Part shown: in pieces, positions 1 to 37,575 of the stretch
How positions within the stretch are numbered: the first letter of the stretch is position 1
Layout: every line of letters starts with the position of its first letter
IMG/VR virus record: IMGVR_UViG_3300028802_000043
Location: 1 to 37,575 of that record
Source of the DNA: a virus
Length of the DNA: 37,575 bases
Direction: 5' to 3' (one strand)
Notes under the pieces: generated by a model
What the model was told of the DNA's origin: nothing
The model's input: only the letters and a program-made list of their open reading frames with translations
Databases searched by the model: none
Translations under genes and position numbers: made by a program

Positions 1-259
1 GCGCTGCGCCGGCATCGGTGCCGATCGTCGCTACGGTCGTAGCAGTCACCTGTGCGGGTGCGGTCGTCGTGGTGAGCGGCGGCCGATCGCCGTCCAGATA
101 CACGATCCACTGATACACGAGGTTCGACAGCCAGTTCGCGAGCTGGGCCGTTAGGATCGTCTGCGGCAAGTGGCCCGCGTCTTTTTCCGGCTCGCTCGGC
201 TCCGCAATCACGGCCGATCCGCCCGTAGCCCAGCGCGGCAATTTCGTAGGTCTTGCCAT
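1..259 (-). CDS. Tail fibre/adhesin, N-terminal part (cut by window edge)
   Basis: The reading frame opens with ATG at 259 and runs off the left edge, giving 86 residues. The first ~50 residues (KLPRWATGGSAVIAEPS, then NWLSNLVYQWIVYL) match the N-terminus of the adhesin at 2503-3789 (KLPTWATGAASILEPS, then NYWQNLVGQWIQAL). This shared module presumably anchors two different adhesins to the same baseplate socket. The part after residue ~58 is Thr/Ala-rich. It is the last gene of the tail operon in the window, five bases downstream of the baseplate gene. The position and the shared module support a receptor-binding fibre. Its specificity cannot be judged because the C-terminus is missing. Confidence 0.75.
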   Translation of the reverse strand, partial: MARPTKLPRWATGGSAVIAEPSEPEKDAGHLPQTILTAQLANWLSNLVYQWIVYLDGDRPPLTTTTAPAQVTATTVATIGTDAGAA

Positions 260-264
260 CTTGG

Positions 265-924
265 TCAGCCTCCCAGCAGAGCGCGGTCGAAACCAAAGTC
301 AGGCCCGCCGCCGTTGAATGTAAACGACTCGATTGCAACCACGCCGCCGCCGTCAGAGGCGAACACAAAACGGCCCGCGTCGAAACCCAGCGGCGACGCC
401 GGCACCGGCACGTCAGCCGGCGCAAACGTGAACACGCCGGGCCATGTTTCGTTTGACCAGGTCGCGATGTACCGCACGCCGGCCGCTTTCGCCGGCTGCA
501 CGAGCTGCGCGATCTGCAGGCCCGTGCGTGAATCAAGCGCGCCCATGTCGAGCACGAAAGACGCCGGGAAGTACTCGCGCAGCCGTACCGTGTTGCCGCC
601 CGCTAGCTTGTCTGCGATCGCGATGATCTGCTCGGTCGTGCCCGACGACCGCTCAACCAGCACGCGCGCCGAGATCCACAGCCGATACGTGTCGTCGTCG
701 CGGCCGTCTCGAGGTTGCCCCACGATGCGCCCGAGCATGTCGAGCGTCTCACCCGTCGCCGTGCCGATGCTGCGTTCTGTGAGCAGCTGATAAAACGCGT
801 CTTCGACGGCCTGCACCTCGGTCAGCCACGACGCCAGCAGCGCAGACGTCTTGGGCAGCCTGTAGCGCTCGATCAGCCGCTCTATGCCGCGTGCAACGTG
901 GTCGGTGAAATGCTCGGCCGTCAT
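265..924 (-). CDS. Baseplate protein, DUF2612-like (tail protein I/gp48 position)
   Basis: 219 residues. The N-terminal half is helical (IERLIERYRLPKTSALLASW) and is followed by a segment typical of DUF2612-type baseplate proteins (LDMLGRIVGQPRDGRDDDTY, then SSGTTEQIIAIADKLAG). The C-terminal half is beta-rich with Gly/Phe turns. Its ATG overlaps the stop of the baseplate J gene as ATGA (921-924), so the two are probably coupled. In contractile-tail phages the gene after baseplate J encodes the wedge component that connects the J ring to the fibres, which fits the fibre gene that follows. The family assignment is by recall of the motif pattern, so the precise role is inferred. Confidence 0.8.
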   Translation of the reverse strand: MTAEHFTDHVARGIERLIERYRLPKTSALLASWLTEVQAVEDAFYQLLTERSIGTATGETLDMLGRIVGQPRDGRDDDTYRLWISARVLVERSSGTTEQIIAIADKLAGGNTVRLREYFPASFVLDMGALDSRTGLQIAQLVQPAKAAGVRYIATWSNETWPGVFTFAPADVPVPASPLGFDAGRFVFASDGGGVVAIESFTFNGGGPDFGFDRALLGG

Positions 925-2126
925 GGGATCGGCACCACTGAGATCCGCGTCGTGTCGAGCGTGCCGATCTGCCGCTGCGTCAGCGCGACACTGGGCTGTC
1001 CGGTCGCGTAGTCAGACGACACGAGCGACACCCGACACTCCGCATTGAGCACGCCCGGCTGCTGCATGGCGACCGTCACGAAGCGGCCCGCGTAGACCGG
1101 ATCACCTACGTCCAAATAGCCCGGCGACCCCGGCGTCTCAGCGGACGCGGCGACCGCTTCTTTCATGGCCGTGTCGCCGATGTAGTCGGCGGCGACTACG
1201 GTCAAGCGCAGCGCCACGTACACCGGGATTTCAGCCGGCCGACTGAATCCGATCGTGTGCGGGATGCCTTCCGAGTCGGTGATCACGACGTTGATCGATC
1301 CGAAGGCCTGGATCCCGGCCGGCTTGTTCGCCCATATCGTCAGCGCGATCGCGTCGTCGTCGTCGGTGCCGATAGCCGACCGCACGACGGCCTCGAATGA
1401 GTGCCCCGGCAGCCCGTTTGCGTCGATCGTGTCCGTTACGTTTTCAAGCACGGTCGCAGCGAGCACCGTGTCGAGCTGCAGGATGTCCGCGCGGATGCCG
1501 GCGACCGTGCCGCCGCCCTGCGCGGCGAGCTCGTCTTGTCGACGCGCGCGGTAGGCGGCATCCGATTCGATGTCCGTGCCGAGCTCGGCGTCGAGCGCGT
1601 TCGTGATCGACGTCCAGCCCGTGATCAGCGTGTCGCGTTGCGTCAGCGTGCCGGCGTTCGCCGCGATCGGGCCCGTCTCGATCGCCGCGAAGGGGATCTC
1701 GAGCGTCGCTGGCGAGCCGCCCGCATTGATCATCGCGGTCACGTTCGTGAAGCGCGCGGCGGCGTTGCCTACGACTGACGCGACGGCCGTCAGCGCCGGG
1801 ATCGACGTGCCCGCGGCAAGCACCACCGTACACACGACGCGTGACGACGTCGCCGGCTCGCGTAGCGAGTTCGTTAGGCTGTAGAGCTGATCCTGCGCAT
1901 CGCCCGAGACTTGATCGGGGTCCATGGAGTCATACAAGTTTTCGCCGAGCTCCCACAGTTCGGCGATCTCCGACGCCATGATCCCATTCAACTGGCCGAT
2001 CAGGCCGAATTGCGACGTGTCGATCGCCGGATCGATGTTCGCGCGCTGCTGCGCGACAAATGACGCCTCGATATCCTGCAGAGTCTTTGCGACGAAACCC
2101 GCGTCCGTCAGGCCATAGACCGTCAT
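921..2126 (-). CDS. Baseplate J-like wedge protein (gp47/gp6 family)
   Basis: 401 residues, the usual length for baseplate J proteins. It has the characteristic start (GLTDAGFVAKTLQDIEASF), the segment LWELGENLYDSMDPDQVSGD near residues 57-76, the central motif ESDAAYRARRQDELAAQGGG, and a C-terminal beta domain. J proteins form the outer ring of the baseplate wedge and drive its conformational change at infection. The start overlaps the upstream gp25-like gene by ATGA (2123-2126). The stop overlaps the next gene in the same way, giving a coupled wedge cassette of three genes. Confidence 0.93.
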   Translation of the reverse strand: MTVYGLTDAGFVAKTLQDIEASFVAQQRANIDPAIDTSQFGLIGQLNGIMASEIAELWELGENLYDSMDPDQVSGDAQDQLYSLTNSLREPATSSRVVCTVVLAAGTSIPALTAVASVVGNAAARFTNVTAMINAGGSPATLEIPFAAIETGPIAANAGTLTQRDTLITGWTSITNALDAELGTDIESDAAYRARRQDELAAQGGGTVAGIRADILQLDTVLAATVLENVTDTIDANGLPGHSFEAVVRSAIGTDDDDAIALTIWANKPAGIQAFGSINVVITDSEGIPHTIGFSRPAEIPVYVALRLTVVAADYIGDTAMKEAVAASAETPGSPGYLDVGDPVYAGRFVTVAMQQPGVLNAECRVSLVSSDYATGQPSVALTQRQIGTLDTTRISVVPIP

Positions 2127-2500
2127 GCGCCGCCCCCTATCGTCTCGGAAAGCGTCAGCGTGCCCTCACCCCCTGCGGAGTAGAGCACCGATGCTGTGAC
2201 CGTCAGCACGCGCCGCAGCGGGTCGAAACCGAATCGCAGATCGGTCACGTCTTTCACGCCCGGCGTTTCGCGTGAGGCCTTCGCGAACAAGCCCCGCACG
2301 ACGGTCATAGACGGGTTTTTGACCAGGATCAGATTTTGATAGTCGATCCCGAGCGACCGATCGCGGAAGCACTCGCCCAGAAACATGGTCAGGTGCGTTT
2401 CCCACGCTTGCGCGACTGCGGCCGCGCCCGTGACGAGCTGCGCCTTGCCGCCGATGAGCAGCAGGTCGTCAGTCGCGGGATCGATGGCAAGATCTGACAT
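2123..2500 (-). CDS. gp25/gp46-like baseplate wedge protein
   Basis: 125 residues starting MSDLAIDPATDDLLL with ATG at 2500. This start is preferred over the much longer upstream-open frame because it follows directly on the stop of the adhesin gene (2503). The pattern of a short beta N-terminus, then TGAAAVAQAWETHLTMFLGEC and FRDRSLGIDYQNLIL, matches the small baseplate proteins (gpW/gp25, XkdS/DUF2634, Mu gp46) that precede baseplate J and bind the end of the sheath. The following TPGVKDVTDLRFGFD with its beta strands is also typical. Which of these related families it belongs to cannot be settled by eye. Confidence 0.85.
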   Translation of the reverse strand: MSDLAIDPATDDLLLIGGKAQLVTGAAAVAQAWETHLTMFLGECFRDRSLGIDYQNLILVKNPSMTVVRGLFAKASRETPGVKDVTDLRFGFDPLRRVLTVTASVLYSAGGEGTLTLSETIGGGA

Positions 2501-2502
2501 GG

Positions 2503-3789
2503 TCAAATCACCGAGATTTTCGCGCTCACCAGCACCGACCCGTTCAGCGCGGACGGGAAAACCAAGATCGTCGATCGCGCGCCCGGTGTGGTCACGGTCA
2601 AGACCGCGTATTGGCCTAACACCGTAACCAGATCCGAGCCTGACACCGCGGCCCCCGCGATCCCTTTCAAGTCGAAAAATTTCCACGAAGCAGGATCGGT
2701 TAAGTTTCCCGAGTACATCAGCCGATCCGTCGTCGACGATCCAGCGCGCGGGAAACCACGCACGTAAACCGCGTTTGCGCTGGCAAAGACTTCGGCGTTC
2801 GCCGTCGTCGCTTCCCCGAGGCCGGCAGCGATCCACGTGGCCCCGCCATCCTGCGAATATTTTAGCGAGTATTTCGCAGTCGTCGGCGACTTGCCGCAGA
2901 CCACGATCGCACGCATCGGCGCGTAATACACCGAGCTAAGCAGGCCCGTCGCGTGACTGTAGCCGTGCGCCGTGGTCGACGACCAGGCTGCACCGGTCGG
3001 TGATGTCCACGTTGACCCATCGCCGCAGACGCACACGAAGCGCGCGTGATCGGGATCCCAAGTCACAACGCGTTTGATCGCGCCGATCGGCATGCCGGCC
3101 GGCGTCACCTCAACAATCGAACCTGCGCCGATTGTCCAGTAACCGATCTTTGGGCTGGTATTGGATACGAACACACGCGCGCCGCCGCTGACGGCCATGT
3201 TGTGATATGCGACCGTTGAACCGGATACCGAGCTGCCCGCGTCAATCAACGGGACATCCGGATTTGCGGGCCCGAATGGCCACGTCACATAATAAATCTT
3301 CGGCTCGGTCGTACCGATGAAAACCACTCCAGCGTCAGCAGGTGCGCAGAACGTCGGATGCGTATTGATCGTCGGCTCGGGCCCTGTCGTGCCGACGAAT
3401 CCTCCCCACGAAACCGGATAGCGACCGAGCTTGATCAGCGATGCTGCATAGCCCGCCCACACCATGAAGCCGGTATTGGCATCTAAGGCTACGCCGGTTT
3501 CGGAAAAGCCAGAAGGCCCGATGCCACCGCTAGACGTCGTCGCATTCGTAACGTTGCCCGATGCCGTCGCAGCGAGCAGCGCTTGCACTTCCAGGTCAGC
3601 CGCAGCCTGCAATGCTGCCCCGTCGCGCAGCGCTTGGATCCACTGCCCCACGAGGTTTTGCCAGTAGTTGAAAAACGACGCGGGCGGCTGCTCGCCCGGC
3701 ACCCACCCCTGCGCTTTTTTGCCGTCTGACGGCTCGAGGATTGACGCTGCGCCGGTTGCCCAAGTGGGGAGCTTGCTGGGTAGTGTCAC
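2503..3789 (-). CDS. Tail adhesin with Asp-box beta-propeller-like repeats
   Basis: 428 residues, GTG start at 3789 overlapping the spike gene stop (GTGA). Residues 1-55 repeat the anchor module of the fibre at the left window edge. A short helical neck (LRDGAALQAAADLEVQALLAA) follows. From ~residue 100 on the protein is beta-rich and contains Asp-box/BNR-type motifs (YSQDGGATWIAA; GDGSTWTSPTGAAW). Such motifs mark sialidase-like beta-propellers and many phage receptor-binding or glycan-binding proteins. No catalytic residues were recognised, so binding is more likely than hydrolysis. It is unusual to find this gene inside the baseplate cassette, between spike and wedge genes. Confidence 0.72.
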   Translation of the reverse strand: MTLPSKLPTWATGAASILEPSDGKKAQGWVPGEQPPASFFNYWQNLVGQWIQALRDGAALQAAADLEVQALLAATASGNVTNATTSSGGIGPSGFSETGVALDANTGFMVWAGYAASLIKLGRYPVSWGGFVGTTGPEPTINTHPTFCAPADAGVVFIGTTEPKIYYVTWPFGPANPDVPLIDAGSSVSGSTVAYHNMAVSGGARVFVSNTSPKIGYWTIGAGSIVEVTPAGMPIGAIKRVVTWDPDHARFVCVCGDGSTWTSPTGAAWSSTTAHGYSHATGLLSSVYYAPMRAIVVCGKSPTTAKYSLKYSQDGGATWIAAGLGEATTANAEVFASANAVYVRGFPRAGSSTTDRLMYSGNLTDPASWKFFDLKGIAGAAVSGSDLVTVLGQYAVLTVTTPGARSTILVFPSALNGSVLVSAKISVI

Positions 3790-4490
3790 TTTAGTTTCAC
3801 TTTCTCCGACCCCGAAGGCCCGGGCGCAGTGGCGAATGCCGCCGCGAATTTGGCCTTTAGCGCCGCGCCGCCGTCATTCGGCACCGCAACCCATGTCCGG
3901 AACATGTTGTCCATTGCGCTGACATAAGCGTCGACCTTACTGGCCAGCGCCGCGGCGTCCGTGCCTTCGGCGAAAACACTCGTGCCGTCTTTCTTCCAGC
4001 GCTGCAGGATCGTCCCTGACGTCGTGCCGATCACGACGTCCGCCGCGTCTACGCCCGTCAGCAGGCTCGAGCGGGGCGCGGGGCCGCACGGTAGGGCGAT
4101 AGCCCCCTGCAGCGTGTGCGTCGCCACGTCGCCCGGTACGATGGCCGAGCCGCCCGCGTGTCGCGCTGATTCGATCCACGCATCGAGCGAGCGCTCTGCA
4201 AACACTAAGAGCACGATGTCCCCCACGGCGAGCGGCAGCGACACGAAGAAACCGCCCCCCTGCGCATAGCCGACCGGCACCATGGGGATCACTGGGTAGG
4301 CTTCATTCTGCGGCAGCCCGTCCGCGTCGATCACGCTGCGCTGCAGCGTGGGCAGCACGTCCACGAACTGCCGCGCGTCTTTACCTTCGCGCACGCCGAC
4401 GATCTCCGCAGGCAAGCACGTGTGCAGGTCCGCGAGTTCATCGCGGATCACGTCGACTTGAATGTCGAGATCGGACGGTAGGACGGTCAC
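3786..4490 (-). CDS. Membrane-puncturing spike protein (gp138/gpV-like)
   Basis: 234 residues, GTG start at 4490. The N-terminal OB-fold-like region (CLPAEIVGVREGKDARQFVDVLP, VPVGYAQGGGFFVSLPLAVGDIVLLVFAE) matches the gp138 N-terminal domain of contractile-tail central spikes. It is followed by IESARHAGGSAIVPG, by HTLQGAIALPCGPAP (the conserved segment of the family) and by a short beta-helix region. The tail ends in a helical stretch of ~60 residues. Spike trimers cap the tube tip and pierce the outer membrane. The gene lies between the hub and the adhesin, as expected for a puncturing device. Confidence 0.88.
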   Translation of the reverse strand: MTVLPSDLDIQVDVIRDELADLHTCLPAEIVGVREGKDARQFVDVLPTLQRSVIDADGLPQNEAYPVIPMVPVGYAQGGGFFVSLPLAVGDIVLLVFAERSLDAWIESARHAGGSAIVPGDVATHTLQGAIALPCGPAPRSSLLTGVDAADVVIGTTSGTILQRWKKDGTSVFAEGTDAAALASKVDAYVSAMDNMFRTWVAVPNDGGAALKAKFAAAFATAPGPSGSEKVKLK

Positions 4491-4493
4491 GGC

Positions 4494-5330
4494 TTAGCTG
4501 CTCGCTTTCCGCTGCTCGCTCTTGAGCTGCAAATCAACGTACCAGTCTTTACCCGCCGTCTGTCCCGTGTGTTTAGAGACTTCGATCCGATAAAAGCCTC
4601 GCACGTGTTCTGACTGCACCTCGACGCGGCGGCCTGGATACAGATCCGGGATGATCAGCGAGCGCACGTCAACGAGGCCCTTGTTGCCCGGCTCGGGACT
4701 GCCGATCAAGCCCGTCTGCGGCGTGAGCTTCACGGCCAGTTGTGACAGCGGCTTGCCGTAGTCGAGGAACTGCAGCTCGTCGTCTTGCACCGACCATTCG
4801 AGATCGCAGCTGCGCGCGATGCGATCGATCTCGTCCTCGACCGCCCCGGCGAGCGCGTAGCCGTTGAAATACTGCGTTGCTGCGGTCCCCGCAATTTTCG
4901 CCTCGACGACGCGCTGCGCGCTGTTGCCCAGCTTTAGGCCCATGGCCTTGGCGGCGTCTTGGAGCACTGACGCCACGGTCGCGCCCGGGGCGAATGACTT
5001 CACGATCCGCGCTTTGCGTGCTCGCCGGCCGGCGTCGGACGTGATCGCCGTGATCCAGTCCGCCCCCTCACGCGTTGACGACGCGTCGCGCAGGTCGCCG
5101 CGGAATAAGAGCGACGTCGCGCCCACGTAGCCGGCCTCGAGCGACACGTAAACCTGCTCGGCCTCCTGCAGCCGCTTGCGGTGATCCGCGTTCAGGTTCC
5201 ACACGCGGATCTCAGCGGTGTTAGGCGTCTTGCTCGACAGCGACCGCGTGACCACGAAAGACAGATCGAAACCCTCGAGCCGCAGGTCAGCCACCTGCAG
5301 CGACACGTCACGCTTAAAAAGCGTGGTCAC
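4494..5330 (-). CDS. Baseplate hub protein (gp27/gp44-like)
   Basis: 278 residues with a GTG start at 5330 that overlaps the stop of the upstream gene (GTGA, 5327-5330). That overlap decides the start against a longer open frame. The N-terminus (LRLEGFDLSFVVTRSLSSKTPNTAEIRVWNLN) and LEAGYVGATSLLFRGDLRDASSTREGADW are typical of hub proteins with two tube-like barrels. The later segments EDEIDRIARSCDLEWSVQDD and LIGSPEPGNKGLVDVRSLI are also characteristic of the family. The hub joins the tail tube to the spike encoded by the next gene. Confidence 0.88.
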   Translation of the reverse strand: MTTLFKRDVSLQVADLRLEGFDLSFVVTRSLSSKTPNTAEIRVWNLNADHRKRLQEAEQVYVSLEAGYVGATSLLFRGDLRDASSTREGADWITAITSDAGRRARKARIVKSFAPGATVASVLQDAAKAMGLKLGNSAQRVVEAKIAGTAATQYFNGYALAGAVEDEIDRIARSCDLEWSVQDDELQFLDYGKPLSQLAVKLTPQTGLIGSPEPGNKGLVDVRSLIIPDLYPGRRVEVQSEHVRGFYRIEVSKHTGQTAGKDWYVDLQLKSEQRKASS

Positions 5331-5683
5331 GGTGGGAGCTCCCGCGTCAGTGCGTAATGCAGCATGTCCGGCCCCGGGATGTAAAAGAGGCACCAGCGGT
5401 CGCCGAAACCGGCCTGCGTGACCGGCTCCGCGGGCCCCGCTAGGTCGACGAGCACCAAGTCGCCGGGCGGCCGGTGCGGGGCGTGGCAGCGGCGCAAGAG
5501 TGGCCACGCGGTGACCAGCGCAACGGACAGCGCGATCGGGTCGTCGTCGAGCGTGCGCAGGTCCATGTGCCACGTGCCCGAACGGTCCGACCAGCGGAAC
5601 CGAAACCAATACGTCACGCCGTCCAGGTCGGACTGTTGTGTCACGTGCGGGTGAGACGTCGTGTTGATGCGCTGCAGCGTCAA
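5327..5683 (-). CDS. Baseplate plug protein, Pam3 gp18-like
   Basis: 118 residues. The start is most likely TTG at 5683, overlapping the Dit-like stop (TTGA, 5680-5683), with a strong G-run (GGGGGG, 5689-5694) as ribosome binding site. No ATG fits the frame. The protein contains VTYWFRFRWSDRSGTWHMDL and GDRWCLFYIP, patterns typical of the small plug protein seen in the cyanophage Pam3 baseplate family. That protein blocks the hub lumen before ejection. The position between Dit-like and hub genes agrees. The length is normal for the family. Confidence 0.8.
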   Translation of the reverse strand: MTLQRINTTSHPHVTQQSDLDGVTYWFRFRWSDRSGTWHMDLRTLDDDPIALSVALVTAWPLLRRCHAPHRPPGDLVLVDLAGPAEPVTQAGFGDRWCLFYIPGPDMLHYALTRELPP

Positions 5684-6570
5684 AACATCCCCCCTGTGAA
5701 TACACCGCTGACCCGCTTCACCAGGCCGCCCACACCTTCCGTCGCGACGACGCGCGCCGCGGATTGCTCGATCTGCTCTTTCGCCGGCTCGGACAGTGAC
5801 GCGGTCGGCGTCGGCTCGGTCGTCTGCTTGCCGCGTGACGCGCTGTCTTGCCCGCGTGATTCGGACGGGTCGATCACCGTTTCCGACGACACGAGCCGCA
5901 GCACTTTGCACGTCGCCGTAAAGCGCAAAGTCTTCGGGCCCGACTCCGCGGACCGATCGAATTGCAGATCAGCGATCGCGACCGAATCGTAGACTTCCAA
6001 GCCCGTGATCAACTGCACCGGCTCGGCGAGCTCGACCACCTGACACAGCGCGTCGTACACCGCGCGGACGCGATCGAAATCCTCGGTAAAGCGTAGCGCG
6101 GACATTTGCACGGACTGCTGCGCGGCGGGGTCTACGTGGTGCAGGTCGACCGCGTACTCGCGCCGGGGCAACGCGATCGGCAGCCCTAGCGCGCCCGCGA
6201 ATACGCCCGCAAGCGCTGCGGCTTGCCCGAAACCCGGGATCCGGCCTAGTACCCCGTACGTCGTCGGCTCGCCTTGAATCTTCGTGGACAGCGGCGGCAC
6301 CCGCGACAGCGGCTCCGCCGGCACGCGTAGCGCATATGACGACGTGTCCACTTGGGCCGTGCCGGCGTGCGTCAGCGGCAGCTCGATCGGCTGGTTCGTG
6401 ATCAGGCCTTCAATGCGGATCGTGCGCGGCGTGGGCCGAATGTGATCGGTAATGCCGGGGCCGTCTTCGACGGGATGATCCGAGACGTCAGCACCGATCG
6501 TGTGCTGCTCGCTGATCGACACGTCGATCCATACGGGCCCGATTTCGGCATGTGTCGGCTTGTGGGCCAT
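5680..6570 (-). CDS. Dit-like distal tail protein
   Basis: 296 residues, ATG at 6570, three bases after the tape-measure stop. The N-terminal domain (IGPVWIDVSISEQHTIGADVS, DHIRPTPRTIRIEGLITNQP) is the Dit-like beta-sandwich signature of phage tails. A short loop region (residues ~75-145) is followed by a second beta domain (residues ~145-215) and a charged Thr/Ser-rich tail ending in FTGGMF. Dit-like proteins form the ring at the end of the tape measure on which hub and wedges assemble. The gene order tape measure, Dit, plug, hub, spike is the expected one. Confidence 0.85.
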   Translation of the reverse strand: MAHKPTHAEIGPVWIDVSISEQHTIGADVSDHPVEDGPGITDHIRPTPRTIRIEGLITNQPIELPLTHAGTAQVDTSSYALRVPAEPLSRVPPLSTKIQGEPTTYGVLGRIPGFGQAAALAGVFAGALGLPIALPRREYAVDLHHVDPAAQQSVQMSALRFTEDFDRVRAVYDALCQVVELAEPVQLITGLEVYDSVAIADLQFDRSAESGPKTLRFTATCKVLRLVSSETVIDPSESRGQDSASRGKQTTEPTPTASLSEPAKEQIEQSAARVVATEGVGGLVKRVSGVFTGGMF

Positions 6571-6573
6571 GCG

Positions 6574-8595
6574 TCACGTCCCGCCCCGCCGCGGGATCGC
6601 GGCCGCCGCGGCCTTGCGTTCATCGGCCAGCACCTGCCGCACGGTCTTTGTCACCTGCACCGTGTCGCCGCTGATGTTGATCACGGGTGCCGGCATGGAC
6701 ACGTTGACGGACATGTTTTCAGGCAGCCGTGACGCGCCGGGGGCCTCGGCGGCGGCCTCGAGCTGCGCCCGCGCGTAGCCGCTGATCGACTCCCCTTCGT
6801 TCGTCTCATCGTATGGCGTGGGTAGCGTCGACATGCCGCCCGATGCTTCCGTGAGTGCTTTCACGCGTGCGGCTTCCGCTTCCGGCGTGCTCGACCACTC
6901 GGGCGCCTTCAATGCCTCGGCGTTTTCCTTCGCCTTGCGTCGCGCCTTGGCTGACCAGGCTGTGCCCGGTGTCATGGGCACGCCTGCGGCGGCTGCGGCC
7001 GCGGCTTGCTCCTGCTGGTAAAGCTCTTCGGCGTCGTCGCGCGCTTGTCGTCGCTCGCGTACGCCTTTACGCCGCGCGTCTTCGCGGCCTCTACGCCGGT
7101 CACGATCGAATTGCTCCTGCTCCGACGATTCGCGCCCGTACACGTCAGCGCCCGAGCCGCGGCCCTTGGAATACTTATAGGTCTTGGCCTCCATTTCTTT
7201 GACGTCCAGCAACATGCCTTTGCTGTGCATCATGCGGATGTATTTATTCTGCGCGTCTATGATCGGCTTCATGAGCCAGTCGTCGACGCGGTCTTTGAAC
7301 GCCGCCACGTCAGCGCCGCGATCTTCGCCCGGGCCCGCGAAGCGGTTTTCGAGCATCTCGAAAGCACCGTCTAGATCGCCGATCTCTTCGATCAGATCCG
7401 ACACGTACTCAACCGACTTTTGGATCGCCGTGTTGAGATCTTTGAAAAACTTGACTGTGCCTTCGACGAGCTTGTTGACGGTGCCGATCCCGAAGGCTTT
7501 CTCAATCCAATCGCCGATCACGGACTGCCCGCCCGTGAATAGGTTCATCAGCTCGTCGACTAACACCACCATCGCGCCGATCATCGCGAGCGGCACCGCG
7601 AACGCTAGGATCGTCTCGCGCCCGAGCCACACGACAACCGCGCCCAACGTCAGGAAAGCGGCCTCGAGTATCTTGGTTCCCTGCCGCGCCTCATTGAACC
7701 ACTTGATCAGCTCACGGCCGGCGCGGATCAGCTTTTCAAACGCCGGGATCACGCGACGCGCCATGTCGATCCCGAGCGTTTTGATCTGGGCTTGTAGGGC
7801 CTTCGACGCGTTCGCGAAGCCTTCGCCGGTGCGTGCGGCGTCGCCCTGCGCTTGCTTCGTGAGTTTCATCACGGCCGCGTAGCGAAGCTCGGTCTTCTCC
7901 GCGACGCTCATTTGCGTGACTTTCTTTTTGATGCCTTGCGCGTGCGCGACCTCGGTCAGCGTCGTGTCATTCAGCACCACGCCGTAGCGCTTCAAAGACT
8001 CGTATTCGCCCGTTAGGCCTGACCGCAATGCCTGCATCGCGTCTTGGTCGGACGTGTTGAAAAATGACGCCAGATCGACCGACAAGCCGGACAGCGACTC
8101 AGCCATCAGCCGCGCTTGCTCTTGCGTCTTCGTGATCGGCCCGAGCACCGACCCGAGCCGCGCGGCGTACGCCTGCAGGTCGTAGGCGCTGCGGCCCATG
8201 GCCTCGCCCATGGTGTGCGACCAGTCGTCAACCTGCTTGGCGCCGTCCGCGCCGAACAACTGACCGATCGCGCTCGAGGTTTCGTTGGCGTCTGACGCGA
8301 GCTGCACGAACTCGTTCAGCTTCGCGCCGATGCCCAGCGCGGCCAGCTGCCGCCCGAGCATGGCGAACGTCTCGGCAAGCTGCGACGTCGCGGCCTGCGT
8401 TTCCTGCACGGCTTTCGTCGTGTCTTTGGCGGCTTGCTCGGGCGCGCTTGGGCCGCCGCTCGAGCCGCCCTTGCGTGTCGAGCCGCCCGACGTCAGCGAC
8501 TTGTGCAGTGACTCGATTTCGGCTTCTGCCGCGCGGAAAGAGGCTTGATCGACTTCAAAGCCAAGCCGCGTGATGAGCTCGCGTACGACGGTCAC
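6574..8595 (-). CDS. Tail tape measure protein
   Basis: 673 residues, GTG start at 8595 that overlaps the stop of the frameshifted chaperone product (8592-8594), with GAGGGGG upstream as ribosome binding site. It begins with the tape-measure pattern TRLGFEVDQASFRAAEAEIE. A long helical part (residues ~95-300) and a hydrophobic stretch near residues 310-350 (FLTLGAVVVWLG, FAVPLAMIGAMVVLV) follow. The C-terminal half is very charged and helical (GREDARRKGVRERRQARDD). It sets tail length and is ejected ahead of DNA. By the usual relation of ~1.5 A per residue the tail would be of the order of 100 nm. That figure is an estimate from family behaviour only. Confidence 0.93.
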   Translation of the reverse strand: MTVVRELITRLGFEVDQASFRAAEAEIESLHKSLTSGGSTRKGGSSGGPSAPEQAAKDTTKAVQETQAATSQLAETFAMLGRQLAALGIGAKLNEFVQLASDANETSSAIGQLFGADGAKQVDDWSHTMGEAMGRSAYDLQAYAARLGSVLGPITKTQEQARLMAESLSGLSVDLASFFNTSDQDAMQALRSGLTGEYESLKRYGVVLNDTTLTEVAHAQGIKKKVTQMSVAEKTELRYAAVMKLTKQAQGDAARTGEGFANASKALQAQIKTLGIDMARRVIPAFEKLIRAGRELIKWFNEARQGTKILEAAFLTLGAVVVWLGRETILAFAVPLAMIGAMVVLVDELMNLFTGGQSVIGDWIEKAFGIGTVNKLVEGTVKFFKDLNTAIQKSVEYVSDLIEEIGDLDGAFEMLENRFAGPGEDRGADVAAFKDRVDDWLMKPIIDAQNKYIRMMHSKGMLLDVKEMEAKTYKYSKGRGSGADVYGRESSEQEQFDRDRRRGREDARRKGVRERRQARDDAEELYQQEQAAAAAAAGVPMTPGTAWSAKARRKAKENAEALKAPEWSSTPEAEAARVKALTEASGGMSTLPTPYDETNEGESISGYARAQLEAAAEAPGASRLPENMSVNVSMPAPVINISGDTVQVTKTVRQVLADERKAAAAAIPRRGGT

Positions 8596-9229
8596 GGCTG
8601 CCGCCCCCTCACTGCGACACGTCGATCTAACTCTTCGTACATGTCGAGCACGGCGTGCGCCTCGTAAAGGTCGTCAAGCGACCACTGCGTGTGGATGGTG
8701 ATCAGGCTGTCGGCGTAGCGCTGGCTGCTGGCGATCCGGTGGATATCCCAGTCGATGTCTGCGGGGGCTGCAATGCTGATAGTAGTTTCGTCAGACGCCC
8801 GAGCAGCCCGCTTGCGCTGCTCGACACGGCGAAAAAACTTGCGAAATTTACCTCACAACAAAAGCGCAGCCACGCGAACATCTCGTCATAGCGGCCCGCG
8901 AAATGGTCGTCGTAAATGTCCGCAAGCCGCAGCTCTATTTCGCGCGACTTCACGACGACGGTGTACGTCGCGAACTCGTCACAGATCGCGGATAGGTCGT
9001 CGTCGTTCAGCCGCAAGCACAAGTCATGCAGCCCGTCCGCGATGCCGAGCGCTAGCCCACCGTCGAACGTTTGATCCTTGCTGCGACCTAGGCCGCCCAC
9101 GAACGAGCCGGCCCCGGGCCCTACGAGCCGAACGAAGCGCACGAGCATGGACCGCCCACGTTTAGCGGGCAGTTGTGTCACGCGGTACGTAACGCCACCG
9201 ATGCGCTTTTCTTTGGCTTCAATCGCCAC
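8592..9229 (-). CDS. Tail assembly chaperone GT, -1 frameshift product
   Basis: Extended form of the gene at 8702-9229. If ribosomes slip by -1 at the heptamers at 8831-8849, reading continues past the zero-frame stop to TGA at 8592-8594, giving about 212 residues. The extension carries KFFRRVEQRKRAARASDETT, then ADIDWDIHRIASSQRYADSL and WSLDDLYEAHAVLDMYEELD. The WSLDD-(L/Y)-x-AH-x-(A/V)-LD motif is a recurring feature of the T part of tail chaperones. The -1 frame is open only from just upstream of the slip sites (TGA at ~8853-8855). Its stop overlaps the tape-measure GTG. The G:GT ratio controls tape-measure wrapping during tail assembly. Confidence 0.82.
8702..9229 (-). CDS. Tail assembly chaperone G (zero frame)
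   Basis: 175 residues, GTG start at 9229. It has a mixed alpha/beta N-terminus (RIGGVTYRVTQLPAKRGRS, VRLVGPGAGSF) followed by DEFATYTVVVKSREIEL and DDHFAGRYDEMFAWLRFCCE, the usual layout of phage tail chaperones placed between the tube and tape-measure genes. The Ser/Thr/Pro-rich C-terminal 40 residues lie in the region that is also read in the -1 frame, which explains their low complexity. The protein prevents the tape measure from aggregating and recruits tube subunits. It is not expected in the mature virion. Confidence 0.88.
   Translation of the reverse strand: MAIEAKEKRIGGVTYRVTQLPAKRGRSMLVRFVRLVGPGAGSFVGGLGRSKDQTFDGGLALGIADGLHDLCLRLNDDDLSAICDEFATYTVVVKSREIELRLADIYDDHFAGRYDEMFAWLRFCCEVNFASFFAVSSSASGLLGRLTKLLSALQPPQTSTGISTGSPAASATPTA
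8831..8849 (-). other. Two -1 ribosomal slippery heptamers
   Basis: On the minus strand the zero frame reads GTA AAT TTC GCA AGT TTT TTC GCC. Two canonical X XXY YYZ heptamers lie in register: A AAT TTC (8849-8843) and T TTT TTC (8837-8831). Either allows a tandem -1 slip into the frame that encodes the conserved WSLDD motif. T TTT TTC permits near-perfect re-pairing in both sites. A stop in the -1 frame lies immediately upstream and the zero-frame stop lies ~130 nt downstream, which confines the shift to this window. Confidence 0.82.
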
Positions 9230-9232
9230 GCG

Positions 9233-9673
9233 TCAGCGCCCCCCGATGAACGTAGCGACAGTGGCGTCCGCGAGCTGGATCTTCCACTGCAGCGTTTGGA
9301 TCGTCTTGCCCAGCGTCACGGACGGGTAGCCCATGATCCAGGCTCTTTCACTCGAGACGACCATGCGGCCGTACAAGTCGCGCGCGCTGAACGCGCCCGC
9401 CGCTGCGCCGTTCGCCGTCGCCATGTCGAGCAACAGCATCCCCTGCAGCCGGTCGTTTGCCGGCGACGTGTGCGCGTAGGTCAATGACACTGTCGCTAGG
9501 CCGTTGTTCGTGCTGGCCCGCGACACCTCACCGTCCGCGCCGACGAAAGCCGTGTATTGGTCTTCGGCCCACTCCAAGGCCATCACCTCGTCTTCGCCGT
9601 AGCCGCCGTCTAGCGGAACCGCGTTCAGCGATACCGCGAGATCTCGAATGTTCCATGCGCGCAAGCTGCCCAT
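9233..9673 (-). CDS. Tail tube protein (DUF3277-like)
   Basis: 146 residues, ATG at 9673 preceded by GGGGAAGGATC. The beta-rich sequence contains VSLNAVPLDGGYGEDEVMAL, VSLTYAHTSPANDRLQGMLL and WIMGYPSVTLGKTIQTLQWK, characteristic of DUF3277-type tube proteins that accompany DUF3383 sheaths. The length is normal. It is placed between sheath and chaperone genes. The protein polymerises into the inner tube through which DNA passes. Confidence 0.9.
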   Translation of the reverse strand: MGSLRAWNIRDLAVSLNAVPLDGGYGEDEVMALEWAEDQYTAFVGADGEVSRASTNNGLATVSLTYAHTSPANDRLQGMLLLDMATANGAAAGAFSARDLYGRMVVSSERAWIMGYPSVTLGKTIQTLQWKIQLADATVATFIGGR

Positions 9674-9710
9674 GATTGCCAGATCCTTCCCCGCTTACGC
9701 GGCACCCGCG

Positions 9711-11042
9711 CTATGCGGCGGCGACTAACACCGTTCCGTTGATCAAAACCTTGTTGATCGCGCCTTGAAGCACGAATTGGAATTTCACGTTCCGCAGGAT
9801 GCGCGCGATTTTGTCTGCGGGTGCCACGTCCGCAACGGCCGGCGCAGACGTCCACCAATCCTGATCGCCGTCCGCGATCGTCGCCGTGATGGCCTCGAGG
9901 ATCTGCGCCTCGACTTGCGAGCGGATCAGCGCGATGCCCTTGTCCGTGTAGGGCACTTTGTCATTGTTCGCGAGCAGCCCAACGATCCGCTCTTCGAGCC
10001 GCGACTCAAACCAGTCAGTGCCCTGTGTGATGTCCGCGAAGCGACCCGACGCCGCGCGGCCGTCCAGCGTGAAGCCGACACCCTTGATCGCGACGTAGTA
10101 GTTCACGTTTTTGTTTCGCAGGTTGCCGCGCGCGGTGTCGTCGAGCGGCGACATGTCGACTAGGGCTAAAGCCTTGTTCGCCCAATTTGCAGCCCCGGGA
10201 TCTTTCGGCAGCATCTTTCCGAGCCACGCCGCGCCCGCGTATTGCTCGGCCGCGCGGTGATGCCATGTCGTGAACGTGCGCGTAATCGATGCCGCCTTTA
10301 GCTGCGTCCCGATGTCCGTGGAGCCTGACCCGATCGCGTCGCTGTCCATGGTCGTCGGCCAGAACATGACGGTGTTAGTCTCCGCCCAATTCGCCGCGCC
10401 GAGGATCTCCGCGGGGCCCGTCGCATCGATAACCAGGCCATACCAGTCCTGATCGTACGCGCGGATCGTGTTCAGGTCCGTTGCTATGCCGATCGTCGGA
10501 TCGGGCGTCGTCTCGAGATACGCGATGTTCTTGGACGAGCACGAAAACGAAAACCGCGTGCCGGGCGTCGTCGACGTCACGGTGATTTCCGTGGCAGTGG
10601 CGACCGCAGTCACGCCCAGCGGCGGCGTCGCGCCCGTGATCGCAGCGGCGATAGCCGTGCAGGCCATAGCGACAGTGCCGGCCGCTGCGACGGTTGCAGT
10701 TAGGTCCTTAGTTTTGATCCGAAACGCGTACGACGAGCCAGCCGGATCGACGGTCGGCGTCAGCTTCGCAACCTGCGTCCCGAGGCCCGCGCGCTTGCCG
10801 ACCTTGAAGGTTGCCGGCGACGGCTTTTGGGCCTTCATGGCTTGGGCCATCAAGTAGACGGGGTGCGACGTCGGCACGGCGAGCGGCGGCGTCACGAGCT
10901 GCGCGAGCTCGCTAAACGTGCGCACCGTCTCGGGCCAAAAAGCATGCGACGCCACGATCATGGGCGTCCCGAAACCTTGCTGGGCTACAGCCGCGTCGCG
11001 GATATCGATCGTCACGTCCACTACTTCAATCGTCGTAGTCAT
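9711..11042 (-). CDS. Contractile tail sheath protein (DUF3383-like)
   Basis: 443 residues, ATG at 11042. The N-terminal strand segment (EVVDVTIDIRDAAVAQQGFG) and the pattern FSELAQLVTPPLAVPTSHPV, followed by KPSPATFKVGKR, are typical of DUF3383 sheath subunits. The middle Thr/Ala-rich beta domain (residues ~110-180) probably faces outward. The C-terminal part contains GLALVDMSPLDDTARGNLRN-like sequence, GVGFTLDGRAASGRFADITQ and the ending FQFVLQGAINKVLINGTVLV, which forms the strand exchanged between subunits. This gene is the main evidence for a myovirus morphology. Confidence 0.92.
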   Translation of the reverse strand: MTTTIEVVDVTIDIRDAAVAQQGFGTPMIVASHAFWPETVRTFSELAQLVTPPLAVPTSHPVYLMAQAMKAQKPSPATFKVGKRAGLGTQVAKLTPTVDPAGSSYAFRIKTKDLTATVAAAGTVAMACTAIAAAITGATPPLGVTAVATATEITVTSTTPGTRFSFSCSSKNIAYLETTPDPTIGIATDLNTIRAYDQDWYGLVIDATGPAEILGAANWAETNTVMFWPTTMDSDAIGSGSTDIGTQLKAASITRTFTTWHHRAAEQYAGAAWLGKMLPKDPGAANWANKALALVDMSPLDDTARGNLRNKNVNYYVAIKGVGFTLDGRAASGRFADITQGTDWFESRLEERIVGLLANNDKVPYTDKGIALIRSQVEAQILEAITATIADGDQDWWTSAPAVADVAPADKIARILRNVKFQFVLQGAINKVLINGTVLVAAA

Positions 11043-11051
11043 CGGCGGCTC

Positions 11052-11645
11052 CTATGGCAGCGGGGGCATCATTTCGGGGGGCAAGACGATCGGCTCGTCG
11101 ACATTGATCACGGTGCCGCCGACTTCCGCGTGTTCGATGATCGTCGTCGCGGAGCCGGGCAGCGTGCCGTCAGGTGCCGTCACGTCGAGCACGTAACCGA
11201 AGTCGGTGCGCAGCGTGGCGAGTGACAGATCGCGGTGTTCAGACGGCGGATACGTGCTCACGATCGTCTGATTGCCGATGCACGACAGCCCGCACGCCGC
11301 GAACACGTCTTGCGAGTACGGCAGTTCCATCAAGACGGCGAGCTTGTCGAGCAGCACATAGGCCTTCTCTCCCGCGTGCTGGTCGCGCGTGACGAGCGTG
11401 ATCGACCACGTGCACAGCCGCTGCGCGAGCACGTGCGGCTTGACGACGCCGTCAGCGTCGGGCGGGGGATACACGATGTCAGCCGTGATTCCGTCGCGGT
11501 TGCGGTGCTCGCCGAGCCGCAGATCCATTTGCGGATATACGCGGTATCCCCACGGCTCGCGATCCCATGCAACGGCGTTCGGCCCGATGCCGGACATCGC
11601 AATAACCCAGTCACGCAAACCCGTTTCGGCGGCCTGCCAATCCAC
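11052..11645 (-). CDS. Tail terminator/neck protein (gp12-like, LIC12616-type)
   Basis: 197 residues, GTG start at 11645, two bases after the upstream stop. It begins with a helix (DWQAAETGLRDWVIAMSGIG) and continues with VAWDREPWGYRVYPQMDLRL. The segments LCTWSITLVTRDQHAGEKAY and LLDKLAVLMELPYSQDVFAA fit the alpha/beta fold of terminator proteins that cap the tube at the neck. Its position directly before the sheath gene is typical. The Pro/Ile-rich C-terminus is variable. The function is inferred from the pattern and order. Confidence 0.75.
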   Translation of the reverse strand: MDWQAAETGLRDWVIAMSGIGPNAVAWDREPWGYRVYPQMDLRLGEHRNRDGITADIVYPPPDADGVVKPHVLAQRLCTWSITLVTRDQHAGEKAYVLLDKLAVLMELPYSQDVFAACGLSCIGNQTIVSTYPPSEHRDLSLATLRTDFGYVLDVTAPDGTLPGSATTIIEHAEVGGTVINVDEPIVLPPEMMPPLP

Positions 11646-11647
11646 GG

Positions 11648-12154
11648 TCAGGCCCCCTCGATAATGTAGGTGATGCTGCTGCGCAGCTGGCCCGAGTCGA
11701 TCAGCGGGACGTCCGACTTTTTCTTGGCGATCGTATACGGCGCGTTAGCCGGCAGGATGCGATCCGCGATCCGCTGCTGGATTAGGCCGACCACGTAGGA
11801 GCCGAAGGCTTCCAAGGCCGTGCGCAGATCAAACTTGCCGATCAGCACGCCGTAAGCGAAAGCGGCTTCGCGCTTCGCGATGGCCTCGGCGAATATGTCG
11901 ACCGTCGCGCCCATGAACGAGCGGGCGGGGATGATTACCCACCGCTTGCGCTTGGGCTGCCAAATGCGCCGGCCGTACTCCTGCACGTCTGCGATCTGCG
12001 CGACGCTGATCCGCGCGTTCTGGTGATTTGCCGCTGCGGGCGGCCCCTGCACGCCCACACGACAGATCGCACCGGTATCGCCGAGCCGGTGCACGCGCTG
12101 CTTGAGCGCTTTCCAGCCGTGGTCGATCTCGATCGTTTTGGTGGTGGCGGGCAT
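11648..12154 (-). CDS. Head-tail connector/tail completion protein (gp10/gpG-like)
   Basis: 168 residues, ATG at 12154. The pattern IADVQEYGRRIWQPKRKRWV, then IPARSFMGATVDIFAEAIAK and the ending PLIDSGQLRSSITYIIEG, is the hallmark of the phage neck proteins variously called HK97 gp10-like or Mu gpG-like. In these, a D-S/T-G-x-L-R/x-x-S/A-I motif closes the fold. It sits between the DUF4054 adaptor and the tail terminator, where tail completion proteins usually are. Confidence 0.82.
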   Translation of the reverse strand: MPATTKTIEIDHGWKALKQRVHRLGDTGAICRVGVQGPPAAANHQNARISVAQIADVQEYGRRIWQPKRKRWVIIPARSFMGATVDIFAEAIAKREAAFAYGVLIGKFDLRTALEAFGSYVVGLIQQRIADRILPANAPYTIAKKKSDVPLIDSGQLRSSITYIIEGA

Positions 12155-12164
12155 GGCGTGTGCG

Positions 12165-12458
12165 TTAGGTGGCGCGTGGTCCGATCACTGTGCTGCGCAC
12201 AAGCTTTTGGTATTGCCTCTCGTACGTGGTCGACGCTCCGCCCGGCTCGGTCGACTCGACCAGCCGGGCGAACTCGCCATGCGGTGACAGCGCTATCAAG
12301 TGGCACGCGTAGTACTTGACCGCGTCGTCGACCAAGCTGCCGAACACGTCACCACTGACGAGCCGCTGCGCGTCGGCCAGCTTGTAGCCGATGAGTTCCG
12401 AGCTCGTGTTGGCGAACTCGGGGAACTCGGCTTTTATCTGGTCGACGGTGACGGTCAT
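12165..12458 (-). CDS. Head-tail adaptor (DUF4054-like)
   Basis: 97 residues. ATG at 12458 overlaps the upstream stop as ATGA, which decides this start over a longer open frame. The sequence VTVDQIKAEFPEFANTSSEL, ADAQRLVSGDVFGSLVDDAV and YYACHLIALSPHGEF is a full-length match to the pattern of DUF4054 adaptor proteins, small helical proteins of the connector ring below the portal. A TAA stop is at 12165-12167. Confidence 0.88.
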   Translation of the reverse strand: MTVTVDQIKAEFPEFANTSSELIGYKLADAQRLVSGDVFGSLVDDAVKYYACHLIALSPHGEFARLVESTEPGGASTTYERQYQKLVRSTVIGPRAT

Positions 12459-12763
12459 CCGCAGTCCGTGCTTGTCGGATCGGCCTCGGGGGGCGGGGGC
12501 GGCGGCGCGACGTACGCCACCAAGTAGCCCGCGTCGAACCACTCCTGATAGATCGGTTGATAGGTCAGTTGGAACGTGTACCGCGCGGCCTGGTCGGCGT
12601 TCAGCACGTATGCGACGGGCGGGTCGAGCAGCGGCTCGAACACCATGTAATCGCCCTTGAGCACGCCGATCGACAGCATGCGATCGGTCGTGTTCGACAG
12701 CTGCACGAGCGTCGATCCTTCGGGCGGCGTTTCCCCGTCTATGAGTTTTGGCAGTAGCGGCAT
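12455..12763 (-). CDS. Unknown small protein, member of a tandem family (third)
   Basis: 102 residues, ATG at 12763. No known domain was recognised. It has an N-terminal beta pattern (TLVQLSNTTDRMLSIGVLKG), then YVLNADQAARYTFQLTYQPI and the ending EWFDAGYLVAYVAPPPPPPE with a short acidic tail. The N-T-x(3)-M/V-x(2)-I core and the W-x(3)-G-x-L-V + polyproline ending recur in the two neighbouring upstream genes, so the three look like diverged duplicates. The position between capsid and neck genes suggests a virion surface or connector role. Confidence 0.72.
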   Translation of the reverse strand: MPLLPKLIDGETPPEGSTLVQLSNTTDRMLSIGVLKGDYMVFEPLLDPPVAYVLNADQAARYTFQLTYQPIYQEWFDAGYLVAYVAPPPPPPEADPTSTDCG

Positions 12764-12796
12764 GTGTCGGCCTCAACCTTTCCGCGTGCGGGGCGT

Positions 12797-13144
12797 TCAA
12801 TCGTCGTCGTCGTCGGCGGATTGCGGCCCGCGTCTACGGCTGCGCGCGGTCAATGCTCCGCCTTCACCTTCGCCGCCTTCGGGGGGCGGCGGCTCGGGTG
12901 GCACCACCACGAGTTCACCCGCGGCGATCCACTCGAGGCACGTGTCAGTCGTTAGGCCCTTGTCGAGGCCCGTTTGCTCGGTCGCCGTACATGCGACTGT
13001 CACCGTTGCCGCGCCGACTGTCGGCGGCACCGTGGCGAAAGCCCCTTCGCCGATGCCTATGTGTTTGACGTGTGGCGCGGTGTTTTGAAATACGGTGACA
13101 GTTTCGTCTGCGCGTGGGGTTTCGCCGGGCAGTAAGATTCGCAT
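12797..13144 (-). CDS. Unknown small protein, member of a tandem family (second)
   Basis: 115 residues. ATG at 13144 overlaps the upstream stop (ATGA), which fixes the start inside a longer open frame. It contains VTVFQNTAPHVKHIGIGEG and WIAAGELVVVPPEPPPPEGG, followed by a basic then strongly acidic C-terminus (ending in five Asp). Its layout is the same as that of its neighbours on both sides: beta N-terminus, W-x(3)-G-x-L-V, polyproline, charged tail. The function is unknown and a head decoration or neck role is a guess from location. Confidence 0.7.
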   Translation of the reverse strand: MRILLPGETPRADETVTVFQNTAPHVKHIGIGEGAFATVPPTVGAATVTVACTATEQTGLDKGLTTDTCLEWIAAGELVVVPPEPPPPEGGEGEGGALTARSRRRGPQSADDDDD

Positions 13145-13422
13145 CAGATAATTTCCCGTCTGCCGTCTTCGGGCGCTTGGGGTATGTCGGTGATGATGAG
13201 CAGCCCGTCGCCCGTCCACTGCGCGACCTGCGGCGACTTGACCGCGGCTGCCCACGCCACGGATTCGGTTTGATTGAAGCCGACGAGCGTGAAATTCAGC
13301 CCCACGCGCGGCAGCGGCGACGGGGGCGGGGGCGGGATCGAAATCACGCGCGTGGTGTCCAAGTGGATGTTCATCACGTGCGTGGAAAGGTTTTGCAGAG
13401 CCAATGTGACTACGCGCGGCAT
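13144..13422 (-). CDS. Unknown small protein, member of a tandem family (first)
   Basis: 92 residues, ATG at 13422 right after the capsid stop (13424). The N-terminus VVTLALQNLSTHVMNIHLDT resembles the corresponding parts of the two genes that follow. A polyproline stretch (ISIPPPPPSPLPRV) here lies in the middle. The ending is QWTGDGLLIITDIPQAPEDG, again W-x(3)-G-x-L-I followed by Pro. No known domain was recognised. It is translated together with the next gene through an ATGA overlap. Confidence 0.7.
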   Translation of the reverse strand: MPRVVTLALQNLSTHVMNIHLDTTRVISIPPPPPSPLPRVGLNFTLVGFNQTESVAWAAAVKSPQVAQWTGDGLLIITDIPQAPEDGRREII

Positions 13423-13423
13423 G

Positions 13424-14506
13424 TCAGATCCCGTTCATGTAGACGCCGCCGAGTGGGTATTCCCACGCGACGCCGCCGATACGGCCGACTGAGTTGATCT
13501 CGAGGATCAGGTTTTTGGCTTGTGGTGGTAGCTCTTGCTGCTCGAGTGGCAGCTCGAGGTGCACGACGATCGGGCTGCGCGAGTACATGATCGCGCGCGG
13601 TGTCGAGCCAGTGTTGACCGTGTCGCAGAACTGCCACCAGTCGACTGATTTTACGGTGCGCGACTTCTCGGTGAACACGCGTAAAATCGTGTCGCGCGGC
13701 GATGCTCCGCCCGCCGTGCTGACCGGCGTCTTTTCGATGTAGCGATACTTGGCGAGCGGCAAAAGCAGCGTGTCGGGGAAGCGCGTGCCCTTGGTGTTGA
13801 CGATCACCGCGTCTTCCATCGCGTGCAGATCGTTCAGCACCTCTTGCGGGGTCTTGTCGCCGCCGCCCCATGCTGTCGAGCTGCCGGCTGCAGGTGGGGC
13901 CGCGGAGATCTGCGGCACGTTGACGTTATTCAGCAGGCCCGTCGCGCCGGTTTCGATGATGCCGATCGCGCCGATCACCTCGATCCGCTGCTCGAAACCA
14001 TCCCGCACGCCTTGTGCGAGCCGCGTTTGCAGCGGCACGCCGGCTCGAGCGGTACGCTGCAGGTCGAGCCACGACCAGCCGTAGCCCAGCGCCATGGTCT
14101 CGACGCTGTTTACAAACTTTTTCGCGAACGTCGCGACTTTTGGAATGTCGTCGGCGTAGTTGGCAACGATCTTCGCCATGCCGGTGCGATCCCACTGCGA
14201 ATAGGCCCACGTCTCAGCGCCGGGATCGACTTCGGACGTGATCGGCACGAACTGACGCGCCTTGAAAGGCGGCCGCTCGATATCCGCGGTGCGAGCTCGC
14301 ATGTACTCGAGCTGTTGCGTCAGCACCGTGGTCTCGTTCGCGTCTAAACGATCTTCGCCGTAGACGCTCGCGCGGTGCAGCACGAGGTGTGCGAGCACGC
14401 GATCGATAGCCTGCGAATCGAGCCGATCGTTTGACAGCTTCATGAGCTCCGCAGCGAGATTATCGCGGCGGATCGCAGGCATCGGGGGCGGTTGCAGAAA
14501 GAGCAT
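13424..14506 (-). CDS. Major capsid protein (DUF2184-like)
   Basis: 360 residues, ATG at 14506 with AAAGGATC upstream. The pattern LEYMRARTADIERPPFKARQ, FVPITSEVDPGAETWAYSQW and TGMAKIVANYADDIPKVATF, then SVETMALGYGWSWLDLQR, is the signature of DUF2184 major capsid proteins (HK97-fold). A middle segment (IGAIGIIETGATGLLNNVNV) and the ending INSVGRIGGVAWEYPLGGVY also fit. It forms the icosahedral shell. The DUF2213 protease/scaffold and a cement protein are encoded just upstream in the usual order. Confidence 0.92.
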   Translation of the reverse strand: MLFLQPPPMPAIRRDNLAAELMKLSNDRLDSQAIDRVLAHLVLHRASVYGEDRLDANETTVLTQQLEYMRARTADIERPPFKARQFVPITSEVDPGAETWAYSQWDRTGMAKIVANYADDIPKVATFAKKFVNSVETMALGYGWSWLDLQRTARAGVPLQTRLAQGVRDGFEQRIEVIGAIGIIETGATGLLNNVNVPQISAAPPAAGSSTAWGGGDKTPQEVLNDLHAMEDAVIVNTKGTRFPDTLLLPLAKYRYIEKTPVSTAGGASPRDTILRVFTEKSRTVKSVDWWQFCDTVNTGSTPRAIMYSRSPIVVHLELPLEQQELPPQAKNLILEINSVGRIGGVAWEYPLGGVYMNGI

Positions 14507-14557
14507 AGTCGCGCGTGATCCTTTCGAGCGTTGCCGCCCCTAGCGTCAGTCAGTCAG

Positions 14558-15046
14558 TTAGAAGATCGACACCTCGAGCAGCGCCAAGCTGCCCGCCGTT
14601 GCGTCCGTGATGAACATGGCCCAGTCGCACTGCGCGGCTGATGCAGTGTCTACGTCAGCCCGGAACGAGCCGATCTCAGTGCCGCCCGCTCCTGCCGCGT
14701 AGCGAACGAATGCGGGCGTAAAGCGCAGCACGTTGCTTTCGGCGAGGACCCAGATCCGGCCGCGTCGCATGACGGGCGTGGGTCGATTTGCGGGATAGTC
14801 GACGCCACCTTCGCGAGATTGATCCCACGGTACGACCCCATAGAGATTGTATTTGCTGGTGATGTCCGCTGCCGCAGCCGGCAGCTTCGCAGCACCGCGC
14901 GGCTTGCCTGCGGTCTTGTCGACGCACAGCATTTTGCCGATCTTGACGACTACGCCGGGATAAACCGAATCGACGTACTTCGTGAAATCCTCGGTCATCA
15001 GGCCTAGCAGGCCGTCCGGCGCGAGATTGGTGTATGACGTCTGCAT
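14558..15046 (-). CDS. Capsid cement/decoration protein (gp24-like)
   Basis: 162 residues, ATG at 15046. The beta-rich sequence contains DGLLGLMTEDFTKYVDSVYP, YNLYGVVPWDQSREGGVDYP, RPTPVMRRGRIWVLAE and the ending SLALLEVSIF. This pattern is typical of structural cement proteins that stabilise capsids built from DUF2184-type subunits. Its position between protease/scaffold and major capsid genes supports the call. The intergenic spaces on both sides (about 50 nt each) hold only ribosome-binding sequence. Confidence 0.8.
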   Translation of the reverse strand: MQTSYTNLAPDGLLGLMTEDFTKYVDSVYPGVVVKIGKMLCVDKTAGKPRGAAKLPAAAADITSKYNLYGVVPWDQSREGGVDYPANRPTPVMRRGRIWVLAESNVLRFTPAFVRYAAGAGGTEIGSFRADVDTASAAQCDWAMFITDATAGSLALLEVSIF

Positions 15047-15103
15047 GTCTGTCGTATCCCTTTCGTCGTGTCGCTGCGGGTATCGCTGCGTGTCCTGCGG
15101 GCC

Positions 15104-16300
15104 CTACGGCTTGTAGTCCGGTGCGGTGTAAGCGAGCGGCGTGCGCCACGCCGGAACCCACTTGGAGTCTTGACGATCGACGGGCTTACGTACCGGCGCG
15201 ATCGTCGCGCGCGCAGCACCGATGCCGCCGCCGCCATCAGTCCGCGGCTCGACACTCGCCAGCGCGTCGAAAGCGATCGCGATCTGGTCGTCTGTGCGAT
15301 CCTTGACCACGAAGGCCGGATTTACCTTCGCCAAGAAGGCCTCCTGCATCGCGCGCACGGTCATACCGTCGAGCCGGGTTGCGTCTTCCCCGAGCACCGG
15401 CTTCACGCGTTCGATCACGGCCGACCGCTCGCGCGCGGCGGCCTCGATCTTCGCAGGCGCCTCGCGCAGCGCGGCCTCGAGCTGGTCGATTCTTTCTTCC
15501 AGCGTCGCGATCTTTTCGTCGCGCTCGTCGCGCTCGATCACGACTTCGCCTAGTGCATCCGTACGCACTGACAAAGCCTGCAGAATCTTGGGGGCTACAT
15601 CGCGCGGCACTTCGACGTGCGCGCCGTCTAGATCAATCGTCGTCATGTCCACGGGTGCACGTCGCTTTCCTGCCGCTGTCGGCGGCGCTGTCGGTGTGAT
15701 GCTCAAGGCGTCGGCTGCGTCGAGCCGAAATACGGTTGCATCGGGCTGCGTGTCGTCGCCGGCTGCAGCGTCGATTCGCAGCGCGATGTCACGGCCTGCG
15801 CGGCCCCAATTGCGTGGCCCGAGTGCGACATGGTTGTAGACAATGTCGCGTTGCACTTGGTCGTACTTTTGACCGCGGTACGTGCCCGGCGTGGCGTCGA
15901 TCCTGCAGCGGTAGCCGCACGAGATCTCGCGCCGCTCGCCACGTTCGACCGCAGCGATCGCGTCGGCCTCCTGCACGGTCACGGCTGCGGCTACGAGTTC
16001 GCCGTCTGCGCGTACGTCTTCGGACACGATCCCGATCGACAGCTTGCGAACGTTCGCCGGGCTGATCATTTCGGTGGGGTGTAGATCCGTCACCGGTGCC
16101 GCGCGCAACGTCGCGAGTGACTGCGGCGCGAAGACTTCCGCTGCCGGCCGCAGCTCGCGGATCGTGGTGCCGTCCGCTCGCCGGTACTCGAGGATCCCGG
16201 CCCGCGTGAGGTGCGCCGGCATGCGTAGAAAGCCCTGCGACGTCTTCTCAGCGTTGCCGAGTACGGCGACGTCGTAGCGGCTGACGGTGTCGGGCTGCAC
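15104..16300 (-). CDS. DUF2213 capsid maturation protease with scaffold tail
   Basis: About 398 residues from the GTG at 16300. The frame is open further upstream, but that part is repeat DNA and is unlikely to be translated. Residues ~7-60 (SRYDVAVLGNAEKTSQGFLR, AHLTRAGILEYRRADG) and ~95-175 (VTVQEADAIAAVERGERREI, SCGYRCRIDATPGTY, YNHVALGPRNWGRAG) match DUF2213, a head protein regarded as the prohead protease. A strongly charged coiled coil (ERDERDEKIATLEERIDQLE) follows and is the likely scaffold. The C-terminal ~70 residues are basic. It acts inside the prohead before DNA packaging. Confidence 0.85.
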   Translation of the reverse strand: MQPDTVSRYDVAVLGNAEKTSQGFLRMPAHLTRAGILEYRRADGTTIRELRPAAEVFAPQSLATLRAAPVTDLHPTEMISPANVRKLSIGIVSEDVRADGELVAAAVTVQEADAIAAVERGERREISCGYRCRIDATPGTYRGQKYDQVQRDIVYNHVALGPRNWGRAGRDIALRIDAAAGDDTQPDATVFRLDAADALSITPTAPPTAAGKRRAPVDMTTIDLDGAHVEVPRDVAPKILQALSVRTDALGEVVIERDERDEKIATLEERIDQLEAALREAPAKIEAAARERSAVIERVKPVLGEDATRLDGMTVRAMQEAFLAKVNPAFVVKDRTDDQIAIAFDALASVEPRTDGGGGIGAARATIAPVRKPVDRQDSKWVPAWRTPLAYTAPDYKP

Positions 16301-16442
16301 GAACGTTGATACGCATGGGTCGTGCCAGCCGTCAAGAGCACACTGGCACGCTTGCACATTGATACGCTTGCACGGGTGCTCACGTATCGGCGTGCTGGCG
16401 TGCAAGCTTGCTCATGAGCACATGGGCAAGCGTGCCACCGTG
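16301..16442 (-). repeat. GTGC/GCAC word-repeat region A
   Basis: This gap between the MuF and DUF2213 genes is filled with short overlapping words: GGCACGCTTGCAC (16345-16357), GATACGCTTGCAC, GGCGTGCAAGC, CTCATGAGCAC and GGGCAAGCGTGCC. GCAC/GTGC tetramers recur about every 8-10 nt in both orientations. The same vocabulary is found upstream of other genes in the window. No promoter was obvious. The stretch is open in the frame of the following gene but lacks coding character. Confidence 0.75.
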
Positions 16443-18305
16443 CTAACGCGGGATCGGGATGATCCGCAAGTATTCGGCCCCGCCCGGCGTCTTGATCCGC
16501 GCAAGGATCCGCGTCGCCCCGGCTGCGCGAGCAGCCGCCATGCGGTGCCGGCCGTCCGTGAGCTCCAGATAGCCCGGCTCGGCCGATATGCGGATCGGCT
16601 CGAAAGCCTGCCCGGTTTTCGTGCGGGTCTGCCCCGTGGCAATCAGATCGACTTCCGCCGCCGTCGCGCCGGTATAGGCACTGCTGATCGCGGTTAGCTC
16701 GCGCATGCCTTCGCGCAAATACGACAGCTGCGCGTCTGCCAAGCCGGCCTCGATAGGCGCGAGCAGTGCGCGATCGGCTGCGGGGATGCGCGGGCCCACG
16801 CCCTTGCGCGGCTTGCCCATGGCCGCCTTGCGGGGCGGCTCGAGCGGCTTGGCTGCGCGCTTGCGGGCTGGTGTCGGCGTCCCCTTCGGTTTGCGCATGG
16901 GCACGGGCGGCGTGGCACCAGCGACGGGCGGCATACGCACGGACGGTGCTGCCGCAGCCTGCACGGCTCGTGCGTACGCCCCGGCTGCGGTCGCTTCTGC
17001 CGCTTGCGCGGCCTCGAGTTCTGCCTGCGCAGCAGCTGCGGCGGCGCGCTCCGACTTCGCCAGTGCGGCCTTGAGTGCGTTTTCCGCTCGCTTGCGCGTG
17101 ACTTGGGCGGCCGCTTTGCGCTGCAGTGCCTCGGACGCTTGCTGCTGCAGCCGGGCGAACGCCTCGGCCTCGAGCTCGCGATCCGATACGGTCGGCGTGG
17201 GTAGCGCCCCGGACACGGGCGGGGCCGTGGGCGATCGCGGCCGTGTGACTGCGGGCGGGGGCGGCGGCGGGGGCGTGGGGGGCAGTGGTGCGGGCGGCGG
17301 CCGGCTCGACGGGCGTTGCGTGTTGGCGGGCTGCGGTGCGCCCGGGACGGTCACGGTCCGCCCCGGCGTGGGCTGCTGCAGCTCGACGTCTTCGGGCGCG
17401 AGCAAGCCGGCCTCGACGAGCAGATCGTCGACGATCGGGATCGCCACGCACCGGCAGCGGATCGGGTAGCCGGGGTGCGCACGCTCGCCGGTGCGCTCAT
17501 CGCAGAGCGGCGGCTTGCTCCATTCCTGGATCGTGCCGTTGAGCTTGCGATGTCCAAGCCGCTCTTTATTGGGGCCTTCGGCGGGTCGCACGCGTTCGTC
17601 TTGCGACGTCGACCACCGGTAGCGCTTGATCCCGATGTTCGTTTGTCGCAGTTGCGTCAGCTGGCCGTTTAGCTTGCCGATCTGGTCACGCGCGATCAGG
17701 GCCGCGCGTCGATTCGATATGCCGAACTGCGCGACGATTTCGTCTCGCACCTCGAGGTGGTGCTTGCCGGCACGTGCACCGCGCAGGATCACGCCCTTCA
17801 CGGCCTCGAGCTGCTGCGCCGGGATCGACTTGATTAGCGCGGTGTTATCCGAGACGAACAAGTCGATCGCGCCGGCTAGTCCGGTCGTGTTGTCGTGCAG
17901 GTTGATCCGCGCGACTTTTTCGATCTGCTTGCCGAACTCGTCGGCGTGCCACTCCGACACGCGCAAAGCCGTCTGCGTCGCCGTCTGCTCGATTGCGCGA
18001 TCCGGTATCGCCTGCGCCGTGGCGGCGGCCGTGCGTGCGATCGCGCGGTCGATATCGTCGGCAGAGTCGCGGCGTATGACGACCTGTGATTGCTGCTCGT
18101 CGAGCAGCGTGGGCAGCTGCGGCACCAGGTCACGCATGATCACATGCTGCGCGAGCTGCACGAAGTAGCGGATCCTGCGGTGATAAATCAGCACCTCTTT
18201 GTGTGGGTAGCGCGGCCGCGGCGACTTCCGCTTCGCGACTTCGCGCGCGTACTTCTCGCCGCGCGCTGCGGCTTGCGTGCGTAGGGCGCTGATTAGAGCG
18301 TCCAC
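16443..18305 (-). CDS. MuF-type head morphogenesis protein with C-terminal ParB-like domain
   Basis: 620 residues from GTG at 18305, which overlaps the P-loop gene by 13 nt. Residues ~1-60 carry KEVLIYHRRIRYFVQLAQHV. Residues ~186-287 hold the MuF core: RRAALIARDQIGKLNGQLTQ, RYRWSTSQDERVRP and PGYPIRCRC. A proline-rich linker (~320-375), a long Ala-rich helical region (~385-475) and a basic stretch follow. Residues ~510-620 form a separate domain ending in YLELTDGRHRMAAARAAGAT, which resembles ParB/sulfiredoxin-fold proteins (GRHR signature). MuF proteins enter the capsid near the portal, and C-terminal fusions can be delivered cargo. The role of the ParB-like part is unknown. Confidence 0.87.
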   Translation of the reverse strand: MDALISALRTQAAARGEKYAREVAKRKSPRPRYPHKEVLIYHRRIRYFVQLAQHVIMRDLVPQLPTLLDEQQSQVVIRRDSADDIDRAIARTAAATAQAIPDRAIEQTATQTALRVSEWHADEFGKQIEKVARINLHDNTTGLAGAIDLFVSDNTALIKSIPAQQLEAVKGVILRGARAGKHHLEVRDEIVAQFGISNRRAALIARDQIGKLNGQLTQLRQTNIGIKRYRWSTSQDERVRPAEGPNKERLGHRKLNGTIQEWSKPPLCDERTGERAHPGYPIRCRCVAIPIVDDLLVEAGLLAPEDVELQQPTPGRTVTVPGAPQPANTQRPSSRPPPAPLPPTPPPPPPPAVTRPRSPTAPPVSGALPTPTVSDRELEAEAFARLQQQASEALQRKAAAQVTRKRAENALKAALAKSERAAAAAAQAELEAAQAAEATAAGAYARAVQAAAAPSVRMPPVAGATPPVPMRKPKGTPTPARKRAAKPLEPPRKAAMGKPRKGVGPRIPAADRALLAPIEAGLADAQLSYLREGMRELTAISSAYTGATAAEVDLIATGQTRTKTGQAFEPIRISAEPGYLELTDGRHRMAAARAAGATRILARIKTPGGAEYLRIIPIPR

Positions 18306-18700
18306 GCGTGGTGCTCCATGACGACGCCACGCCGCACGAGCTCGGGCGCGATGCCGGCTAGCATCGTGGCGCAGCCGCGTCGCATGCTCTCTTGCCCTGG
18401 TGAGAGCGCGATCCGCGGCTGCTCTAGCACGATGCACCGGTGCACACGCGGCTTGGAGTCAGCCGTGGTCAGGAGTAGCAGCTTGCGTAACGCTCGCACG
18501 ACGGCGACCCCTTCGTAGATCGCGGGCGTCGGGTCGCCGAGCATCAGCCGCGCTAGCGTGTCGCTGACGTTCGACCACCCGAGCGCGATCATGTCGTCGG
18601 CGTGCACGACCGGCAGTGCAAGCGTGCACGCTAGCTCATTGGCAAGCGTGGTCTTGCCAGCGCGGGGGGCGCCGATGATCGCGATCGTGCCCGGCGTCAT
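18293..18700 (-). CDS. P-loop NTPase, small kinase-like protein
   Basis: 135 residues. ATG at 18700 overlaps the upstream stop (ATGA). It begins with a beta strand and a Walker A motif, IAIIGAPRAGKTTLANELA (GAPRAGKTT at residues 10-18), followed by LPVVHADDMIALGW, a D-D site like those in small kinases. The later IYEGVAVVRALRKLLLL and VHRCIVLEQPRIAL fit the strands of the same fold. It is shorter than most nucleotide kinases. Such a gene between portal and MuF genes is not part of any known head assembly pathway. A metabolic role or a role with the MuF cargo are both possible. Confidence 0.78.
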   Translation of the reverse strand: MTPGTIAIIGAPRAGKTTLANELACTLALPVVHADDMIALGWSNVSDTLARLMLGDPTPAIYEGVAVVRALRKLLLLTTADSKPRVHRCIVLEQPRIALSPGQESMRRGCATMLAGIAPELVRRGVVMEHHAWTL

Positions 18701-20040
18701 TTGCGCGCGCGGTTCCATGCGTCTTGCGAACTCGAGGCCCGCCACTGCTTGTGATAGCCGCTTTCACTGCCCGCCTTAGCCTTCGCGGCCTTAGTCGCCT
18801 TGGCTTTCGCGCTGCGCTCCTGCTGCGCTGCGTGCTTGGCGTAAACGCCCGGCTCTAGCCCTAGGTGCAAATTCTCGACTCTTGAGCGCGCCGCACGCAC
18901 TACCTTCGCAGCTGCGTCCCGGCCCCCTTCGCTCTGCGATTGCTGGTGCTGACGTTCGGACGATGCCAACACGTCGATCGCGTCTTCTAGCTTTCTGGCT
19001 CGCTCTTTTTCTTCCTGCGTCAGCGCGCGCTTTATCGGCTGTGCAGTCTCGCGAGCTGCCACTGACTGCGCCCGCGCTTTAGACTTTTCGACTTCGTCTT
19101 CGTATGAGCCGAGCGACGCCGGGCGCGCTTTGGCCTCTGCCATGATCCGGCCTAGCGTGTCACCTTCGCCCGCGCGTTCGCGTGCGGCTCGCGCTTCGTC
19201 CGCTGCAGTCGCCGCTTGCTTTTCGGCGTTCTGCTTCGCTTCGTGGGCTGCGTTTTCCGCTTCGACCTTCCGGACGCGTTCAGCGTCGATCGCCTCTTTT
19301 CGCGCCCGTTCCGGGGCACGCTTGGCTTGCTCGGCAAGCAGCGACTCGTGATGCGCTGTAACTTCGGCCCGGTTGCGGTGACTCAGCGTGCCCGGAATTT
19401 GCGCCTCACGCATATCGCGGTGACTCTTAGAGAGTGCCTGATCGACTTCCCAATCGGCCTTGCGCTCGTGACCGGTGCGGCCCGTTGGTGCGGCTGCGGC
19501 AGGTCGCAACGATGCCGCCGCAGTCGTGCCAGCGTGCGGCGCTGCAGCCGGCGGCGGCGTCGACTTCCGCCCCGCCACACGCGCGGCATGCTCGGCTAGA
19601 CCTTTCTGCGCGGCGGCATGCACGAGTGCCTTGTTCGCGATGCCTACGGCCGTCCCGCCCCCCACGGCCTTGGCGAGCCGGTATGCGCCCGGCTGCTTGG
19701 GGGCCTTCGTGAATAGCGTCTGCTGCGTCCCCTGCGCGAGCCGCGCCGAGGCGCGCTGCACCTTCAGGTGTGCGCGGTGCTCGATCTCGCGGATCGCCCT
19801 GACTTGCTTTTCGGTCGCGCCCGACTTGATCGCACGCTCCACACTCGCATTGGTGAAGCTGCGGGCGGCCGCGCGACGCTCTTTAGCCTTGCTCGGGCCG
19901 CCGCCGCCGCCCCCGCTCGAGGTGAACTGACCGCCGCCGTGGCGTCCGGCCGGCACACGGGCTTGCGCGTCGTAGCGATCGGCGATCAGCGCGGCGAGCC
20001 GGGCTGCGAACTGGGCGTCGTGGCGGCGGGTGAGGGCCAT
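18697..20040 (-). CDS. Ala/Lys/Glu-rich helical head-module protein of unknown function
   Basis: 447 residues, ATG at 20040. Residues ~25-45 read RYDAQARVPAGRHGGGQFTS, a motif (RVP-x-G ... GGQF) that recurs in phage head-associated and effector-like proteins. It is followed by a Gly run and then ~390 residues that are nearly all charged helix (AENAAHEAKQNAEKQAATAA, EVEKSKARAQSVAARETAQP). A small Gly-rich patch (LAKAVGGGTAVGIANKALV) could be membrane-active. The composition and location fit an internal head or ejection protein or a scaffold, but none can be named. It is translationally coupled to the P-loop gene. Confidence 0.78.
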   Translation of the reverse strand: MALTRRHDAQFAARLAALIADRYDAQARVPAGRHGGGQFTSSGGGGGGPSKAKERRAAARSFTNASVERAIKSGATEKQVRAIREIEHRAHLKVQRASARLAQGTQQTLFTKAPKQPGAYRLAKAVGGGTAVGIANKALVHAAAQKGLAEHAARVAGRKSTPPPAAAPHAGTTAAASLRPAAAAPTGRTGHERKADWEVDQALSKSHRDMREAQIPGTLSHRNRAEVTAHHESLLAEQAKRAPERARKEAIDAERVRKVEAENAAHEAKQNAEKQAATAADEARAARERAGEGDTLGRIMAEAKARPASLGSYEDEVEKSKARAQSVAARETAQPIKRALTQEEKERARKLEDAIDVLASSERQHQQSQSEGGRDAAAKVVRAARSRVENLHLGLEPGVYAKHAAQQERSAKAKATKAAKAKAGSESGYHKQWRASSSQDAWNRARK

Positions 20041-20151
20041 GACGCCCGTGATACGCCCCCACATGCACGGCAGTCAATGTGCCGCCGTGCTCATGTGCTC
20101 ATGTGTGCGGGTGCTCATTGGCACGGGTGCCGCCGTGCCGCCGTGTACCCG
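20041..20151 (-). repeat. GTGC/GCAC word-repeat region B
   Basis: The 111-nt gap between the Cys-rich small gene and the 447-residue gene contains ACATGCACGG, TGTGCCGCCGTGCTCATG, TGCTCATGTGTGCGGGTGC and CATTGGCACGGGTGCCGCCG. These words overlap strongly with those of regions A, C and F, with GTGC/GCAC about every 9 nt. It lies directly upstream of a gene start. Confidence 0.7.
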
Positions 20152-20409
20152 TCAGTCGTCGTTAGCCGCCCGGCGTCGGGCGTGGGAGGCCCGCGATCGG
20201 GCGTTGTTCGCGTCCCGGTGCAACTGGCACCGCGTCATGCCGGGCACGGCTGCGCCGTCGCAGTCGAGGCATTCGCCCCGATCGGCCTTGGCGCGGTGTA
20301 GCTCCTGCACCTTGACGCGCCGGGCGGCAGCACACCGCAAGCACCGGTTGCGCCGCTTGCGGCACACGATGCAGCGGTAGCCGTCGAGCTGTGATCCTTG
20401 TCCTGACAT
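20152..20409 (-). CDS. Small Cys-rich (zinc-finger-like) protein
   Basis: 85 residues, ATG at 20409 (MSGQGSQLDGYRCIVCRKRR). It has three Cys-containing knuckles, CIVC, CLRC and CLDC, plus a late Cys/His pair (TRCQLH), then an Arg/Ala-rich tail. The pattern suggests one or two zinc-binding knuckles and nucleic-acid binding. Small proteins of this kind are common in phage operons and have no fixed role. The 49-70 nt spaces around it hold no further gene. Confidence 0.68.
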   Translation of the reverse strand: MSGQGSQLDGYRCIVCRKRRNRCLRCAAARRVKVQELHRAKADRGECLDCDGAAVPGMTRCQLHRDANNARSRASHARRRAANDD

Positions 20410-20479
20410 TCGGCGATCCTCCAAACGCAAACCGCCCGGCTTGTGACCGGGCGGCGTGTGGTGTCAGTCGTGGCTGCGG

Positions 20480-20674
20480 TTACTTGTTCCAAGCCGCCGC
20501 GGGGTTACGCCAGCACGGCATCTCAGCGGCCGGAAACGCCCGCATAATCTGTCGAGCGTGCTCTGCATCCACACATGCCACCGTCGACCAGCCGCCGTCC
20601 GCATCGCCGCTAGCCTTGATCTTGAGAGTGCGGCCCGCTGCGACTCGTACCGGAAGCGTTACTGCTTTGCTCAT
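20480..20674 (-). CDS. Small protein of unknown function
   Basis: 64 residues, ATG at 20674. The sequence has a beta N-terminus (VTLPVRVAAGRTLKIKAS) and a helical C-terminus (VACVDAEHARQIMRAFPAAE) that looks like a compact alpha/beta fold. The ribosome binding site is weak. It is kept because the protein has balanced composition and the space fits a gene between portal and Cys-rich protein. The function is not recognised. Confidence 0.55.
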   Translation of the reverse strand: MSKAVTLPVRVAAGRTLKIKASGDADGGWSTVACVDAEHARQIMRAFPAAEMPCWRNPAAAWNK

Positions 20675-20746
20675 GTTCTAAGCATGGCCGCCCGCGGCGC
20701 TTTCGTCAATGGGGCCGCCGCCGTCTTTTCCCGGCGTGCAGTGTGG

Positions 20747-22180
20747 TTATACGTCCGACTGCGGCGGCGGCTCGGCGTCGGGATCCGCATTCGGATCGGG
20801 CGGCTGCGGCGGATTCAGCAACGCCTCGGCGTGCACGTCCGCTTGTTCCTCCTGCAGCTGCTTGCGTTGCTCGACGTCGATCACGGGGAAGTCAGGAGCC
20901 AGCCCGATCGCGGCCTCCGACTCGGTCACGATCTGCGCGCCGACCAGCGCTACATACGTGTCGGCCTTGACCTTGTTCGTGTCCGCGAGCTCTTTATCCG
21001 TGGGCTGCCACAGAGGGTGAAATTCAATGCACCAGCGCTCGGGTAGCTTGCCGCGTGTCGGGCCATCCTTCGCGAGAAACATCAGCGTCAGCAATCGCAT
21101 CAGCCGTGGCTCAAGCACGTCTGTCTGCGCGTCCGCTACCGTGTCGTACCATCCGCGAATGTCGCTTTCGCCGGTCGCATTGAGGCCCGCGGGGCTGCGG
21201 CCGTAAAGCAGCGTGACGGGCATTTCGGCGGCTGACGCAACGCGCGTCATGAGCTTGTCCAGCACTTCGGGCAGCCCAGCGAACGAAGTAGCGATCCGCT
21301 CGAATGACTCTTTTTCAGCGTCGACCAGGATCGCGCGCGCGGTCGAGCGGCCCATGTCGAGCGCTTGCATACGCGCCGTCAACACCTCGGATCGACCGGC
21401 TGCGATCAGGTCGATCAAGTTTTGGATCTTGAAAACGCCTTGCGCGGCATCGGTCATCAAGTGCGCCGTCGACTGCCAACCCGTCGCCGACTGCTGCAGC
21501 GCGGAATACACAGACTGCAAGACCGAATCATCCCACTCGTTCGTGCTGGGCTGCGTGGTGCGGGCCGTGAGCACGCCGTCGAACAAGATCAAGCGGCTCA
21601 CGTGCACGTCGACGCTCAAGCCAATCCGGCTGATGCCGCTGATCACGCCGCTCTGATAGATCGTGATCACCTCGGGCTTGCCGTAGTCGGGCTTGGTCAC
21701 GTCGACGAATCGCGACTTGACCACCAGCTGCGGCCGCTTGATCACGTTGACGAATGAGACGGATCGGATCGCCGCTTCGTTCAGCGGCTCGTGTGGCTCG
21801 CGGCCGTCGTCTGCGCCGACGAAAAGCCCCGACCCGCCGCCGTATAGCCGGGCCCATGTCCAGCCGTCACGTAGCGCCGTGTCCGCCCCGATCTTGCGTA
21901 GCGCGTCGTGGAGCTCGCGCTCGACGTCCGCGCCGCTGTCGTCGTCGTCTTCGGCCTCGAGCTCGACACGAAACCCGCGGCGCATGGCCTCACGCGGCAG
22001 CTTGGACACGATGCGCCTAGCCGTGTCGTCTTCATTGAAGAGAGTTTCAAGCGAGCCGTCGCCGAGCTTTTCGCCGGGCGTGACTTTGGCGTAGGTGAGC
22101 TTATCGCGGGCCGTGCCGAGGCCCGTCACGACGTTCATCCACCCGTCGAGCCGATCGACCGTGCCGCCGTCGCTGCTCAT
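20747..22180 (-). CDS. Portal protein (DUF1073/Phage_portal family)
   Basis: 477 residues from ATG at 22180 (MSSDGGTVDRLDGWMNVVTG). The frame is open upstream through repeat DNA, which is unlikely to be coding. It shows the DUF1073 portal pattern: NEDDTARRIVSKLPREAMRR (residues ~48-67), RDGWTWARLYGGGSGLFVGA and VHVSRLILFDG. The late stretch EMPVTLLYGRSPAGLNATGE, then DIRGWYDTVADAQTDVLEPR, is strongly typical of this family. The portal forms the dodecameric ring through which DNA is packaged and to which MuF and adaptor proteins bind. The acidic Pro-rich C-terminus is variable. Confidence 0.9.
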   Translation of the reverse strand: MSSDGGTVDRLDGWMNVVTGLGTARDKLTYAKVTPGEKLGDGSLETLFNEDDTARRIVSKLPREAMRRGFRVELEAEDDDDSGADVERELHDALRKIGADTALRDGWTWARLYGGGSGLFVGADDGREPHEPLNEAAIRSVSFVNVIKRPQLVVKSRFVDVTKPDYGKPEVITIYQSGVISGISRIGLSVDVHVSRLILFDGVLTARTTQPSTNEWDDSVLQSVYSALQQSATGWQSTAHLMTDAAQGVFKIQNLIDLIAAGRSEVLTARMQALDMGRSTARAILVDAEKESFERIATSFAGLPEVLDKLMTRVASAAEMPVTLLYGRSPAGLNATGESDIRGWYDTVADAQTDVLEPRLMRLLTLMFLAKDGPTRGKLPERWCIEFHPLWQPTDKELADTNKVKADTYVALVGAQIVTESEAAIGLAPDFPVIDVEQRKQLQEEQADVHAEALLNPPQPPDPNADPDAEPPPQSDV

Positions 22181-22238
22181 GTGCTCATGTCTCCGCGTGC
22201 AAGCGTGCCAATGTGCAAGCTTGCACGCCTGCACGGTA
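22181..22238 (-). repeat. GTGC/GCAC word-repeat region C
   Basis: The 58-nt gap directly upstream of the portal ATG contains GTGCTCATG, CGTGCAAGCGTGCCAATG and TGCAAGCTTGCACGCCTGC. TGCAAGCTTGCA is a perfect 12-bp palindrome. GTGCAAGCGTGCC is the reverse complement of GGCACGCTTGCAC in regions A and D2. No separate promoter can be recognised. Confidence 0.75.
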
Positions 22239-22832
22239 TCACGGACGGGCGGCCGTCGCTGCTAGGTCCACAAGCCAGCGTGCGAGCTCGAGCGGCGTGC
22301 GGCGGCGTTGCCTGACCGAGCAGACCTTGATGCCGGGCGGCACGGTTTGCCCGCCCTTGTTGCCCCTGCGGCCTCGACGACCGGACGCCCAATGCGTGGG
22401 CTCGCCACCCGTGCGACGGCTCGACTCGACCAAGCGCCGATCGATGCCGACGAAATACAGCCACGTACGCTTGCGCGCCACGTGCCCCCACGACACCTGA
22501 TCGATCGCGATCGCGTAGCCGCCCCACGCATCGGGCAGACCTTCCGGTAGCGGCAACCTGCAACGCGTCCACAGTTGCGATTGCGCGGGGTGCTCGAGGA
22601 TCCCGCCGCACTGCCGTACCTGGTGCACGGCTCGCACCGCGCAAAACGGATCATCACCGCGCGACAAGTGCCGCAGCCGCCCCCACGGCCCGCACGGCGG
22701 ATGCGCGACCACGGGCAGCGGGCCACGGTAGCCGCACGCGTCGCGCTCCGCGGGCCAGCTGTCCACGTCAGGCATGCGGGCATAGACGCCGCGCGGATCG
22801 GTGTAGAGCACCGCTACGCGTGCAGCTGTCAT
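22239..22832 (-). CDS. Conserved phage protein with HPPC motif (possible DNA-modification relative)
   Basis: 197 residues from ATG at 22832 (MTAARVAVLYTDPRGVYARM). The central segment LPVVAHPPCGPWGRLRHLSR (PPC at residues 45-47), CGGILEHPAQSQLW and VSWGHVARKRTWLYFVGID recurs in many phage genomes. The PPC-x-x-W/F pattern resembles the catalytic loop of cytosine-C5 methyltransferases, but a recognisable SAM-binding FxGxG motif is missing. A derived methyltransferase-like fold or a DNA-binding role are open possibilities. The 134-nt stretch upstream (22833-22966) holds no gene and only a partial repeat. Confidence 0.75.
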   Translation of the reverse strand: MTAARVAVLYTDPRGVYARMPDVDSWPAERDACGYRGPLPVVAHPPCGPWGRLRHLSRGDDPFCAVRAVHQVRQCGGILEHPAQSQLWTRCRLPLPEGLPDAWGGYAIAIDQVSWGHVARKRTWLYFVGIDRRLVESSRRTGGEPTHWASGRRGRRGNKGGQTVPPGIKVCSVRQRRRTPLELARWLVDLAATAARP

Positions 22833-22966
22833 AGCGCCGGCTCTAAGGCTGGCCGGCCCGCCCCGCTGTCTACGCCGGGCACTGCTGATCTTCCCGACGC
22901 TGGGCAGGAGCACAGAGGACCGCTAACACAGGTCGTGCTGCTCATTGGCGCGGCTTCCCTTCCAAG
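22833..22966. other. Short intergenic stretch with partial word repeat
   Basis: 134 nt between the Acb2-like and HPPC genes. The only notable element is CGTGCTGCTCATTGGCGC (22934-22951), which resembles GTGCTCATTGGCAC in region B. No ORF or hairpin of note was seen. Confidence 0.4.
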
Positions 22967-23242
22967 TCACTTCCCGAGCGCAGCCCGCACCGCTGCGTCT
23001 TTCCCCTCGAGCAGCTTGCGGAGCGCGACCGTGCGCTCTGCGCAGCGCGGCAAGTGGTCAACGATGAACTCGGCCAACACCGCGAACTGCGCCGACACCG
23101 TGCGCAGTGGGGGCGGCAGATGGCTGTAGCTGAAATACTGCAGGATCGGCTCGTAAGCTGCGGCGGGCGGTTCGGGGGGCGCGTAGGGCAGCGCTCCGAC
23201 GTCGGCGCCCGTGATCGTCTGTAGCTCTTTTTCGTCTGACAT
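22967..23242 (-). CDS. Acb2/Tad1-type hairpin protein, candidate anti-CBASS/anti-Thoeris sponge
   Basis: 91 residues, ATG at 23242 preceded by AAAGGA. After a disordered N-terminus (1-30) the protein reads EPILQYFSYSHLPPPLRTVS (31-50), then FAVLAEFIVDHLP and ERTVALRKLLEGKDAAVRAA (69-88). This two-helix pattern, with HLP, S-x-x-F, LP-x(3)-ERT-x-AL-x-KL-x-E-x-KD, is the Acb2/Tad1 hairpin family (former DUF7681). Characterised members are hexameric proteins that bind cyclic oligonucleotides or gcADPR and so silence CBASS or Thoeris defence. Identity rests on motif recall. Ligand specificity cannot be read from the sequence. Confidence 0.8.
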   Translation of the reverse strand: MSDEKELQTITGADVGALPYAPPEPPAAAYEPILQYFSYSHLPPPLRTVSAQFAVLAEFIVDHLPRCAERTVALRKLLEGKDAAVRAALGK

Positions 23243-23306
23243 ACGGTGTCCTTTGCTCATGTTTACGGGTGCACTCCGGCACGCTTGCACACTGGCACGT
23301 GTGCAG
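23243..23306 (-). repeat. GTGC/GCAC word-repeat region D2
   Basis: 64 nt upstream of the Acb2-like gene, containing GCTCATG, GGGTGCACTCCGGCACGCTTG and GCACACTGGCACGTGTGCAG. GCACGCTTGCAC (23279-23290) is identical to copies in regions A and F. The ribosome binding site AAAGGA lies at the gene-proximal end, so the repeat ends just before it. Confidence 0.75.
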
Positions 23307-23666
23307 TCACCGCCCGTCTAGGTGCTCGCGCGCGTACTTGTCCAGCTCGTCGCGCAGCGCCTCGGACATCTTGGTCGAGTCAATCTGTATCGGCTTGTTG
23401 CACGCGTTCGACGGGCTGCGCGCCCGCTCGATCAGCCCGAACAAGTCGCCGTTGCTAAACTCGCTGGGCGCGTACTTTAGGAGGCAATACAGCAGCACGC
23501 GCGCCCGCTCGTCGTCGGGCAGCGGCTCGAGTGCCTCAACCAGCGGGGCGAACTCTTCTATGCGTGGCCACGGCGTAAGCTCCTGCAGATCCTTCCCATC
23601 GCCCGGCATCGCAACCGGCTCACCTCCGAGCGCTTCGCACATTTGTTTGTGTGTGTGGACCGTCAT
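23307..23666 (-). CDS. Unknown protein downstream of terminase
   Basis: 119 residues. ATG at 23666 overlaps the terminase stop (ATGA), implying coupled translation. It is acidic and helical (WPRIEEFAPLVEALEPLPDD, ERARVLLYCLLKYAPSEFSN), with a predicted helix at the end (MSEALRDELDKYAREHL). No domain was recognised. The pairing with TerL suggests a packaging-related or small regulatory role, but this is only contextual. Confidence 0.7.
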   Translation of the reverse strand: MTVHTHKQMCEALGGEPVAMPGDGKDLQELTPWPRIEEFAPLVEALEPLPDDERARVLLYCLLKYAPSEFSNGDLFGLIERARSPSNACNKPIQIDSTKMSEALRDELDKYAREHLDGR

Positions 23667-25078
23667 GTGTGCATTTCCTTCGCCAGCAGTGCCATCGCAT
23701 CCTGGTACACGCGCACGCCCGCCTTACTGATCGCCATGAACGCACGGCTGCACGCGTCGGTGATGTCTTTGTGCCGGCCGTCCGGAAACGACTCGAGCTC
23801 CGACAAGAGAGCCTCGTTCCACGGGCCTTGCAACACGTCGACGTTGCCGGCCTCGACCTGCGTGCTGAACGGGCCCGCATACACGAGCTTGTCTTCGCGC
23901 GCGACTTCCGACTCGACCCAATAGCCGCTCAAAAACGACTTGGTCAACGCCACGTCGACCTTGCCGGCCTGCGCGGGGTCTTGCCATATGCAGATCTTCA
24001 CGCCGATCCCATCCTGCGCGGCGGTGTTCAACATCGCTTGCAACACCTGTGCGGGGCTGCCGCGCAGCGACTCGAGGTGCAAGATCACGATCCGCCCGCC
24101 GCGCGTGATTCCCATCTTGACCCCGCGCGTCCACGCCGGATCGGGATTCTCGATGCTGGGCTGCGTCGCGGCCTTATCCCACGCCCGCACGATCTGCACG
24201 AAGTCGGTAGGCGGCGCTGCGATCGTGCGAAACCAGGCTCGGCGGAAGTACAGGCCCGCAGCCGGGCGGATCGCCCAATTGCCGCCCTGCCCTTTGCCTA
24301 GCAGCCGCTCGCGCTCGACCATGGGTAGCGACATGAGCCGCGCGCGGTAGCCCGGATCGATCTGCAGTAAGATCTTGTTGTCTGACAGTCTGCCCAAAAT
24401 GAACGTAAACGACGTCGGCGCCACGCCTTGATCGGGGAACTGCTCGACTAGCTCTTCCGGCGTCTTCCCCCAATGGATCGTGTCGCCGATGCGATAGAAG
24501 TAGCGCACCACGCCCGAGCGCTCGGGCCGCGCGTACTCGCCGCGCTTGTCGAGCCACCACTTGATCATGGTCTTGACCCAGCTGTCCGGATCGGGATTCA
24601 TCGTAGCGCGTATGTAAGACTTGACGCCGCTAGTTGAACGACAGCGCGAGTACAGATACCAAAACTGCCCCTCGGTAAAGTGTGTGAGCTCGTCGAAACC
24701 GATAAACGAGTAGCCCTTCCCCTGGTGCGCGGTCTTCGACGTCTCATACTGCAAGTGTCCTAGCTGCACCGTCGCGCCGCTCGGGAAGGTCGCCAGATAC
24801 ATGGGCGATTCGGTGCAACGCGCGCCAAGCCGCGGATACCATTCTTTGACGAGCTCCCACAGCGAGCCGGGACCGATGAGCTGCGGCGACGTGCGGCGGA
24901 ATATGATCCCGCCGCTGCGTGGCACGTCGTGGCACCGTAGCCCCTCGAGCACGAGGCCGGCCGTCTTGCTCGAGCCGGCCTCGCCCCCATAAAACACGAT
25001 GTCAGCCGACGACGCTAGGAATCGCTCTTGCGATCCGGGTTGCGGGCCGATGCGTGTGACGGGGGCTAGGGCGGTCAT
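23663..25078 (-). CDS. terL: Terminase large subunit
   Basis: 471 residues from ATG at 25078, whose A is the last base of the upstream stop (TGATG). The ATPase domain has an unusual Walker A, GGEAGSSKT (31-39), a Walker B with catalytic Glu, YSFIGFDE (123-130), and the coupling motif RATMNPDPDSW. The nuclease domain starts at about 290: IVRAWDKAATQ (D301), then late acidic positions ICIWQDPA (D367) and FPDGRHKDITDAC (D433-D441). It cuts concatemeric DNA and drives it into the prohead. Both domains are intact and the length is in the normal range. Confidence 0.93.
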   Translation of the reverse strand: MTALAPVTRIGPQPGSQERFLASSADIVFYGGEAGSSKTAGLVLEGLRCHDVPRSGGIIFRRTSPQLIGPGSLWELVKEWYPRLGARCTESPMYLATFPSGATVQLGHLQYETSKTAHQGKGYSFIGFDELTHFTEGQFWYLYSRCRSTSGVKSYIRATMNPDPDSWVKTMIKWWLDKRGEYARPERSGVVRYFYRIGDTIHWGKTPEELVEQFPDQGVAPTSFTFILGRLSDNKILLQIDPGYRARLMSLPMVERERLLGKGQGGNWAIRPAAGLYFRRAWFRTIAAPPTDFVQIVRAWDKAATQPSIENPDPAWTRGVKMGITRGGRIVILHLESLRGSPAQVLQAMLNTAAQDGIGVKICIWQDPAQAGKVDVALTKSFLSGYWVESEVAREDKLVYAGPFSTQVEAGNVDVLQGPWNEALLSELESFPDGRHKDITDACSRAFMAISKAGVRVYQDAMALLAKEMHT

Positions 25079-25539
25079 CAGTGCATGTCCGGGGTTCGAC
25101 CATTTCGCTTCACCTCGGTTGTATATTCCTGACGCATTTCCTGGACTATCGCGCGAAAGTCTCGCGGCAGCGTGCGCAGATATACGCGGGACGCATCCAC
25201 AATATCGGGCCATTCTGGCACTGGCTGACGGGTGCCTTTCTCAGTGCGAGAACACGCAAGCAATGCGCTGCTGAAGCAGCTCTCGCTTTCGTCAGCAGTG
25301 CGTAAACCAGCATGCCTTTGCAGAAGACCCAGGATCGCGACGTCAACAACGGCTCGCAGATCTCGTTTCGTCCGCGCGTCCGCATGCGCCGTCGCAGCAA
25401 ACTCACGACCCAGCAACGTCCGGGCCTTTTGGGTTATGGCCAAAAGCTCATGCAGCAGATCACGCGCAGATGCATCCGCACGCTTTCTCACTGGCACCTT
25501 GGCACGCTTTCTCACTGGCACCTTGGCACGCTTGCTCAC
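25078..25539 (-). CDS. Unknown basic protein between terminase genes, with repeated N-terminus
   Basis: 153 residues, GTG start at 25539 overlapping the upstream stop (GTGA). The N-terminal ~20 residues are two copies of an eight-residue basic unit (KRAKVPVR, twice) followed by KRADASARD, encoded by a perfect 24-bp tandem repeat. The rest is helical: LLHELLAITQKARTLLGREF, then VAILGLLQRHAGL and PEWPDIVDASRVYL. No family was recognised. The basic head could bind DNA. Its position between the two terminase genes suggests a packaging accessory role. Confidence 0.7.
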   Translation of the reverse strand: MSKRAKVPVRKRAKVPVRKRADASARDLLHELLAITQKARTLLGREFAATAHADARTKRDLRAVVDVAILGLLQRHAGLRTADESESCFSSALLACSRTEKGTRQPVPEWPDIVDASRVYLRTLPRDFRAIVQEMRQEYTTEVKRNGRTPDMH

Positions 25540-25540
25540 G
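25481..25540 (-). repeat. 24-bp tandem repeat at a gene start (word-repeat region E)
   Basis: Two perfect copies of a 24-bp unit lie at 25481-25504 and 25505-25528, followed by a partial copy (CGCTTGCTCACG, 25529-25540). The unit contains CTCACTGGCACC and TTGGCACGCTT, the same words as in regions A, D2 and F. Because 24 is a multiple of three, the repeat stays in frame and is translated as the basic N-terminus of the gene. Confidence 0.88.
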
Positions 25541-25781
25541 TCGTGATCCCCTCTTGATCAGCCCACCAAGCCTGCAACACCAGCTTGCCGCGCGCGTGCT
25601 CGCGCGAGTCGAACACCTCCGAGTCGTCGTGCACGACTGACTTGGGTATCCACATCGTGCGGATCGCCTTGCTAGCCGCCATGAAGCGCACGCGCATCGC
25701 GATCCCGGTTTCTGCGATGCACTCCGCGCGGTCGATCACGGCTGTCCCGCTGTCGCTGTCGACGTAGTCACGCCTGCCCAT
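25536..25781 (-). CDS. Small unknown protein
   Basis: 81 residues from ATG at 25781, which follows the TerS stop by one base. That position decides the start against a longer open frame. The sequence GTAVIDRAECIAETGIAMRV, FMAASKAIRTMWIPKSVVHD and LVLQAWWADQEGI suggests a compact beta-rich fold with a strand-rich first half. Similar small proteins that match the WIPKSVVH-D pattern are found in phage and bacterial operons as single-domain unknowns. The stop overlaps the next start. Confidence 0.72.
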   Translation of the reverse strand: MGRRDYVDSDSGTAVIDRAECIAETGIAMRVRFMAASKAIRTMWIPKSVVHDDSEVFDSREHARGKLVLQAWWADQEGITT

Positions 25782-25782
25782 G

Positions 25783-26304
25783 TCAGTGGCCTTTCCCCGT
25801 GCCGTTGCCGTTGCTCTGCGCGCCCGGCTCATCCGGTCGCCTGCCGTTGTCGGGCAAATAAAACTCGACACGCGCTACAGCGTCGTCGGTGCCGCCGCTT
25901 GAGCCGCTCGAGCCACCCCCGCGGATCGTGATCGACGCCCCGCCCTGCGGCTGCTGGCCGTATGCGTGTGGGTACTTTTTTTCGAGCGACCAGCTAGCCG
26001 CTTTCCAATCGCCGCCGACAGCTGCACGCGTGATGATCGACTGCATGCGTAGCGCGTCTTGTGCTTGGGCTTGGCGCACGGCGATCGCGAAGTCGAAATA
26101 AACCCGATCGCGCTCGGGCCCTTCGCCGGCCTCGTATTTCGTGCCGCGCTCAAGCCAGTTTTGGAAGGTCGTGTAACCGATGCCGCCCGCCTCGACCGCG
26201 TACCGCAGATAGCCGCCGATCCGGATCTGACTAACGATCCGCTCCTGCACTTCTTTGGTGAGCTTCGTGGGCTGTCCACGGCCGCGCTTGCTGGTGGCTG
26301 CCAT
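25783..26304 (-). CDS. terS: Terminase small subunit
   Basis: 173 residues, ATG at 26304. The N-terminal DNA-binding region reads GRGQPTKLTKEVQERIVSQI and then GGYLRYAVEAGGIGYTTFQN-WLERG, a helix-turn-helix typical of small terminases. It is followed by an oligomerisation helix (FDFAIAVRQAQAQDALRMQS) and KAASWSLEKKYPHAYG, a frequent late motif of this family. The C-terminus is Gly/Ser-rich and disordered. It recognises the packaging site and loads TerL. A pac or cos site is expected in or near this gene but was not identified. Confidence 0.85.
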   Translation of the reverse strand: MAATSKRGRGQPTKLTKEVQERIVSQIRIGGYLRYAVEAGGIGYTTFQNWLERGTKYEAGEGPERDRVYFDFAIAVRQAQAQDALRMQSIITRAAVGGDWKAASWSLEKKYPHAYGQQPQGGASITIRGGGSSGSSGGTDDAVARVEFYLPDNGRRPDEPGAQSNGNGTGKGH

Positions 26305-26307
26305 CGC

Positions 26308-26520
26308 TTAGCCCTCTGATGGTTCGATCACGCGCGGCTTGACGCTTGCGAGTGCGCGTTTCTGCAGCCGATCGACCCACCGCAACAGCGCGTGATAACC
26401 CTCCGGCTCAAGCACGATCGTGTTCGACGGGCCGTAGCCGTTCTCAGTGGTGAGCGTGATCCGCTCGCCGTCGAAGTCGGCGTAAACCGAATCGCCTAAA
26501 TAGATTTTGTCGTCACTCAT
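26308..26520 (-). CDS. Conserved small phage protein (IYLGDSVYADFDG family)
   Basis: 70 residues, ATG at 26520. The pattern DDKIYLGDSVYADFDGERIT, LTTENGYGPSNTIVLEPEG and ALLRWVDRLQ is shared by a widespread group of small phage proteins of unknown function that are often encoded near terminase or replication genes. The beta-hairpin start and single C-terminal helix are clear. It lies three bases before TerS in the same transcript. Confidence 0.82.
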   Translation of the reverse strand: MSDDKIYLGDSVYADFDGERITLTTENGYGPSNTIVLEPEGYHALLRWVDRLQKRALASVKPRVIEPSEG

Positions 26521-26523
26521 CGC

Positions 26524-27045
26524 CTACCCCTCCCCTAGCTTGTGCCTGTAAACCACGTCCCGCGGTCGATTCGGCCGCGGCTCGCGCACCTCACCACGCG
26601 CACGAGCTCGTGCCACGTAGACCGTCTCACACGCCGTCCACGCTTTGTCGGTCCACTCGTAGTGCGACCCCTTGCGTATGTGCCGCAAGCACTCGGCGTA
26701 GTGCCCCTCGAGCAGCGGCGTGTCGCGCCGCAGACATAAGTCGCGCAACCAGGCTAGCGCTAGCGGCGATTCGTCCACGTGGAAGGTGAACTCGAGTGCA
26801 AGCGCGTCCGGATAGGGAGTCGCTAGCGTGTTCGACCGAGGCCAGCGCAGACTAAACCGCTCGACCTGCGCGCGGATCGTCTTGCTCTCATACGAATACC
26901 AATGAAACCCGAGCGAGCGACACCACGGCTTGTCTAGGGCCCACACCACGGCGTTTTGACTGCGCCACACGACGGCGTCTTGCTGACCTGCCGCCCGCAG
27001 CAGCTCGACGAAATCACGGTGTAGCGTTTCCGGTGTCGTCGTCAT
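26524..27045 (-). CDS. Unknown protein downstream of ParB-methyltransferase
   Basis: 173 residues. ATG at 27045 overlaps the methyltransferase stop (ATGA), which decides the start. Trp, His and Arg are frequent (VVWRSQNAVVWALDKPWCRS, LGFHWYSYESKTIRAQVERF), followed by ALEFTFHVDESPLALAWLRD and GHYAECLRHIRKGSHYEWTD. The ending is basic. No domain was recognised. The coupling to the methyltransferase makes a DNA-modification accessory role possible but unproven. Confidence 0.72.
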   Translation of the reverse strand: MTTTPETLHRDFVELLRAAGQQDAVVWRSQNAVVWALDKPWCRSLGFHWYSYESKTIRAQVERFSLRWPRSNTLATPYPDALALEFTFHVDESPLALAWLRDLCLRRDTPLLEGHYAECLRHIRKGSHYEWTDKAWTACETVYVARARARGEVREPRPNRPRDVVYRHKLGEG

Positions 27046-28292
27046 GGCGTCGCCGTTTGCCGCTGCGCCTTGTGTCCCGTGACGCGTTGCCAGCGCTCTA
27101 CGATCACGTCGCAGTATGCCGGCGAGATCTCGATCGCGACGCACGTGCGGTCGAGTTGCTCTGCGGCGATCAGCGTCGTGCCGCTACCGCAAAACGGGTC
27201 GTAGACGACGTCGCCGGCCTTGCCGTGGTTGCGGATCGGGCGGGCCATGCATTCGATCGGCTTTTGCGCCGAGTGCGTGGTTTCGTCGGTCGGGTCGGTC
27301 GGGCGATTCGAGATGTCCCACACGGTCGACTGCGTGTGATCGCCTGCCCACCGTGCGGAGTGGCCCTCACGCACGGCGTACCAGCAGCATTCATGTTGCC
27401 AGTGGTAGTGACCGCGGCCGACTGCGGCTTGCTGCTTTTTCCATACGATCTGCGCGCGCACGCGCATCGGCACAGCTAGCAGGTCGCTCGCTGTGATCAC
27501 CGTCGCGGCACCCTTTCCGCCGTGCCACACATAGGCAACTACGCCGCTAAATAGCTTGTATGCCTCGAGCCATGAGACGCGGTCGTCGTTTGGAATATCG
27601 CCCGAACGCTTATCCCGCCCTTGCCGATCGGGATTTCTCACGGTGCCGTTGCCGTTCGGAAGCGCGCCCGGCTCGTTCCGCCACGCCGGATCGTACTGCA
27701 CGCCATACGGCGGATCCGTGACCATGATAAACGGCTCCAGCTTGGCGCGCGCGAGCTGCACCACCTTCGGATCCGTCGCATCCCCGCACACGAGCCGATG
27801 CCGCCCGAGCAGCCACAGATCGCCCGGCTGCGTGACTGGTACTGCGGGCGGCTCCGGCGCGTCGTCGTCGGCTAGGTCGCCATTCGACCTGATCAGCCGC
27901 TCCATTTCGCGCAGGTCTTTGTCGCCCCAACCGGCGAGCATTTGATCGCCCAAATCATACGAGCGCAGCAGGTCGTGCAGTTCGGGCGTATCCCATTCGG
28001 CGAGCTCGCCGAGCCGGTTATCCGCGAGTGCCAAGAGGTGCGCTTCGCGCTCCGACAAATCGACGAATCGCACCGGCACGCGGTCGAGCTTGAGCGACTG
28101 CGCGGCCTTCCATCGGGTGTGCCCGGCGATGATCTCGCGCGTCTCGAGGCGAGCGACGATCGGCGATGCGAAGCCGAAACGCTTGATGCTTTCGGCGACC
28201 TTTACAACAGGTTCCCCGTCATTTTTCCTCGGGTTTTTGGCCCACGGCTTGAGTGTGGACGGATCGACCCATTCGGCGGCGGCATCAGTCAT
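27042..28292 (-). CDS. ParB-like nuclease domain fused to beta-class DNA methyltransferase
   Basis: 416 residues, ATG at 28292 with AAGGGA as ribosome binding site, overlapping the upstream gene by 8 nt. Residues ~8-90 form a ParB/Srx-like domain (LKPWAKNPRKNDGEPV, REIIAGHTRWKAAQSLKLD). The methyltransferase part has motif IV DPPY at 193-196 and motif I DPFCGSGTT at 365-373. This DPPY-before-FxGxG order defines beta-class amino-methyltransferases (N6-adenine or N4-cytosine). Such fusions are frequent in phages and protect DNA from host restriction or mark it for regulation. Both motifs are intact. The target sequence is unknown. Confidence 0.9.
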   Translation of the reverse strand: MTDAAAEWVDPSTLKPWAKNPRKNDGEPVVKVAESIKRFGFASPIVARLETREIIAGHTRWKAAQSLKLDRVPVRFVDLSEREAHLLALADNRLGELAEWDTPELHDLLRSYDLGDQMLAGWGDKDLREMERLIRSNGDLADDDAPEPPAVPVTQPGDLWLLGRHRLVCGDATDPKVVQLARAKLEPFIMVTDPPYGVQYDPAWRNEPGALPNGNGTVRNPDRQGRDKRSGDIPNDDRVSWLEAYKLFSGVVAYVWHGGKGAATVITASDLLAVPMRVRAQIVWKKQQAAVGRGHYHWQHECCWYAVREGHSARWAGDHTQSTVWDISNRPTDPTDETTHSAQKPIECMARPIRNHGKAGDVVYDPFCGSGTTLIAAEQLDRTCVAIEISPAYCDVIVERWQRVTGHKAQRQTATP

Positions 28293-28527
28293 CGTTGTTT
28301 CCCTTGTCAATGAACACTCGGATCCGGCCGCTATCGTCTGTCAGGTCTGCGACAGCTCTTTTGACTTCCGCCGCGAGCACCAGCACCGCCGCAGCGGTAT
28401 ACAAGCCCGCTCGCATCAGCGGCTCGGGATGCGGCGACTTTTCGCCCACCCGCTCGCGACTAAGCAGATACCTCAAGGTCTCATCGAAGCGGGCGAGCAC
28501 GACGCCGATCACCTTTCCCTCAGCCAT
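28285..28527 (-). CDS. Small unknown protein
   Basis: 80 residues, ATG at 28527. It contains VIGVVLARFDETLRYLLSRE, then LMRAGLYTAAAVLVLAAEVK (a moderately hydrophobic helix) and an acidic end (FIDKGNNDD). A membrane association is possible but the segment is short and flanked by charges. Its end overlaps the methyltransferase start by 8 nt, so it is part of the same operon. Confidence 0.62.
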   Translation of the reverse strand: MAEGKVIGVVLARFDETLRYLLSRERVGEKSPHPEPLMRAGLYTAAAVLVLAAEVKRAVADLTDDSGRIRVFIDKGNNDD

Positions 28528-28560
28528 GGTGTTTATCCGTTGTCATTTCCGCGCAATTCA

Positions 28561-28890
28561 TCATGTATTCGCTCCGCTTTTCCGCCCCACACGTCGTTTA
28601 CGCACGTTGCGCCGCGCTTCACCTAAAGCCCGCCGACACGCGGTGTCCCGATCAACGTGAAACCCTGCCCCGTGCCACTCATCCCCGCGCCACACGTACG
28701 CGATCCAGTGATCGCCGTCGTGCCACGACGCGAGCCGCCACGGCCCGCCCGCAGCCGTCCGCGGCACAGGCTCGCCGAAAATGAACATGCACCACGCGTC
28801 GGCTAGGTGGTGCCGCCACATAGCGATCCGTTTACGCGCGAGCATCACGCGCAGCGGGCTGACGCGGATCATCGCGAGCACTAGCCCCAC
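28561..28890 (-). CDS. Unknown basic protein
   Basis: 109 residues. The GTG at 28890 overlaps the upstream stop by 10 nt. The sequence has a helical N-terminus (SPLRVMLARKRIAMWRHHLA), a compact Trp-rich beta region (GGPWRLASWHDGDHWIAYVW, DEWHGAGFHVDR) and an Arg-rich helix at the end. No family was recognised. The 33 nt that follow before the next gene hold no recognised element. Confidence 0.62.
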   Translation of the reverse strand: MGLVLAMIRVSPLRVMLARKRIAMWRHHLADAWCMFIFGEPVPRTAAGGPWRLASWHDGDHWIAYVWRGDEWHGAGFHVDRDTACRRALGEARRNVRKRRVGRKSGANT

Positions 28891-30332
28891 GACTCAACCT
28901 CAACCATCCGCTCGCCGCGTGGCGCGTCTTCCGGCGCGTCCGCAGGCCGCAGCACGATCTCGAGCGCCACATAATCATTCTTCGGCGACGTCGTGCCCCG
29001 GTTCGACTTGCCAAACGACGGCCGCTTTTTTAGCCGTACTTCGCGCGTCGTCTGCGCCACTTGCCACAGCGTTTTGTAACGGTTTTGACCGTGCAGGATC
29101 GACGCCTTGAATATCCCGCACACGCGCCGCGCCATCGTGAGTGCGTGCAAAATGAAATCTTCTGCTTGCCCATCTTCGTACGGTGGATTCATCAAACACA
29201 AATCGAACATCGTGCCGCCGTCCGGCAGCCCGCCGTGCCGGAAGTCGCCGCAGTGCGCCGTGATAACCAGGCCGGCCGGCACTTGCCGATCGCGGCACAC
29301 TTTGGCGAGCCGCTTCACGTTGACGACGTCGATATCCACGCACGTGATCGCCTTGCACCCGCGCGGGTCAGCCAGGATCGGCACGATCAGCGCACCTTCC
29401 CCCGACGACGGCTCGAGTACCGTCTCGGGCCGATCCTTGCGGCTTGCCCACTCCCACAGCTGCGCGGCGAGCCAAGGCGGCGTGTACCACTGCGACCAAA
29501 GATCGCGCTTTTGCGCGGCTTCCAGCGTAATTTCTCGCTCTAGCTTCCGCACGGGGCTGCTCATGAGCACGCTTGCACCTGTGCTCACTGGCACGCTTGC
29601 AAGCGTGTCGGCTTGCACGCTGGCATCCGTGCTCATGACATCATTGGCAGCTCGAGCGGCACCGCTCGAGTCGTCGCCGGCTCCGATTTGCTGCGCTGCA
29701 GCGCCTAAAGCCTCGCCGACTTCGGGCGCGCGTTCAGCCCACAGCCCGATCAAGATCGCCGCCGACTCATCCGCCGCGCACTTTTCACCGACGATCCGCG
29801 CGGCGAGTTCCTGCTCTGCGGCGCGTATGTCGTCGCGCTGCATACGCACGTACGCGGGCCCAAGCACGAAGCGACGCCAGCGCGACGGCATGATCGGCAC
29901 GGTGCGCTTTTCTGACATGCCGGCCGCTCGCCACGCGGAGAGCCAGCGCTCGCGCGCGGCCCCAAGCGCGAGCAGCATTTCGCGGCCGCCGCCGTAGGGC
30001 GCCTCGAGCACGAGCACCAGATCGAGGCCCCCTGACTCTTGCTCCGCCCAGCGCACTATGTGCGCGACGGCTTCACCGTCCCGCGTGTCGACTTCCCCGA
30101 AAGCGGACTGAACGCCCCCCACGCGGAAAGACCAGCCCGACCGCGCCGCCGTGTCCACGGCCAGCACGGCACAGCGCCACGGCCGCGCGGCATAGCCCCG
30201 CCGCTGCACGAGCTGGGCCCGTGTCGGCTCGCGACGGCGTTTCCGCCCCGACCCACGCACGACGACTGCGCTAGCCGTACGGCGGCGTCTAGGGGCCTTA
30301 TTCAGACTTGGTTGCTTGTCGTTTATTCGCAT
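28881..30332 (-). CDS. RuvC-like resolvase domain fused to adenine DNA methyltransferase
   Basis: 483 residues, ATG at 30332, two bases after the upstream stop. After a basic head, residues ~52-210 form an RNase H/RuvC-like domain with CAVLAVDTAARSGWSF (D60), LVLVLEAP (E110) and KCAADESAAILIG (D188, E189), the acidic triad pattern of Holliday junction resolvases. Residues ~265-483 form a gamma-type adenine methyltransferase: YTPPWLAAQLWEWA, motif I EPSSGEGAL (307-315) and motif IV NPPYEDG (382-388). The linker (232-257) is translated word-repeat DNA, and the methyltransferase could start separately at the in-frame ATG (residue 257). Fusion or two overlapping products are both possible. Confidence 0.85.
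   Translation of the reverse strand: MRINDKQPSLNKAPRRRRTASAVVVRGSGRKRRREPTRAQLVQRRGYAARPWRCAVLAVDTAARSGWSFRVGGVQSAFGEVDTRDGEAVAHIVRWAEQESGGLDLVLVLEAPYGGGREMLLALGAARERWLSAWRAAGMSEKRTVPIMPSRWRRFVLGPAYVRMQRDDIRAAEQELAARIVGEKCAADESAAILIGLWAERAPEVGEALGAAAQQIGAGDDSSGAARAANDVMSTDASVQADTLASVPVSTGASVLMSSPVRKLEREITLEAAQKRDLWSQWYTPPWLAAQLWEWASRKDRPETVLEPSSGEGALIVPILADPRGCKAITCVDIDVVNVKRLAKVCRDRQVPAGLVITAHCGDFRHGGLPDGGTMFDLCLMNPPYEDGQAEDFILHALTMARRVCGIFKASILHGQNRYKTLWQVAQTTREVRLKKRPSFGKSNRGTTSPKNDYVALEIVLRPADAPEDAPRGERMVEVESWG
29561..29640 (-). repeat. GTGC/GCAC word-repeat region F inside a coding sequence
   Basis: The segment contains CTCATGAGCACGCTTGCACC (GCACGCTTGCAC at 29567-29578), GTGCTCACTGGCACGCTTGC, AAGCGTGTCGGCTTGCACGC and GTGCTCATGA, the vocabulary of the intergenic regions A-E and G. 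Here it has no stop codon and is read as MSTDASVQADTLASVPVSTG-ASV, the linker between the RuvC-like and methyltransferase domains. The ATG of MSSPVRKLE sits at its end, as repeats elsewhere end at a gene start. Confidence 0.85.
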
Positions 30333-30334
30333 AG

Positions 30335-30568
30335 CTAAAACAGCCTGGTCTGTCGCGGATCTGCCGTGCCCTCGAGTCGAGCCAGATCGGGAAGTGCCTT
30401 GAGTTCCTCGGGCGTGAAATCTGCTTTCGCGTACCAAGCGCGCCCGGTCTGCGCGTGTGTGCGGCAGCTCAAGCACCACACGCCGACGTGAAAACCACCG
30501 TCGAACGTGTGCCGGTAGTAACGCGTTGCGCCGCGATTGCAGCGCTGGCAGGCCGGTGCATCAGGCAT
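30335..30568 (-). CDS. Small Cys4 zinc-ribbon-like protein
   Basis: 77 residues, ATG at 30568 with a strong AAAGGA ribosome binding site. Two Cys pairs, CQRC and CLSC (residues ~6-9 and ~32-35), flank a Tyr/His-rich beta region (RYYRHTFDGGFHVGVW), which suggests a zinc ribbon. The second half is acidic and helical (DFTPEELKALPDLARLEG). A longer open frame upstream is mostly repeat DNA and was not used as the start. Nucleic-acid binding is likely, the function unknown. Confidence 0.72.
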   Translation of the reverse strand: MPDAPACQRCNRGATRYYRHTFDGGFHVGVWCLSCRTHAQTGRAWYAKADFTPEELKALPDLARLEGTADPRQTRLF

Positions 30569-30998
30569 GTGGATCCTTTCCGCTGTGTGAGTCGCACCCG
30601 CAGCGGACGGCTGCGGATACGCTTGCCCATGAGCCAATGAGCCCATGAGCACGCTCGCCAAGCCGGGCGGCCGCGGGATAGTCCCCGCTGGCTAGCGGAA
30701 CCATGGTTCCCGCTGGCCCGCTTACACCAAACGGCAGTGCCATTCGCGCCGCAGTTCCCGATGGTCCCGCCCCCTTAAGGGGTGCGGGAACCACGGGAAC
30801 CGCTGCGCTCTGCATGGCACGCAAAACGGGAACCGACCGCGGGAACGGCCGGGAACGGCCCGGGAACCACGGGAACCCGGAACCAATCATCCTAATCGGG
30901 GACGCCAAAATGGGCGGGAACCATCCGGGAACTCTCGTGATCGCGGGAACGGGTTCTAGAGGGGTTACAGGTTTTTCGACCCCGATCACTTTACTCAT
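30561..30998 (-). CDS. Doubtful Pro/Val-rich ORF over the iteron region
   Basis: 145 codons, ATG at 30998 overlapping the primase-helicase stop, with GGGGGGAG ~8 nt upstream as a possible ribosome binding site. The product (MSKVIGVEKPVTPLEPVPAI, then FP/VP dipeptides such as VPVVPAPLKG) mostly reflects the GGTTCCC words of the DNA and has no fold-like pattern. Its end overlaps the next gene. The start context argues for translation, the composition against a functional protein. It may be only a translated leader of the repeat field. Confidence 0.3.
   Translation of the reverse strand: MSKVIGVEKPVTPLEPVPAITRVPGWFPPILASPIRMIGSGFPWFPGRSRPFPRSVPVLRAMQSAAVPVVPAPLKGAGPSGTAARMALPFGVSGPAGTMVPLASGDYPAAARLGERAHGLIGSWASVSAAVRCGCDSHSGKDPHA
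30569..30661 (-). repeat. GTGC/GCAC word-repeat region G
   Basis: It lies upstream of the Cys4 gene and contains GATACGCTTGCCCATGAGCC, AATGAGCCCATGAGCAC (three ATGAGC words in succession) and CGCTCGCCAAGC. GATACGCTTGC also occurs in region A. The repeat core is at 30614-30661. The stretch next to the start codon holds the ribosome binding site. Confidence 0.65.
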
Positions 30999-31005
30999 GG
31001 GAACC
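30697..31005. repeat. GGGAAC iteron field, candidate replication origin
   Basis: GGGAAC or GGAACC on the plus strand occurs at 30697, 30786, 30795, 30828, 30841, 30851, 30862, 30871, 30879, 30916, 30927, 30945 and 30999. It occurs inverted (GGTTCCC, GTTCCC) at 30705 and 30754. Many spacings are 8-11 nt, one helical turn. The field lies immediately downstream of the prim-pol/helicase gene and includes a large dyad. This arrangement resembles iteron-type origins bound by the phage replication initiator. No proven homologue was available for comparison. Confidence 0.62.
30751..30805. other. Large imperfect dyad in the iteron field
   Basis: The left arm (30751-30776, GCAGTTCCCGATGGTCCCGC then CCCCTT) and right arm (30777-30805, AAGGGGTGCGGGAACC then ACGGGAACCGCTGC) are inverted repeats with few mismatches, centred on TTAA. 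The arms contain iteron words. It could extrude as a cruciform or form an RNA hairpin (transcript attenuation after the primase gene). No U-run follows in either direction, so a simple terminator is less likely. Confidence 0.6.
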
Positions 31006-33120
31006 GCTCCCCCCGACTGCGTAGACCCCGCCTGTTCTGGTTAGCTCTCCACGCAGCTCGAGGGCCCGGACCGCGCGGCAAACGTCCTGCCGGCGAGCAC
31101 TCGTGGCGGCAACAACGTCCGCCATGGTGCGCAGCGCGGACGTCGCCGTTACCGCGTCCAATACCTTGCGCTCTGCGTCGAGCAGCTTTGCGATCTGCCG
31201 CGCGTCCCGCTTCCCATCGGCTGCCGCGTCGCGCTCGTCTTTGGTGGGCGTGGACGTGCCGGGCAACATGACTTCCGAAAACCCGGCCGACACGAAGTCT
31301 TGCCGCAGCCGCAGCGACACGTGCTTGATCGGCGTGATGCGGTTTTTATCGACACTCAGATCGACGAATCCCCGCTGCCCCTGCACCGGCTTTAGCGTGA
31401 GCTGTAGATCTGCGCGGAACTCGATCCCGCCCGATTCTTTGCCGCCCGCGATCGGATCGCGATCGGCACTGCCCGCACGGTTGGCGTACGCAGCGCGCGG
31501 CATTTCGCTGATCAGCACGACACTGGTTCCGGTGCGCGCAATCCCTACGCACGCCTTGAGCCGCGCGTCGACACGCTCCCTGACGATATCGACGCCCGCG
31601 TCTACGTCGAAACTAGCGGACTGCAGGCTGTCCACGAACATCACCCGCGGGCGATCCGCGGCGAAGTCGAGCAGTGCGGCGTGGGCCGCCTCGACCGTTG
31701 ACGCACCGTCGACATAGGGATTGATAATCGCGAGCTTTCGAGACGGATCCCGCGCCCGCTCCGCGTACGCAGCGCGCCGCGCGACGCCGAATTCCCCCTC
31801 AGCTTCCAAGTCTTCGCGCTCGAATCCCATCATTTGACCGATGCGCAGGTAGATGCCGCGCGCGGCTTCATCGGCCGCGAAATAGACGCAAGCGCAGCCG
31901 CCATCAGCTTCCATCGCGTGCGCGAGATAGGCGGCCAGTGACGACTTGCCGACGTTCGGCGGTGCGAGCAGCACGACCAGCGTTCCGCACGGGATGCCGC
32001 CGCCCGTCCACTTGTCGAGCGAGCGAAAGCCCGTGGCGATGCGCGGACCGAGCGAGCGCATTTCGTGTTCGATGCCATCGGCCAGCAAGCGATACGCCGG
32101 GGCTTGCTCCGCGGGCGCGGCGAGCACGGCGCCGGGCGTAGGTGGGTCTGAATCATGCGCCATGTTGGCCCCCGGCACTGCGCGCGTATTCGCGGTGCGC
32201 TCGGGCACTGCACGCGGACGTTTGATTCCCGTCACGAGGCCGCTGCGGATCGTCTTCTGAATCTCGCGGATCCCGAGGCCCGCCGCTTTCGCTGCCCCGA
32301 AAAGCACACTTTCAACGAGGCCTTGATCGAGCGCTCGACTGCCGACGAGCTGCCCAAGACAGAAAGCGGCTTCATTCAGTCGATCGTTACGTGTGCCCTT
32401 GGGGGCCGTGCGCACGGCGTTTGCCTCGAGATCGAGCGCACGCCGCGCATAGCGATCGATGCGCGCCAAGTCGCGCGGGCCAACCGGCAGCACCACGGGC
32501 ACGACGTCCGGCTCGCCGCGTTCGATTTCGCGCTCATCGAGCCAATCCGGCACGGATTGCATAGGAGCACCAAGCCCGAGGCCCGCAGCGAACACGTAAC
32601 GGTGTCCGCTCGCGTGCATGGATGGCGCCGACACGACGTAACCGCCGTTACCCCTACGGTCGAGTCCGGGCCGTATGCCGCGGCCGTTACGCAGCCGACT
32701 GTCCGCCCCCACGGCGAAAAACAGATGCACCCCGCCGCCCCCGGACAGCGCCGTGACAGTCTGAAATGTTCCGCCGTTTGCCGCCTCGAGCTGCGCGAGT
32801 GTTTGATCGCCCCCGTTGCGCGGATCGAAGTCTGCAACCACGAATCCGTTGGTCGCGCCCGTGATCAAGCCGATGTTGGCGCTAGGCCATTGGGCCCACC
32901 ACTCGCGCAGTGAGTCCGCGTCATCGGTCGCGACCACCTGCCACCGCGACACGTGCGGGTGCTTGCCGGGATCTGGGCAGCCAGCACCAGCGGGGCAAGC
33001 GCAGAGGTGCGAGTCGTCGACATGCCACACCGGAAAGACGCGCAGCCCTTGCTCCGCGTAGTCGAGCGCAGCCTGCAACATGCAGACGACGGCAGCAGAC
33101 GTTTCGGCCGGTCCCGACAT
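30991..33120 (-). CDS. Prim-pol primase fused to RecA-fold replicative helicase
   Basis: 709 residues from ATG at 33120 (a TTG 15 nt upstream is an alternative). Residues ~15-180 are a bifunctional primase/polymerase domain: GLRVFPVWHV, a Cys/His cluster CACPAGAGCPDPGKHPH, catalytic VVADFDP (D97, D99), LSGGGGVHLFF and YVVSAPSMHASGHRYVF. Residues ~345-600 are a RecA/RepA-like ATPase with Walker A LLAPPNVGKSS (386-394) and Walker B RVMFVDSLQ (D497). The C-terminal ~65 residues look like a winged helix (DVCRAVRALELRGELTR). It would prime and unwind phage DNA at an origin and is the core of the phage replisome here. Confidence 0.9.
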   Translation of the reverse strand: MSGPAETSAAVVCMLQAALDYAEQGLRVFPVWHVDDSHLCACPAGAGCPDPGKHPHVSRWQVVATDDADSLREWWAQWPSANIGLITGATNGFVVADFDPRNGGDQTLAQLEAANGGTFQTVTALSGGGGVHLFFAVGADSRLRNGRGIRPGLDRRGNGGYVVSAPSMHASGHRYVFAAGLGLGAPMQSVPDWLDEREIERGEPDVVPVVLPVGPRDLARIDRYARRALDLEANAVRTAPKGTRNDRLNEAAFCLGQLVGSRALDQGLVESVLFGAAKAAGLGIREIQKTIRSGLVTGIKRPRAVPERTANTRAVPGANMAHDSDPPTPGAVLAAPAEQAPAYRLLADGIEHEMRSLGPRIATGFRSLDKWTGGGIPCGTLVVLLAPPNVGKSSLAAYLAHAMEADGGCACVYFAADEAARGIYLRIGQMMGFEREDLEAEGEFGVARRAAYAERARDPSRKLAIINPYVDGASTVEAAHAALLDFAADRPRVMFVDSLQSASFDVDAGVDIVRERVDARLKACVGIARTGTSVVLISEMPRAAYANRAGSADRDPIAGGKESGGIEFRADLQLTLKPVQGQRGFVDLSVDKNRITPIKHVSLRLRQDFVSAGFSEVMLPGTSTPTKDERDAAADGKRDARQIAKLLDAERKVLDAVTATSALRTMADVVAATSARRQDVCRAVRALELRGELTRTGGVYAVGGSGSHE

Positions 33121-33163
33121 GGGCGGACCGATCAAGGCTTTCGACCTGACGGCCCGCCCGCGA

Positions 33164-33757
33164 TCATGGCACCGCCGCGGGCCGTGCCTTGCTCGTCGCC
33201 TTGCCGTTGCGCTTGCCGCCGCCCTTCGGCGCCGGCCGTCTAGGCGGCGGCGCGAGTAGCTGCACGACCGGTGCGGGCGGCTCGGGTGCAGGCTGCGGAG
33301 CGGCCTCGACGAAAGGCTGCCCCGGATCGACGCCGATCACGGTGACGACGAAATTGGAGTCGACCGCGGTCAACACTTCGCCGTTTTCGTCGTGGTCGGC
33401 GGCCTGGTTGCCGTCGTCGGTGAACGGCAGCTCGTGGATCAAGTCGCGCCCGCTGAACGGCCGCGTCTCGATCGTCTCGCCGGTGTCGGGGCGCTGCAGA
33501 TACCACTCGCGCGCGACTTCGCTACGCCGCCACCAGCACTCGACGTCTTGCTCGCGCTTGCCCGTGTCGAGCCAGTGCCCGAGCTTGTTGCGCTCGACTT
33601 CGTGCCCGCGGATGCGCTTACTTACGCCGGCTCTTTCGACCTTTAGGGCCTCGATCTGCACTTCGTGCTTGCCCATTTCGTGGCCGAGCTCGACGCGCTC
33701 CGACGCGCTTAGATCCACCAGACACGACCGCGTTTCCGTCTGTCCTATCGTCGGCAT
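33164..33757 (-). CDS. Conserved phage protein with coiled coil
   Basis: 197 residues, ATG at 33757. The N-terminal pattern PTIGQTETRSCLVDLSASER, a coiled coil (residues ~22-60, KHEVQIEALKVERAGVSKRI) and then GKREQDVECWWRRSEVAREW-YLQRPDTGE match a widespread phage family of unknown function. In that family a helical hairpin precedes a DVxC-W-x(6-10) beta motif and RxDTGE. The basic Pro/Lys-rich C-terminus is variable. Its start lies 140 nt inside the preceding regulator gene, in another frame. The position next to the primase suggests an early function. Confidence 0.78.
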   Translation of the reverse strand: MPTIGQTETRSCLVDLSASERVELGHEMGKHEVQIEALKVERAGVSKRIRGHEVERNKLGHWLDTGKREQDVECWWRRSEVAREWYLQRPDTGETIETRPFSGRDLIHELPFTDDGNQAADHDENGEVLTAVDSNFVVTVIGVDPGQPFVEAAPQPAPEPPAPVVQLLAPPPRRPAPKGGGKRNGKATSKARPAAVP

Positions 33758-34040
33758 GTTCGTCCGCGCCTCCTATGATTTGAAACGCCGCGCCCGTCGT
33801 CGCGACGGTCGGCACGTCCGGCAGCTGCAGCGCGTCGTCAGCCCGCGCCTTGAGCGCCACGATCAGCCCGCGCAGCTCGCTTACGGACGGCTCGGCTTCC
33901 CCGCGCTCCCACCGTGACACCGTGGACGCGTGGACGGCGATCACTTCGGCCAGCGCTTGCTGCGTCAGCTTGGCCGCGCCGCGTCGCTCGACGAGCCAAT
34001 CAGCAAACGACACCTGCGGCGACGACTCGGGCGACGACAT
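33618..34040 (-). CDS. XRE-family regulator (leftward early gene, Cro-like position)
   Basis: 140 residues from ATG at 34040 (MSSPESSPQVSFADWLVERR). Residues ~10-65 are a clear helix-turn-helix of the XRE/Cro-C1 type: GAAKLTQQALAEVIAVHAST-VSRWERGEAEPSVSEL. The domain closely resembles that of the rightward regulator at 34159 (AAKLTQ, H-x-STVSRWERG, EP-x(2)-SEL). The C-terminal ~60 residues are Arg/Lys-rich and overlap the next gene in another frame for 140 nt. It probably binds the operator dyad in its own upstream region and opposes the other regulator. Confidence 0.82.
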   Translation of the reverse strand: MSSPESSPQVSFADWLVERRGAAKLTQQALAEVIAVHASTVSRWERGEAEPSVSELRGLIVALKARADDALQLPDVPTVATTGAAFQIIGGADEHADDRTDGNAVVSGGSKRVGARRARPRNGQARSADRGPKGRKSRRK

Positions 34041-34048
34041 GCACGGCA

Positions 34049-34096
34049 AACTAGGCAAATATGACGAGTTTGGCAAGACGTCATTTTCGCCTAGTT
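34049..34096. promoter_or_regulatory. Operator dyad with divergent promoters between the two XRE genes
   Basis: Two 16-bp arms in inverted orientation, CTAGGCAAATATGACG (34051-34066) and the reverse complement CTAGGCGAAAATGACG (34094-34079), agree at 14 of 16 positions and are separated by 12 nt. The centre TTGGCAA (34070-34076) could serve as overlapping -35 elements: rightward TTGGCA with TAGTTA ~16 nt on, leftward TTGCCA with TAGTTT ~17 nt on. A repressor bound to either arm would cover a -10 region. A third copy of the motif lies at 35127-35144. Confidence 0.75.
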
Positions 34097-34158
34097 ATTC
34101 CCTGGTAGGTTTTCGCCTTGTCTTGCATTTTTGCTTAGGCCGGGGCACGTAGCGGCTT

Positions 34159-34653
34159 ATGGCCCGACGTTTGCCCCCGCCGTTGGCGGAGCGGCTACAA
34201 AGCGCACGTGAAGCCGCCAAGCTCACGCAAGACGACTTCGCTCGAGTGGTCCGCGTGCATCCTTCTACCGTCTCGCGTTGGGAGCGCGGCATAGGCGAGC
34301 CAACCATCAGCGAACTCCTGACCGTCTCCAAAGTCACGGGCGCCAACGTCGGTTGGCTCGCGACCGGCGTGGACAGTACCGACGCCCCTGTCGGTGACCA
34401 CGAGCTGCCCCGCGTGCTGCAAGAGTTCTTGGCGACGCCCATCGGCAAGCTAGCGAGTGAGAAGGGCCTGACGCTCAAGCTGCGGCATTTACAGACCGAT
34501 GTGCCGCCGTCGATTGCCTTGTATGAAGCACTGACTATCGCGCTCGTGTCGACACTTGCTGTGACGACGCACCCGCAGCCGCCGCCCGATCATGTAACGA
34601 CTACACAGCTCATCAAGCGTCGTGTGAAAAAGCCAAGGGTTAGCGGTAGCTAG
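34159..34653 (+). CDS. XRE-family repressor (rightward, CI-like position)
   Basis: 164 residues, ATG at 34159, first gene of the rightward block. Residues ~10-65 form a helix-turn-helix (AREAAKLTQDDFARVVRVHP-STVSRWERGIGEPTISEL) followed by VSKVTGANVGWLATG, typical of C1-type repressors. The remaining ~90 residues (VLQEFLATPIGKLASEKGLT, PPSIALYEALTIALVSTLAV) show no LexA-type Ser-Lys peptidase, so self-cleavage is not expected. The basic end (TQLIKRRVKKPRVSGS) is unusual. It likely controls the divergent promoters and the exonuclease operon through the shared operator motif. There is no strong ribosome binding site. Confidence 0.85.
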   Translation: MARRLPPPLAERLQSAREAAKLTQDDFARVVRVHPSTVSRWERGIGEPTISELLTVSKVTGANVGWLATGVDSTDAPVGDHELPRVLQEFLATPIGKLASEKGLTLKLRHLQTDVPPSIALYEALTIALVSTLAVTTHPQPPPDHVTTTQLIKRRVKKPRVSGS

Positions 34654-34660
34654 CGCGTTC

Positions 34661-34703
34661 TGACTACAGTCAGTCGTAGTTAGGTGCGACCGCATCGCAC
34701 CTT
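34661..34703 (+). terminator. Hairpins after the repressor gene, possible terminator
   Basis: An eight-base-pair stem AGGTGCGA / TCGCACCT with a five-base loop (34682-34702) follows the stop codon by about 30 nt. Just before it lies a short inverted repeat, TGACTACAGTCA (34661-34672). Only a weak T-run (TTGT) follows, so the terminator call is tentative and an operator or mRNA-stability element is possible. The rest of the gap up to 34796 has no recognised feature. Confidence 0.45.
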
Positions 34704-34796
34704 GTCGCCTATACACTCGGAAAGGTGAGTTTCCGTTTGAGTCGCTTGTTCGGCCAGGGGCTAGACGCCCGCCAGTCGAGGCTGTATTGCGCGTAA

Positions 34797-35024
34797 ATGT
34801 CGACATCTCGCGGTGCGGTCGAGGCTTTCTTGCACTCGACCGAGGGGGCCGCTTTACCACTCCATCACGCAGCGTTTTTGCTTGACGTTGCGGACACAAT
34901 GCAGGGCGAAGATCACGACGCAGTAACGTCCCGGTGCCGATGGCTCGCGGCGACACTCGCGGCTCACGACGGCAACAGCGGTCTACCCGCGACGTCGCCC
35001 CCCGTGCCGATGGCTGCCTGGTAG
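34797..35024 (+). CDS. Possible small acidic protein
   Basis: 75 residues, ATG at 34797, without a clear ribosome binding site. The first ~55 residues look like a helical protein (GAVEAFLHSTEGAALPLHHA, AAFLLDVADTMQGEDHDAVT), the last 20 are Pro/Ser-rich. It is the only frame with protein-like composition between the repressor and the exonuclease. The 133 nt that follow (35025-35157) hold no gene but contain an operator copy. Confidence 0.4.
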   Translation: MSTSRGAVEAFLHSTEGAALPLHHAAFLLDVADTMQGEDHDAVTSRCRWLAATLAAHDGNSGLPATSPPVPMAAW

Positions 35025-35126
35025 GCGCGGCAATTCACACGGACCACGACTGGCACCGGCTCGGCGCCGTAATAGCGCTCGCGAGCCCTAGGCGTTTATG
35101 CTCACCGTGCCCTACGGCCGCCCGCT

Positions 35127-35144
35127 AACTAGGCATATTTGACG
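35127..35144 (+). promoter_or_regulatory. Third copy of the operator motif upstream of the exonuclease
   Basis: AACTAGGCATATTTGACG matches the two arms of the divergent-region dyad (14 of 16 core positions against the left arm). Its last bases supply TTGACG, a good -35 candidate for a rightward promoter into the recombination operon, though the matching -10 (around 35161-35167) is poor. A repressor bound here would block that promoter. Confidence 0.65.
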
Positions 35145-35157
35145 ACTCGAAAACGCC

Positions 35158-36246
35158 GTGTTACGTGGTTACACCGTGACCACGACGCAAAGCAGTACCC
35201 ACGTCGCCGCCCCCCCCCGTCGCGCACTGCAGGTGCTGACGAACTCCCAGCTCAAGACCTACCGCAGCTGCGCGGTCGAGCACCATTACCGCTACGAGCT
35301 CGGTTACAAGCCGCTAGGCGAAGACCCCGAGGCCCTGCGATTCGGGTCTTTGTTTCACTTGGGCCTCGAGGCTTGGTGGCGTGCCTACGCCACGCCGGAC
35401 CTGCAGCTGTCGGCGGCACTCGACGCGATCCGCCCGCACGCCGTGGACGATTACGACTTGGCACGCGCGGGCGTGCTGATGCAGGCCTACGACGCCCGAT
35501 GGCACGATTCGCTGGACGTTGAGATCCTCGGCGTCGAGCTCGAGTTCCGCGCGGACCTGAAAAACCCGGCGACGGGCGCACGGTCGAAGACGTTCGGCCT
35601 CGGGGGCAAGTTAGACGCGATCGTGCTGAATCTCAGCGACGGCCGCGTGTACATCGTCGAGCACAAGACCAGCGGCGAAGACATCTCGGCCGGCTCGACG
35701 TATTGGAAACGGCTGCAGCTCGACTCACAGATCAGCACGTACTTCGCCGGTGCACGCGCCCACGGCATCGAGATCGCCGGCTGTCTATACGACGTGATCG
35801 GCAAGCCGCGTCACGCACCACTGAAAGCCACGGCCCCCGAGGCCCGCAAGTACACGAAGGCCGGCGCACTCTACGCCAACCAGCGCGACCGCGACGAAAC
35901 CCCCGACGAGTTCCGGCTGCGGCTGACCGAAGAAGTGTTGACCAACGTCGACAAGTACTTTCAGCGCGGATTCGTGGTGCGCTTGCCGTCCGAAGAAACC
36001 GAGGCCGCACACGACGCATGGCAGACAGCCGTGCTCATCCGCGACGGTCAGCGGTCCGGCATCCGAGCGCGCAACGTCCAGTCGTGCGAGCGCTACGGCC
36101 GCATGTGTTCGTTTTTCCCGGTGTGCACGCGGCAAGCGTCGCTCGAGGATTTCACGGTTTATCAGAAGGTCGACAACGTGCATCCCGAGCTGTCGCCAGA
36201 CTTCGTGATGCCGTCAGAAAACACTAACGGGCAGGCCGCCGAGTGA
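35158..36246 (+). CDS. RecB/Cas4-like PD-(D/E)XK exonuclease with Fe-S cluster
   Basis: 362 residues from GTG at 35158 (a second GTG at 35176 is possible). The first cysteine lies in LTNSQLKTYRSCAVEHHYRY (C38). The nuclease core follows: FGSLFH (62-67), GGKLDAIV (D153), VEHKTS (E168, K170) and DSQISTYF (Q191). Three further cysteines come in CERYGRMCSFFPVC (C310, C317, C323). One N-terminal and three C-terminal cysteines with this core define Fe-S nucleases of the Cas4/AddB type. It probably resects DNA ends for the recombinase encoded next, with which it overlaps by GTGA. Confidence 0.92.
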   Translation: MLRGYTVTTTQSSTHVAAPPRRALQVLTNSQLKTYRSCAVEHHYRYELGYKPLGEDPEALRFGSLFHLGLEAWWRAYATPDLQLSAALDAIRPHAVDDYDLARAGVLMQAYDARWHDSLDVEILGVELEFRADLKNPATGARSKTFGLGGKLDAIVLNLSDGRVYIVEHKTSGEDISAGSTYWKRLQLDSQISTYFAGARAHGIEIAGCLYDVIGKPRHAPLKATAPEARKYTKAGALYANQRDRDETPDEFRLRLTEEVLTNVDKYFQRGFVVRLPSEETEAAHDAWQTAVLIRDGQRSGIRARNVQSCERYGRMCSFFPVCTRQASLEDFTVYQKVDNVHPELSPDFVMPSENTNGQAAE

Positions 36247-37436
36247 CAGAACCACAGCAATCACCACCACACGAGGCAGCAGTACCCATGCCACCAGCAG
36301 CACCCGCCCCCAAGCCGGCCCCCGGCACCGCCACGCAGTCACCCGCACCGACCGCCGCCCAGCGCGCGGCACTAGCCGCGGCCGCAGCCGTCGCACGAGC
36401 CACACGCGCCCAGCAGCCGACAGCGACGGGCCCCGCCAACACGACGCAAGCGATCCTGCCGTCCAAACCCAGCGGGCGCATGGCGCTCGGGAAGGTCATC
36501 AAGGGGCGGCTGGCGAAACCCATGCGGCTGCTGGTTTACGGGATTGAAGGGGTCGGCAAATCGACCTTCGCCGCGGCCGCACCTGCGCCGATCTTTCTCG
36601 GCGCCGAAGACGGGACGAGCGAGCTCGACGTCGAGCGCTTCCCACAGCCGCAGACTTGGCTCGATGCGCTCGAGGCCATCGCCGAGCTGACCACGGCCGC
36701 ACACGACTATCAGACGCTCGTGATCGACACGCTCGATTGGCTTGAGCCGCTGTGCTGGGCGCACGTGTGTCGTGAGTCGCGCGACGACAACGGCCGGCCG
36801 TACCAGTCGATCGAAGACTTCGGCTACGGCCGCGGCTACGTAGCGGCACACGACCAATGGCGCCGGCTTGCGTCGGATCTCGACACACTGCGGACCAAGC
36901 GGCACATGCACCTGGTGCTGCTCGCGCACTCCGCGATCCGGACCTTCCGCAATCCCGCGGGCGACGACTTCGATCGCTATGAGCTCAAATTGCACAAGGC
37001 CCCGAGCGGCTTTTGGCGCGAGTGGTCGGATGCTGTGCTCTTCGCGAGCCACGATCTAAACACGGTCAAAAAACAAGGCCGCGTGCGCGGAGTCATGGGC
37101 AGCCAGCGCGTGCTGCACACTGAACGCACCGCGGCGTGGGACGCCAAAAACCGCTACGATTTGCCGCCCCGGCTCGCGCTCGACTGGCAAGAGTTCGCGG
37201 ACGCGGCCGCGGCACACCGGCCCGCGGACCGTCGCACGCTGCTCGCGATGATCGAAGATCAGCTGCTCGCGCTCGCCGAAGACGACGTGCGTGTAGCACG
37301 CGCCCGATCTGCGGTTGCACGTGCCGTCGAGGCCGGCGACGACGCGGAGATCGCGCGCATCGCGAACAAACTAGCCGCGATCATCACAGCGGCCGACACC
37401 ACGCAAGATCCTCAACCGGCACAAGGGGCACAATGA
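36243..37436 (+). CDS. Sak4-like RecA-fold ATPase (single-strand annealing/recombination)
   Basis: 397 residues, GTG at 36243 overlapping the exonuclease stop. The first ~75 residues are Ala/Pro-rich and probably disordered, longer than usual. The ATPase core has Walker A LLVYGIEGVGKSTFA (GIEGVGKST, 100-108), Walker B-like QTLVIDTLDWLEP (D163) and HLVLLAHSAIRTF. This pattern is that of phage Sak4/AAA_24 recombinases, which promote annealing or strand exchange on ssDNA, often with an SSB partner. The C-terminal ~70 residues are a charged helix. The operon order, exonuclease then recombinase, supports the function. Confidence 0.88.
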   Translation: MTEPQQSPPHEAAVPMPPAAPAPKPAPGTATQSPAPTAAQRAALAAAAAVARATRAQQPTATGPANTTQAILPSKPSGRMALGKVIKGRLAKPMRLLVYGIEGVGKSTFAAAAPAPIFLGAEDGTSELDVERFPQPQTWLDALEAIAELTTAAHDYQTLVIDTLDWLEPLCWAHVCRESRDDNGRPYQSIEDFGYGRGYVAAHDQWRRLASDLDTLRTKRHMHLVLLAHSAIRTFRNPAGDDFDRYELKLHKAPSGFWREWSDAVLFASHDLNTVKKQGRVRGVMGSQRVLHTERTAAWDAKNRYDLPPRLALDWQEFADAAAAHRPADRRTLLAMIEDQLLALAEDDVRVARARSAVARAVEAGDDAEIARIANKLAAIITAADTTQDPQPAQGAQ

Positions 37437-37575
37437 CGGGACCAGCGGTCAACGCAGACACGTATCGAGCGAAAGCGATCACGGCAGCGCTCGGCTACAC
37501 AAAGAAAGGCGATCCGCAGATTGCGGTCGAGTTCGTGCTGCTCGACGGCGGCTATCTGTCGCAGTGGGAAGGTGC
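37433..37575 (+). CDS. Probable ssDNA-binding-type protein, N-terminal part (cut by window edge)
   Basis: ATG at 37433 overlaps the Sak4-like stop (ATGA), and 47 residues fit in the window. The sequence MTGPAVNADTYRAKAITAALG, then GDPQIAVEFVLLDGGYLSQW, matches the start of a phage family (DUF669-like) often encoded next to Sak4-type recombinases. The family is suspected to bind ssDNA because of an OB-like beta pattern (AVEFVLLDG). The assignment is contextual because most of the gene is missing. Confidence 0.68.
   Translation, partial: MTGPAVNADTYRAKAITAALGYTKKGDPQIAVEFVLLDGGYLSQWEG

Follow-up and report, generated by a model that had tools for sequence, protein, structure and literature searches.

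A probable divergent member of the Acb2/Tad1 hairpin superfamily carried as accessory cargo between phage terminase and portal genes

The analysis concerned a small gene located between the terminase and portal genes in a stretch of 37,575 nucleotides of viral DNA (IMG/VR record IMGVR_UViG_3300028802_000043, positions 1 to 37,575), indicated as a whole in the following as the window. It probably codes for a divergent protein of the Acb2/Tad1 hairpin superfamily which would sequester a nucleotide immune signal, and would serve the phage as exchangeable cargo for counter-defence, lodged between terminase and portal. Other loci are indicated by L numbers.

The hairpin gene and its genomic context

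The 91-residue gene, given without a strand in a preliminary description made from the sequence, is located on the minus strand and is a real one: the open reading frame translates, homologues are found and the core is under purifying selection. The translated product of window:22967-23242:-, 91 aa in length, is MSDEKELQTITGADVGALPYAPPEPPAAAYEPILQYFSYSHLPPPLRTVSAQFAVLAEFIVDHLPRCAERTVALRKLLEGKDAAVRAALGK, and it contains the hairpin motifs (HLP, then ERTVALRKLLEGKD) which had been quoted for it. The ribosome binding site ascribed to the gene was also found, and is a good one. Comparison with PHROG assigned the protein to families 1761 (E=1e-21) and 5120 (E=1.2e-17), neither annotated with a function. 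The relevant features of the window, with the evidence used for each, are the following.

22967..23242, minus strand: hairpin protein gene (91 aa); translation, homologues, PHROG matches, purifying selection
22976..23152, minus strand: hairpin core, residues 31-89; AlphaFold2 and alignment of relatives
23174..23242, minus strand: N-terminal leader, predicted disordered; tblastn of the leader, low pLDDT of residues 1-30
23249..23254, minus strand: ribosome binding site AAAGGA, 6 nt 5' of the ATG; upstream sequence
22239..22913, minus strand: HPPC gene, second of a two-gene cassette; phrog_12600, with no function annotated
22198..22234, no strand: left arm of a 37-nt inverted repeat, 78% complementary; repeat search
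23269..23305, no strand: right arm of the 37-nt inverted repeat; repeat search
20747..22234, minus strand: portal protein, which borders slot B downstream; phrog_146, E=4.2e-101
23663..25213, minus strand: terminase large subunit, which borders slot B upstream; phrog_979, E=1.9e-143
23307..23666, minus strand: 119-aa accessory gene, found together with the hairpin gene in close relatives
26524..27144, minus strand: slot A gene, with no known function; the slot holds a RyR gene in L034 and L040 and a hairpin gene in L004

The hairpin and HPPC genes are flanked by those for the terminase large subunit and the portal protein, and are enclosed as a two-gene cassette by the 37-nt inverted arms. Read along the coding strand, the hairpin gene has the GTGCAAGCGTGC repeat region upstream and the HPPC gene downstream, in agreement with the arrangement previously described. 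The repeat core GTGCAAGCGTGC was matched 13 times in the window, versus 0.66 matches expected. Repeats of this type are present at several mostly intergenic sites between positions 16346 and 29602 of the window, and are possibly regulatory or recombination sites.

The HPPC gene is missing from L264 and L002. Its product contains, in addition to the HPPC motif, a GGILEHP motif, reminiscent of cytosine methyltransferases. Two genes resembling DNA methyltransferases are located at 27042-28310 and 28881-30479 of the window, the first of them fused to a ParB N-terminal domain. The slot A gene at 26524-27144 is conserved in L264, and other relatives carry RyR or hairpin genes in its place; it is a candidate for a further counter-defence gene.

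Homologues and sequence conservation

Homologues of the hairpin protein were detected at 35 IMG/VR loci, including L034 and L035, which match the leader only, and in 299 INPHARED records of cultured phages; matches were mostly confined to residues 31-89. Carriers of the PHROG 1761/5120 family include phages of Vibrio, Erwinia, Acinetobacter, Brevibacterium and Gordonia, among others. Distant homologues are located in lysis, nucleotide-metabolism and other regions. In Vibrio phage martha 12B12 the hairpin gene lies immediately ahead of the portal gene.

The hairpin core is under strong purifying selection, with pN between 0.03 and 0.11 versus pS between 0.29 and 0.53 in close relatives. Residues F37, A57, E69, L74, R75, K76, L77, L78, E79, K81, D82, A83, A84 and R86 are invariant in 27 relatives. 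In some phages the core is preceded by a further N-terminal domain: P-loop-like in Erwinia phage 2910A (Ea2910A; L142:2246-2680), zinc-finger-like in Ochrobactrum phage OH (L146:765-1133) and of unknown type in Gordonia phage Clawz (L144:2267-2779).

Relationship to PF24729 and Acb2

As a single sequence, the window protein matched neither PF24729 nor any other Pfam, NCBIfam or PDB-chain entry. Its best relatives scored 19-20 bits against PF24729 and missed the gathering score of 27 bits; 11 of 23 diverse relatives nevertheless matched the model in register, under its cut-off, with a best E of 3.6e-4. None of the 396 genomes examined from the Kocuria phylum contained a PF24729 match at the cut-off. 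Positions 15-50 of the family profile aligned in register with positions 15-50 of the 'Acb2 homolog 43' chain (PDB 9ptq), at an E of only 0.28, not significant alone.

For a comparison at profile level, a set of 80 mainstream PF24729 loci was fetched by using as a probe a consensus, which served for fetching only. The three mainstream members tested scored 85-91 bits against PF24729, and a PaMx33-type Acb2 (L061) scored 66 bits. HHalign related the window family to the mainstream set with a probability of 86% (E=4.6e-6) and a score of 32.2, versus a maximum of 14.6 in 60 column shuffles. Likewise, all 68 non-redundant mainstream sequences scored above the best of 340 shuffles with the HMMER model of the window family (median 15.9 bits, versus 6.5 for the best shuffle). 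With the mainstream model, in turn, the window protein reached 8.9 bits (best shuffle 5.1).

Direct comparison of the window family with PaMx33-type Acb2 was negative, both by HHalign (probability 0.16%) and by HMMER, where none of 80 Acb2 sequences rose above the shuffles. Taken alone this result is misleading and a bridge is needed, since the mainstream PF24729 set does reach Acb2 (51 of 80 above all shuffles): the window family is thus two steps away from characterised Acb2. That the window protein belongs to the Acb2/Tad1 hairpin superfamily, as a distant branch of it, is well supported. The family assignment made in the preliminary description therefore holds as profile-level homology to mainstream PF24729, but not as a single-sequence match to PF24729 or the PDB, nor as direct similarity to PaMx33 Acb2.

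Predicted structure

The AlphaFold2 model of the window protein has a mean pLDDT of 82.8, with blocks over residues 31-90 at 94-98. It consists of a short helix at 32-37 followed by two long ones, antiparallel to each other (44-63 and 68-89), and preceded by residues 1-30 of low pLDDT, so that the leader is predicted to be disordered; no strands are present in the model, and hence no Tad1-like N-terminal beta-sheet. The Acb2 protomer has a similar make-up, in which a short helix is combined with two long antiparallel ones (PMC12043709).

When the model was compared with the BFVD viral models by using Foldseek, the named matches beyond its own family were mainly annotated as 'Acb2/Tad1 hairpin domain-containing protein', with probabilities of 0.7-1.0. 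The same search against the PDB gave no match for the window model. This silence carries no weight, because the model of a true PF24729 protein, used as control, was equally silent. For L029, the PDB yielded only MHC structures, which were judged to be chance matches.

RyR-domain proteins and the common leader

Sister phages encode RyR-domain proteins, similar to RyDEP, at the following positions; a single open reading frame in a further locus unites the two signal-handling modules.

L034:1766-2227: RyR-domain (RyDEP-like) protein
L040:4720-5181: RyR-domain (RyDEP-like) protein
L041:4319-4723: RyR-domain (RyDEP-like) protein
L042:5022-5432: RyR-domain (RyDEP-like) protein
L023:4007-4567: hairpin-RyR fusion

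Phage RyR proteins degrade or sequester the cADPR signals of Thoeris (PMC13232231), and those of the sister phages are candidate Thoeris counter-defence genes. The H-x2-W-x21-H spacing of the RyR ligand residues (H75, W78, H100) is preserved in L034, L041, L042 and L023. In L034 and L040 the RyR-domain protein (PF02026, E=2.3e-7) occupies slot A, and the L004 phage has a RyR gene immediately after the portal gene. The search for a RyR gene in the window was negative.

Two of the four RyR proteins, those of L034 and L040, carry the hairpin leader: in a tblastn search, their residues 1-26 were found to equal the leader of the L002 hairpin protein except at two residues. At the DNA level the two leaders differ by nine synonymous and two nonsynonymous changes, and the leader thus appears to be conserved as protein. 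The end of L034 is identical to the start of L001 over 88 bases, and both derive from one sample; very probably, therefore, one phage has both a RyR gene in slot A and a hairpin gene in slot B, each with the leader.

A general association between hairpin and RyR genes was looked for and not seen, RyR being present in none of 31 other hairpin records versus one of 50 background records. Co-occurrence is thus confined to this lineage, and only local slot sharing, the common leader and one fusion are claimed. No further hairpin-RyR fusion was found in the four cultured-phage records examined.

Conserved residues and the putative pocket

Acb2 and mainstream PF24729 proteins have in common a tyrosine, a K/R 15 residues further on, an arginine ahead of the last helix and a threonine inside it. 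The ligand contacts of Acb2 are presumably Y11, K26 and R67. At the four common positions, the profile alignment places Y39, S50, A68 and R75 of the window protein, where the loop after Y39 is four residues shorter. Only the aromatic residue is kept, so that the positions common to Acb2 and PF24729 are mostly not conserved. A different polar set, made up of E69, R75, K76, E79, K81, D82 and R86, is invariant in the window family. Since the common residues are mostly replaced by this new invariant set, the ligand may differ. The range of ligands known for Acb2 or Tad1 should not be ascribed to the window protein.

The same replacement would also fit a protein which has kept the hairpin fold but changed its function and binds no nucleotide signal; it could, for example, inhibit a host protein or serve as a module for oligomerisation or as an adaptor. 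The variety of domains fused to the core, zinc-finger-like in OH, P-loop-like at the N-terminus in Ea2910A and RyR in L023, points in the same direction. A change of function of this kind is nonetheless unlikely: the invariant polar set would exceed the needs of an oligomerisation core, and both the fusion and the slot exchange involve a signal-binding domain.

Accessory slots in the head module

In nine related IMG/VR contigs with a homologous terminase, the terminase and portal genes are adjacent or overlapping, slot B being devoid of a hairpin gene; none was found elsewhere in the nine records, several of which are fragments. Slot B is also empty in Rhizobium phage RHph_TM3_3_3, with a like arrangement of the terminase and portal genes, and is occupied by the hairpin gene in L264 and L271. 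In L004 the hairpin gene is located in slot A instead, with a ParB-methyltransferase gene on one side and the gene for the small terminase on the other. These observations support the hairpin gene as accessory cargo within the head module, and bear out its earlier description as an insert in the structural operon. A counter-defence role for it is likely, as judged from the combined analysis.

The location of the gene, between terminase and portal here and directly before the portal in Vibrio phage martha 12B12, could also indicate an accessory protein of the virion or of packaging, such as a portal or terminase cofactor, whose likeness to the hairpin would reflect a generic helical fold. Helical hairpins are a common fold, and the PDB search with Foldseek was silent. 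Such a role is quite improbable, however, considering that the nine contigs and RHph_TM3_3_3 lack the gene at this place, that it is shifted to slot A in L004, that its distant homologues are spread over lysis, nucleotide-metabolism and other regions, that PHROG indicates no head function and that the true PF24729 control was just as silent.

Proposed role

That the protein would act as a canonical Acb2 or Tad1, with their known range of ligands (cyclic oligonucleotides or gcADPR), as originally proposed, is improbable, since the similar predicted protomer layout and the superfamily-level homology are offset by the missing direct similarity to PaMx33-type Acb2, the changed common residues and a model with no Tad1-like N-terminal beta-sheet.

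For the favoured reading, a divergent superfamily member acting as counter-defence cargo, we infer that the protein oligomerises and binds a ligand, as well as which ligand this would be and when the gene would be expressed. The hairpin protein would most probably assemble into an oligomer, which would sequester a nucleotide immune signal produced by a host defence of the CBASS or Thoeris kind, or by a similar one; with the signal sequestered, the abortive-infection effector would stay off. Expression late as well as early, as previously suggested, may be surmised from the position of the gene.

An extension of this reading can be offered tentatively. The approximately 300 cultured-phage records may represent a large, unnamed hairpin branch, whose pocket would have been remodelled for a different nucleotide immune signal and which, in this lineage, would work as one of a pair with a RyR-domain protein behind a common tag. 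This N-terminal tag, conserved at protein level, could direct hairpin and RyR proteins to one location, perhaps the virion.

The analysis ties a widespread but unannotated phage family (PHROG 1761/5120) to a superfamily of signal sponges, and reveals sponge-like and RyR signal-inactivating modules which share slots and a leader inside the head module. If ligand binding proves true, a counter-defence gene could be proposed in hundreds of cultured phages, with the changed residues predicting a new signal specificity.

Comparison with known systems

Mainstream PF24729 'YHPP' proteins (L184 and others) share with the window protein the two-helix hairpin and an in-register lA...P...E(k/r)(s/t).A..KL.E motif. 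The window protein differs from them by a shorter loop after the aromatic residue, by a score below the Pfam cut-off and by S, A and R in place of the R, R and T which they have in common with Acb2. Acb2 (PaMx33 gp24, PDB 8h2j/8ixz; T4 Vs.4, PDB 7uq2) is likewise a small phage protein, active as a homohexamer in the PaMx33 type, and the same helix layout is predicted for the window protein, which lacks detectable direct sequence-profile similarity to the PaMx33 type. Tad1 has a C-terminal two-helix element assigned to the same Pfam domain, but carries an N-terminal beta-sheet where the N-terminus of the window protein is predicted to be disordered. RyDEP-type RyR proteins (PF02026) contain an unrelated domain, none being encoded in the window, but resemble the hairpin protein in occupying an accessory slot in sister phages, in carrying the same leader and in being fused to the hairpin in L023.
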